A stretch of 64,000 nucleotides of DNA. Origin: Henckelia pumila (taxonomy: Eukaryota; Streptophyta; Magnoliopsida; Lamiales; Gesneriaceae). Within the stretch, counting starts at the first letter, position 1, and the number at the start of each line of letters is the position of its first letter. The position numbers and the translations under genes were made by a program. The notes beneath the pieces were generated by a model. It had not been told where the DNA came from. It made no database searches and saw nothing but the letters and a program-made list of their open reading frames with translations. Shown here one piece after another: positions 1 to 64,000 of this stretch. The stretch is from positions 87,996,151 through 88,060,150 of the forward strand of contig NC_133120.1 in assembly GCF_033568475.1 (NCBI RefSeq). The letters run 5' to 3'.

Positions 1-1150
1 GTTGCCTCATGTTCAACTCCTTCTGAGTGAAGAAGTACTTGAGGCTCTTATGATCCGTGAAAATCTTGCACTTCTCTCCATACAGATAGTGCCTCCAGAT
101 TTTCAAAGCGAAGACCACTGCTGCTAACTCCAAGTCATGTGTCGGGTAGTTCTGCTCATGAATCTTCAACTGTCTCGACGCATAAGCAATAACCTTACCA
201 CACTGCATACGTACTGCGCCTAAACCTAGCTTAGACGCATCGGTGTACACCACTAACTCCTCATGTGGTACTATCATCGCTAAAACCGGTGCAGTAGTGA
301 GTGCTTCCTTCAGCTGATCGAAGCTCCTCTGACAGTCTGAACTCCAAATAAACTTCGCGTTCTTCTTGGTTAAGGAAGTCAAGGGTACTGCAATAGAGGA
401 AAAATCCTTGATGAACTTCCTATAATATCCTGCCAAACCCAAGAAACTGCGAATCTCCGAAGCATTCCTCGGAATACCCCATTTCTGCACTGCCTCAACC
501 TTCAACTGATCCACTGCAATCCCATTTCTCGAAATAATGTGGCCAAGAAATGCCACCTGCTCGAGCCAAAACTCGCAGTTGCTAAACTTGGCATACAAAC
601 GATGCTCTCTCAAAGTCTGCAAGGCTGTCTGTAGATGCTGCCTATGCTCCTCAACGCTCCTAGAGTAGATCAAGATATCATCAATGAAGACTATGATGAA
701 CTGATCAAGATACGGCTGAAATACCCGATTCATGAGATCCATGAAAACCGCTGGAGCATTGGTCATCCCAAATGGCATCACTAAGAACTCGTAATGCTCA
801 TAACGTGTCCGAAAAGCAGTCTTGGACACATCTGCCTCTCTAACTCGCAGCTGATGATAACCAGATCGCAGGTCGATCTTGGAGAACACCGAAGCTCCCT
901 GCAACTGATCAAATAAGTCCTCTATCATCGGCTGTGGGTACTTATTCTTCACTGTGACCCTATTGAGCTCTCGATAATCGATGCACAGTCTCATACTGCC
1001 ATCCTTCTTCTTCACAAATAACACTGGAGCTCCCCATGGAGAAAAGCTAGGACGAACAAAGCCTTTCTCTAATAACTCCTGAATCTGCTCCTTCAACTCT
1101 TTCATCTCGGTAGGAGCTAGTCTGTATGGTGCTTTAGAGATAGGCACGGT
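1..1150 (-). mobile_element. gypsy reverse transcriptase and RNase H region
   Basis: The minus-strand translation shows the standard gypsy RT landmarks: a leader resembling [20 protein letters not shown] near 1000-1075, an LCIDYRELN-like motif, [10 protein letters not shown] near 850-880, MPFGMTNAP near 760-775, and the catalytic FIDD box near 680-695. The RNase H start (a YTDAS-like motif) is near 240-255. The enzyme copies element RNA into DNA in the virus-like particle. The region continues off the left edge. Confidence 0.93.
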
Positions 1151-1389
1151 GTCTGGCACTAAGTCGATACTGAACTCCACATCTCTCACTGGTGGAATTC
1201 CTGCAACATCCTCCGGAAAAACGTCCGGAAAGTCACGAACCACCTCTATCTCTGATAATGATCTGCTAGATGGTCCTGAGGCCGTGACAATACTTGCTAG
1301 AAAACCTTGGCAATCCCATTTCAACAGCTTCCTCGCCTGAATAAGAGATATCACCTGAGAAATATCACTGCTCTGAGATGCATGGAAGG

Positions 1390-1745
1390 TAAACGGGTCG
1401 CCTTCTGATGGTTTCACTGACACTGATCTCCGACGAAAGTCAATCGAAGCTCCATTGACTGTCAACCAGTCCATACCCAATATCAAATCAAATCCACTCA
1501 ACAGCAAAACCACCACATCTGCGCGAATGGAGTGCCCCTGAAGCTCCAACTCCAGTTCTCGAATGACACTAGAGGTAGAAATAATCTGTCCTGACGGCAT
1601 AGTGACATCATAACCACTGTCAACAATCTCAGGTGTGATGCCTACCCGTCTGATAAACTCCAGGGAGATAAATGAATGCGTAGCCCCTGAATCTAGCAAC
1701 GCAAAGGTGGATTTGCCTCCAACTAGAATTCTCCCTGCACGCAGA
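1390..1745 (-). mobile_element. gypsy aspartic protease region
   Basis: The minus-strand translation contains [12 protein letters not shown] near 1685-1720, the catalytic D-S-G of retropepsins. About 80 residues later comes an LILGMDWL motif near 1465-1490, typical of plant gypsy proteases. It lies between Gag and RT, as in Ty3/gypsy polyproteins. Confidence 0.88.
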
Positions 1746-1986
1746 AAAATCCCAAAAATTTCATACCACTACCAAACTTTCCCCCAAAGATGAACTAATA
1801 AACATGCTTCTTATTCTAACATGCATATAGAAAAATCCCAAATACAAATTATTTCACAAAGAAAAAATCAAAATTCTTAACCAAAGGATGAAATTATAAA
1901 ATACTAGAGGTAAGATATACCGGTGATCAAGGAGGTGTCTGGGTCTGCCTCCTCTGCCTGCATAACGAACACTCTACTAGCAGTGT

Positions 1987-2944
1987 TCTTCTTCCTCGGG
2001 CAATTAGCTATCTGGTGCCCTGGCTCTCTACAGTGGAAACAAACTCCTGCTCCCAAAAGACAAGGTCCCGAATGCATCTTCTGACACTTCGGGCAAGTAG
2101 GAAAACCTCCAGTATTAGGGGCCCCGCCCCTCGGCTGCTGTGGCCTCTGCTGCTGGTTCGGGCCCTTAGATGGCCCAGTATACTGCTTCTTCGCAGGAGG
2201 CTGCGAAGATGGTGGCTGAAATCCAGACTGAATCTGTCTCTTCCCCTGCTGCTCTCGCTATATCTCTCTCCTACCCTCCTCTGACCTCAGTGCTCTACTA
2301 CCTGCCGCCTCATATGTAGCGACGTCCATCATACGTACATCATGCTTGATATCCGCCTTCAGTCCCTCCACAAATTGCCTCATCTTCTCCGGTGGACTGT
2401 CTGAAATCAGAGGCACAAAATGATAGCCCCTCTCGAACTGTCTCACATACTCAACCACTGACCTGTCCCCCTGTCGGAGACTCATAAACTCCCGAATCAT
2501 GCGACTGCGCACATCCTCTGTGAAATACTTGGCGTAGAAGATACGCTTAAACTCCGCCCAAGTCAATGTAGGAAGATGTACTCCCCTAGCAGCACCCTCC
2601 CACCAAAGAGCTGCATCTCTCCTCATCATATAAGTCGCACAGTTTACCCTGTCGGCGTCAGTAATCCCCATGTATGCAAAGATGGACTCCAAAGAGCGAA
2701 TCCACATCTCAGCCACCAATGGATCAATGGTACCAGTGAACTCCTTCGATCCCTTCTTCTGGAACCGCTCAGCAACGTCCTCCTCATGGGACAGCCTAGG
2801 ACGTGCAGCCTGCTGCTCCAACAGAGCAGTAATCCCTGCCATCATATTAGCATTGACCTGCTCCAATGCTGCAAGAGGGTTCTGCGGAGGTGGAGATTCC
2901 CCACGTCTGTTCATAGGTCTCGGAGGCATTCTGCACCACAACAT
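1987..2944 (-). mobile_element. gypsy Gag region with zinc knuckle
   Basis: The minus-strand translation of about 2258-2944 matches the plant retrotransposon Gag domain, with landmarks such as MWIRSLESIF, WWEGAA and FKRIFYAKYF. A CCHC zinc knuckle of the form C-x2-C-x4-H-x4-C is encoded at about 1987-2045. Gag forms the particle and the knuckle binds RNA. One break is apparent in this region. Confidence 0.9.
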
Positions 2945-3102
2945 ATTTCTTTACGTAAATCGCCATGCATAACTAAGTGTTTTAACATTAATGCTAACTT
3001 AAATTCTTAAAAGTAAATCATGCTATAAACACGTAAAACTTACAGACCGGTAGCGCGGATTTTCTGAGCTCGCATAGCAGTAATGACCCCTCCAAGGACC
3101 GT

Positions 3103-3114
3103 GCTTTGATACCA
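3103..3114 (-). other. primer-binding site (tRNA-iMet) of the gypsy element
   Basis: The minus strand reads TGGTATCAAAGC, close to the initiator tRNA-Met complement TGGTATCAGAGC. It lies two bases inside the LTR edge, where minus-strand DNA synthesis would be primed. It fixes the left LTR boundary. Confidence 0.85.
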
Positions 3115-3116
3115 AC

Positions 3117-5742
3117 TGTAAAGAACCTAAATCTCTAAATATAAATAAATATGCGGAATTTTTTTTTTTATTTACTTACTAAGTAAAAATATGTACATAC
3201 ATGCCCATACATATATGCACAGAATAAATAGATTTAAAAATAAATAACTTAACTAAAAATACAACCCTTAATAAATTAAATATCTGAGTCTAACATTTGA
3301 TAAAATACTGACATAAGCAAAATAAATAAAATTTGCATGCACCGAAAATATTTAAATAAGATGAGTAATAATAACCACCACTGAAAATAAATAAAAATGT
3401 ATAACACGATAAAAATATTCAAAACATGACGTAGACTCAGACAACGGTCACGGGGTTACTGCATGTCCGCTCATAGGTGCTCGCCGCCGGTGGGTACTAT
3501 ATCCTCCTCTACGTACTCACCTGCACCATATCAGTGTAGTGAGCCTAGAGGCCCAACATGCTAACATAACAAGGGTTTAAAATAATTTAAATCACTTTAA
3601 TACTAATACATAACATATACATGAATGAGCATGCTTAAAAGTATCATGAACATAACATAAACTTAAATATCATAATAATACATAAACATTGTTGAGCAAA
3701 GTATTTTCTAACATCGAAAGGTCGTCTCCATAGTGTAACCATACATACATTAAATACTGATCAGCGTGGTAAACCAACGTACGTGGCGGTGACGAATCAC
3801 CTCTTAAATTGGCAGTAAACTGCCCTTCAATAGTTCACATATGGGGACGAATCCCCCTTAAATTGTCACACTACTTCAACTTCCAACATAAAATTATTTT
3901 CTTTTGCTCAACCTTAAACATTAAATCATGCATAAAAATTATTTCATGAATGCATGTACTTAAATAAAATGTGTGTCCTTCATATATATTTAATTTAATT
4001 TCATACTAACATATAAATATTAAAAATAACTTCCATGCATAAAAATAATTAAATATATATTCAGGACACATGCAATTTCTCATGGTTTGTACTGAACAGC
4101 TGGCCCTAACACCCAAGCCCATTTTCTTAAATCTGACCCATTAACACTGAGACTGACACATTAACACACTTAAACCCAAAAATACATTTCTAGACCCACT
4201 TAATAAATTCAAGCCCATTAAAACATTCCTGGCCCAATAACATCCTATTCTGGCCCGATGGGCCCAAAAGCCCAAAAACTGGCCCAATAATTTTCATGGC
4301 CCCCCAAGCTCATAATAAGTATTGGACCAACTTAATTTAATTATTCAAGCCCATTAATAAACTTAAATGTAGCCCATTAATTTAATTAATCTAATTAGCC
4401 CAATTAAAACACTTTAACTTAATAATTAACTTAAAAATAAAATACCCGAGCCCGACTAACTTAACCCGGACCCGGACCCAACTAACATAACCCATGACCT
4501 TCCAGACCCGACCTGGACACAACAACCCGACCCGGATCCACCCCAAACCCTAGAACCCGATCCCCCCTCTTCCCGATTCTGCCGCGGCCGTGAGCAGCAG
4601 CCAAGGCCTGCTCCGGCCGCCACTGGCCGAAGCGCTGCCGCCCAGACGTAGCCCACGTCTGGGCGGTTCGAACCTAGTCCTTGACCCAGCCCCATGCAAC
4701 CCACAGAACCAATCCCGAGCCCCCTTCCACGAAACCCTATTCTGCGCATCCAAGGGACCCGACCTGCAACAGCTGGTTTCCTGGGCTCATTTGGCTCGAG
4801 CCACTCGAGCCATTCGAGTCTAGGCAACCCTCACACACCCTACATCCCTTCGACCAGCAGTGGTACGAACCATGGCTAAGAAAATCATGAAGATGATCAA
4901 GAATCACAAGAACAAACGCATAAAACCATAAAAAATCTCGTTTTTCTGAAAATTCTTGAAGGAAACTGATGCTCACGCACACACACACACATAAACACTG
5001 ATATGGCACGTTAAAATGAAAAGGAACATGCCTTGCACCGATGTTTGAAGAGAAATAGGCGCGTGGAACGATTCCGGGACGACGGAACGACGACAACTTG
5101 ACTTGGAGCTTCAAAAACGTGGCTATGGAGTCCTAGGGGGTGATGGCCGATGAAGAAGATGATGAAGATGGTGGGGTGGCGGCTGAGTGATTTAACGTAG
5201 GATTTTGGGGGTAGGTTTAGGGTAATTAGAATAAAATAAGGTTTAGGATAATTAAAATATTAATATGGGTTTTAAATATAAAATATATATATAACTTAAA
5301 AAAACTCTAAATAATATTTAAAATCTGATAACTTTAATAAAATCCCAAAATATATAATTAAGGGAATTTTAAAGATAGTAAAAAGTCATTATTTTGGCTA
5401 AATTTGGATAAAAATGGACTCCTAAAATTATATAAAATTAAATACTGATAATTTTGAGGAAATAAAACTCAAAATAATATTTTTAGGCTCTAAAAATGCT
5501 CATGAAATAAATTGGATAGAAAGTTGTCATCTTGTCCGTCCACGGTCCCGTCTACGCGATAAAATAATTAAATTTCCATAAATCATGAAAAATCACTAAT
5601 TATGGGTTAAATGCTTAAAAATAACTTAAAACATGCACAAATAATTTCACATAATTATTTAACCCATAAATCTAAAATTTTAAATAAATAAATTTCCTAA
5701 TTATGCATGCGAATTTACGTATTAAAAATACCGGGTGTTACA
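3117..5742 (-). repeat. 5' LTR of the gypsy element, about 2.6 kb
   Basis: On the minus strand the LTR begins TGTAACACCCGG at 5742 and ends TTCTTTACA at 3117, next to the primer-binding site. No host gene is supported inside it. It contains a short CA microsatellite (about 4977-4992), a GC-rich block (about 4450-4880), and a run of GGCCCA/GCCCATTAA-type motifs (about 4090-4400). The partner LTR is outside the window, so divergence cannot be measured. Confidence 0.85.
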
Positions 5743-6006
5743 CAAAATATTCATAGCTTTAGCATTTTGAGAAATTAATCGCATGTCCTCCTTGGTAAAG
5801 TCATCCATTCCCTTAGGAATTTTAATCCCTTCAACCTCTTTCATTGGTTTGTAGGGACCTTTTACCGTAACTTTCCAAAGATCATAATCTACGGATTGAA
5901 TATATAGGGACATTCGATTTTTCCAATATCCGTAGTTTATGCCGTTGAAAAGAGGAGGACGATTGATAGATTGCCCTTGAGCATAATCGCTAGCTAGATT
6001 TGCCAT
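5743..6006 (-). mobile_element. Ty1/copia Gag N-terminal region, interrupted
   Basis: The minus-strand translation starts MANLASDYAQGQ and contains PPLFNGINYGYWKNRM, typical of the N-terminus of plant Ty1/copia Gag (DUF4219/UBN2 type). The coding region is interrupted at 5743 by the gypsy LTR; the rest of the element would lie left of the window. This is a nested insertion. Confidence 0.85.
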
Positions 6007-6040
6007 AGAGCCTTTTTGAAAATATTTTTGTAAAAAAGTG

Positions 6041-6052
6041 GCTCTGATACCA
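6041..6052 (-). other. primer-binding site (tRNA-iMet) of the copia element
   Basis: The minus strand reads TGGTATCAGAGC, the exact complement of the plant initiator tRNA-Met 3' end. It lies two bases from an LTR end reading CTAACA and just upstream of the Gag start. Confidence 0.88.
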
Positions 6053-6054
6053 CT

Positions 6055-7718
6055 TGTTAGAACCTAATGGGGGGGATTTAGGTTCTATTGACAACTTTAG
6101 CAATTTAAAGCGATTATGGAAATACGCAAGCGGAAGACTTAAAACAATAAAAAATAAATGCGGTAAATAAATGCGTAAAAGAAATAAAGCGATAAATGAG
6201 ATAGGATATGTTTATGGAAGTTCGACGATAAATCGTCTACGTCTTCCCTTCTTGGTTAACATCGATTAACCAAGGATCCACTAGCACTTCAACGTCTTGG
6301 CCTTGATGGCTCCAAGGATAGCCGTAAAACTTGACACGATCATCGCGCCGATACAACTCGATACTCTTGGCCTTAAGGGCTCCAAGGATAGCCTCAACAC
6401 AAAAACTTGGCTTCACACTCAAGTGCTTACAACGATAGCACAACACACTTGGCTTCACACTCAAGTGTTTACAACAATAGCACAACCAACTCACAAACTA
6501 TTTTTACAAACACTCTCAAATATATCACACAAACACTTTGATAGTGAGAAATTGCTTGCAAAGGAGAGAAGAGATGAGTTGTGATGTCTCCAAATGAACT
6601 TGGATGGCCTCTATTTATAGTTTGCAAAGATTTGAATCTGATTTGAGTGCTTGGAGCGTGTGTTAAGAAGTCAAGGAGTGACAAAAAGTGTTCGGCGCCG
6701 CTGCCTACTATTTTTCAGCACTGAGCGGATTTTGTGGAAAAATCATATCTTCCAATCTAACCGTTGGATTGATCTGAAATTTGAACTGAAGCTTTAAAAC
6801 ATCTGGATCTTCATTATGAAAGGTGAAGATTTGATTTTAGCAGTCAAACATTTCCAGTAATTTTCGGAAGTCACTTCATCAAGTTTTCAAACTTGTTCTG
6901 TGCAACAAATTTGAAAAATTCATATCTCCATATCCATCCGTTGGATTGATTTGAATTTTGGACAGAGGTTGTAAAACATCCTAAATATGAATCTGATCGG
7001 TGGAGATTTGATTTGATGTTTCAAACAATCCCAGTTAATTTCTGAAGTTGAATCTTCATCATTTTCTTCATGTTCTGCAGAAATAGGTACTGTGCAACCT
7101 TTGTGGAAAATTCATAACTCCATATCTAGCCGTTGGATTGATATGAAATTTTGATATACGTTTTAAAACATCCTGACATTGATTTTGATCGGTGGAGATT
7201 TGATTTGGATGTCTCAAGCACGTCCAGTAATTTTCATAAGTTGATTCTTCATCCTTCACTTCAAGTTCTGCAGAAATAGGTACTGCACAACTTTTGTGGA
7301 AAAATTATAACTTCATATCTAGCCGTTGGATTGCTCTCAAATTTGGATAGTACATGTAAAACTTCCTCATCACGATTATGACTGGTGAAGATCGGATTTC
7401 AATGCCTAGAAAATTCCCAGTAATTTTCGGAAGTTGATTCTACATACTTTGGCTTCTTCTTGTCTTTTTCTTCATATCTCTTAACAATGTTTCATCCATT
7501 CAATGAGCAATACAAGACTTTATAAATACATGTATAGCTTCAAAATAGCTTCCAAAAATTTAATCATCAATAAATCTAATCTGTAAAATCTCACTTTAAA
7601 TGGTTAGTAACAATTAACCGAGTTTTGTAATCATCAAAGTATAATATTATAAGACTTGTTAATGCATTAAAAACATTAATCTCATAACACGAGATTTGTA
7701 TGCGTTTAAGGCGTAACA
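6055..7718 (-). repeat. 5' LTR of the copia element (outer edge uncertain)
   Basis: The LTR's internal edge is secure at 6055 (minus strand ends CTAACA before the primer site). The outer edge should read TGTTA on the minus strand. Candidates are 7486, 7612 and 7718; 7718 gives 1,664 bp. The other element end is out of view, so target duplications cannot decide. The LTR contains an array of four diverged repeats of about 180-195 bp (6731-7455). No host gene is seen here. Confidence 0.7.
6731..7455. repeat. four tandem ~185-bp repeats within the copia LTR
   Basis: Four diverged copies start at about 6731, 6911, 7099 and 7293. Each opens with a TTTGTGGAAAAATCATA-like string, then CCGTTGGATTGAT, then a run ending in GGTGAAGATTTGATTT and CCAGTAATTTTCGGAAGT-like sequence. 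Copies 2 and 3 end with a similar GCAGAAATAGGTACTG junction. Spacing of about 180, 188 and 194 bp shows unequal growth followed by decay. Confidence 0.8.
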
Positions 7719-9467
7719 AGACTTAAAACCAATTTGTGTTTAGGTTCAATACTTAGTGATTGAGCTTCAATTTTTTAAGACTATAGGCCACTATTTTGGG
7801 TCACTTTGCACATATTAAATAACGAAGATTAACTTATATTTCTTGGCCCGTCTATTGTATTTTCATGTTTGATTTATAATTTATGTTCATAAATTATAAT
7901 TTTTAAATATAGGTCTATTTTAGTAATTTTTTTAAAAAAAAAATTAAGGGGGGGCAATGGCCCCTCCTTGTCCTTTAGTGGAGTCGTCACTGGGGACGAG
8001 TTGGCCTACAACCCACCACTTGGCGGGACGGGGTTGGATGATCCGGTCCACCATTTAGACGAGTTGATAATTTGTCAATCCAGCTCCGCCTATATAGCAG
8101 GGTAGGACGAACCAATCCAACGAATCCAACTCACTTTGACATCTCAACACAATATCATGTGTATATGTTGTCTTGTACTTAAATGTAGCCCATCTCCAAG
8201 TTTGTTGGTTGTAGTGACTAGTGGTATACATACCCTTGCTGATAACTCGAAGATCCGTCCACATGTACTAGGGATTTTGTGTCAACATCATCTATGTTGT
8301 TTTATATTTATGTCCGTGTGTGTGTATGAAACTATAGTGATACACCAAAGGCCCAAAACTATTATACTTTTTTGAACATATTTTTGCAAGGGACAGTGTT
8401 TCAATTGAAGAAAAAAGGATTAAAAATTTATATTTTGAACCCATATAGGTCATTCAATAGATATTAATTAACAATCAATTCTGCACCTAGTAAATCAATC
8501 TTGAATTTAGATTATATTTTTAGCTGACCTCAAACCCAAAAACTTTATTTCCAAAGACTCGAAACAAACTCAAACTTACATACAAGCTCAAAATAATAGT
8601 AGTAACATTAAACTTTCTTCGACGTTATATATATATATAATAATTTTCTAGATTTTTTGTAATTTGTATAACGTGAAAAATTATTAAAATGATCATTGCA
8701 ATGAAAAGTAGCGCACTTGTAGAGCTAGCTATACAGTATTTGCTATTTTATTTTATTTTTTTTAAAAATGTATACATAATCATAGTCGCATGATGTCAAC
8801 ATCAGTAGTGGTACTGTAAATTTGAACTTTTCTACCCAAATATGAAATATATATATTTTCTTCAAATCGAAAATAAAATAAAAACATGGCATCGATGTTG
8901 GAAGTTTAAAGCAGAAACCTTTACCCCATCCAATGACTAAAAAACACTGCTCCTAATTTTACCATAATACATAATAATTTTATCTATTAACACATCTCTA
9001 TAAAATAAAAAGAAATTATTTATATTTATATAAATAAAATATGAAGTAAAATCAAGTACACAACAAATGTCACATACAACCAACGAAGCCAAAAGCAAAA
9101 AGAACAAAACTTTATTTTCGAAAGTAAAAATAAGGAAGGGGATAGAAAAAGATGCTGTCAATGTGTCAGCGCCCACTCCCACACACACAAATCCAGCACA
9201 ATCTAAAGATATTTTTATCTTTATTTTAATATTATTCTGGAAAAAAAAAACATAGCATAAAATTGTATATTATTTATATATTGCAAGCATATAGTATAAT
9301 ATTTTGGTAATGGAAATGAGTTGTGGATGGGTGGGTAACGAGCTAAAATGGGCACAATCTTCCCCAAAAATCCCAGACCCAGATACGAACAGTTTCTGCA
9401 GTGTCGATTCGCTTTTGGAAAATAACAAAATCTCAGGTCCCATTTTCACACACGCATGCAACCAAAA
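7719..9467. other. intergenic, AT-rich, with transposon debris
   Basis: No coding exon is supported. The stretch holds a G/C-rich fragment (about 7945-7995, GGGGGGGCAATGGCCCC) that looks like a transposon terminus, a decayed hAT MITE (7995-8147) and otherwise simple AT-rich sequence. Its last part is the promoter of the DUF3755 gene. Confidence 0.6.
7995..8147 (-). mobile_element. decayed hAT MITE relic
   Basis: Read on the minus strand from 8147 the sequence runs TTGAGATGTCAAAGTGAGTT, then GGATTCGTTGGATTGG and several CCCGCC/CCAACC blocks. This follows, base by base with many differences, the intact MITE at 33313-33587 (TAGAGCCGTCAATTTGAGTT and so on). The left boundary is approximate and no target duplication is seen. 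Confidence 0.5.
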
Positions 9468-9477
9468 TATATAAATA
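9468..9477 (+). promoter_or_regulatory. TATA box of the DUF3755 gene
   Basis: TATATAAATA lies about 30 bp before a C/T-rich likely transcription start near 9500 and about 320 bp before the chosen ATG. A 5'-UTR intron is possible between a GTAAAAAG donor near 9680 and a TATGTGTAG acceptor ending at 9790, just before the ATG. Confidence 0.5.
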
Positions 9478-9797
9478 GCCACACCAAAAAAATTGCTTCC
9501 ATTCGCATACTACGCCTCGCTAAGCGCACTTTGAGATTCCTTCTTGCTTTTTTTGGCCCTTCACACTCTTAAAGTCCTTGGATTCAGTAGCTTAGAGCCC
9601 TCCTCAAACTGAAAAGAATAATCTTTTTCATCAACTATTATTCCAACCCAGGCCGCGGACCCTCGATTCTTGTTTTCTTGGTAAAAAGATTCTTCATTTT
9701 TACTGGGTATGTCTTCGGATTGGTTCTTTTGTTGGGATTTTTGAAGTTGTTCAATCTTGGTTCTTGAGATTTTTCTTTTGGTATGTGTAGTTGTTTG

Positions 9798-12700
9798 ATG
9801 GCTGGCTCAAGTGGGGCATTTAAAGAAGGGGCACAACAAGGGCATAGCTCCGTTTCTCCATACAATGGAAGCTCGGTCAGTGGGGAGTGGGGCGTGCCAA
9901 CTTTTCAGCATCAACAGACAATTTCTATGGAGTGGACTCCTGAGGAACAAACTATGTTGGAGGAAGGTTTGGCCAAGTGAGATCATCTGAATCTTTTTAT
10001 TTCTTGATTTTTCTTTTGAAGTTTACTGTTTGATTAAATTTTGAAATCCTCTTGGATTTCTCAAGTTCTTGCTGCTGCTGATGTTTGTTGAGATTTGGGA
10101 TTTGTTTGATTCTTTTTCTTTCTTAATTTTCATGGTGTATCTTGATTTGCATGCGAAGACTCGTGATGAAATTTATTATGTGGTTTAGGATTTTCTACGG
10201 GAAATGGTATTTGTGTTGCAGATTTTAGATCATTTATTGAGAGGGATTTCGGATATGGTAGATATTTTTTATGTTTTTATTTATTTCTTTGGTTTTTTTT
10301 AGGTGTTAGTTTCTTAGTTGCTAAGTTCTCCCTTTTTTCTCTTTCCGTCTGCTTTACATGTCAAGAAAGTGTGATGGGATAATCATTAAACGGGCTTTCT
10401 CACCACTAACCACATCAACTGTAGTTATTGGTCACATCTTGGAAAAAAATATTTATGATTTCTTTCTATATTTAGATCTATTATTGATGCAGATTTCGTT
10501 TCTTTTCTTCTAAGCATACTCTTTTCTTTTGCTTTCATCGTAATTCAGCATTTGGAGTGAGAAGGGAAGGGGATTAGAGTGGGAGTAGGACTTTTTCATT
10601 CAAATTCAGATGCATGATTATGCAGAAATGAACTATTTACGCAGTGTAATTTGGGGCTGGACTCGTGCTTGAGAATTTGGTATTCTTTGTTATTACTGGA
10701 TATTATTGATGGGGTTTTCAAGAGTTCATACAATACAAACCTTCACCCAGAATGAAATTATTTATTTTGTGCTCTGAGAAAAAACATTCAGCGGCATGAA
10801 GTGTTATGTGTGAAATAGTCTGTTAACTAAAGGATAAAAGTTTGGGAAATAATTTGCAGGAATGACGGTTTGAATGTCGTATATCCAAGATGTGCCAGGG
10901 AAATGAGAAAAGTGTTCAAAGATGACCATTCCATTGCATGAAAAAACATAATGAAGTCAAGTTGCATCTAAAAATGTTATCGATGAAAAGTGAAGTTATT
11001 GTTCAGTTTTTAAATGCTTTTACCGCAAATCTTTAGTATTTGGAGTTTTTGTCTCTCTATCAACCCTTCATACTCTCCGAGTGTTGGTAAAGATCAATAA
11101 TTTTTCATGAGAATTATTATGATACAATTGCCCAATGCAATTATTTTGCTGATTTTTTCATGTTACAACATACATTGCAGATATGCCTCTGAATCAAACA
11201 TTATCCGCTATGCGAAGATTGCTGTGCAGCTAAATAACAAGACGGTTCGCGATGTTGCATTGCGCTGCAGATGGATGACGGTGAATTTTTTTTCCATAAG
11301 CGTAGAATGGGTTACTATGCCATCTAGTAGCCTATTTATGCTCGAGTTTTGAAAATATGGGAGATGGGATCCTCGCCCTTGTCATTTGTGGGATTTTATC
11401 CCATTGACTGACAAGATTAATAGTCCAAATGTTATTTTTTAAATCTGTTTTCCTATAATTTCCTGAAAATTTTTTAGTTTCTTTTGTTTGATGGGTGAAA
11501 TAGAAATTTAGTTTTGTGTGGTTTAATTTTAAGGACATTTGGATGGTTTTGCCTTTTCCGTGCTTCTGTTGTTGCGATTGGTTGTAAAAGATTGAGAAGA
11601 AGTTCATGAGCATGTAATGTTTCAATTGAGAATCCCACACCCCTGAGACAATGTGTACTTCACGACTTTAAGTTGGTTTTACATATTTATTAATAGATTA
11701 ACACAAATTTGGCATATCAGTATATACTTATCTCGAGTGATCTTTCGTGCCTTCAGAAGAAAGAAATCACCAAGAGAAAAAAAGATGATTTCAATGCAAG
11801 GAAAAGTAAAGAAAGAAAGGTTTGTGCTTTCTCTTTGGTTCGTTATTAAATCTTAGTATGTTACTCCAGACAATCATTGGATGTATATTTGTTACAGCTT
11901 ATTAGAGAAAATAGCTCATGCTCTCAGTATGCAGTAGAAATTTAATGTTAACGGTAAATGTTTAAGCGTACCATCTGCATCTCAAATTCCCCACTGGAGA
12001 CGACACTTTGATAAAATTTTTGTTTGCTTTGTGTGATACAAATAAACATTTCACCTTCTACTTGCTCAGCAGTATTATTTCCTATAGGTTCGATCTATAA
12101 CATCCCATCCTTACAGTTTAATTTCGAAACTCTTAGTTTTTTAACCGTGGATAAGTATTTCCTGGTGATGTAGGACCTTCATTTGGAGAAAACTGAGCAT
12201 TCATAAACTTTTCTTACAGTATCAGTCAGTGTTTTGACCATCGTTTCTCCATTAATTTGTGCTGTCCTTGATATTTATGTGTGTGATAAATCGATATGAT
12301 ATTTACAGAAATTTGTCATAACTTATGATCAATTCCAGTCACCAATTACGGTTTGGCTAATCTTACAATCGTTGAAGGATCCTTCCCCTGATTAATCCTT
12401 GTTTTTTATCATCATGGACTCCTTAATCAATTCTTACTAGACTATATAATCGTCTGTTATCATGCGTATTTCCATGGATCTCTTACATAGACTTCAGAAG
12501 CTCAAGGAAAATGTTATATATTTTTTTCTCAGGAAAAGGTCGTCGATTCTTCAACAAAGCCTTCTCGCTTCGCCATCCAGTCGGGTTTTTCTCATGCCTC
12601 AGGGATGGCTTCTGATAGCTATGATGATGGCATATCATACAATGGTAGGATCATTTTTTTAATTCAAACATTGTGGTTGTTAGAAGTTTATAAATCATAA

Positions 12701-15279
12701 GAACCTGCTATATCAGGTAGTAGCAACTTGCAAGGACCATGCACAATAGACATATTTGTGCCTTTGTCAGGATCTCTCATTTCCTGCAGCATTTTAGATG
12801 CTTTTGCTGTTATTATGAATTAAGAAAGAATGTTTCCGATTAAATGGGCTCAAGTTTGTGAACTAATTTTTTTGCACTAGTGTTTGTGGAAAAAAGAATG
12901 AAAACTTAAGGTATGGTTTTAACATACACCAAGTGTTTGCAGTACAGATATTCACCAACTTCTTAAATTTGATGGGTCTCACTGATCAATGTTGAAATCT
13001 AATGCAATATTGAAAATTAATTGCCTAGACCAAATGTGATTTGAGATGAGACTGGCTCAGTCGATAGTGACAAGAGTTTTAGGAAATAGGTTTAATGTCC
13101 TTAACTGATACTCTACAATTATCTTATAAAATTTTACCCAAGAATCTCAAAATGTATCGTGTGTTGAATGACTGGGGGCAGTGTTGATATAAGCTGAAAG
13201 CAAGCCGTTTTCATTAGATATCCCACATATGTACTTGCATTCTATTTCCAATGTTTTGTAGAAGTTATTCTAATTAGTTAATATGTTAGTGGTTACTGAT
13301 GATATGGTTTGCCAGGGTTGGATTAGTTCCTCGAAGAAATGAAGTTGTGGCTGACTGTTGATGTGAAATCAATATATATGTAACATAAAAGCTTAACTTT
13401 TCTATGATAAAAGGTCTGAAACCTTCATAAAGCATGCCGTGCTTATTGGAATAGAAAACTGTGGTCAATTTCGAGCGATCATGATGAAGGAATTTAAGTG
13501 AGGTACCAAAAGAAAACCACCACGAGGTTTCTGCATTGAATGAAGTTTTTTGTAAGCATAGTGCGCGTCGTAGAGAATTTGCATAAGTTCCTTTAAATGA
13601 ATCTCGGTTTTCCTCTGTAGTAGATTAGAATAAACTTCATGTTCATCACCCATGGACGCTGAATAGTGGCAAGCAGAATCCTCAGAATATGTTGATTCAA
13701 ATGTAAGTTTAGTTTGTACTAATTCAGATTTATGAAGCATGCTAGTCCGGATGAGAACTATATATGAGGACCCTAGCTTAGAGCTAACTATTTTGGCTTA
13801 GAGAACTACTGTATCCTAAAAGTTGCATCTCTACTATTATGTAACAATTGAAATCAAGTGATACTTTGTCCAATTTTCCCGCGGATTATGTTACTATCCC
13901 TTTTTTTTGCCATGACAAAAAATTCCAAATAAACACTAACGAGTTATGCATGTGTTGTTGAAGGCGCAACTATGATACCACTGATTGATAATAGCTTTTT
14001 TACACCGCAGAGTCATTTTTCTAATATGTTTAAATCATTCTTCTATGAGGTTAGAGAAGAATGCTAGCTTCAGCCTTCAAGACAGATGCTGCTGCAATCT
14101 TTTCGTTTAATAGCTCAAGAAAACTTGCCACTTGAAAACATTAAACTTTGCATATACATATTTGAATATCGATAGTGAACTTAATTGTTTACCTCAACAT
14201 TAACCTCTCAGCTTCTTTGGGCATTGATGCTTTACATGCAGATGTCACTGGTGACACTCGACGGCTTATTCAGCAAAATTGTTGGGCCTTTAAACAGATA
14301 TCTTCGAATCTTACTGCTCATCAGGTCAAGCATAACATTTGGAAAAATAGTTGGGAAAATTTTTTACCCGCCAATATGGCATTTTACGGGGCATTCATTC
14401 ATGTCCTAGCATGATATTTTCGTTCTGTATATGTTATATTTCCAACATAACACAGTTAGAATTATTAGAAGTGAAAAGGTGTTTTTTTGCAGGAAAAAGC
14501 TGATGCAATTTCTCTCATTTTTCAGATACACGAAAACATTGGACTTCTGAATCAAGCGCGAGAAAACATTTACAAAATATTGAACAAGTACGTATTAGTT
14601 GATTCTGGGTGCTGTATTCTTCTTTTGTTCACAAGTATGCTGCGACTTTTAGCAACTAACACATTATCTTGAAGATGTTGCCGTCAAGCCTACTATAACA
14701 CAAATATTACTGAAGTTAACTGTGTGTATCAAGTAGGAAGCACAAGCTTAGATGATGGAGATTTTTCTAAATAACGCCAACAGGTGTATAGCTGTTGGCT
14801 TTTAAAATACTATGATAATCAGCAATTTAGGAAAGATGGAACAAATTCGGTATAGTGATTGTCAAAGCAAGATTTCCAACTTGGCGTTCTTCGTAATGAC
14901 CACTCTTATATCCCATCATATATCCAATTGTAACCAAGTTGGGAGCCTAAGAATCCCATCTAACGAGTGCTAAAAGATCAAATTTAGACCCTTTTTGCTG
15001 GGTTTTTGGAGCTACTTTCGCATTCAACGAGTTTGTTGAGTGTTACAAGAACATAATCATCTATTTATCCATAGTTTTTGGCATTGGTTTCTTTTTCTCT
15101 TTTGTTGTCTCGTTATTATTATTATTATTATTTTTCCCTTTGTTGGTTATTAAGTATCATCTGAAATGTCCAGCTTGAACGGCATGGGCCTGACGATGAA
15201 GAAGATGCCTCCGCTCCCTAAAGTGAATGAAGAGTTAGCCAGTACCATTCTTCCACCCTCGACTTTCCCCATTCATTGA
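9798..15279 (+). CDS. DUF3755 (SANT-like) nuclear protein
   Basis: Seven coding exons: 9798-9976, 11181-11280, 11757-11819, 12533-12644, 14242-14324, 14526-14587 and 15174-15279, total 705 nt, 234 aa. All junctions are GT-AG and phases agree. The N-terminal third contains a SANT/Myb-like segment (MEWTPEEQTMLEEGL, then IRYAKIA..LNNKTVRDVALRCRWM). A lysine-rich stretch follows in exon 3 (KKEITKRKKDDF). The C-terminal part has the plant DUF3755 signature: DDGISYN, LIQQN, then IHENIGLLNQARENIYKIL and MKKMPPLPKVNEELASTILP. Family members are small plant proteins of poorly defined nuclear or chromatin-linked role, so DNA or chromatin binding is inference. The ATG at 9798 gives MAGSSG; an in-frame ATG at 9783 would lie inside the suspected 5'-UTR intron. 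The 1.2- and 1.6-kb introns hold no other gene that I can see. Confidence 0.9.
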
Positions 15280-15784
15280 TCCTGCGGCCATTGAATCCGC
15301 CCAGGGATAGTCGTTAAAACGGAGTTATTGAACAGGAGCCGAACTGTTACAGCAAAGGGAAAAAGGCTCTACCTGTGATTTTGGACCTCATCCCTTTTGT
15401 TGTCTATTGGTGAGGGGTAATATTCTATAAATTTTGTGCTTTTTAGCAATTACGAGATATAAGATGTAGTTACTTTAGATTAGCGTAATAAAGTACCAAT
15501 GTTGTATGAATTGTAAAGGATTCTAGAAGATTCATTTTGTATCATTAACTTTTACAAGAACAAATAAGAGGTTAATGGTCGAGGACAATATTAGCGTAAT
15601 GTCGAATGGCGTGTTCAATGAACATTTAGTATATTTTAATATTTGAAATTATGGATTGTAAATCCATATTATTTGATTAAGAAACTTAATTTTTGGAAGA
15701 TTTTAAATTTACTTTCTTCGAACTTGTCCAATTTTTTTTTATTATTAATACTTGCAATAATTAGCTTTAAATACATCAAAGATT

Positions 15785-15856
15785 AACGTCATTTGGAATT
15801 CAAGTTTTTTAATAATTTGCAACGTCATTTGGAATTCAAGTTTTTTAATAATTTGC
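15785..15856. repeat. 36-bp tandem duplication
   Basis: Two identical adjacent 36-bp units beginning AACGTCATTTGGAATTC lie in the 15280-16146 interval between the DUF3755 gene and the convergent small gene. The rest of that interval is 3' UTR of both genes and AT-rich spacer. Identity of the copies points to a recent slippage event. Confidence 0.9.
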
Positions 15857-16146
15857 AAGATCAAACTACCCGTCGCAAAAGTATATTCACTTTTTCTTCT
15901 TCTTCCTCTGTGTGTGTGTTTTTTTTATATATAAAAAAACATATCAATCGCAAATTTTGATGATGAATATGCTACAAAAGCATGATCATGATAAGCCGGA
16001 ACTTCAATCAATTTCAATTTTACACAAAACATTGCAAACATAGTTGCGGGGTCGGTGGTAGTCACAAGGTTGTTACAGCTTAGATTTGACTATGCATTAG
16101 TTCCCGAGACTCAGAGTGTACACTACAGCTGCAAAAATCCGAACCT

Positions 16147-18000
16147 TCATCCAACAGTTTCTTCATCCTGCAAGACGTAAGACATATTAAAAGACCCACC
16201 CAGGAGCTACACATGAATAGTATTGAAAATATGAATTCGATTTTGCCAACCGAATAATTACCCTGTGTGATAAAAAAGGCTACAAGCACATAAATGATCA
16301 CATTATTTGACGCCATTTATAACATCATCATGTTTTAGCCGTACAAAGGCCACCAAGAACAGATTTCTCAATGCTTGAGACGATTCCTACAACTTGATCG
16401 AGCCAATCTAATTTCTAGACGGTAAGGATGAAAGTCATGTATGATAGGAAGAACATTTATTAGCATGTTTCTGCTTTAGTTTGGTTTATATTTTAGGAAG
16501 GGTGAGGTGAGATTTTGTGTAGTTTGCTTTTATATTTTAGGAAGGGTGAGGTGATATTTTGTGTAGTTTGCTCATCTAACTACAACATTTACCAGAAACA
16601 TTATGTAGATGGAAAAGAAGGCTATATAGATTAAAGTCAATGCATATAGCTAATTGATAACCACATCTACTCCAAATACTGAAATGCTTTTTAACAGATT
16701 GATGGTTTGAATAGTTTCAGTTAATATTTACAACTTATCGGCTATTATATAAGGACGCTGGACACAGGCGGAGATAATTGCATCTTTTTGAAGATGATGC
16801 CTGAGAGGACAAGTTCCCCGACCCAAATCCTTAACATCGGATACATTGGCTTGTCGGTAAACACAATCAGGTTCTTGACGATTGGGGCTTCCATAAGAAG
16901 GTTCAAGGAAAAGAGTTGAGCGAGGAAGCAATAATTTCAGGTTCAGTTACCGGTTTCAAATGGTCATTGATTTTTTTAAAGGGAAGTTCTATGGGTATGA
17001 AATGCTGTCGGGGACGCCACATTCTCTGCCCACAATTTTAAAATCCTTGGTGTGTGAGCGAACAGAGAAAGATTTAAGAATGCAGCGGCGATTTCATAAT
17101 TGTGCAGAGGCGATTTCATAACTGTGCATCACCAAGGACAATAAAACTCACAAAATATTTGCATTTTTCAATAGCAAATGGACTCGTCCCAACTCCATCC
17201 AATACACTAGTCACTTGCATAGGTGCGCCTCAACAACACTTTTTATTCGAGATGACCGAACATTGAGATATCCTTCTTCATAGATTCTTATGCAAAGAAT
17301 GTCATTCCTCTTATTTCCAATACAGGATATATGATTTCTTACCAGATTTTAACAGAGATATAAATAGATTACCTAGAAACGAGTAATTAAAAGTCCATAA
17401 GACACATTCCCATGACCAAGGAGGCCAAGCCCAGAGCTAAACCTCAAAAGCACAAGAATTTATTGAAGGTCTTGGCTAGGTAACTTAGGTAGTGTTTGGG
17501 AACTACCTTAGAAAGCTCGAGGCAATTTCAGCATGCCATATATAATATAAATAATAATTACGAACACCAGATGAAATGAAATGGATTAATGAGCATACTT
17601 CAGCTTCCATTTCACACAGTTTGACTCTAGTACATCCAAATTCTAACACACAAAAAAAAAGTAATATTTGAAAAAATCGCTAAAGAATGGGAAAGGGTAC
17701 CTGGGGTGCATTGGTTTTGCTGGAGAGGACCGATTCTAGATTGGAAACCCTGCTGTCCAACGATTGAAACCTTTCCTTCACCTGTACTCACAATCACACA
17801 AAAGATACAAAATAAACCAAATTCAGTTCCATAAATTCAACATTCAAGATGCAAACAAATTTGGGGATTGTAAATTGGAATCTTACATCGGATGCAATAG
17901 AATTGCGATCGAACCAGAGATCTTTGTACATAAAATGAGCAATACTCGCCGACGCGGAAGCGAAGCCAAAACTGAACCATAACATCCTCGTTCGAATCAT
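16147..18000 (-). CDS. small conserved plant membrane/coiled-coil protein, 71 aa
   Basis: Three exons on the minus strand: 18000-17887 (38 codons), 17781-17701 (27 codons) and 16167-16147 (DEETVG plus stop), giving 71 aa. All junctions are GT-AG and phase 0. The N-terminus is one hydrophobic helix (about residues 6-24, MLWFSFGFASASASIAHFM), followed by KDLWFDR. Next comes a heptad-like segment VKERFQSLDSRVSNLESVL, suggesting one membrane anchor with a short coiled coil. I recognise the pattern (R-T-R-M-L-W-F, then RVSNLESVL) as a small uncharacterised plant family without a known function. The final 6-codon exon sits 1.5 kb away, so automated pipelines could easily miss it. The gene is divergent from the ASCH gene. 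Confidence 0.75.
16485..16571. repeat. 43-44-bp tandem duplication in an intron
   Basis: Two adjacent units share TATATTTTAGGAAGGGTGAG and then GTGTAGTTTGC, with one or two differences. They lie in intron 2 of the small minus-strand gene. A second, shorter duplication (GCGATTTCATAA, about 22 bp apart) is at about 17085-17125 in the same intron. Confidence 0.85.
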
Positions 18001-18565
18001 TTTCCGTCGATTTTTGATAAAAATATGGGAGTGATTTCTATGATATATTGAGGATTTTTTTTGAAGGATGATATTATTGAATTGCAGGATTAATCATTTC
18101 TCAACAGTATTTTAAAACATGAATCCAAACTTTCTCTAAAGTAATGGGCTGGGTTTTCAAATCTGGCCCATGCATCTAACGGTTCCTGGGGCCGAGGTTC
18201 AGGACCCGGCCCATTATCTTAATTTTTCGTGGGGCCATGTTTAAAATACTGGACCAAACTTTTAAAAAAATATGTAACGGGCCAGATTTTAAAAATTTTA
18301 AACATATGTAATGGGCCGAATAAATTATTCAAGGGCTGTTTTAAAAGCCTGGCACCAATCTCCCAAAATATTTAATGGGCCAGAATTTCAAACACCGGCC
18401 CTGCTTCTAATTGTTCGAGGGGCCGAATTCAGGAGCCAGGCCAATGGTTTTATTTAACATCACGACCCAAATCAATTTCTTAGTAAAAAATGTCATAGTT
18501 TGTGAATAATTTCTAATTTCTAATTATTAAAATAAATAACATATCGATCATCAACTTCAAAGGCA
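18001..18565. promoter_or_regulatory. shared bidirectional promoter with GGCCCA repeats
   Basis: The 565 bp between two divergent start codons. The part 18140-18445 is built of diverged repeats: a unit of about 80 bp (AATGGGCTGGGTTTTCAAAT..CTGGGGCCGAGGTTCAGGA) recurs near 18371-18445 (AATGGGCCAGAATTTCAAAC..GAGGGGCCGAATTCAGGAG), with partial copies between. TGGGCC/GGCCCA cores occur at least five times. Such site II elements are known in plant promoters of growth- and translation-linked genes and work in both orientations. That they drive both genes here is inference. Confidence 0.6.
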
Positions 18566-19684
18566 ATGGATCAATCGCCGCAGCGGCGGTCGCCGCCGGA
18601 TGATTCTCCCCGGGTGCAACTGCACGACTGCATTGAAGAGCTGCTGAAATTCACCTTGATTTCCTCCACTCAAGGGAAAATCCACTGCGGACTTTCAAAT
18701 GCTTACCGCGCCAACCTTCTCAGAGCTGACCCCTCCGATCCCCTGCTGCCCACTAATGATGGTAACAGCTCCCTTTCTAGTTTAACAACTTATATAAGAT
18801 GTCTCCGCTTTCCTTTTGCTTATCTCTTAGTCTTTTCTTCCCGGTTGCTCGTGGGTCTGAGACTTCAAATCATCAATGGTTTGTGCGTCTTTCAGTTGTT
18901 ATTTTTGCCATACTTTTCTTGCTCCATCATTTCCTTTCCTCAACTGTTAATGTGATTGTTTTGTTTGCTTAGAGATGAACTGAGATAGACTTGGCCACTT
19001 GGGAGAGATGAACTATGAGTTTGCTAGTTATGTTGAAGGCTTCACTATTATCAATGTAAAAGCCTTGTTCTTGCTGTATGGTTCCTTGAATTGAAATGAG
19101 CAACGTTTTGATTTCATAATTTTAAAGATAATTAAGCAGCACAGTTACAACCTGCCTTTAGTGTCAGGATCTTTTTGGCTCAACTCCGTGTGTGTTTGTC
19201 CATGTAATTTTGGGTTATACCTGCTGTCTAAACTCTCACACACAAATGTCTGCGAGTGAACTAATAAAAATCTGTTGTAGCAGCTTCAGAGGTGAAATTT
19301 GAATTAAAACACTTAAGAGTAATAGAAGGTTTGTATACGGGTTGGTTTCAACTTACGAATTTGTGTGTGGAGGATTTTTCTGCCCTCCAGTTGTATATTT
19401 ATATCTTTATTAACTATTTTTTTTTCATAGTGAAGAATGATATTCGTTTAATGTTTTAACCAACAGTGTTTACCTTCATGGATGCATATCTATTAATTTG
19501 AGTGACGTAGGTATCATAAAAAACTCTATGGTCGTTAATCTTCTTTCCAAGGATCATTCAGCTTAGGCCTTTTTTTTTGCGCTAGGGGTGGGGTTTGTTG
19601 GGTTTTGAACCCATGACCTCCTATTTTTTGGGAGGGATGATGCCACTCAACCAAACGGTCAGTGTCACATAGGTCACGTTTTGA

Positions 19685-19722
<38 letters not shown>

Positions 19723-22700
19723 TGTATATTATGACGTTTTGAAATTTGAATGTATCATGAGTCTTAATTAAGATTATGTTACTAAGAGTCTGATACCAAA
19801 ATTTCCAGAGCATTTTAGAGGAATTCCATCGTACCCGTTATATAAGCGTGTGGCTCGGTCTCTTTATCAGTCCATCTATTCTGGAGCCTTTTGTGTGTAT
19901 AATGAAGAACTTACACAAGTGCATGATGACTTCTCCTTCAAGTGTAAACAAGACGAATGGAATAAGCTGATTGTGGAAGAGAGTGCCGCTTTAAAGAAAG
20001 TAAGACCGATAATGCTATTTGGGCATCATTCTTATTTTATTTTGAAAACAAAGCTTCTCGAGTTCACTCTGTTGGAAATATATATTTTATAGATGCTGAA
20101 AGAAGTGGACTTTGAGATTCACGTACAGGAGCCTTTCTTTTCCCAGCTCAGCGGTATTAATTTTCTTGGTTTGAGTCTGCATTTTGGTATTATCATTCCA
20201 TCAATTTTTGTCTATATTTGTTTAATACCTTCAATCTGGTCATGGACACCATTTTTTAACCTTATGCAGATGGACTAAAAATTGTTGAAGGAAGGTGTGC
20301 TGTCGGTGACTATCGAAGGTATGCTTTTTTTTTTCCCCTATCATATGTGAGGCCGCCTTGCTCAGCAGAAAATCCCCTGTCATCGTGTTGCCTTTATAGT
20401 TGGTTAAAGAATACCATGCGGGTAAACTATAACGCAACCAATTCCTTGATGCCTAACACCATGGGAAAAGAAGGCGGATGTATGAAACCATGTAGACAAA
20501 ATTCTCAAAACAGAACTGAAATCATATGAATACTCAAAGTTCTTTCTAATTAAACTCCTCAAGCTAATCATAAAAGCATTAAACAGATTGAACAACTAAA
20601 TGTTAGAATGAGCAAATCCTGGAATTGTGCTTATGAAGAAAGTGTTTGAACCTAGTTGTATCAACTTAGCTGAAAACTCCAGTTTTGAAAATTCTAGTAA
20701 GAGGCACAAGATTCTTTTACTAACTTCTCTGATCAACGGTCAACCTAATGTTTTAGATCTTAAATGGGTAGGCTTGGTTGTCCATTAACTAATTGGCGGT
20801 CATGCTGGATCAATGTAATTCACCTTTATCACACCCTATATAAAAACATGCAAGTAGTTAAATTTTACGCAATTAATTGAAGGCAGAACCATGACATTGA
20901 TCATGCTGTAACTCACTGGTGTGGTTAAGTGGGGTACTAATAAACATGGGAGAAAAAAATTAGTTAGAAATTTTGCTGTTATACTACTATTAATTTTGGA
21001 TATAGCATTACGACAAGTTTAGCTGTCAGCTCACCATGTTGTTGTAAAATAATATTTTGAAGCATTTTGTAGGTGTATTTAACAGAAAAAAGCTAGCGTC
21101 ATAAACAAGTAAATCTGGATCAATCCAGAATGACCAGTTTAATTATTAAATATTCCATCATCAAGAATGATTCAAATTAGATTCAATTTATCTACCATAA
21201 TTAGTTAGGATAATCATCTACCAGTCAATTTTCTCAGCTAATTTACAAAATTTAATTAGCTGAGCAATCATACCACAGCAGCACTTTTTGTACGAAGTTA
21301 GTATTTATTATGAAGATTGATGATAATTTGCAATTTGCGCAATAATTTCATTTGATTTTGTTAGCAAAAAGTTTGTAAGAATGTATTTTATGCGAAGTTA
21401 TACTAGAAATTGTTAAATGGGCGTTTTCATTACATTTATATTTGTCAATAGGGGAACCCACATGTGTGTATTACATATGTATATTTATACTTTCATGTTA
21501 TGCTCAATAATTACACTAAGCGTTGACTGTGTGTTGGAAGCCTGCCACAACTTGTTCTAGAAACAAAATATTAAGAAGTTAGCCTTTCTAATATTTTTAT
21601 CCCATTTCTTTGTCTTTCAAAATTATTTTTTTGAGTGTTAGAATCAAGCCTGGCGACGTAATTCTTCTCAACAGATGTTTGATGCTTCAAGTTCAGGTGT
21701 TAGTGTTTTCCTTGCAGTATTTTGTCTTCACCAAGTTTGTTATCATGCTAAGCTGTTAGTCTATCAGGATGTCCACCAATATACTTCATTCCATGATCTA
21801 TTGCAAGCAGAAAGTCTTGAAAAAGTTCTTCCAGGAGTAAAAAGTATTGAAGAAGGTAGTATTGCTTTGGATTCTTTGATACTGAAAGTGTGCTGGATTC
21901 TTGATTCTGAAAAACATGTTCCCTGTACTTATGAAGCATGTGCAGTTTGCACACATAGTACATTACTATTTTTTTATGCTTTTTCGTCTGCTTGCTTGCT
22001 GCAAAAGTATACCACTTTTTTTAATAATGTATACAGACACATCAAATCCTGATATTTTCATTTTTTTGTCAACGCCTTTGTTTTTTCAGCGACAACTTGT
22101 TAACTTTAAAGTTTTTTTGGCCAATGCTATTTTACGGTTCATGCCCTTAAAGCATTCCCAAGAATTCACTCGATGTTTATACACTCAAATTCATTTTAAT
22201 TTTATCCCTTAATTCATTTTCAGTCGTACCTTATCTCGCATTCAGTCATTTCAATTTTCAAGTCATATGTGAATAGGTGATCCCATTTAATCTTTGCAAT
22301 TTCAGGGTCATGTAGCATGAGATATATAAACAAATGATCTGCGTAACTTGGAAATGTTGAGAGAAAAAAATTTATTTCTGACAAATCTCAAGTTAGCTGG
22401 TTTCACATATTACTTGGGGGCACAATCTGTCCTGCTGTCCCCATGGTCGGTGATTGTTTAGGCTATCCAAATAAGAACTTGATATGGATCAACAGCCTTC
22501 TCAAAAGTTATTTCCAAACTAAGCTATCATGAAGTGCAGAATTGAGGAAAAGAGAATGCCATCATAACTGAAATGAGTCTTTCTAAAATTATGTATTTAC
22601 CAAAATTTTTCAGGTGTGCAAATCTATAGAGGCTTCTACTCCGAAGAGAAGGAAAGGTCGAATGGTGTCCTTGCTATATGTGTCAGAAGACCAACTTCCC

Positions 22701-25700
22701 AGCTATACCAAATAATGACGTCCATCATTCAAGTGAGTGCCCTCAGAGGCATGTGATATCCTTATTTGGGTGCTTTTTATCACACATATGTTTTTATTTG
22801 TGTGTCTCATTAAGTCATCATTATGTCAAGTTCGGTTTATTTATAAATGAATACACTATTGCCTTTTGAAGTGGGAATAGATCATGGAATGGATATGATG
22901 GATATTTCTTATTAAATAGGGGAGTTTCTTACTCTTAGTTGAGCATCGACTGTGACATCTGAGTGGAATGTGTGATTAGTTTAGGATGCCTTGTCTATCT
23001 TCTAGTTGTCAATGTTAGCTTGTAGGTCAGCAAGCAACTTTGTCTGAGCTAGGATTTTACTGCTGAAAGTTTCTTTTGCTATTATCTTCCTGATTTACTT
23101 GTGCGCAATGTTGTGGAATGGCTTCCATATAAGGTGGGGTTTCATCAGCATTCACCCAGAGATATTAACTTTCTCTTTCACCATGATATGTTCCGCCGAT
23201 GGCTTGTAGTGTATTTGACACCAAAGGTCACCCAGATTTAGACGAGGTCTCGGGTTTGAGATTATAATTGTTGCAGAGGTGTATCCATACATTTAGAAAA
23301 TAATATTCGCAAACATGGTTTATAATGTGTTCTTCTTTTTCATGTTCTTTTATTATTGATATTATTTTCTTTTGAAAAATGTGTTTTAAACTCCGACTGT
23401 TCACATGATTTAAAACAATGCATCATTAGGATAAGAGCTCTTTAGCGTTCTAGCATCTTCAACCTTCTTGTTTCAATAATGTCTGGAAGAATGCTTCCTT
23501 GTGTATGTTTTAGACTCTTGTAAATGAATTATCCCATACAATATTATGCATTTTTTCCTGTCATTTCAAGTTTGTGATAGTCCAGAAGGCATGGAACACG
23601 CATGACATGCATTTGCAAAATCTGTGTCATCTACGTATGGAGCATACATTTGTGTTTTTTGGGTAACCACCCCCGGTCCATAACTCGTTTACATGTTTAT
23701 GCCTTTTGAATCAAACTCAGAATTTGTGCAAGAAACATGTTGTAGATTGACAATAAATTTACTCTTGAAGGGACTGAGCTATGAGGGAATTCAAAGACTA
23801 TTGGGCTTTGTTCATACTGTCGGGACAGTTCCTGAACTACTTCCTCCCCCACCATCCACTCTGCTCTCCACCTTTTCGGAACTACATAATCCACATGTAT
23901 GACAATGCCTCTATAGGATTTTCAAATCCATTTTACTATTCGGTGAATAGTGCCCTCTATCTTGTGTCATTCTGATTCATGATATGATTTTACGTGTGCA
24001 TGTAGTTGTTAAATGACGCATTAGTTTGTCACTATTTATGTTTCCATATTTTATTTGCTTGAGGTAAAAAATTCAACCTTGACAGCTGGTGCCAGGTCCC
24101 TAGCAAAGCATGCCAATAGAAGCAGCAAAGGATACTGGGGTACCTTATGTGGAAATGGTCAGTTCAATTTGATTATTTTCTTCATAATTGAACCTTGTCA
24201 GTATATGAACTCAAGATTATTGATTTTCGCCTGGCTTATCAACACCTATCAACGAAATTGTCATCGTATCTGTTGAAGGAATTTTCACCAATCTAGCTTG
24301 AACTGAGTTTTAGGTTCAGATTTTTCATTTTGTACTTCAGAAGGTGAGATTACAGGTGGAAATTAGTTGTGATTGATTTGATCATGGCAAACTTTTCAAA
24401 CTTGAGCTTGGTGGTCTTTGATCAAATGTAAAACTTGATCTTGAGCTGACTTCATGGATAAATTGTTATTCTTCTGCTTCTCTAAAATATTTTTCATATT
24501 GGTAAACTTTATCTATTGTCCCCTCTTTGTGCTTTTTTATCTTCACCTTTCTAGATAGATCAGAATCTATATGAGACTTGACAAATGAGTTTTATCGCAT
24601 TTACTTCTTTCTCTCATAAACTTAATTGGTGGTTGTTGATATTGTCACATCATGATTATATTTTGAGTATATGAATGGTAAACAATTTGATGTTTTTTTT
24701 TTGTTTTTTTTTTTGAAAAGAGTAAATAATTTGATGTTATGAGATCTTTTTAGTAAGTATTGCATGGAATTACGAATAAAAAAGTTTATTTTTAAATTTT
24801 GGTGTTTTTTTTCTTATACCAGCAACAAAATAATTTATTTAATATTTAGTAGCATGCAAGCTGGTTCATGGGCTTATGAATAGTGATCTTCAAGATGGTT
24901 TGCTGGGCGGTCAAGTTGCATGCTAAGCTGTTCATGCTCTTGTTGCTGCAAACTATAGATCGAAATAATTATTTACCGTTATTCGGAGCCAACTGTCATG
25001 CTAATACCTCACTTTGATCAATTGAGACAAAAGGACATGGTCCGATAGAAATGCACTTATTCTTTCTGACATTCATACTCGTGGCTCCTGCTAACTCATT
25101 CCCAAATATGGTGAAAGCCTGTTAATGATTTGTGTTGATGGCCACAAATACAATCATGAAGTCCTGTTAAATTTTGGGTTCATTTGTCTGAACACCGTTG
25201 GTTGTATGTTAAATTTGTATCACTAAAATGGATCTTAATATTATGATAGAATGCATCTGGTTTGTTCCAGATGTTGAAAACTCTTCCATTTCCAGAAATT
25301 GGGTGGAAAAATAAATTCTTTGTAACTTGTATGAAACAAGGGTGGTGGAAACTGGGTGATTATTTTTCTCATGTATGCAATAGAGTAGGAAGATGGGATA
25401 TTATAAGTGTAAGTCCACTGGGATTAAACATTTAGTTAAGTTTTGGTGCTCAAGTTCTAATTTGAGTTACTGAATTTAAATGGTTAATATCGACCATCTA
25501 CTGGGGATAAAATCTATCTATTTATTTTCATATTGATTGGCAGACATTTCCTTGAGAGATTCTGGAGAAGGTTGTCCGTACGAAAAAGTATGGATCTGAC
25601 ATTTATTGGAGTTTACAAGTCTTTTATTTTTCATCCAGATTCTGAAAAAAATAGGCACTCTCTGGATGTCATCAGTTGCTTGTTGACTCATTGTACCTGG

Positions 25701-26047
25701 CTGAACATTCATATTGTTCCACCTCATGGAATCATATTAGAGATCAGGACTGCTGAAGGTTATGGCGCACGGTGGTCTGAAGATGGGACTAAGGTATACA
25801 ATGTTATGTGACGTTCTTAACTGCGATCTAAATAATTATAATAGCTGTTGTAACGAAGGGCACTTTCATATTTTGCTTATACTTTTATGCCCAGTAAAAG
25901 AGTAGTTCGGGCTATGTGCATAACAGGGATTTACATCGGAAGAAATCCAAGATGGTCAAAACTGAAAGATTTTACCCTGATTTGCAGTTCATAGGATTTC
26001 TCGAGCCCTATGTGGTGGATGGTTTCTTGAAGGGCTGGAAGCATTAG
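18566..26047 (+). CDS. ASCH-domain putative RNA-binding protein
   Basis: Eleven exons: 18566-18761, 19809-19999, 20093-20153, 20270-20318, 21642-21696, 21768-21855, 22614-22732, 23771-23896, 24064-24157, 25639-25793 and 25988-26047; 1,194 nt, 397 aa. All junctions are GT-AG and phases close. After a variable N-terminus (EELLKFTLISS at residues 24-34) comes an ASCH fold (about 135-250): VQEPFFSQL, LKIVEGRCAVGDYRRIKPGD, VILLNRCLMLQVQDV, then GVLAICVRRP. The C-terminal part has GLSYEGIQRLLG, HTVGTVPELLPPP, HIVPPHG, GYGARWSEDGTKFIGFLEP and ends KGWKH. This matches the plant family containing Arabidopsis At2g20410, annotated as RNA-binding ASCH protein. ASCH domains are PUA-like and thought to bind RNA; the target is unknown. 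Introns carry a GT microsatellite but no other gene. Confidence 0.92.
19686..19721. repeat. (TG)n microsatellite, about 18 units
   Basis: Uninterrupted TG dinucleotides in intron 1 of the ASCH gene, about 90 bp before exon 2. Likely length-polymorphic. Confidence 0.95.
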
Positions 26048-29000
26048 TTCACTAGGACTGAATTTGTTAGTAAGTGATTGATGCCTTAAACTGGAACTAG
26101 AGCTGGATCGATTCAAATTGTACTAAATTCATGAAATTCAACTTTGAGTATCCAAATTAATGTCAGATGTATTTGCAGCTTCCTTAAATTTGTTCATGAG
26201 TTACTTGTTATACACTCTTATTTATTTATTATAACATAAAACATATATGATCTAATGATGTTATCTTATTTAAGTGATAAAGAATGCCTTCATTGATGCT
26301 GGTGAGTTTTAGTTGATACCAGAGCAGGAAAGCTTTGTGCTGGTTGGAGCGGTCAAATTATAACTGACTTTGAATAATGCTGAATAGATGACTTTCTTGG
26401 TTATTATACTAGGTAATTTTGGGAATTCATGATCAAGCAAGAGGAAGTGCTAAAAATATAATGTTAGAACTGTTCTTTTGGAACTTGAAATGAACACGTT
26501 ATTTTTTATATGAGATCATTGCCATCCGAGGCAAGTTTCATTCACTTTGTCACGGTGGTTTACATGATTGTCTTTTTCTTGGTGACTGCCTGTGTTCTGC
26601 TTCTTCTTTAACATCCTTTTTGTTCAACGAGTAGATTTATTTTCTGCTATTGTAACCATGCTGCTTTTTTACTCCTATTTTCCAGTAGTCCACTCTGTTT
26701 TAGACCATCTAAAATTGCCTAAGTTTTGTGTTTAAGGATCTACATTCTGTTTAGGTTAACAACCTCAAGAAAACTTGCGCATAAAGAATAAGTGTAATTA
26801 AATATCACAATTACGAGTGCAGATTCTTTTATTGTTAGCATCATTCGCGAAAATGAAAGAGCCGAGTTATTCATCAAAGTTTAGCAAAATTAATAAATAA
26901 AATGTTCATGTCCAATGGGAAATAGTGGTCCTTTCTTGCTTAGGAGACCAGAAAGATGATAGTGAGCCATCTAATTCAATGTTTCCTGGGATCAACACGA
27001 GATTCCAGTCATCGTCGAACCTTTTTCTGTCGGTCATTTCTGCATGTACATTTCTTGAAGTTAGTTAAATGAGATATGTAAAAACGTGGGGGAAAAGGTT
27101 ATCTTGCCTTAGATATGGTTTCAGTTTGTTCTTCGGAATGGGTGTTTTTTCATTGCCGTTGTAGATCCCAAGCGAGTCAACTGAAATTTTATTTCAAGTT
27201 CTCCTTTCAGATGATGTATGTTTCATGGCTAACATTTTGATACTTGCTGTTGAAGATTTTATGTGGTAAGTGAAATTTATGTTTCAGTTTCTCCTTTCCA
27301 ATGGTTATCTCTCAGACTTGCTACTGGATATTCAGATTGTGGTTAAGTGAAAATTTAGTGACTCAACTTGTTCGGTAGTGGTCTTTTTCTTTTCTGTACT
27401 CCTTTTACTTGCATATAAAATGCATACAAAAGTGGAATTTCGAATCTTATTTTGGAACACAAAGTCGGCACTGGCATGTTATGCTTTCTAATATAATTAG
27501 GAATCAAAGAGAAAAGTAGTGGCAGAACACTGTGACAGCTTTCTTTTTCAAAAGCTAAACTTATCCAGGGGGCCAAACTTTATACTTGTATCAGTAATAA
27601 ACATGTCATGTGGTTCTTTAGGTTTCGAAGTTTGATCTCTTTGTCACCACTATGTAGTTGAAAAGATGTGACGATCGTGGTTATTGAGCTCGTAAGTTAC
27701 GTGTCCAGCTTTAACGAGTGCCCGTTTTGCTGCGAGTAAAACTGCGAGTTAAAGGCTTCATGGTGTTTTAAGCGTGCTTTAGATATCTGGGTTGTGAGTT
27801 TGCAGTAAAATGCGGTGTAAGACCGATTCTTATGTACAAGTCTATGGTTTAGATACTTGAACACCACCTCATGAAAATGAAGAAACTTGAGATTCTCTCG
27901 AATTATGGATTTATTGACACATTGTCTTTATTTATTTATTTATTTATTATTATTGTGTTGGCTGGCCTGCTTAACCTTTCTGATAGGTCTTGATTTTAAG
28001 ATTAATGAATTTATATTAAAATACGATGTAAAGGGCTAAACAAGGAGACAATGTGCAATGCAAAAAGGGGCCCATATGGAAGGAATTGTCATTGTAGGTA
28101 TTATTTTATGAAAGCAATTTGAGGAATTGAGTTCGTAGACACTTCTCCAATGATTGGGAAGATAAACAAAAATCTTTGTTCTTGTCCTCTTGTCTCATTT
28201 TTCAGTGCGGAATAAACTTCATACTGGTACCATTTGGTTTTGGTTTTATCCCCTTTAAAGTTTTCCTCCCTAAAATAATATTTTTTAACAAATTAATTAA
28301 TTTAAATCTGTTGTAAAGGTCGGTATATATATATATATAAAGATTGATAAATATAAGATAAGAATAAGATATTAATTGATTATATATTTTTGTTTTAGTC
28401 AATTTTTTATCTGAGTTCTACAACAGATTATAGTTATATATGCTAATGGAATAACTATGTCGAATATTAGAAGTTTATTACACTATACATATCAAATATT
28501 AAAAATTTAAACATGCACTAAATTAAAATACAATATTCGTAATTTTGAGACGTTGACAATGATCTTTGCTCTTGCGATATGAATTGAAAGAGGTTGTTCA
28601 GATATCAACAACAAAAATAAATTATTTGGCTTCTTAACATGTACTGGTTCACCAAGAAGATTAGAGATTCTTCGGAACGAAGCTGTCACTTTTGAAACCT
28701 AATTAGATACAACTGAGGAAAAATAATAATAATTAATCATCTTTGTTTTAGGTATTTGGATATCAATATTGTCACCCTCTTGCAAGCGAGATTTACTGAT
28801 TTATAATTAATAGAGAAAATAAAAATTATTATCTTATAAGTTGGGCTAAATTGGATTTTGGTACGTACTTTAACTAATTAAAAATAGATCTCACTCCAAT
28901 TATTTTGAAATAATTTGTTCAACATCTGGCATGATCAGACGGCATGTTAGCACTCCAGTAGAAAATGATGAAATAAAAAAAAATTAGTAGGACAGTTTAT

Positions 29001-30267
29001 ATTTGTTAGAAGATCAAAATTCGATTGTCTCTTACCTCAAAAAAAGAAAAAAAGAAAAAAAAGGAAATTCAATTGAGGCCAAGTCTTTTCGACATAAATA
29101 AGTACTCCACTAATAATTATTTTGTTTTCATTTTCTATAGAAATTGAAAATAATTATATATAGTTACTGAAAACTATATTTGTAATATATCTTAAGTGGG
29201 GAAACATAAAATATGTAGTATACCGATTGGTTGGATAATTTAATTATGAAGGAAAAAAAAAAAAAAAAAAAGTTGGAGAGTCATATGTGGCTGTCTTCTC
29301 TGTATCGTTTTTATCATCATCTATTTGTTTTCATTAGCTATGACGAAAAATCTTGTGCTTTGCAATATACCCATTATCCTAATTAATTAATGAAGATTCC
29401 ATTGCTTCATAAGCAATATATACCTCGTTTGTTGAAAGGAAAATATCACTTCAACTTCAAATATCAATTAAATAACTAATTTGATGATAGTAAATAAGAA
29501 TATTATTAATATATTATTACTTTCATTTTAACTTCTTTAAGAAAAACTATTTTTTTCTCTTTCTATGAAGTATATATGTATCACACGAGTTATTATTAAT
29601 CCATATATACGATAGATATTGAACTCACATTTTAGTTGATGAGCGATTTAAAGTGTATAAATTACGAAAAAAATTAACTAAATTAAGAAAAGTGTTGACC
29701 TTATAAATTTTATATAAATTTTCATTTAAAGAGATCATGCGATGCGCGCTCACTTTTTATTTTTCCAAAATGATAGATGTTTCGAGTGGTTGTATCTTCC
29801 TCCATTTTTTTGGTAGATTATTAAACAATTCTTAGTCCTATCACATAATAAAAACAAGGTTATGATAATATATAAAATCAGACTTGATGATTACTTGACA
29901 AAATTATATTCTCACAAGCACTTGTCATTATATGTGTTCCATATATGATGCAATGTAGAAAATATATACATAGGTTTACACAAATATAATTTGATCATAT
30001 TGTCTTTCTCATCAACATATTATATATATATATACACACACACACACACATATATATTTTATATTTTTTGGTTAGGGGAATTAAAGAATGGCCCCCTTCA
30101 AGGTGTGCCGTTGGTCCACTCCTATTTATATACGCATATATGTGTGCATTTATATTTTGGCGCACATAAACTTACATACATATAGTTTTAAACTATGGAG
30201 TATAATTAGTGCCTTCAAATAGAGAGAAAAAAAAAAAAAAAAAAAAAGACTCGGCTTTAAAGCTCAT
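26048..30267. other. 4.2-kb gene-free interval
   Basis: Covers the 3' UTR of the ASCH gene (to about 26200) and then AT-rich DNA up to the GRAS gene. I found no exon with family resemblance on either strand; open frames here are short and lack splice or family support. Simple repeats occur: an AT run near 28325-28341, poly-A near 29255-29272, TA/CA near 30019-30058, and poly-A just before the GRAS start. The last few hundred bases are presumably its promoter. Confidence 0.55.
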
Positions 30268-31611
30268 ATGGATAGAACTTCGATCCTCTCAAATGAAGCT
30301 GGCTTCTTACACACAATTTCCAACCCCAAAAACATTAATCCAATTCTTGATCATCAGTTGGATACACAAGGAAGCAATTTCATCAACCAGCAGCCTCAAA
30401 GCAACAGCACATCTGCAGCAAGCCAACTATCCTCGGATTCGGCCGAGGCTTCCGACGCCAAGTGGGCTTCGAAACTACTCACAGAGTGTGCCACAGCCAT
30501 GTCTGATAAGGACTCCACCAAGATCCATCACCTTCTATGGATGTTGAATGAGCTTGCTTCTCCATATGGAGATTGTGATCAAAAGTTGGCATCTTATTTC
30601 TTGCAAGCCCTGTTTTGTAAGGCGACCGACTCCGGCCACCGCTGTCACAAAACCCTAATATCGGTGGCAGAGAAGAGCCACTCCTTCGACTCTATCCGAA
30701 AATTGATCCTAAAGTTCCAAGAAGTGAGCCCTTGGACAACTTTTGGTCATGTGGCATCGAATGGGGCCATTTTGGAAGCCTTGGAAGGTGAGTCCAAGAT
30801 TCATATTGTTGATATAAGCAACACTTTGTGCACACAGTGGCCTACTCTTTTAGAAGCCTTAGCCACAAGGACCGATGAAACGCCTAGTTTAAAGCTTACC
30901 ATCGTCGTGACAACCGGCATCGCGAAGTCGGTTATGAAGGAGATAGCTCCAAGAATGGAGAAGTTTGCAAGGCTCATGGGAGTGCCCTTCCAGTTCAAGG
31001 TCATGAGCGGCCTGAACCGGCTAGGCGACCTGACGAAAGAGGGTCTAGGGGTTCGAGATGACGAAGCTTTGGCTGTGAATTGTATTGGCGCATTGAGAAA
31101 GGTTCATGTTGAAGAAAGGATGGATGTCATCAAAATGATCCAAACCCTAAGACCTAGGGTTGTCACAATAGTCGAAGAAGAGGCCGATTTTTCGACTAAT
31201 AGAAATGACTTCGTCAAGTGCTTCGAGGAGTGTTTGAGGTTCTACACGGCATATTTCGACATGTTGGAGGAGAGTTTCCCAACTACTAGCAATGAGAAGT
31301 TGATGTTGGAGAGGGAGTGCTCCAGAACCATAGTGAGGGTTTTGGCTTGCGACGACGACGAAAGTCGTGATCATGCAGGAGGGGATAATGAGAGGAGGGA
31401 GAGGGGGATCCAATGGGTGGAGAGGCTCCGGGGTTCGGGTTTTTCGTCGGTTGGATATAGCGACGATGTCATGGATGATATCAAGGCCTTGCTTAAGCGA
31501 TATCGAGCCGGATGGTCGTATGTATTACCCACCGGTTCGGTTGATGATTCAGGTATTTATTTGAGTTGGAAACAAGAACCTGTAGTCTGGACTTCAGTGT
31601 GGAAACCCTAA
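30268..31611 (+). CDS. SHR-like: SHORT-ROOT-like GRAS transcription regulator
   Basis: Intronless frame of 447 aa. After a short Ser/Gln-rich N-terminus (1-60) the GRAS domain fills the rest. Its parts are leucine heptad I ([28 protein letters not shown]), the VHIID block ([20 protein letters not shown]), leucine heptad II, a PFYRE-like part ([20 protein letters not shown]) and the SAW end ([31 protein letters not shown]). [20 protein letters not shown] followed by [14 protein letters not shown] is diagnostic for the SHORT-ROOT branch. SHR moves between root cell layers and acts with SCARECROW in radial patterning. This copy is shorter than Arabidopsis SHR (531 aa), mainly at the N-terminus, so it may be a paralogue. 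The ATG was chosen as the first in frame after a poly-A tract. Confidence 0.9.
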
Positions 31612-33312
31612 AGTATGTGGTTTTTTTCTTTTTTAAAGATTAAAGTATGTGTTTTTACTTCAGTTGATTAATATTTTTGTGCTATAGATTTCTTGTTTTA
31701 AGATTTTATACTAGCATGAGATTTCTATAAGATATATATATATCGTTGATTTTTAAGGGTTGCAATTAAGCATATTATATATATATATATATATATGATT
31801 TATTTGAAGAACTTAATTCTTTATGATTCTGATCTTGACGTTATAATTATTTGATTCAAGTTTTATTAGTTGTAGTGGTCTTTTCTCTCTTCTTGTTTGA
31901 AACATGTTGAGCTAGTACTGGTGGCTAGACTATCACAAGTGTGTGTATATGCGATGCCTTTAGTTTACATTTAATATAAGTACTTCAATATATAGATTCA
32001 GATTCTATAAATTGTTATAAATTAATCAGGACCAAGTAATACACTGGGATATTGATAGAAAATAATATTGGGATTCAAATTAAAACATAACCTTAATTGC
32101 ACGATGAAATATATTTTGAATCAATTGAATTCGTCCATCTTAATTAATCATGGTCAATCTATTTAAACTCAACGTACGGATGAATTAATTCTATAAAATA
32201 TGTATTTTCTTTTTCATTTTATTTTATATTTTTTGTATTTTTCCTTGTTAGAGCTATGATTTCTGATATCATTATAGTGAACTTAGAAACTGATCAAAAA
32301 GTGGCATCTCGTTGACTCGTTCCAAAGAAATACAATCAAATAACATATATAGAAATGAAATTACGATTCTAATTACAAATATACGTAGATTATTAAACGA
32401 ACTTAAAGGAAAAAGAAAAAGAATTTCTTTACAGGAGTCTGATAATTCATTGATGCAATACAAATGGATAACTCAAATTTGGGTTTCACAATATTTTTAG
32501 TGTCACGTCTGAAAAAAAAAAACCGAGAACCACGATATAATCCAACTTATGAGATCAAAACCCAAATTTAAATAACTACGTGATGACCAAAACACAAAAT
32601 AGATAACTTTGAATGACTGTTTTGCTATTTTCCCGCATATAAATGAATGAATCCGAAAATAATAAAAATAATATAAAAAAAGGTGGCGTTCATTAAAAAG
32701 GTATGTTTGGGTGGCAAGCACAAGCATACCAAATGAAACCCAAGTTTGCCTTTTTGTCTACTGATATGAACAGCATATTTCACCTTTCCGCTCCAAAATC
32801 TTTTATAGTGGAAATTAAAATCCCCCTTTTCTATTTTTCCTGCAAACTTTAATCTCATTAGTCATTACACCTTTTTCCCCTTTATTTATTTTGTCCATTT
32901 ATGGCCGACGCTAAAATATTTCATTAATTTCAAGGAATATTTAATGGGAATAAATTATATATGTATTTTTTAAAGAATTTATAAAAAAATAGTAATTTAT
33001 GTAAAGATATATATAATATATATGGTGTGAAACTTATTAAAATCCATAAATTTTTTTAAAATTTAAAATCCATAAATTTTATTTCTTGAAAAAACTGTGA
33101 GATCTAAATTTTAAAAAAATGCAATAAAAGCAATACACAGTGAGTAGGTTTCCGGGGTCTTCCAAATATGGGCCTCGTTCAAATTCAGTCCGCATAAATA
33201 CAAATATAAGGAAGTCATTCGTAATAGGCCCAATGATACCAAACATGAAGAGGCCCAATACTATGTAAGGAAAATGATTATCGCAAGGTTGCACCATCTT
33301 ATAACCGATAGA

Positions 33313-33587
33313 TAGAGCCGTCAATTTGAGTTAGGCTCGTCGGGTTGGCCCGACCCGCCACATAATTTAAGTGGGTTGGGTTGAAATTTTTTCAATCAAC
33401 AAAAGGTGAGTCTAGATGGGCCAACCCGCCTAGGCCCGCGACCCGCGCGGGTTTGCCCGTGGGTTGGGTTGGGTTGAGGATTTCCAGCCCGCCAGGATGG
33501 TGGGTCGGCCCGCCATCGACCCACCAAAAGGTGGGTTTTTGGTGGGCCGGCCCGCCCCGCCATGGGTTGGTCCGTTTGACAGCTCTA
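33313..33587. mobile_element. hAT-type MITE with 8-bp target duplication
   Basis: A 275-bp non-autonomous element with terminal inverted repeats TAGAGCCGTCAA at the left and TTGACAGCTCTA at the right (11 of 12 paired). It is flanked by 8-bp direct repeats CCGATAGA (33305-33312) and CTGATAGA (33588-33595), differing at one base. An 8-bp duplication is the hAT signature. The interior is rich in GGGTTGG/CCAACCC and GGCCCGCC blocks. It encodes nothing. Confidence 0.88.
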
Positions 33588-34164
33588 CTGATAGACACTT
33601 TCTCGAGCGAAAATTAGAAAATTGATATGAGTCAATGGATTTTGACTCATGTGGGATGGGGTGCCTTTCGAGGTTAATTCTTTTTAAAAGAAAATTAGAA
33701 AATTTATATTTGTTCCTTAAAATAGCATGATGCATGCAACGGGTTGTATTACTTGTTTTTACTTTTTTTAGCAACAGATACCATTTTATGTTGTGTTTAA
33801 ATGAGTAAATTTTAAATTTATGGATTTAAAATATATTTTGATTATCATAAATTTCAAATCTGTCGATGTAGGTTCTTATAGTATTTAATATTAATTAATA
33901 TGAATGTCAATTTAACTCATTTAAAATTTGTTCTATTTTATGTAACAAATATGTAATGTACAAATTTAACATTTGATCAATTATTTTATGTAAACAATAA
34001 AATTATAACCGAATTATTTAATGCAGTCCAGCGGTGCAATTTTATATTCTAGAGATTTTTAATAAACGATATAAAATTAAAATTAAAATAGGATTTTTAT
34101 TATTATTTTTTTAAGATAGCCCATTACAAACAGAAGGGGAAAGAAAAACGGGTTAGTCTATGCT

Positions 34165-34303
34165 ATACCGGGTGTGTTTCTCCCCCTATTTCAATACCAT
34201 TAGATCACGTGGAACCTTTATATTTTTATGAAAATTGACATATGTGTTGATGATCCAATGATTGATATTTGACCACATCATTGGGGAGAAGTACTCCAGG
34301 AAT
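34165..34303. mobile_element. candidate small MITE
   Basis: Ends are imperfect inverted repeats: ATACCGGGTGTGTTTCTCCC at the left and the reverse complement of ATTCCTGGAGTACTTCTCCC at the right (about 15 of 20 matching), 139 bp apart. No convincing target duplication beyond a possible TA. It lies in the glucose transporter's upstream region. Confidence 0.4.
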
Positions 34304-34618
34304 AACATAAAATAATCCAAAAAAAAACAGCATAAAATAATCCAAAAAAAAACAGCACATTTTTTTTCAAAAAAAAAAAAAAAAACACCACAATAATACT
34401 AATGCCGTACGTTAACTTCATGCCAATGACTCACACAATCCAAGAAAAAGCTAGAAAATGGACACGAGTTCTGCAAATTAAATTCAAAGCCACGCAGCTT
34501 CAAAATGCTTTCATATATAAAGAAATAGTTGTCTGGGTTCCGTTGATTGATCCTTTGGGACTAAAATTACAGCTCGCTGTATCGTTCGTGCACAAGTGAT
34601 TCCCTTTTCTTGATCCAA

Positions 34619-37600
34619 ATGCTCGAAGCTATTCCGTTTTTCTCCGCGCCCACATGGCATTCAACTGTTTTGCTTCGGACACCCATCATTTCAAGCAAAA
34701 AGTGCCCACTTTTTCCTTCTATTTCATGCTCACTTTTAAGCAACAAGGACTTCAAACTTCGTGCGGTGAAACAGCGGCAGATTCATGAGTTGGAGCCTGA
34801 GGATTCAGGTATGTCATGTGGGTTCTTCGTGATTGTTTGTGTCGTATGTTTTTGGGGGGTGGATGAACAATTTGTGTTCTTTTGGGTTCTTCAGATGGCG
34901 AAGATAAGCTCCCCTCGACTGAAAAGAGCACTGCTGATGAAGGGATTGAATTTGGATGGTTGCCAGCTTTTCCACATGTTTTGACTGCTTCCATGTCCAA
35001 TTTTGTCTTCGGTTATCACATTGGGTAATTATGATATTCTTGATTGCTAAAAACTTGATTTATGCATGTTCTATGAATGTATATGGTAGGTTAGCTGCTG
35101 ATCTGGCTCATTATTACGTCTAATTTGAGTTGTTTTAGATTGAATTCATTTTTAATCTTTTGAAACAGTGCACTGGACTTAAAATGTGTATTGTTAGCTG
35201 ATGTGTTGTTGACATGTTGTCTTTTTCGTGTCTGCCTCCGTCTCTGAAAGTTTCCATGCTTATCCATGATTCAGGGTAATGAATGGTCCTATTGTCTCGA
35301 TTGCTAAAGAGCTTGGTTTTGAAGGCAATTCCTTTTTAGAGGGTCTTGTTGTTAGCATATTCATCGGTGGTGCATTTATTGGAAGCGTAAGCTGTGGTTT
35401 TCTTGTGGATAAACTTGGTTGTCGCCGTACCTTTCAAATTGACACAATACCTCTCATACTTGGTGCAATTATATGGTAAATTCTTTTGGATAGATGTTTT
35501 ATTTGCTATTGTTGCATCTTTGATAAATCATAAGTGCTTGAAAAACCGTGTTCGACGGATGTATGTTTTACACTTTCTAGTGTATCACGGGAGTGATAGG
35601 CGTTAGTCAACCATTTACACTTTCCCAGTGAAATCACTCGACACAAGCATGCTAGGAAAAAGAAATAAAAATCCATGATCATGGCTCTTCGACATTTAGT
35701 ATAACTATCATTTGACTTCTGATTAAAGAAATAGCTGACCTCGTAGCAACACATTTTCAAAATTTATTATCTTTTTTTGTTAAAAATATTTATTTTGTAA
35801 GATATACGCTTTCATGCCATTTTCTAATTTGATGTTTGAATAATTTATGCCAGTGCTCAAGCACACACCTTGAATGAAATACTCTGTGGGAGATTTCTTG
35901 TTGGCCTTGGTATTGGTGTGAATACAGTTCTCGTTCCTATTTATATTTCGGAGGTAACGTTAATGCTTCAAACTTTTAAGTTGTGTGATCAACAAAATCA
36001 TCTATTTTTTACTCCTTCTGTCGCTACCCAAATGTCCAGTTTTCTAGCAATACATTGAGTAACGTAACCTATAGTTAATTAAATTGTTAGCACTCAGTCT
36101 AAATTTTGATCAAATAAAGTGATATTTTTGGTCCTAGCAAATGCTGAGCTTGAATTGTATAGCTTTGACTATTATCAGTCTTGTTGTATTATTAACTTGT
36201 ATACTTCTTTCATAGATTGCACCAACAAAATTTAGGGGTGCTTTGGGGACCTTTTCTCAAATTGGGACGTGCCTTGGAATTATTGCATCGTTATGTTTAG
36301 GCATCCCTTCAGAAAACGATCCCCACTGGTGAGCACATCCTAATTGCATATTCCTCACTATTCTAATTTTGAAAGTTGATGATATTCTTGTTTGTTGTCT
36401 TCTCTTCTTGTGTTCTTAAATCTCTTTCAATATTTATAGCCTGGGACGAATAAAATGTTTACATATCTGTAAAAATTTATGTTACCACTTTTATCCCATA
36501 CAGAAGCTTTAATTTTTATCTTTATAATCAGGTGCAGATATAGAAAATTCAGTGATGGGGGCGGTTTAATATAATTAGATTGTGAAACTAGTAATTCCAG
36601 AAATCAACATAAAATTTATAATTTTCAATTTGAAGGAGGTGTGAATTTCTTACATTCAAGCTCCCCTCAAGTATTTCTGCAACAAGGAATCTTTATTTTC
36701 AGAATTTTCAATCCTTCTGTTGAATTTGAAGTCTTGTGATACCAGGTGGAGGTTAATGTTATACATGGCTAGCATCCCGGGTTTCATTATTGCCCTCGGC
36801 ATGCAATTTGCAGTTGACAGTCCCCGTTGGCTATGTAAAGTATGTTACATTTTATTTCTTGGCTGCCTTTATAATTCTACGATTCTAGATAATTATCCTG
36901 TATCTCTTTAGGCAGGGAAACTTGGTGAAGCCAAAGAAGTGATAAGCAGGCTCTGGGGGCCATCTGAAGTCGATAAAGTAATCGAAGAATTCCAGTCTGT
37001 CATTAAAAATGATGGTGCTGGTTTAGAGAGTGATTGGATGGAACTCCTGGCAGAGCCTCACTCTAGAGGTGATATCAAGGTGTTATTTTCATTTTTCATT
37101 TGCCAATTTGTGTTTTTGAGCTTGAAAAGCATGTTGTGGTTCGTTGCTTATTCTGCTAAAAAACCATTATGTTACCTTGCACATTGAATACGTTGGAGTT
37201 CTTTGAGTTTCTTGGAACGATTTTCCGTCCATTGCGTCACTAGGGGACTTTGTATGAAGCATTTCGGCCTTGCAGAACCTGCATAAACCAAAGAAAAATC
37301 ATTTTCTTTTGCTTCAAATCCAGCCTGTAATTTAAGGAATTTGTATGATTTGTATGGTATAATTCAATGTATGAACGAAACATATCGGTTTTTATTTATG
37401 CAACCTTGAGTGAGGATTAAAGAAACAGATTATGTTGTTGGGATATTGAAATAGAACCTTAACTTTTCGAAAATAAAGTTGAACTTTTAGGGCAGACGTT
37501 CTTGCTCTGCAATCTGATTGTGAACTAAGCAGAACGTTCATGGAACATAGTCTCCTTTGCTTTATTCGGTAGCTATGAAAAGGGAAACTTCAGAAACTAT

Positions 37601-40138
37601 TCTAACTCTTGAGTTTTAGCAGATACTTGAAGCTGCTTTTGGTAAATTAGGATCAAAGGCTTAGACTGCCCTAGTCTAACGGAATTGATTTTTATATTGA
37701 TCAGATTTAAATTTTTCAATGTAAAAGGTTATCTTTAAACAAATGAATGATGGGACACAATTAGGGATTATGAATAACGCAAGACTATTTTTCTTGACAT
37801 TATTATTTTCAAGCTTTTTATATGTTGAACTTTCTTATATTATACTTAGCATCGCATGTACATACTTAAATGCCCATTACATTTTTTTGTGGCTGCAGCT
37901 GCGTTCATTGGTGGTGCCCTTTTTATTCTTCAGCAATTTGCGGGCATAAACGGAGTTCTTTATTTTTCATCCTTGACTTTTCGAGATGTAGGGATCACGA
38001 GTAGTGCTTTGACCAGCTTATATGTTGGATGTACCAACTTGGCAGGTCTTACCTTTATTTATATCTATACTAGTTATTGCAAAAACTCTGGTCTCAAATT
38101 TCTTATCTGAGCTGATTTTTAGGCGCACTTTGTGCCTCATACTTAATGGATAAGCAAGGGAGACAGGTGCTACTCATCGGAAGTTACTTGGGAATGGTGA
38201 GTAAACATACAGTTATGCATACGCATATGATATAATTTGATAAAATATATTTGTTCAATTTGACTTTAAGATGACATATAGTGACCGTGTGTCGAAATAT
38301 GAGGTTCATTCAATGCGTAATCTTTTTCCATACCAATAGCCAAATATGCTTTTGATCGATTTTCTGAATGAAATAAGTCGAACGAGATGGCTATACTGAA
38401 TACTCTCGAATATTACAAGGCCAAGACATAGTTATTGCAAATTATTTTTATCGCCTGTGTTTTTAATAAACGTAATGATTCTTCTGCAGGCTGTTTCAAT
38501 GTTTGCCATAGTCGGTGGCATCAGCTTTCCTTTGGGCAGCGAGATCAGCGGCAATTTATCAATTTTCGGCACCATAATGTATGGTTTCTAATAACAATCT
38601 GATAGTAAATCCCATCGAATACCCTTATCTCATCTTGTGCATTTCCTCTTTACTTTTTTAAAGCATGCTATCTTTTAATGTCATGTGAGTTCTTTATCCG
38701 TATATGCCTGCCTACGCATATATCTGCAAGTAGATAATTTTGGGAAATTTAATTATGGAAAGGGAGTGATATAGTTTGAAATGAAGCTCCTTGTGTTTTA
38801 GTTGGCAAAGTATTCTACTTAGAAATAAAATTAAATGCATTAGCATGAACCAAATCCTTTTTGCATCAAAATTTTCCGCAATTTTACCTGACATTTTTGT
38901 TAATGCGAGATTGTACTGTGATGCTCCATGGGCACTGTAGGAAGTGGAACAAAGAATTCCAGGATCACAAATGCAATAATACCTTTAGCAAGAAATCACC
39001 TTAGACCTTATCAGATCTCACGATGAATACAAGATCATACCCTGACTAAGCCAACACACACCAACCAATATGAATGCTCAAATAAAACACACAAGAACAA
39101 AGAACACGATCGGTTACGCGGTTCAGCCACTCGAATGGCCTACGTGCACAGAGGAACTCCAGAAGCACTTTATTGAATCCACAGGAAGTTTTACAATACA
39201 AATTTCCAGTAAATAAACCAAGAATACAACAAGATCGATCTTCTCTTGGCTCCTATTCTTGTATGTAATCTACTGCCTTGTATTGACCCTCTCTCTGTGT
39301 TCTTCGTGAATTGCTGAACTTTGGAAGACTTTTGAACTTGGTTTTCACTCTCCCTCGTGTGTCCATACTCTGAAGTCTTTCAGTAAACTTATACCCTCCT
39401 TCAAGAGCCGGTAACCCTTCCTCACTACCTAGCATTCCATATACCAGCTGGACCAGTGAACCGGTTGCAAGCTTAACCACTGTACCTAACCTTCAACTGC
39501 ATAACGGCCTGAGCATATCCAGTCCAATAATAATTGACTTGGGCCTTGACCATCTGTTTGGTTTACTAAGAATGAGGAAGTCCATGAGGTTGAAGTTGGA
39601 GACACAGTCCAAGCCCAACAGGCACTTTACTCGTGCAAATTCAACATAATGTGCTCAATTTGCAACTATTTTATTACATTCACCATTTTATCCATCTCCC
39701 ATAAAACTAATGTGGGACAGGACTTTAAGCGTTACCGTCTTTTGACTTCAAAGATTGTTGCTTATAGGTACATATTTACTTTTGCTCTTGGCGCTGGCCC
39801 GGTTACAGGTATTATTATACCTGAGCTAAGCAGTAACCGGACACGAGGGAAAATAATGGCATTCAGTTTCTCTGTTCACTGGGTATGTAAACATAAGGTA
39901 ACTGTCATGCAATCTAAGACTTAGGCTGATGTAATATGCTTGGTGATTTCAGGTTTTCAACTTCTTGGTGGGCCTGTATTTCCTTGAACTCGTGGATAAA
40001 TTTGGGGTTGCTCCAGTTTACGCCGGCTTTGGTGGGGTTTCCTTGTTAGCTGCGGTATTTGCATATTATTTCATCGTCGAAACTAAAGGGCGATCCCTTG
40101 AAGAAATCGAGGTTTCACTGTCTCAGGGCAGAAAATGA
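34619..40138 (+). CDS. plastidic glucose transporter 1-like (MFS sugar carrier)
   Basis: Twelve exons: 34619-34808, 34895-35024, 35275-35475, 35854-35953, 36216-36328, 36746-36839, 36912-37068, 37899-38045, 38123-38196, 38490-38578, 39768-39882 and 39953-40138; 1,596 nt, 531 aa, phases consistent. The first 60 or so residues are Ser/Lys/Arg-rich with few acids, like a plastid transit peptide. The MFS sugar-transporter body follows: HVLTASMSNFVFGYHIGVMN, DKLGCRRTFQ, CGRFLVGLGIGVNTVLVPIY, DSPRWLCK, FILQQFAGINGVLYFSS, GAGPVTGIIIPELSSNRTRG and ETKGRSLEEIE. This matches the Arabidopsis At1g05030 group (probable plastidic glucose transporter 1). Its role would be moving hexose across the plastid envelope, known only by family. 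Intron 10 (38579-39767) has been enlarged by an LTR fossil. Confidence 0.95.
38936..39646 (-). mobile_element. solo-LTR-like fossil in intron 10 of the glucose transporter
   Basis: About 0.7 kb reading TGTTGAATTTGC at its 5' end and CCTACA at its 3' end on the minus strand. A GCACGTAGGCCATTCGAGTG block (near 39140) and AATAAA-type signals resemble plant Ty1/copia LTRs. No internal coding region is present, so a solo LTR left by recombination is likely. Edges are tentative because no target duplication was recognised. A CCCATAAAACTAATGTGGGA block just to the right (39696-39717) may belong to it or to an older element. Confidence 0.5.
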
Positions 40139-40384
40139 GTATTGATGGTGAATGCATGCAAGATCATAATTTGCGCTTTGAACCATAATATGGTTGTGTT
40201 GATGTATAAAATTGCCTGTTGCACTCTTGTGGCTTGAATCTTCAATAGCCAATATTGTATTTTTCAATCCACCAAGTTAGAATACACGAAACTTCATATT
40301 TGTAAATAAGAAACATAAGATAAAAAAAAAATAACATTACTCCCAATATAATCACAATGGATCAAATTTGTGAAAGCAACTTCT

Positions 40385-41010
40385 TCATCATTTGCGTTGG
40401 CCTATATTTAGCCACCAAAGACTGAGCCTTGGGCATTGTAAGCGCCCTTCACTCATGTCCACTGGGTCTCCCCCAACTCTCTCCCATTCAAAGCACTGAA
40501 TCAGTGACCCCAAAGCCAATCCCACAACGTGCATAGCCAGATTCTCACCGGTACGCCCCATCTTCCATATCCAAATGACATCAACACAAGCCCATCCCTC
40601 GGCCCTCCGAGATCGAAGCATCTTTCTGGGTCATATCTTCTTGGATTCTTCCAGAATTTGTCACTGTTTTGGATGTCCCATAAGTTCAACAACAACATAG
40701 TCCCTTGAGGGACTTGGTATCTGCCTACGATGCACTTGGCCGATGACTCGTGCGTGACGAGAACGGAACATCTGGACACATACCTAAAGTTTCATTGATG
40801 ATCCCATGGAGATAGGTTGACTGAGGGAGGTCAAGATGGTCGATCAATCTCGAAAGGCACCGCATCTCGGGTTTCACCACAGTATCATAACTCGTTAGTG
40901 AAACGATATTATTTTTTGGCATGCTTGAGTTCCGGTTTGTTGTTCACGATTATGCCCCGTGTATCTGTAGTATCAGCGACTTTGTAAACTGCCATATGAG
41001 TTCAAGGAAA
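40385..41010 (-). pseudogene. CYP81-type cytochrome P450 pseudogene fragment
   Basis: Minus-strand remnant of the C-terminal third of a plant P450. From right to left it keeps an I-helix-like ADTTDT, NNKPELKHAKK, DLPQSTYLHGIINETLGMCP (K-helix region; ETLR has become ETLG), [37 protein letters not shown], and after a frame change [38 protein letters not shown] is characteristic of the CYP81 family. At least two frame changes interrupt it. At the haem loop FGxGRRxCPG the ligand Cys codon now reads CGT (Arg), so no working haem site remains. The N-terminal two-thirds are absent. It lies between the 3' ends of two convergent genes. Confidence 0.88.
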
Positions 41011-41293
41011 TTTTGGTGATCTTGGTTGTGTTCCCCCACAATATTATGATTTTCAAGTATAATACAAACCATTAATACAAGACATTTTAGTAAATGCACA
41101 CAGCATTCACAGTACCTTGTTGTATTGATCTCCAGTCATCGAATTCTTAAGAATATAAACTAATAGTACAAGACAATAAATAATGCAAACAGTCGGAAAC
41201 ATGATCTTTAACTTCTTTTGTATAAATTATCTTTTCAATGTGACATCAATAACCGATTCCAGAGAAAGGATTGTTCATCCTAGCAAATGTTGT

Positions 41294-44200
41294 TTATATC
41301 TTGAAGCATTTGTATCCATATTCAGGACTTGTCATCCCATCTTCCCAGTCTCCCATTCGACGCCCCCCAAAAACTACCTGTTGAATTCCTAAATATCTGT
41401 CACACAGAAACAAAATCCAACACTTCATTAGTAGTCGACAAATATTTTAGAGAATAAAATAATCGACCAAACCATTTGAAGCGCCATTGTTTTTTTAGAG
41501 ACGACTACTCCTGTTACTGATACTTCATGAATATTCAAAATCAAATATTTTGCAAGTTCAAACCAAATATATGGAAAATGGAAAAAATTTATTCGCGCTC
41601 AATCTTGAATACGTTATTATCAGTCATTTTTGGTTTGCTTCGGTTCGATTGCACCCCAAGATCCCATTTCTGAATCTAATCAGCTGCATGTACGTGGGGG
41701 CATGCCTGATGTCACTACAGAGAAAAAGGAGATGGGCTTACTCTGAGCTTAATACAGTCAAGCAGTTGAGAAGAACGTCAATTGAAAAGAAATCGGCTGT
41801 ACCAAGGTCTACCCTGTAATAACACGAGTTTACGATGATATTAGAAGAAACAGTTCAATAGAATGAATCTGAGGTTTGATGTAATTATAAAACACCCCAC
41901 GCGATTTGAATGGCTGTATGACGAATTCTGATAGCAAACGAGACATTTAACAGAAATGTGAGCTTTTCTTCAAATTGTCGGCTTAAAAAATAAATGGTTT
42001 CATGCAAAAAAAAATTAATCAGAATTTTGGCAATTAAACCAATCACTGAGTGTTAATATAACTTAGCAAAATATAATATTGTCGAAGGTACTGAGAGAAC
42101 TATGGAGAAAATACATACCAGACTCTACCCCAGTTGTCTTGGAACTCGACATCACTTATATCATGAAATGATGAAGGCATCACCTGAGAACCTTTATCTG
42201 CATCATATATCGGGTCGTATTCCATGGATAAATTTGCCAACTACATAGGTTACAAAGTGGTTTAGCATCTAAGTTTATATGATCATAACTCATGCCATGA
42301 TAATTCAATAGATAGATGCTATGTTCTCATGATGTAGAATATACCAGCACAAACATAATCAGCATACATATAATATCCTAAACATGATGTCTGTTCGTGA
42401 ATAATCTGCAGATGTGTAAAGGTATAGGCGTTTCTATGGATCATGTACCACTAAATCTCTAAAAGTCAAGGAGTAACGTGCCTTTATTAGATATCCACAA
42501 ATAATGCAAACCCAACAACATACGCTACAATGAAACAAAACTTGACCCATTTTATGGTTAGCAAATAGAGAAAAATGCATGTAAAATAAAACCATGTCTG
42601 ATAACTGTCAAGTGCAGGCCACAAAGTACTTCAAAATGATCTCCGGCTTGCTAAATTTCTTCAAATTTTCAAAAAAATTTAACAAATAATCAGGTTTAGA
42701 AGATTGAACCTGAATATTGGATGAATTAAATGCGCCTAGGCGACCCATCAGATACCATGACTGAATAACCTGTGAAGCATGTAATACGATGGTTCTAAGG
42801 GCTTGCTTGTAGACATAACACATAGCATGGTACACAACAGATCAACAAAAAAAAAAAAAAACCGTATAGGAATTTCATAATCCCGAAAATAACTGATGAA
42901 ATCGAACTCATTTGAATGAGAAGGATATAACAGAAAATTGACATACACTACCGAGGAGATCAACATCTCGATCTGAAGGTGATCCATACAGCTCAAACCA
43001 TATGCAGGAATCAAGAGGATTAAAACTGGAAACCATGACGAAAACCATGTGAGATTTTCATAAGTACACAGGAGACTGGGCTGCTCAGATAAGATAACAA
43101 GTTTGTAAATAGTCACTTGGAAAGAATTCAGAATGTCCTATGAATGTTATCCTGGAAAAGCATAACGCTGGTTCTCATAACAGAAACCACAACTTACAAA
43201 ACAGTCGATAGTAAAATTTTCACTCTCGGTTATATTAACAGCAACAACGATATTTTAGAAAAACTTTGTCGTTGACTTTGCTAGAATAGAGTTGTTTGCA
43301 AAAAATTTCAATTTTTTGCTTTCTTCGAATCACAATTAAATAGTATTATAGTACACATCTCTCCTTGGTTTTGGTAATAAATGAAAGTGAAGCAAGTCAC
43401 AGATATGCCACTAAAATAGAAAAAGCTAAAAGCAATTACGTTAATTGTTAGCACACATGCCATAAAACAACTGACAGAAAAGAAACATCATAAATATAGA
43501 AAATCCCTTGTCAATAGTTGAATTTTTCAACAAGGCGTTTTCATTGGATTTATGCACACAAATTCATTATCTTCAATATATACATACAACATAAATGAAG
43601 ACAGTAATCTAAGATCTAAAGCATTGCTGGAAAAGAGAAAAACCGCCAAGAGTGGGCACGTATCGAATAACTACTAGCTGCAAGAGGAAAATATAATCTA
43701 TAATGTTATCTGCTTCACCATCATTTGAAATTGACGGATTCTTCCATGGAACTATTATTCAGTAAAAGATAGATGAGTTAAAATTTAAGATCTCAAACCA
43801 TGTGAAATATCAATCATATTTCATTCTCTCAGTACAATTAAACAAGTTGCCCTGGTTTTCGTATTTGCAGACAAAAAAAATTTAGGCTGTGAAAAAGAAT
43901 ACAAGTGCCAAAACATTCTTGTGCCAACTGCCGACTAAAATATAGAAAGAACAAAAAGTAATATGAAGTCAATTCAGCCTCTCTTCAGTTTCAATTACAT
44001 AGATTATAGAAACCAATTGAATTGAAAGGAGTACAAGAAAGGTTAGCAACAAAGCAAGGAAGTATTAAAAGAGAAATATTGAGAAGCAACAAATAGGTGA
44101 AAGGCCATTACTCTCTAAAGCTGACTTTGAATGCAAGGACGGAGCCAGATTTTGATTTTTGGAAATCTCGTCCCTTCCTACGTATCCTATCTTCCACCTA

Positions 44201-45283
44201 TCAATATATAAATTTCAACTACAAATTTTAGATGAAAAACTAGCATATGCATGTTATGCTCCAGTGACAGATCTGATTTCACTGTACTAAGTACACAAAA
44301 ATATGCCTATCACAGTTTATGATCAGAATCTCAGAAGCACAAGGAAAAAGCTTTAGAAGTGCCCCGAACAAATTAATACGGCAGAATAGATCCATTCAGC
44401 ATACCTCATTGCAGGTATTTCCTATGGTCCTGATCAAACGGATAACAGTAACGCTAACATATCAACTCCCAAAAAAAAAAACCAGAATCGAAAAACACCC
44501 AGAAAAAGAAAAAAATAAAGAATCAAAAGCATGGTAAAAACCACTAGCATAAATGTTTTCAAAATTAGAAATTGCCTATAACTTTAAACGATTTTTTTAA
44601 AATACATATCATCTTAAGCTTTCATAAACATATTACCAAGCACTTGAATGAAATTTGTTCCAAAAACTCAGGGAAAAATTACAAAAAAAAAAAGTTTCAA
44701 GTTAGATGCGAAAATCCAAATAAATGCCACCTTACCCTTTTCCTCATGAGTTCAGGGTCACCAATGCTGTCTCCCAGAACAGCTCGAAGCTCGGAATCAT
44801 TATTACAAGCACCTTCCAACACCCTGCACTTAATTTACACAAGTAAAAACCAGCCAATGCTACGAATATATGTACAATAAAACAAGGAAGGCCAACAAGA
44901 AAAGGAGACAGCGAAAATTACTTTGCCCAAGAAGGATAGTTATGGATACGATCATATTCACGCTTCCTCTTTTCCTCGCGAACTTTTAACAGACGGCGTC
45001 CTCTAGCTGAAGTCCCTGACCCTTTGGCAGCATTCTCACTTGATAAACCACTGGTATCTCCATCACTCGTGCTCACAGTTGTATCGAAACTTTGGTCAAT
45101 ATTAGCTCTAACATCCTTTGATGCAGCTAAAGACAGACACATGTGCTGTGTGATCATCTTCATATTAGCAGGAAGCATTCCATTATATTGAGGGATTGCC
45201 AAGAATGGAGATGAAGAGGTATGGAGCTCCATTGAAATGGTGAAATGAGAGCTTGGTGCATACACACAACAGGGCATAAACAT
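41294..45283 (-). CDS. DUF3531 protein, probably plastid-targeted
   Basis: Eight exons on the minus strand: 45283-44922, 44823-44736, 44197-44112, 43025-42947, 42769-42710, 42240-42119, 41813-41742 and 41396-41294; 972 nt, 323 aa, GT-AG throughout and in phase. The N-terminus (1-90) is Ser/Thr/Ala-rich and transit-peptide-like. It is followed by RRLLKVREEKRKREYDRIHN, LRAVLGDSIGDPELMRKRVE, SGSVLAFKVSFRDFNP, CIWFELYGSPSDRDVDLLGS, VIQSWYLMGRLGAFNSSNIQ, VMPSSFHDISDVEFQDNWGR, VWVDLGTADFFSIDVLLNCL, VFGGRRMGDWEDGM and the end YGYKCFKI. This is the plant/cyanobacterial DUF3531 family (Arabidopsis At4g29400 and At5g08400). No biochemical function is established; chloroplast location is inferred from the leader. 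A second in-frame Met (45277) is also possible as start. Confidence 0.93.
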
Positions 45284-45538
45284 TCCTTCTCTTCGTCTAT
45301 TATCTGAATTTTATCAAGATCTAAATCAAATAAAGCCTCTCTCTTTCACAGACTACAATTCTCCATAGGAAAATTACGAAATTTTAATACATACATAGTC
45401 TTACCTCAAACTACAAATGGCTGTAGAATTTTTTGTGTATTTATGAAGATCTAAATCAAATAACTCAGGCTCGAGGGGGTTTTATTTTATTTATTTATTT
45501 TTTATTTTGATTTGATATTCGGTGCTTTGAGAATAAAA

Positions 45539-46908
45539 GATTTATTTGCACCAAACAGTTTTTTTATTAAATATTGAAAATGCACACTTCTTTTTTTTGA
45601 AATTTTAATAGGCATCTTCAACTCTAACCTTTTAAAAAATTAGCACACTCGCCCCTTAAAATAAGTGATTGTTGCGCACGCGTCCCTCATGCGATTGGGC
45701 AAAGATTTTGATATTTTTTTGCACCAAATACCTCTGTGAAATATTAAAAATGCATATTTGACCCCTGTGAAAATAATTTTTAAATCTATTCAACCCATAA
45801 TACATAATTTTTTTTAAAATCTAATTATAAAATATTTAGCAAATATTTTTCGTTTTATTAATTTTAATTTTTTATTTATTATGATTATATAATTGTTTTC
45901 TAAAAAATATTATTATTTTATCTTGTTATAATTATTTTATTAAATTTTCTTCTTTTTTTCAACTTCTCCATTAAAAATGCATTCATAACGAGATTTAAAT
46001 ACCTAAAAAATACCAAAATATTAAATCAAAATGATAAATGTATGATAAGTACCAAATATTTTTAATTTTATTTGTTTTTATTTTTTATTTTTTATTTTTA
46101 ATTTTTAATTAATTTATTTCTAAAAAAATTATTATTTTATTTCGTTATCATTATTTTATCAAATCACTTCGTGTTTTCAACTTCTTCATTAAACATGATT
46201 CATAAATAAAAATTTAAATATCTAAAAATACCAAAATATTAAACCAAATGATAAGTTCATGAATATTACTTTTTCAATTTAGAATTATATAAGCATGTTA
46301 TTTTTTATTATTTATTACAAATTGTGCAATGCATATTCTCAAAAAATTTAAATTTTGGTTCAATAATATATAATCCTAAATCGAAAAAACAATATGTTTG
46401 AACTTATCAGTTTAGTTCAATATTTTGGTACTTGAAATTATTTAAATACTTGTTTATGAATGCATGTTTAATGAAAAAATTGGAAATACGAAGTTAGTTT
46501 AATAAAATAATGATAACACGATAAAGTAATAATATTTTTTAGAAAATAATTAATTAATGATAATACATTTAAAATAAAAAAATAAAAATTAATAAAACAA
46601 AAAATGTTTGCTAAATATTTATAATTGAATTTTATTAAAAATTGTGTATTATGGGTTGAATAGATTTAAAAATTATTTTAACAAGGGTCAAATATGCATT
46701 TTTAATATTTCACAGGGGTATTTGGTGCAAAAAAAATATCAAAATCTTTGACCAGTCGCATGAGGGACGCGTGCGCAACAATCATTCATCTTAAGGGACG
46801 AGTGTGCTAATTTTTTAAAAGGTCAGAGTTGAAGATGCCTATTAAAATTTTACAAGGAAAAAATATGTATTTTCAATATTTCACAGGGGTCGTTGGTGAA
46901 AATAACTC
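45539..46908. mobile_element. Mutator-like non-autonomous element with long inverted repeats
   Basis: A 1,370-bp element flanked by the identical 10-bp repeat GAGAATAAAA (45529-45538 and 46909-46918), the 9-11-bp target size of Mutator-like elements. The termini pair as GATTTATTTGCACCAA and, reverse-complemented, GAGTTATTTTCACCAA. The inverted arms extend about 500 bp each (about 45539-46040 and 46400-46908) with high similarity, including AGGCATCTTCAACTCT and TTGCGCACGCGTCCCTCATG in both. The middle (about 46075-46262) holds a third, direct copy of the inner arm segment (CAACTTCTTCATTAAACATG). No transposase is encoded. It lies 256 bp upstream of the DUF3531 ATG. Confidence 0.88.
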
Positions 46909-46918
46909 GAGAATAAAA

Positions 46919-48749
46919 AAGAAAACACAAATAATTTTTTTCCCGAAAATAAGTATATTCATAAAATATAACTTTAGTGTTACAAAATTTACTGTTATTG
47001 GTTATTTTTATTTAATCTGAAAATTGGCATAGATAAACTATAAAAATATTATTTATGAATGCACGTTTTGGAAAATTTTTATTCGAGTAAAAAAATTGAT
47101 CTTCTAAAAAATAAATGAATAGTAATTGGTTTGATTAGTAATCGACGTTGATTAAACACTCGTAAGTATTTCATCCGATATTTTCCGAATCACTTAGAAA
47201 AAATTAGTTGTCATACTTCACCTAAATACAATAACTAAATTCGAAATCGAATTCAATTTTTTTTTCCAAATTCATCTTTTCACCAACTTTCTTCCAATTG
47301 GATAAAATTTTAGGTAGAATTTAAGTAGTTAAATAGCAGTAAAAAAAATTATGTCAAATTTTCGAGTTCATTAAATTAAATTAGTGTGCTACAGTATTAT
47401 TATTATTATTTTTTTTTGGAAACCATTATTATAATTTTTTAAATAATGCCATTTAGTGAGAGAGATTTGCAAGCAAATTTTATTTATAGCATGTTGCGTG
47501 AGAGAAAAACAAATCTCCGAGATCTGAATGAATCGACGCTTTTGTGTCTTCACCACAAGTAATCAATTATTGCAAATTTCGCCATTAACGAAAGCTGTAC
47601 GTTTCCCACTCCAAAGCACCGCCATAGCTGACTGAGTAACTGACCTCTACTGAGAACCAATTCGAATCACATCGCCATTTTCTTGGAGACCCAACCTGTT
47701 GAAATCGACACTGGATTCGCTCGTATCCACGTTCACGTCGGTGTTTTAGACTCCCTGTTTTCGATTTTCTAATGCCTGCTACATTGCTCACTACGTGTTT
47801 GCTGTGTTGTTCCAGTGACGCTATTCTATAGCTACATGTATTTTTATATAGTTTTCCCCGCCTTTAGCTCTGTGCTCGCCGCCTCCCCTTGCTCTCTAAC
47901 TGATGGCCGTTACTGACTAAGCATATGTTTTGTTTTATCTCATTTCCTTAACGTACCTGGGTGTCAATGAGTTTATGCCTAGATTTGTCGATGCCCGATC
48001 TGTGCCTGATTATTCTTTTTCATGAAGTGGTTCTAAATCACGTGTTCAAGCATTTTCATTGCTGCAGTATGAGTGGCATCTATTTGCAATTCCTTGGCTG
48101 CATGAAATTCTAGAGCTGTCGAGGAAAAATGTGTAAACGTCTAGGAAGATTAACCAAGGATTTTAATTATGTAGGACATATGTTTCTAGTTTTGGTCTGA
48201 TCATGAATCTTGTAATCGAGTTAACAAAGTGTATATGAATACCATGTTAGAACAAACACACAAGATTGTGGTGACATGCGTGCCAGTCAAATGGAGAAGA
48301 ACTGTAGTGTTGGAATGTCCCTAAACTTATAATGAAAGGGATGTACATAAAAACATTGGGTTTGCTTAAGTAGGATGTGATTTGAAACATAGAGTAGAAT
48401 TTTGTAGTTCAGAAAAACTTATCCTGTTCGGCATTTGAGGGAAGAGATAGTCTGTTGAAAGAGTCATGTTTTTGCATCAAAGAAAAAATTTGAATAGTGG
48501 AATGAACCACCAGTTTTCATCTACTGTCGAGAGATGCTGTCCACTTTGATGTAGTTATCTATTTGGCAAGGATAGAAAGTCTCAGATGTCTAGTATAATG
48601 GTATCAGATCCCTTTCCATGGTTTGATGAATTGATTATTTATCTTTTATTCGAGAAAACTGCTTTTATTTGAATGCTTGCCACACTGATGTTCTACTTGA
48701 AAATGTTGTGTAGATCAATTACATGATGCACCTGTGCATCTTTTTTCAG
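46919..48749. other. intergenic region and 5' leader of the translocator gene
   Basis: AT-rich spacer to about 47450, then less AT-rich DNA (47500-47950) that probably includes promoter and first untranslated exon of the carrier gene. A leader intron is suggested by the acceptor CTTTTTTCAG ending at 48749; its donor could not be fixed. No coding exon is supported. Confidence 0.5.
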
Positions 48750-48755
48750 GTTTCT

Positions 48756-48848
48756 ATGGCTTTTTGTGAAGGGGTTACAAACAGTTCTGCAAAAATCATG
48801 GTTTTTTCACGATTGGTCGAGTGGATGAATAACTTCGTCTCGAGTTGA
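48756..48848 (+). CDS. possible upstream ORF, 30 aa, in the translocator leader
   Basis: The ATG is 7 bases into the likely second leader exon and encodes MAFCEGVTNSSAKIMVFSRL and ten further residues, ending 98 bases before the main ATG. No resemblance to a known conserved peptide uORF family was recognised. It could lower translation of the carrier, or be chance. Confidence 0.3.
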   Translation: MAFCEGVTNSSAKIMVFSRLVEWMNNFVSS

Positions 48849-48946
48849 AAATTGCATCGCACGTCAATAAACTCATACAGCTGGCTGTGACAAAGTAGGA
48901 GCTGGATTTGTTGGTGTGATAGTTGGAGGAATACATATACGACACG

Positions 48947-51900
48947 ATGATCAGCAGACAACTTTTATTGACCTATTTGTATTTGTTAGTATATATAGTT
49001 CTATCTTCAGGAGTTATTTTGTACAACAAGGTACATACTACATAGTCACTCATTTTTTTTGAGGACCATAATCACTCTTTGGAGATGGACAATATTTTAT
49101 TTGATTCTCTTTTCTTCTTGGTTTTAGCTGTTGCAGTTACTGGTTGTACCTGTTATCCATTCGTTTTCACCAATTATTCATCATTATGTTTGACAACTGT
49201 TGATCGTATCAGCTGTTGAAGCTCTGGGCTTCACCATGAAGTTCATTTTGTATCATGCTTTGTGTTTTAGCTAAGGTGTACATTGGGGTAGTTAGAAAAA
49301 TAACTTTGGTCAAACATTTTTTTTAAAAATTAACTATCCCACGAGTATTTGAATACACTCAAACACACTTTGGGAGGTTTATTTTTATAAAGTGAAGCTT
49401 GACAGAGGTCATTCCCCAAATTTCCCGGTGTACGTAATATGCTAAAGTATGTGCCTATCCACATTATTTTTCACCTGAAAAATTTGATGACATCTAAATG
49501 AAGAGCAGAGTGCCCTTATAGTTAGCATGTTGAAAACCAAAATATTCTTTTCTGCAGACCAAGTCAAGATAGCAGTATCTATCTGGTTTATAATGTTTGG
49601 CATTCAGTTTAAATGTGGTTAAGTGGTTTTGACATATTAGGGTTAGAAATACGTATCCATTGGCATCTAGGTAAAGCCTTGAATCTTCAGCTATTCTGAC
49701 ATTATTATCTGAGTAGAAAATTTTGGTCATCCTTGCAGTTTCTCTGCCTTAGTATTTCTGTATATCAATACATCAAACTTGCCAAAGAGTTCATCTTCAT
49801 CATTTAGTCAGCGTTTTTTAGAGTTCAATGTGACTCTGAGTCTCCGACAGTTAGAGAACGAGGTGTAGTATTTATCTGTTCTTTAGGTGTGTAATATTTA
49901 ATCTTAATCATATAAGAGCAATTTTTATTCCTCGTCTCTTAATGAAAAGCATAGCTCCTGAGATATACTGTTCCGTGCGAACAAATTTTTATTGTTTTGA
50001 GTTCTGAATCATCTTCCTTACGTTAGTCTCTTGCTTGCGCAGTGGGTTCTCTCGCCAAAGTATTTCAATTTTCCGCTTCCAATAACGCTTACAATGATAC
50101 ACATGGGCTTTTCGGGCTTGGTGGCCTTCCTTTTGGTCCGCGTTTTCAAGGTAGAGCGTATGTCAGAACACCTGTCCTTGGTACACTGTCTATTCCATTT
50201 TTATTTCACTAACAGTTGCAGTTCGGCTGACTTGTACACCTTGAAGGGTTAAACTGATGTATAAATCCATAAGCTTGTGATGGATTGTCCACTTTCCTTG
50301 CTAATTTCTGTTATGGTGTATGCGTAGACAGATTCTGCCATAAAAATTTATTCATTATTTACTCAGAATGAAATTTGGTGGTTTAGACTTGGCACAACAT
50401 GAGAAACAATAATCTTCTTTATTCTTGATACTTTGACATCACCAGCCTCCGAGTTTGTAAAATGTCTTCATGGAAGGCTCATATAATGACAGTTAAATGT
50501 GTTCTACATTTTCCAAATATTTGAATTATAATTGTTGTCAATTCTAGAATCAAGTCCCTGGTCTCTATGAATATCATGGTGATTGCCGATTGGGGTTTTC
50601 TCATTATTCAGTTTGCAGTCTGTGCTCCACCCTGTTTTCCCTCTCATGACTGTAGTCTGAGCTTGGTACTGATATTAATTGCTAAATGATCATATGATCA
50701 TGAAATCTTCATGGAGCCATGCAGATCATTACCGCATTGCATTCTTCTTAGGTATCACTTTTATGACAGTGTTCTATGTTTTACCAATTTTTATTCTACG
50801 TAAATAGAACATCATTTCCACAGTGTTATTTTGTTGGCAAGTATGGTGAGGTACATACTATGAAATAGTAATTACTATTTCACAAACTTCCTATATATTT
50901 TCAGGGTGTTAGGTCATATAATGTTGTCCTATTTCCAAGTTCTTTAACGTAGAACCCTGCCTGTGCTACTTTGTGCATTTCTTTGTCCCCTTGTGCAAAA
51001 TCAGTACACTTTTAATTGTTTTGAAGATGTTTTGTTTCCTTTTGGTTGCTTTATAACATGTTCCTGGTGTGATACTTACTATCTTCTGTCTGGCATATCA
51101 GCAATATTTTTCATTGCCATCAATGTGATCTCTTACCGCTTATTGTCCTTAATAGTCTCTTCAATTAATTTTACTTTCTCAGGTTGTTTCACCTGTGAAG
51201 ATGACTTTTGAAATGTAAGTGATTTACATCCTCATTCTTAATCAGTTAATGTCGTATCTCAAACTAACCACACCTTTCTAAATTTGCAGATATGCGACAT
51301 GTGTTGTTCCTATTAGTGCCTTTTTTGCATCGAGTCTTTGGTAAGTACAATGTTCTGCTGAATGAGAAACCTTAATTGGTTCATGATATAGATGTTTCAT
51401 AATGGCAAAATTGGACCACCATGGACAGTAATTTTATCCATCTTGTATGCTCTTGTCAAGCATTGGGGAAAATAGTTTCTCAAATGCTTTTGGTATGACC
51501 TTGGATAGCCGTTGGGTTGCTTCAATAAACTTACTTTGGTAGGCTGTAATCATGATTCATTGGGCAAATATATTTGAAGGGATTTATCGGCACATTTTCT
51601 ACTCCTATATACATCTTCGCTTCATTACTTTCCCATATAGTTTGAGACTTTGAGTATGTCGGGAATGTTTTATAATGGAGTGATCACCAACTGTATCCTC
51701 TGCTTTTCCACCTTGTTTTTCATCTCATAACTAGTTCTTACAGAGGCATCGTGTTTTGAAATGTTGCTATCAGCATCAGCCTCTACTTCTGGGTCCATCC
51801 CAATTGTTTCAATTCGATATTACATTTTCTGAAGCACTACCTTTCTCAATTGCTAATCTGAATCTGCTTTCAGGTTTGGAAATACTGCTTATTTGTTCAT

Positions 51901-53623
51901 CTCCGTGGCCTTCATCCAAATGCTTAAAGCTCTGAGTAAGTTTATACGCTTTCTTTCAGTCTTGGCTTTTTTGGCTATCTTTGAGAAATTTACTGATCAG
52001 AAATCTCCACCTTATATCCAATGACAGTGCCAGTTGCGACTTTTCTCATGGCCGTTGTATGTGGTACTGACAAATTAAAATGCGACATTTTTTTAAATAT
52101 GATCTTGGTCAGTTTCGGTGTTGTCATATCTTCGTACGGGGAAATTCATTTCAACATAGTGGGAACAGTTTATCAAGTTACAGGAATATTTGCTGAGGCA
52201 CTTAGGTTGGTCCTCACTCAAGTTCTACTTCAGAAGAAGGGCTTAACACTCAATCCTGTCACAAGCTTGTATTATATTGCCCCTTGCAGGTACTCTTACA
52301 TGTTGTGAAAGCTCATCCATTGAGTGCAGTTTTAATTACTATTTAAACGTAATGTTTGAAAAAAAAAAAAAAGCGCAATAATGGAAATTGATGGGGAAAG
52401 CACAAAATTGGTGAATCTTAAAAATCTAACTTTGTGACGTGTAAACATCATAAAATTTCAGTTAGGAGACAATTTCATAAAAATCTAACTTCGAGGAGAC
52501 AATATTTACCCCCTATGCCAATCATGATAATTTTCTTTCCATGTGCAGTTTTGTGTTCCTCTTTGTTCCTTGGTATCTTTTGGAGAAGCCGGAAATGGAA
52601 GTCTCCCAGATACAGTTCAATTTGTGGATATTCTTCTCAAATGCACTTTGTGCCTTGGCTTTGAATTTCTCAATTTTTTTGGTAATTGGTAGAACTGGTG
52701 CAGTGACCATTCGAGTCGCCGGTGTTCTAAAAGATTGGATACTTATCGCCCTTTCAACTATCATTTTTCCTGAGTCAACCATCACTAAGCTCAATATTAT
52801 TGGCTATGCAGTTGGTACCCTCCTTGTTCCATGTTCAGCATATTCGGTTATTGAAAATAAAACTCTGGAAGGCATCCTAAATTTACTCCTGTTTCTGCAG
52901 CCTTATGTGGTGTAGTCATGTACAATTACTTGAAGGCCAAGGATGTTCGGTCATCTCAAACTTCTGCGGAGAGTATCACTGAAAGAGCAGCTAAGGTAAA
53001 CACCATATTTAGGATAAACTTTGGTTTTGACGTAGCGATTGATGTAAAATAGAAAAAGCCAAATTAGCAATCTTATCCAACTAGCGAAGCTGATCGCTTG
53101 AGTTGCTCGAGGGGTTGTTTGCTGGAAATTCAAAAAGGGAACACAGCATGAGGAAAATACCTTTATTGAATTTCCATGGAAGTGGAAACGAGCTCTCGGG
53201 TTTCTTTAGTGCGGATGATCTCTGTTGTGTTCAATCCCACAAAGTAATGAATTGCATGCCGATTTCTTAAAGTTGCTATTATTTCCTTATCCCGTGAAAT
53301 ACCCTGAGCTTTCCGTGAAATCTTGGGACTTTACACATTCATAGATATATAGTATAACGTTGCTTGTCATTGCTTTTTCCAAGAAATGAAAGAATCCTCA
53401 GAAAGAATATACACCTCAGAAACTATGGCTTACATGCCCATTTTTACAGGACCTAAAGACAGAAAAGAGGTCATCTGATCTGTATTTTCCAAGTGAAGAA
53501 TCGAATTATAGCCTTGCCGCTAAGAATGGAAGAAGTGGATCTCATCTAGATGTAATTGTAGACGAAGAAGCGCCATTGATTCCTTCTTCAAAAGGTCTCT
53601 CTTCAAGAACAAAGCCTACTTAG
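48947..53623 (+). CDS. sugar-phosphate/phosphate translocator-like carrier (DMT superfamily)
   Basis: Nine coding exons: 48947-49030, 50043-50150, 51183-51214, 51290-51340, 51874-51935, 52028-52289, 52549-52814, 52901-52995 and 53450-53623; 1,134 nt, 377 aa, in phase with GT-AG junctions. The protein is about ten membrane helices of the TPT/NST type: YLVYIVLSSGVILYNK-like first helix, WVLSPKYFNFPLPITLTMIH, VVSPVKMTFEIYATCVVPIS, SLWFGNTAYLFISVAFIQML, AEALRLVLTQVLLQKKGLTL, RTGAVTIRVAGVLKDW and the last helix ALCGVVMYNYLKAKD. A charged cytosolic tail with DEEAPLIP ends the protein. It matches the Arabidopsis At1g48230/At3g17430 subgroup (probable sugar phosphate/phosphate translocators), whose substrate is not settled; absence of a transit peptide suggests an endomembrane location. 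Confidence 0.95.
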
Positions 53624-55001
53624 TAGGTAAACTATGCTCCCTTTTGCCTCGTCTTTCATTGCTAGAGCAGCTCTATTTGCTAGAATGAAACTAGAAGATG
53701 TTTGTTCACCGACACCCCCTTTTTGTGACGATATGCCATTCTTTTGTTAACATCTTTTGATCGGTACTTTGATTCGTTTAATGAACATAAAATAGTTCGA
53801 GCAGGTAAGCGAAATATTTCCTTTGCTTGTGAACCTTTGGTAGTTTATGCATCTTCGATCTAGTGCTTGACTTTTTCTTTTTGAAATATTGAAAGTAGAG
53901 CACGTCTCTTCGGGTGTACAATGTACAGATTTGTTGTATCTCTCGAAATTTTCTTCTTCTTTTTTTGAAACTTCTTGTATATCTTTATTGAGTGAATCTA
54001 TAATTGTCTTTGTAATCTTTGGTTTTTGATGTATACATTTTCTACTTCCTGCACTAAATCGATTGCCAACACAAATTTTACCAAACTATAGCATATATTT
54101 TAAAATATACATTTGATTAATAACAACAAAAATAAGACATGAACTTTTTAATAAATAAATATATCTACTTTTTTATGTACTTAATTATCAATAGCAGACA
54201 TTTTCCGTTCGCTTTTATGTCTGTTTCAATTAATTTACCAAATATAAATATATAATTTATTTAATACAACTTGTACTGAAAACGCGATAGCTCATTGAAG
54301 AATAAATGCAATGACATTAATAAAATGTACATCGAATGAGATGTAGTCCGAGTTTAGTTGATCGATCAGTTTCAATTTCATGTAATATATGACGCAAATG
54401 CCGTAATGGATTCGAAATAGTTTAGATTTGGCCATGTTCATTGTTTTATTATTATTATTAGTAAAGAATCATTCGAACTTTTCCATGTATGAAAAATTGA
54501 ACGCAAAGCTATTTTCCTATTCTTATGTTGATGATAAAAACATCGTAATGAATTATCTAAAGTTTAAATCTAAATGTTCATTTGAAGTGTAAATTATGTT
54601 ATATCGGGTGAAATTCATTCGGTGAAACATAACATATTCACCATTTCAATAAGTAAATAATTTTTTTTTTTGAAAATATAAGTAAAATTTATAATGTCAT
54701 ATTTGGCATATTCACCATTTCAATAAGTAAAAGGTATAATGCCATATTTGGTTTAAAGAAAAAAAGAATAAGAAGCAAGATTTATTGTATTTATGTGAAT
54801 GACAATTAATTAATTTATTATATTAAAGGTATATTAATGTAGTATTTATTTTCCCAGGAGTATTATTATAAATTATAAATTAATATCGAAGAGGGTGGAC
54901 CCCATCCTAATGGTCAAATTAGCGTGGGGTCCGCCGGCAGCCTCAATTTTACAAATAATCGCGCTTAATCACTGAGCTTTCTTTGGAGTTCCGTTCCGGA
55001 C
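53624..55001. other. intergenic, AT-rich
   Basis: 3' UTR of the translocator (to about 54060), AT-rich spacer, and the CASTOR promoter. A 25-bp direct repeat (CATATTCACCATTTCAATAA..) occurs at 54633-54657 and 54707-54731, followed in the second case by a repeat of ATAATG(T/C)CATATTTGG also seen at 54691-54705. No exon is supported. Confidence 0.6.
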
Positions 55002-58000
55002 ATGTCCTACAACTCCGATGCCGCCTCGCCGTCGACGCCCGGCGGCGCGAGAGACTGGATTTTTCCTTCTTACTCCTTCGTTCAATCCACCCATTCTCAC
55101 CACCAACGAACCTCCCGAAGAAGAAGATTCTCAACTTACCCCACGCAATTCAACTCGGCCGCAGCTTCGTTTCCGTCTCGACCAGCTCCCGATGACTCCA
55201 CTCCAGTTCTAAGTAGCTATCCTTCCAAGTTTTCAGGGTTCAGACGTCGACGTTTCGAGTTCGGGAGGAACCACGAGAAGTCAACGGTGGTCGTTGATGA
55301 TAGTGGTGGAGTCGCGGAGGCTAATCCAAAAAATGAAGTTTCACGGGAGAAGAATTTTTCCGGTTCTCTGAGAGGAAGGTTGAGAGTTCGTTGGCAGTTA
55401 GCTTTTACCGCGGTGGTGAGCAAATTTTTCTTCTCTCTCTTCTGTTTGTGTGACATTAGCGTACCACTCTGTAAGCACAATGTACGACTTCGGTGATACA
55501 TCTCTTCATGATGAATATGGAGAGATTACCTTGTTTCACTGCATAGCTGTAAAGCGTAATTGTTACCTTACCCACACTCCTCTAAGTATATATGAACTAT
55601 GAGCGTTTGCCTGAGAACTTTGTATGACTCGAGCTCCACAAAGTAGAAGTTGATATTTTACATTTTGGTTGGGTGCAGATTCTTTTAATGGTGCTATCTT
55701 CGTTGGTACAGAAGAATTTTTCATTACACGATGAGATTACTCATTTGCAGGTAACTCCGCTAAATGTGCACCACACACACAAATTTTAACCATAGAAGTG
55801 TTTTTATTCTCAATATTAGAAAGGAGATGAGCAGCTAATATGGTCTACATTAGTTAATTTCTGGTGGTGTGGTACTGTAATTGAATTTTAGAGGTGCATG
55901 AAAGATGTATAAATGATGGAGTATCTTGAAATGTATGTTTTATTTGTCAACATCTGAAATAATCCAGCCTGGTTGTAGTTTTAAAAGGTATTGAAATGGT
56001 TCTATAAAGACATGATGGAATCGCGTTTAAGATGGTTTGCAACTACAATTATTGGAGCTTAGATTTCACGGAATCGATTATTGGTCAGGATGCTGATAAT
56101 CATGCTTGCTAATAAGGGTAATTCCACTATTTTGCAGGATCAAATATCCAAGCTCAACGTGAGGTTAAAGCTTTGCAACCATTTGGACCCTGTAGATATT
56201 AATATCATGTCAAAGCAGAATTTCTCTGTTGATAGTCTTCCTAGCAAAAGCATTAAAGTTGTAGCATTAGCTTTTTCAATCATACTGTTGTCTTTCCCTT
56301 TATTATTCTTCAAGTGTGTTGACTATGTCTCAAATTCAAGAAAGTCGCTGGACAATAACACAGAGGAAGTCTCCTTGAACAAGAAGCTTGCATATAGGGT
56401 GGATGCCTTTTTATCTGCAACCCCGTATGCTAAGCCTCTGGCTTTGTTGGTCGCTACTTTATTGTTGATATGTCTTGGAGGATTGGCGCTTTTTGGAGTG
56501 ACAGATGACTATTTAGCGGATTCCCTCTGGCTTTCTTGGACTTATGTGGCTGACTCAGGGAATCACGCAAATTCCGAGGGCATTGGTCCCCGTCTTGTTT
56601 CTGTTTCGATTAGTTTTGGTGGGATGCTTATATTCGCAATGATGCTTGGCCTTGTTTCTGATGCTATTTCTGAGAAGTTTGACTCACTCAGGAAGGGAAA
56701 AAGTGAAGTGGTGGAGCAAAACCACACTCTAATCCTTGGTTGGAGTGACAAGTTGGTATACCCTTATTTTGATGGCCTTATATCTGTGCAAGAAATGTTC
56801 CATTTTCCAATCTCTGAAATGTTGTACAGCGAAGATTTTTTTTTTATTTTTACAGGCATCCTGTTCAATTTTTGTTATGTCTTGTTACTAGAGTGTGATG
56901 TTGAGTGGCAGTTATATCATTGTGACAGGGATCATTGTTAAATCAACTTGCCATAGCCAATGAGAGTTTGGGTGGAGGGATAGTGGTTGTCATGGCAGAA
57001 CGGGACAAAGAAGAGATGGAGCTTGACATTGCTAAGATGGAATTCGACTTTAGAGGAACAGCAGTTATATGCAGAAGTGGAAGTCCTCTTATATTAGCTG
57101 ACTTAAAAAAAGTATGTTATTTCTTGTTTTTCTTCCTTGCTTCCTCATATTTCACATGTTTTTTTTACTCACGCATAATTTGAGATCCAAGAATTTGTCT
57201 TCACTAAGATGAGAAAGGCTATTTGTAATCTATGGTTGTTTTAATGGTTCGCCGGTACGGTCGAGAGCCCGTGGCGGAGGCTGCCGTTCTAGTTCCAATA
57301 TCATTTCGCCGAGCGGAATTTTTAAAAAAATATAAAAGTATAGATATTAGTAAATTTTTTGAAAAAAATATATACAAATTAGTCCCAATATCAGCTCCAA
57401 ATCTGTCCGATTGTAAAATCCAGCTTTCAAAAGTCAACTCTTAACTTTACAATTGAGTGATTGACATTTCAAAATCCGACCGCGATGCGGCCATTCCTAT
57501 TATGTTCCCCTGTAAATCGCCATTAAAACATCAAAGAATGGCATTCCAGTACCACCAACATTTTTTCCCAGAACTTTGGAACAGGAGTGGCCATTTCCGT
57601 TCCGTAATGTCCGCTCCAGCCGCGATGCGGCCGTTCTAGCGAACCATGGGTATGTACATGTGTGTGTGTTTTGGCATTTAACCATATAATGGTGGATTTT
57701 TTTTTATCAAGCTAACTGTCTAGAGATTTCCTAGGTATCTGTTTCTAAAGCCCGTGCTATAATTGTCCTCGCCGAAGATGGAAATGCTGACCAGGTTAGC
57801 CCAATGGAGGATTGAACATTTCTCAATACTGCTTGTTTAACATATGATACCTATTTGAAGTTTCTTTCTTTTGGATGCAGAGTGATGCTCGTGCACTAAG
57901 GACAGTTTTAAGCCTAACAGGTGTAAAAGAAGGACTGAGGGGACACATCGTAGTAGAACTTAGTGATCTTGATAACGAGGTCTTAGTTAAACTCGTTGGT

Positions 58001-61000
58001 GGAGATCTTGTTCAAACAGTTGTGGCACATGATGTAATTGGTAGGCTGATGATTCAATGCGCTCGACAGCCTGGGCTTGCACAGGTCGGCTCATAGTTGT
58101 TGTTTTACTAAGTTTTGTGTATGGTCCATTGAAAATGGTAACCTTTATCATCCTCTTACTATTTGTGTGACACTGATTACTGTTTTTTAGATTGACTTTT
58201 GTATTTGATTGAAACTTGGCTTCCCTTTCTCAACTTTTCTCAGTCTATTTCGTGGATTTGCCAGTGCAGATATGGGAGGATATTCTTGGGTTTGAAAATT
58301 GCGAGTTCTATATCAAAAGGTGGCCACAGTTGGATGGGATGCAGTTTGAGGATGTTTTGATCAGCTTCCCAGAAGCTATTCCTTGCGGGGTGAAGGTAGC
58401 ATCAAATGGTGGAAAAATTATTCTAAACCCAGATGACTCTTATGTCCTACAAGAAGGGGATGAGATTCTTGTTATTGCCGAGGATGATGATAGTTATGCT
58501 CCGTCAACTCTACCAATGGTGCTTCCCTTTCCTTTTTACAACGTGTCAATAGTTATTATTTCTGCGTCTGTGCCTATTAGCTTCAAAGACTGACCGATGA
58601 TCATCCTATCCTACATGAGATTCAAGGATAGGAAGATTTAGTTTTCTAGGCTCGGTCAATTTTTTTTTGCAAATTACCATGGGATAGGTCAAATTGCGAA
58701 AATAAAAAAATTGACCGAGCCCATTTAACAAAAACTCGTCGAAAATTTTTATTTTTTTGTAATTTTTTAAAAAATTAATTAGTTAATAACCATAAAACAA
58801 CAATAAAGAGGAATTCAAAATATTTTATAATCATCATCTTCTAACATTATCCATCATCACATGTTACCCTCCGCACTCTTTCTTGCAAGTTTGACTGTAC
58901 ATTCAAACTCGTATTTTGCGAAACAAGTTTTTTTTTATGCCACGTGGCTGAATTCGAATGGTTGATAATTTATGTTGTCAATATTATTCGTAGTTAACCT
59001 TGTTCACTTCCAAGAGTTCTACTTGATTGGAATGTCATGGTACGATGTGGAAAAGGTAGTTCCCTTTTTTTTAACTTAATTTTTAAAAAAATTATAAAAT
59101 GAACTTAATGGGGGGGAAACAAATATCACAAGTCAGATGGTGAGCTTGCCACTCATGAAAGAAATGGTGTTGGGTTGGTTCCTGCCATGGAATTCAAGTG
59201 AGTGGGGCATACCATGAACAAAACTTACTCCACAAAATTAATTTCATTATTCAGGTCACCGATGCAACATTCATACATATTGCCAGACCAACAAGAAAGC
59301 CACAGAAGATTCTACTTTGTGGATGGAGGCGAGACATTGATGATATGATTGTGGTAAGCCAGCTAATTGAAGCCCCTAATTCTTTCTCTTCTTCAACTGA
59401 ATGCGCAGGTCTGGAGAGGAAATCTACCCCTGGATGAGATTGATCACAAATCTTTCGAGCGGATACTTCTATGCGGTTGGCGGAGAGACATGGAAGATAT
59501 GATAACGGTAATTCAAAATACACGAGTACAGGTGGCTAGTGGTATTTTGTCAGTGGAGCTTAAATTTCTTGGTGATGCACCTGGCCAAGAGATGATCTCA
59601 TCACCTTATTCAATCAACATAATGTGCCTGCAGATTTTCAAATTTGAATATTCGTTTTATTTCTTCAAGGCTGTTTCCTATTCCTTCCAAATTTTGCTGT
59701 ACTATAAGTTATTGTGTTCAAAATAAACTTTGTTGTTCGGATTGTTAGGTATTGGATGCTATTCTAGCACATGGATCAGAGTTGTGGATGTTCAATGATG
59801 TTCCAGAGAAGGAAAGAGAAAGAAAGCTAACCGATGGTGGCCTTGACACCAGCCGACTGGTGAACATAACACTTGTCCATCGCGAAGGAAATGCGGTCAT
59901 GCGTCGTAACCTTGAAAGCCTGCCTTTGGAATCTTTTGATTCGGTAAGCTACATTAATTATTTGCTTGAAATCCTTTTTAAATAATTATATTGTTGATCA
60001 TTCTAAAACCTGATATATGTGACGACTCTCTCCATAAAGAGATGAGGCTGTTTTATTGTGATTAAATCATTTTAACCAACCCAAAAGAATTTTATTTCCT
60101 TCCAAATAATATTCTCGGTTATGCAGATACTAATTTTGGCTGATGAGTCTGTAGAAGATGCGGCAATTAAAGCTGATTCTAGATCTCTTGCTACATTATT
60201 GCTGATTCGTGACATACAGGTACATTAATCGGATGATGATTTTCAATTTGTTAGTGACATAAATTCATTAATTGTATTCAGCTCTTTATGAATTTTACTC
60301 AAAAGTGATTATAATTTGGCCTTAATATTTTTTGCCCCAAAAACATTTTTGACAGCACAGGTCTCCTACTCGTCTATAAATAAAGTGGCATTAGAGAGTG
60401 GGTATGCCCTCACTGAGACCAAAAAGCTGCTAGAATGTACTAGCTAGAATCTGTGGACAGAGATATTTTTCTTTTCTAACAACTCATCGAGTCTAGATTT
60501 ATTACTCAGTTATATATTCATTAATTTTGCAGTCTGGCCAGCTAAGAAGTTTGATGGAGTTAATTTACTACAAAATAGTTATCTCTGCTATGACATCAAA
60601 TTACAACCATAATCGCTAAAAATAAATATATATTTCCAATCCCTCCAGCAGTTGAGAATTTCTTATTGGTTCTTTATCTCAAATATAACTAATAGATGGT
60701 ACTTTATCTCGAAAAATGTTAAAAGTTGAAAAGGAGCAAAATTGACAACTTAACCAGACATGCATGATTTGCCACTTTTTTCCAATTGTTGGTTTTGTGA
60801 TTTTGGATATTTGATCGTCAAGAAAAGATTTCTCTTTGGTTTTCAGGCAAAGCGCCTTCCAATCAGAGAAGCCATGCTTCCCCAAGCTTACAGAAGTAGC
60901 TTCTCGCAAGGCTCATGGATTGGGGAAATGCAACAAGCTTCAGATAAATCAGTTATTATCAGTGAAATTCTTGATCCAAGGACAAAAAATCTATTGTCAA

Positions 61001-62359
61001 TGTCGAAAATCAGTGATTATGTTCTGTCAAATGAGCTAGTTAGCATGGCTCTGGCCATGGTTGCGGAGGATCGCCAAATTAATGATGTACTGGAAGAACT
61101 TTTTGCTGAAGAGGTACGTTTCTATATAAAAATTTCATACCATCCAATTACATCATTTCCTTGCTAAACAAAGCTATTCATTTCCATTCTATAATTAATT
61201 TTTTGAATGGCTGATGATAGCTGACTTCTGACGTTTGTTCTATGATATTTCTCATATTTTGAAATTTCTGGCAAGAATACCGTGGAATCTCATTTCATAG
61301 CTAGAAAAAAATTTTGGTCCGAAATGTTATTGTTATGCTTAATTCCAATTGAAAGAAACTAGCCCTTGTACCAACTTCTCAAGTATCCTGTATCCCCATG
61401 TTTTCTAGGGTATATGTTTGGATCAAGGTATTTGATTTATTTTAATTGTAAAAGTACATTTTAAATTTACCATTAATCAACTATTCTCTTCCATCGGCAG
61501 TTGTTTGAAATCATATCTGCAAATCAAATCACCTTGTCCAAACACACACCTAGAGGTTTTTTCTTCTCCCAAGCACACTTCAGTTTCTTTTACCATATTT
61601 CGTTTGGACATTTACTTGTAAAATATTTTTATGAAAGTGTTTTTTAAAACTTTTTATAAAATATTTTAAAAGTTGTTTTAAAAATAAATATTTCTATAAA
61701 AACATTTTAACTTGAAATAATGTTATTCATCTTTGTCTTCCATAGTTCAATTCTAAAAACATATAAAAACATTTTGCAACTATTCTTAAAAAAGTCTACT
61801 TTGAGAACACGTTTCAAAAAATATTTTTCAAAAACATTTTACAAAATTTTATCCAAACACATGCTTTAAGTTTTTTTTTTTCACTTATAAAAACTGAAAA
61901 CATTTTTAAAGTACATGTGCTATCCGAACCTTATTTCTTTTAGAATTCTTTAATTTAGTTACAATATATGCCTATTCTACTCTTCTACGGAAACTTGACA
62001 TCTGTGTTGGATACGTACTGACCCATATCTGAGCTGTGTGCGTGATTCTGCATGGGAGTCTTTTTACAAATAAGGCGCTTCATAGCTCATTGATTATGCA
62101 TGTTCCCTCGTAATCTTTTAGAAGTTTCCACATTTTACAGGGCAACGAGTTACACATAAGAGGAGCAGATCTTTACCTGTATGAAGGTGAAGATTTGAGC
62201 TTCTATGAAATAATCTTACGTGCACGTCAAAGGAGAGAGATTGTAATCGGATATCGTCCATTCAATGCAGAAAAAGCAGTGATCAACCCTTCGGCCAAAA
62301 ATGAGAAAAGAAAGTGGTCCCTAAAGGATGTCTTTGTTGTTATTGCTGAGAAGGAATAA
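55002..62359 (+). CDS. CASTOR: CASTOR-type nuclear-envelope cation channel
   Basis: Exons: 55002-55415, 55679-55750, 56138-56755, 56929-57111, 57735-57794, 57881-58084, 58270-58518, then 59409-59507 (or the alternative 59255-59353), 59749-59943, 60127-60219, 60847-61113 and 62141-62359; 2,673 nt, 890 aa with either form. A Ser/Arg-rich N-terminus is followed by membrane helices near residues 131-148, 202-220, 263-283 and 314-335. The pore filter ADSGN is at 300-304. Two RCK gating domains follow, with NHTLILGWSDKLGSLLNQLA, ERDKEEMELDIAKMEFDF, SGSPLILADLKKVSVSKARA, CGWRRDMEDMI and the end KWSLKDVFVVIAEKE. Sequence and tail match CASTOR more closely than POLLUX/DMI1. In legumes and rice CASTOR is needed for nuclear calcium spiking in root symbiosis. 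At 890 aa it is somewhat longer than Lotus CASTOR (853), mainly at the N-terminus. Intron 4 carries a transposon and intron 7 a hairpin. Confidence 0.95.
57244..57647. mobile_element. non-autonomous DNA transposon in CASTOR intron 4
   Basis: A GC-rich island inside an AT-rich intron, bounded by ATGGTTCGC at the left and its exact reverse complement GCGAACCAT at the right, 404 bp in total. Subterminal GCGATGCGGCC blocks occur twice near the right end (57482 and 57621) and a related block near the left. No clear target duplication was found, so the superfamily is not assigned. Confidence 0.55.
58649..58722. repeat. hairpin (inverted repeat) in CASTOR intron 7
   Basis: GGCTCGGTCAATTTTTTT at the left pairs with AAAAAAATTGACCGAGCC at the right, and pairing continues imperfectly inward (GCAAATTACC with GGTCAAATTGC). 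It would make a strong RNA stem between exon 7 and the duplicated exons. It may be a tiny MITE. Confidence 0.75.
59255..59353 (+). other. CASTOR alternative exon 8a
   Basis: A 99-nt phase-0 exon with acceptor TTATTCAG and donor GTGGTAAGC. It encodes VTDATFIHIARPTRKPQ followed by KILLCGWRRDIDDMIV. It is a tandem duplicate of the next exon: the last 16 residues align at 11 identical positions, yet nearly every shared codon that can differ synonymously does. Its IDDMI form resembles POLLUX/DMI1. It joins in frame to exon 7 and to exon 9. Confidence 0.8.
59409..59507 (+). other. CASTOR alternative exon 8b (CASTOR-like form)
   Basis: A 99-nt phase-0 exon with acceptor AATGCGCAG and donor ACGGTAATT. 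It encodes VWRGNLPLDEIDHKSFE followed by RILLCGWRRDMEDMIT. This is the form closest to known CASTOR proteins (a short variable linker, then ERILFCGWRRDMEDMI). The intron separating it from exon 8a is only 55 nt. Confidence 0.9.
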
Positions 62360-63689
62360 ACGTATTTTCATGCTCACTTGACTATACAAGTCGTAAATTC
62401 TGCTGGGCCGCTGGATTTGCAAGCTCGACGTGACTATATCGAGGATCTCAGCCACAATGTTCGGCGTCTCAACATCTGCTTCGGCGTTTGCTACATTTTT
62501 GCATGGCATCGACTGATCCCTAAATACCTGGTCAGTAAGAGTTTTGGAGAAAAGACTAAAGCGCCGACTCTTTGGCCCCAAGCACCTTCGAACCCTTCTT
62601 TATTAGGTGCTTGTTGCTTAACCTTCTTATGTTTACTTCCGAAAAAAATGTGTTACATGCTACGTTTTTTTTATTTTGAAAAAGGGAATTGTAATGTTAT
62701 TTAATTTCAGGTGAGAAGATGTTGGATCAACTTAATTATGCCTCATAACTGACATGTAATTATCTATACTATTATATAAAAGTTGAGTCTATTATAGTAA
62801 CTAACTTTGAGAACACCAAAATTCTTTATTCCATAATTACTCATTCTTATCCTCTATTTCATTAAACCTCTCTCTAGGGGTGTTCATGGTTTGGTTAACC
62901 GCTCGAACCGAGCCAAAACCGAAAATTCGGTTTGAACCGAAAACCGAACCGAAAATTTGGTTCGTTTTTCGGTTTTCAGATTTTCGGTTCGGTTTTTTTC
63001 GGTCGGTACACCAAACCGAAAACCGATTTTTTTGATTTTTTTGAAATTTTAATTATTTTTTAATATTTTAATTAATATTTTTATTTGTTTTTATTAATAA
63101 ATAAATATAAAATAATTTAAAAATATATAAATTCGGTTAAACCGAAAACCGAACCGAATTTCGGTTTTTAACCGAACCGAACCGTTAAATTCGGTTCGGT
63201 TTTCGGTTTGGATTTTCGGTGAATTTCGGTTCGGTTAACCAAAATTTTGGTTCGATTCGGACCGAATGAACACCCCTATCACTCTCTCAATCTATTTTTT
63301 GATTTAAAAAAAATTACATAAAAAATCATTTATTTTACACATGCAAAGCCATGTGTATTAGTGCATGAGATACTTTAAAATTTTAAGATAATCATAACGA
63401 ATTGATTTATGGCGTCGTAAAAAAATTTAGAGAAAAAAATAAATAGTGTAAAATTAAACAATAATAAGAATACATTTCATTATGTGGACGACTATGTAAT
63501 GACAAAGTTTTAGCTTGAAAAAATCACGCTAGCCTAGTACCCGTTAATTTGAGTGGTGATATGATCAGATTCACACCTCTATTCGCCAAAATTCCGCCCA
63601 AGTTTGAGATCCATGCTTTAAAACATTAGGTGCCAAGAAAATTCGGTTACCTGACTAAGCTTATATGAGTTTAACAAAGGCAACATTAT
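62360..63689. other. 3' flank of CASTOR and intergenic DNA
   Basis: CASTOR 3' UTR (probably to about 62720), then AT-rich DNA holding a hAT-like MITE at 62875-63278. Open frames overlapping the CASTOR 3' UTR show no family resemblance and were not called. Confidence 0.6.
62875..63278. mobile_element. hAT-like MITE packed with TTCGGT/ACCGAA motifs
   Basis: A 404-bp element with exact 12-bp inverted ends TAGGGGTGTTCA and TGAACACCCCTA. Flanking 8-mers CCTCTCTC (62867-62874) and TCACTCTC (63279-63286) agree at six positions, consistent with an old 8-bp hAT target duplication. Both halves are crowded with ACCGAA/TTCGGT hexamers in both orientations, around an AT-rich centre. No coding capacity. 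Confidence 0.78.
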
Positions 63690-63772
63690 CTACATTTCCT
63701 CGGATTCAGCTTTGCTGCCATCTACCAAACGACTGCCCAATCTAACGATGTCTTCGACCAATATTTTTCCAT
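63690..63772 (-). CDS. possible terminal exon of a gene continuing to the right
   Basis: On the minus strand the acceptor TTTGCTTCAG (ending at 63773) is followed by an open frame encoding DGKILVEDIVRLGSRLVDGS and then KAESEEM and TAG. The composition looks like real protein and no other frame is as good. I do not recognise the family. Upstream exons would lie beyond 64000; the remaining 228 bases look intronic. Confidence 0.4.
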
Positions 63773-64000
63773 CTGAAGCAAAGAAAAATACCAAAAAAAC
63801 ACGACGTCAGATTATATTTCGATTACAGGAATCTCACAGCCCAAAATAAATAAATAAACAAATAAATCGTCCAAAAGTTCGTAAGTCATTGGGGTGTTCA
63901 GGAGCTCATGTACAACCAGATCAGTACTACGAGGATCGCTCAATTTTATGTTTGAAATTCAGGATTTTGTTGGGTAAATAAAAGAAAACCAATCTCGGTT

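Follow-up and report, generated by a model that had tools for sequence, protein, structure and literature searches.

During root symbiosis, nuclear Ca2+ spiking depends on CASTOR. In Henckelia pumila, a CASTOR gene contains two similar exons side by side at the junction of the RCK1 and RCK2 domains, and this raises the question of whether one gene can provide two forms of the gating ring of the channel. The original prediction for this locus had proposed a splice switch between the two exons, named 8a and 8b here. We investigated this issue in a window of 64,000 nt of contig NC_133120.1 (the whole stretch of DNA that was analysed), in the rest of the assembly and in the proteins of other plants.

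Our spliced reconstruction showed that the window contains a complete and intact CASTOR gene on the forward strand (55002-62359; Table 1). With either 8a or 8b, the spliced product has 890 amino acids and no internal stop, and the pore filter YVADSGNHANSEG is present in it, which we take to be the 'ADSGNH-type' filter of the CASTOR branch. Across both RCK domains the protein reached 1021 bits with Lotus CASTOR (PDB 6o6j) versus 877 bits with Medicago DMI1, and it clustered with angiosperm CASTOR in the tree (support 100/99). These results agree with the channel identity given in the original prediction, and by its sequence the gene is assigned to the CASTOR branch of the CASTOR/POLLUX channels. 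In the 884.7-Mb assembly, a DNA search that scored the best candidates alone found the CASTOR segment once. Exon 7 ends within the RCK1-RCK2 linker. The inverted repeat in intron 7 has 33-nt arms that are 82% complementary, with 37 nt between them, and is possibly the remnant of a small mobile element.

Table 1. Features of the CASTOR gene in the window and the corresponding exon of POLLUX in Henckelia pumila.
Feature	Position	Strand	Description	Basis
CASTOR exons 1-7	55002-55415, 55679-55750, 56138-56755, 56929-57111, 57735-57794, 57881-58084, 58270-58518	+		spliced open frame; Lotus CASTOR match
Intron 7	58519-59254	+	736 nt, donor GTGCTT	contains inverted repeat 58634-58736
Exon 8a	59255-59353	+	33 codons, VTDATFIHIARPTRKPQKILLCGWRRDIDDMIV	conserved in relatives
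Spacer intron	59354-59408	+	55 nt	short spacer elsewhere; conserved block
Putative branch site of the spacer	59376-59380	+	CTAAT	motif match, in block resembling the spacers of other species
Exon 8b	59409-59507	+	33 codons, VWRGNLPLDEIDHKSFERILLCGWRRDMEDMIT	form aligning with crystallised Lotus CASTOR
CASTOR exons 9-12	59749-59943, 60127-60219, 60847-61113, 62141-62359	+	RCK2; includes stop	spliced open frame; Lotus CASTOR match
POLLUX exon 8	42090650-42090763, in L010 (G000:C3:42085500-42095400)	-	single, LRKGLSPRITDPPKFPEKILFCGWRRDIDDMIM	same 33-codon frame as 8a and 8b

Exons 8a and 8b are 99 nt each, both in phase 0 and with GT-AG borders; the acceptors end in CAG, and the donors are GTAAGC for 8a and GTAATT for 8b. 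As had been predicted, each of them can join exon 7 to exon 9. The product would have 923 amino acids with both exons and 857 with neither, and joint inclusion preserves the frame. The pair has the anatomy of mutually exclusive exons, being tandem, homologous and equal in phase, with each exon completing the frame. The sequence ILLCGWRRD-x-x-DMI is common to both, and the abundance of silent changes claimed for this core was confirmed: of the 11 common residues that have more than one possible codon, 8 use a different codon in 8a and 8b. The dS between the two exons (NG86) was 2.3 over 33 codons; for codons 18-33, dS was saturated and dN was 0.16. When the whole window was scanned in six frames with 8b as the query, 8a was the sole other segment with a score above 20 (58, versus 185 for 8b itself), so the likeness is not due to chance.

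Kim et al. (2019, PMC6697748) have described the gating ring of Lotus CASTOR, placing RCK1 at residues 320-552, the linker at 553-580 and RCK2 at 581-853. The linker wraps round the C-terminal subdomains 'like a rope', and the Ca2+ ligands include E552, D553 and D554. At an inter-lobe Ca2+ site, H463 is contacted by both R589 and R590, and D442 also by R590. The mutation D442A abolished nodulation, which indicates that the R590-D442 contact matters. Counted along the sequence from the residues given in that paper, exon 8 corresponds to Lotus CASTOR 565-597. Replacing 8b with 8a exchanges most of the linker and turns ME into ID in the next helix, and CGWRRD with both arginines is retained. Because exon 8 starts just past the Ca2+ ligands that close RCK1 and extends to the contacts made by R589 and R590, the swap may retune Ca2+ gating. 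The AlphaFold models of a grape 8a isoform were too poor for the linker, with a mean pLDDT of 42.7 (40 rows) and 56.4 (75 rows).

We consider it likely that 8a and 8b are ancient tandem-duplicated alternative exons that are normally used one at a time, are kept apart by steric exclusion and swap a segment of the gating ring. Exon 7 would be joined to 8a or 8b, in a presumably regulated choice, and then to exon 9. The resulting channel would contain either of two versions of a segment that comprises the RCK1-RCK2 linker, the first RCK2 strand and the beginning of the helix after it. Such a swap may retune both the Ca2+ activation and the Ca2+ inhibition of this nuclear Ca2+ channel, and 8a would provide the more POLLUX-like form.

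A 42-residue query with 8a matched 264 proteins, and the top 120 were listed. Among these matches, 8a was found in rice, orchids, avocado, poppies, grape, cucurbits, cacao, poplar, apple, Solanaceae, Asteraceae, Lamiales and the conifer Cryptomeria. The original prediction implied that close relatives carry 8a, and Primulina and Dorcoceras do so at the protein level. A second query with the Cryptomeria segment gave 190 proteins (120 listed), and among the matches listed Gb_17779, which is probably Ginkgo to judge by the style of its name, carries both exons.

From 67 pattern matches, merging of identical rows left 59 distinct proteins with both exons, gymnosperms included. Their mean pairwise identity was 0.788 in 8a and 0.780 in 8b. 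For the last 15 residues it was 0.959 in 8a versus 0.911 in 8b. Inside one protein, the identity between 8a and 8b was 0.405, and only 0.114 in the first 18 residues. The high identity across proteins, together with the divergence between 8a and 8b, indicates that two distinct linkers have long been kept around a near-fixed core. Judged by these identities, 8a is conserved as strongly as 8b and is not a dead local duplicate. The earlier view that both copies are old and constrained at the protein level is in accord with them and with the dS between the exons.

The near-fixed GWRRD of 8a is altered in some lineages. It reads GMRRD in Triticum and Aegilops (P0114, P0116-P0118), GRRRD in Morella (P0069) and GWGRD in Nicotiana sylvestris (P0067). 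These changes perhaps reflect a local loss of 8a function.

To explore which products are annotated, we selected from the 218 fetched proteins the 56 with 'isoform' in their printed name, the names being truncated in print. By script, 40 of the 56 run from 8a straight to exon 9, five have both exons exactly joined, four have both with an odd junction (the spacer being read through in three), one has 8a and then other sequence, and six have 8b only, namely five legumes and P0067. The last is really a variant 8a joined to 8b, a pattern miss that was corrected by eye. Thus, the 51 non-legume proteins comprise 40 with 8a alone, six with both joined, three with spacer read-through and two odd cases. 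Because the queries carried 8a, the set is biased to 8a and 8b-only non-legumes lie outside it, so 40 of 51 means that 8a-only products are annotated and does not give their share. Predicted isoforms with 8a are thus already present in the databases. On short contigs, there were also open frames in which 8a occurs without 8b: P0203 (723 amino acids, contig of at most 2,667 bases) shows full-length identity to lettuce isoform X2, and P0140 has 805 amino acids on a contig of at most 2,939 bases. As the locus spans 7.4 kb, these contigs do not represent it in genomic form. Single-exon products are annotated in other species for both exons, 8a alone in the 40 isoform-named proteins and, from different species, 8b alone in all 28 listed legume representatives (see below), so each single-exon form exists.

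However, both exons are exactly joined in 80 of the 218 fetched models by the script; five of these are isoform-named, and P0067 is a sixth isoform-named case. We suspect that many of the 80 other than the isoform-named ones are gene-finder output. The joined models would fit a rival explanation, that of a common cassette exon: 8b would be constant, and 8a would sometimes be added upstream, giving 33 more residues and repeating the linker and the first RCK2 strand. The frame is indeed kept in such a product. This explanation is unlikely in our opinion, because 8a occurs without 8b in 40 of the 51 isoform-named non-legumes and in the open frames on short contigs, the spacer is very short, and the product would have CGWRRD, with which the strand and helix of RCK2 start, twice. 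A switch between two variants, as originally proposed, gains support from the age and constraint of the pair, the annotated 8a-only products and the short spacers of other species, but in view of the 80 joined models its exclusivity may not be strict. The six isoform-named proteins with both exons and the three read-throughs could reflect occasional splicing of the spacer or leaky exclusion.

In three models, P0016 (Persea), P0088 (Urochloa) and P0072 (Papaver), 8a is joined inside 8b, before ERILFCGW or EKILFCGW, and about 14 residues are omitted. They look as if an inner 8b acceptor could be usable after 8a.

Alternative use of 8a and 8b by steric exclusion would depend on the spacer. The 55-nt length claimed for it was confirmed, versus 86-1027 nt for the remaining CASTOR introns of the window, and so was the frame shift on retention, which leads to a TGA at 59435-59437 in Henckelia pumila. 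In seven read-through models from other species, the spacer ranges from 52 to 66 nt, in a sample that is selected in that in-frame spacers are the easiest to spot. It is 54 nt in Cucurbita, Populus, Phragmites and Eragrostis, where it is in frame and without a stop, and 66 nt in Papaver. Frame-shifted read-throughs gave 52 nt in the sorghum-like P0195 and 58 nt in Erythranthe, assuming that, as in the window, the GCA codon is followed by one last intron base. We found no figure in the open-access literature for the minimum length of plant introns, so no such minimum is relied on.

We compared the spacer of the window with those of eight species, and found 4-6 matching codons of at most 12 compared, the donor being excluded. 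Read in frame, the window spacer contains EAPNSF at the same place as the Eragrostis read-through. When the window spacer was shuffled 20,000 times, the same match was reached by 8 shuffles for Eragrostis, 13 for Phragmites, 18 for P0195, 92 for Papaver, 107 for Cucurbita, 167 for Populus and 331 for Stephania. The likeness was therefore below 0.02 by shuffling in seven of the eight species; for Erythranthe it was within chance (1507 of 20,000). The block that resembles the other species contains CCTAAT, a plausible branch site. Its putative branch adenine (59379) is nucleotide 26 of the 55, which puts it about 25 nt away from the donor of 8a and 29 nt before the intron end. The spacer has another CTAAT, with the adenine at nucleotide 13.

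A comparable arrangement is reported for exons 4a and 4b of vertebrate OGDH (PMC7969005), where the branch adenines lie 25-41 nt from the upstream donor, below a proposed threshold of about 50 nt, and so make the two exons exclusive. The OGDH exons are likewise an old tandem pair, and they alter the response to Ca2+, an effect that may be expected in CASTOR. However, OGDH is an animal enzyme whose intervening intron measures 118-131 nt in birds and mammals, its branch points being far from the acceptor, whereas the CASTOR spacer has 55 nt and its putative branch site lies 29 nt before the intron end. By analogy, we infer that exclusion in CASTOR depends on donor-branch proximity: the putative branch adenine used for 8b would be too close to the 8a donor for the splicing factors to pair across the spacer. 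Retention of the spacer instead would lead to the stop in Henckelia pumila.

Two other mechanisms of exclusion were considered and rejected. U12-type incompatibility does not fit, as the junctions are GT-AG and no donor starts with the U12 donor motif. Competing RNA structures do not fit either, since none of the seven inverted repeats in 58519-59748 links the region of 8a, spacer and 8b to a place elsewhere, and a search of Rfam gave no match at the gathering threshold.

The stop on retention also suggests a different role, in which 8a would mainly be a brake on expression: use of 8a would lead to spacer retention, a premature stop and mRNA decay, and the 8a protein would be incidental. Some models do read through the spacer, and P0195 stops just after entering it beyond 8a. 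However, the 8a protein is conserved like that of 8b, its core even more so, and the four 54-nt spacers lack a stop, so we regard this role as very improbable. Least credible of all is that 8a is a decaying, functionless duplicate, because, despite the altered cores in wheat and Aegilops, Morella and Nicotiana sylvestris, it has an open frame and a mean identity of 0.788 over the 59 proteins, and is present from Cryptomeria to Lamiales; a dead or recent duplicate is contradicted as a general account by this conservation and by the divergence of 8a from 8b.

Alternative use of 8a and 8b, our preferred explanation, belongs to a known kind of splicing arrangement. What distinguishes the CASTOR pair is that it is old, conserved and probably mutually exclusive, and that 8a is unseen among the listed legumes. 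We found no description of the pair in the open-access literature, by titles and abstract starts, which agrees with the original prediction; in passages of papers that contain both CASTOR and 'splice variant', the latter term refers to other genes.

The structure and physiology of CASTOR, as considered here, come from Lotus, a legume. Exon 8b aligns residue by residue with the exon-8 segment of Lotus japonicus CASTOR (PDB 6o6j, 6o7a, 6o7c; PMC6697748), which is the same channel but has the 8b form only. We explored the legumes with a chimeric query made of the Lotus soluble domain and a rosid-like 8a exon, so designed that a legume protein with 8a should rank above legume proteins without it. 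The search gave 1,926 proteins from 7,992 scored candidates, and the best 120 were listed. Among these, none of the 28 legume representatives carries 8a and all have 8b only, including Lotus, Glycine, Vigna, Cajanus, Abrus, Arachis, Lupinus, Pisum, Vicia, Acacia, Prosopis and Bauhinia; these rows are representatives of protein clusters at 90% identity, in which minor isoforms can be hidden, and are not genomic DNA. All 90 source-named non-legumes among the best 120 carry 8a, but 8b-only non-legumes rank lower in this search, so the contrast is one-sided. The remaining two rows are P0140, with 8a, and P0181, with 8b only, whose nearest rows are legumes. The actinorhizal Alnus retains 8a, and Morella has it with the altered motif.

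If other seed plants do have a second, equally conserved form of the gating ring, studies of the Ca2+ tuning of CASTOR have covered only one form out of two. It could be tested whether one gene gives two types of Ca2+ response, and whether the loss of 8a accompanied legume symbiosis. The pair would further offer an example, conserved over deep time in plants, of exons made exclusive through spacer length.

Finally, we explored the origin of the pair through POLLUX. Searching the assembly with Medicago DMI1 gave 16 matches at two loci, the CASTOR gene of the window and a POLLUX locus on contig C3. POLLUX/DMI1 (PDB 7vm8) shares with CASTOR the 33-codon exon frame and has IDDMI as in 8a. However, POLLUX of Henckelia pumila differs from CASTOR in having one exon 8; no second copy was found in the 985 nt before and the 1,463 nt after it. 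The IDDMI noticed in one copy is indeed POLLUX-like, and exon 8 of Medicago POLLUX had a BLOSUM62 score of 100 with 8a versus 76 with 8b of Henckelia pumila. The consensus sequences of 8a and 8b, in contrast, do not differ in their closeness to this Medicago exon, each matching it in 19 of 33 residues. In a tree built without exon 8 and with one POLLUX sequence, two gymnosperm genes clustered weakly with Medicago DMI1 (92/86), but their placement with CASTOR (p-AU 0.10) or outside both (p-AU 0.22) was not rejected. Unless the pair arose twice, it would date from before gymnosperms and angiosperms split, and perhaps even from before CASTOR and POLLUX did.

A wider history can be proposed more tentatively; it could well be right, although we lean slightly against it as a whole. 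The splice switch would predate the seed-plant radiation, possibly even the CASTOR/POLLUX split, would since have been held by the conserved spacer and branch site, and would have been lost in legumes, so that legume CASTOR work covers one of two ancestral forms.

The query with the Cryptomeria segment also gave sequences of Closterium algae (P0192, P0194, P0196, P0202, P0210, P0213-P0215 and P0217), which have a single POLLUX-like exon-8 segment, PPKLPEKILFCGWRRDIDDMI. This suggests that IDDMI may be ancestral and the MEDMI of 8b derived.
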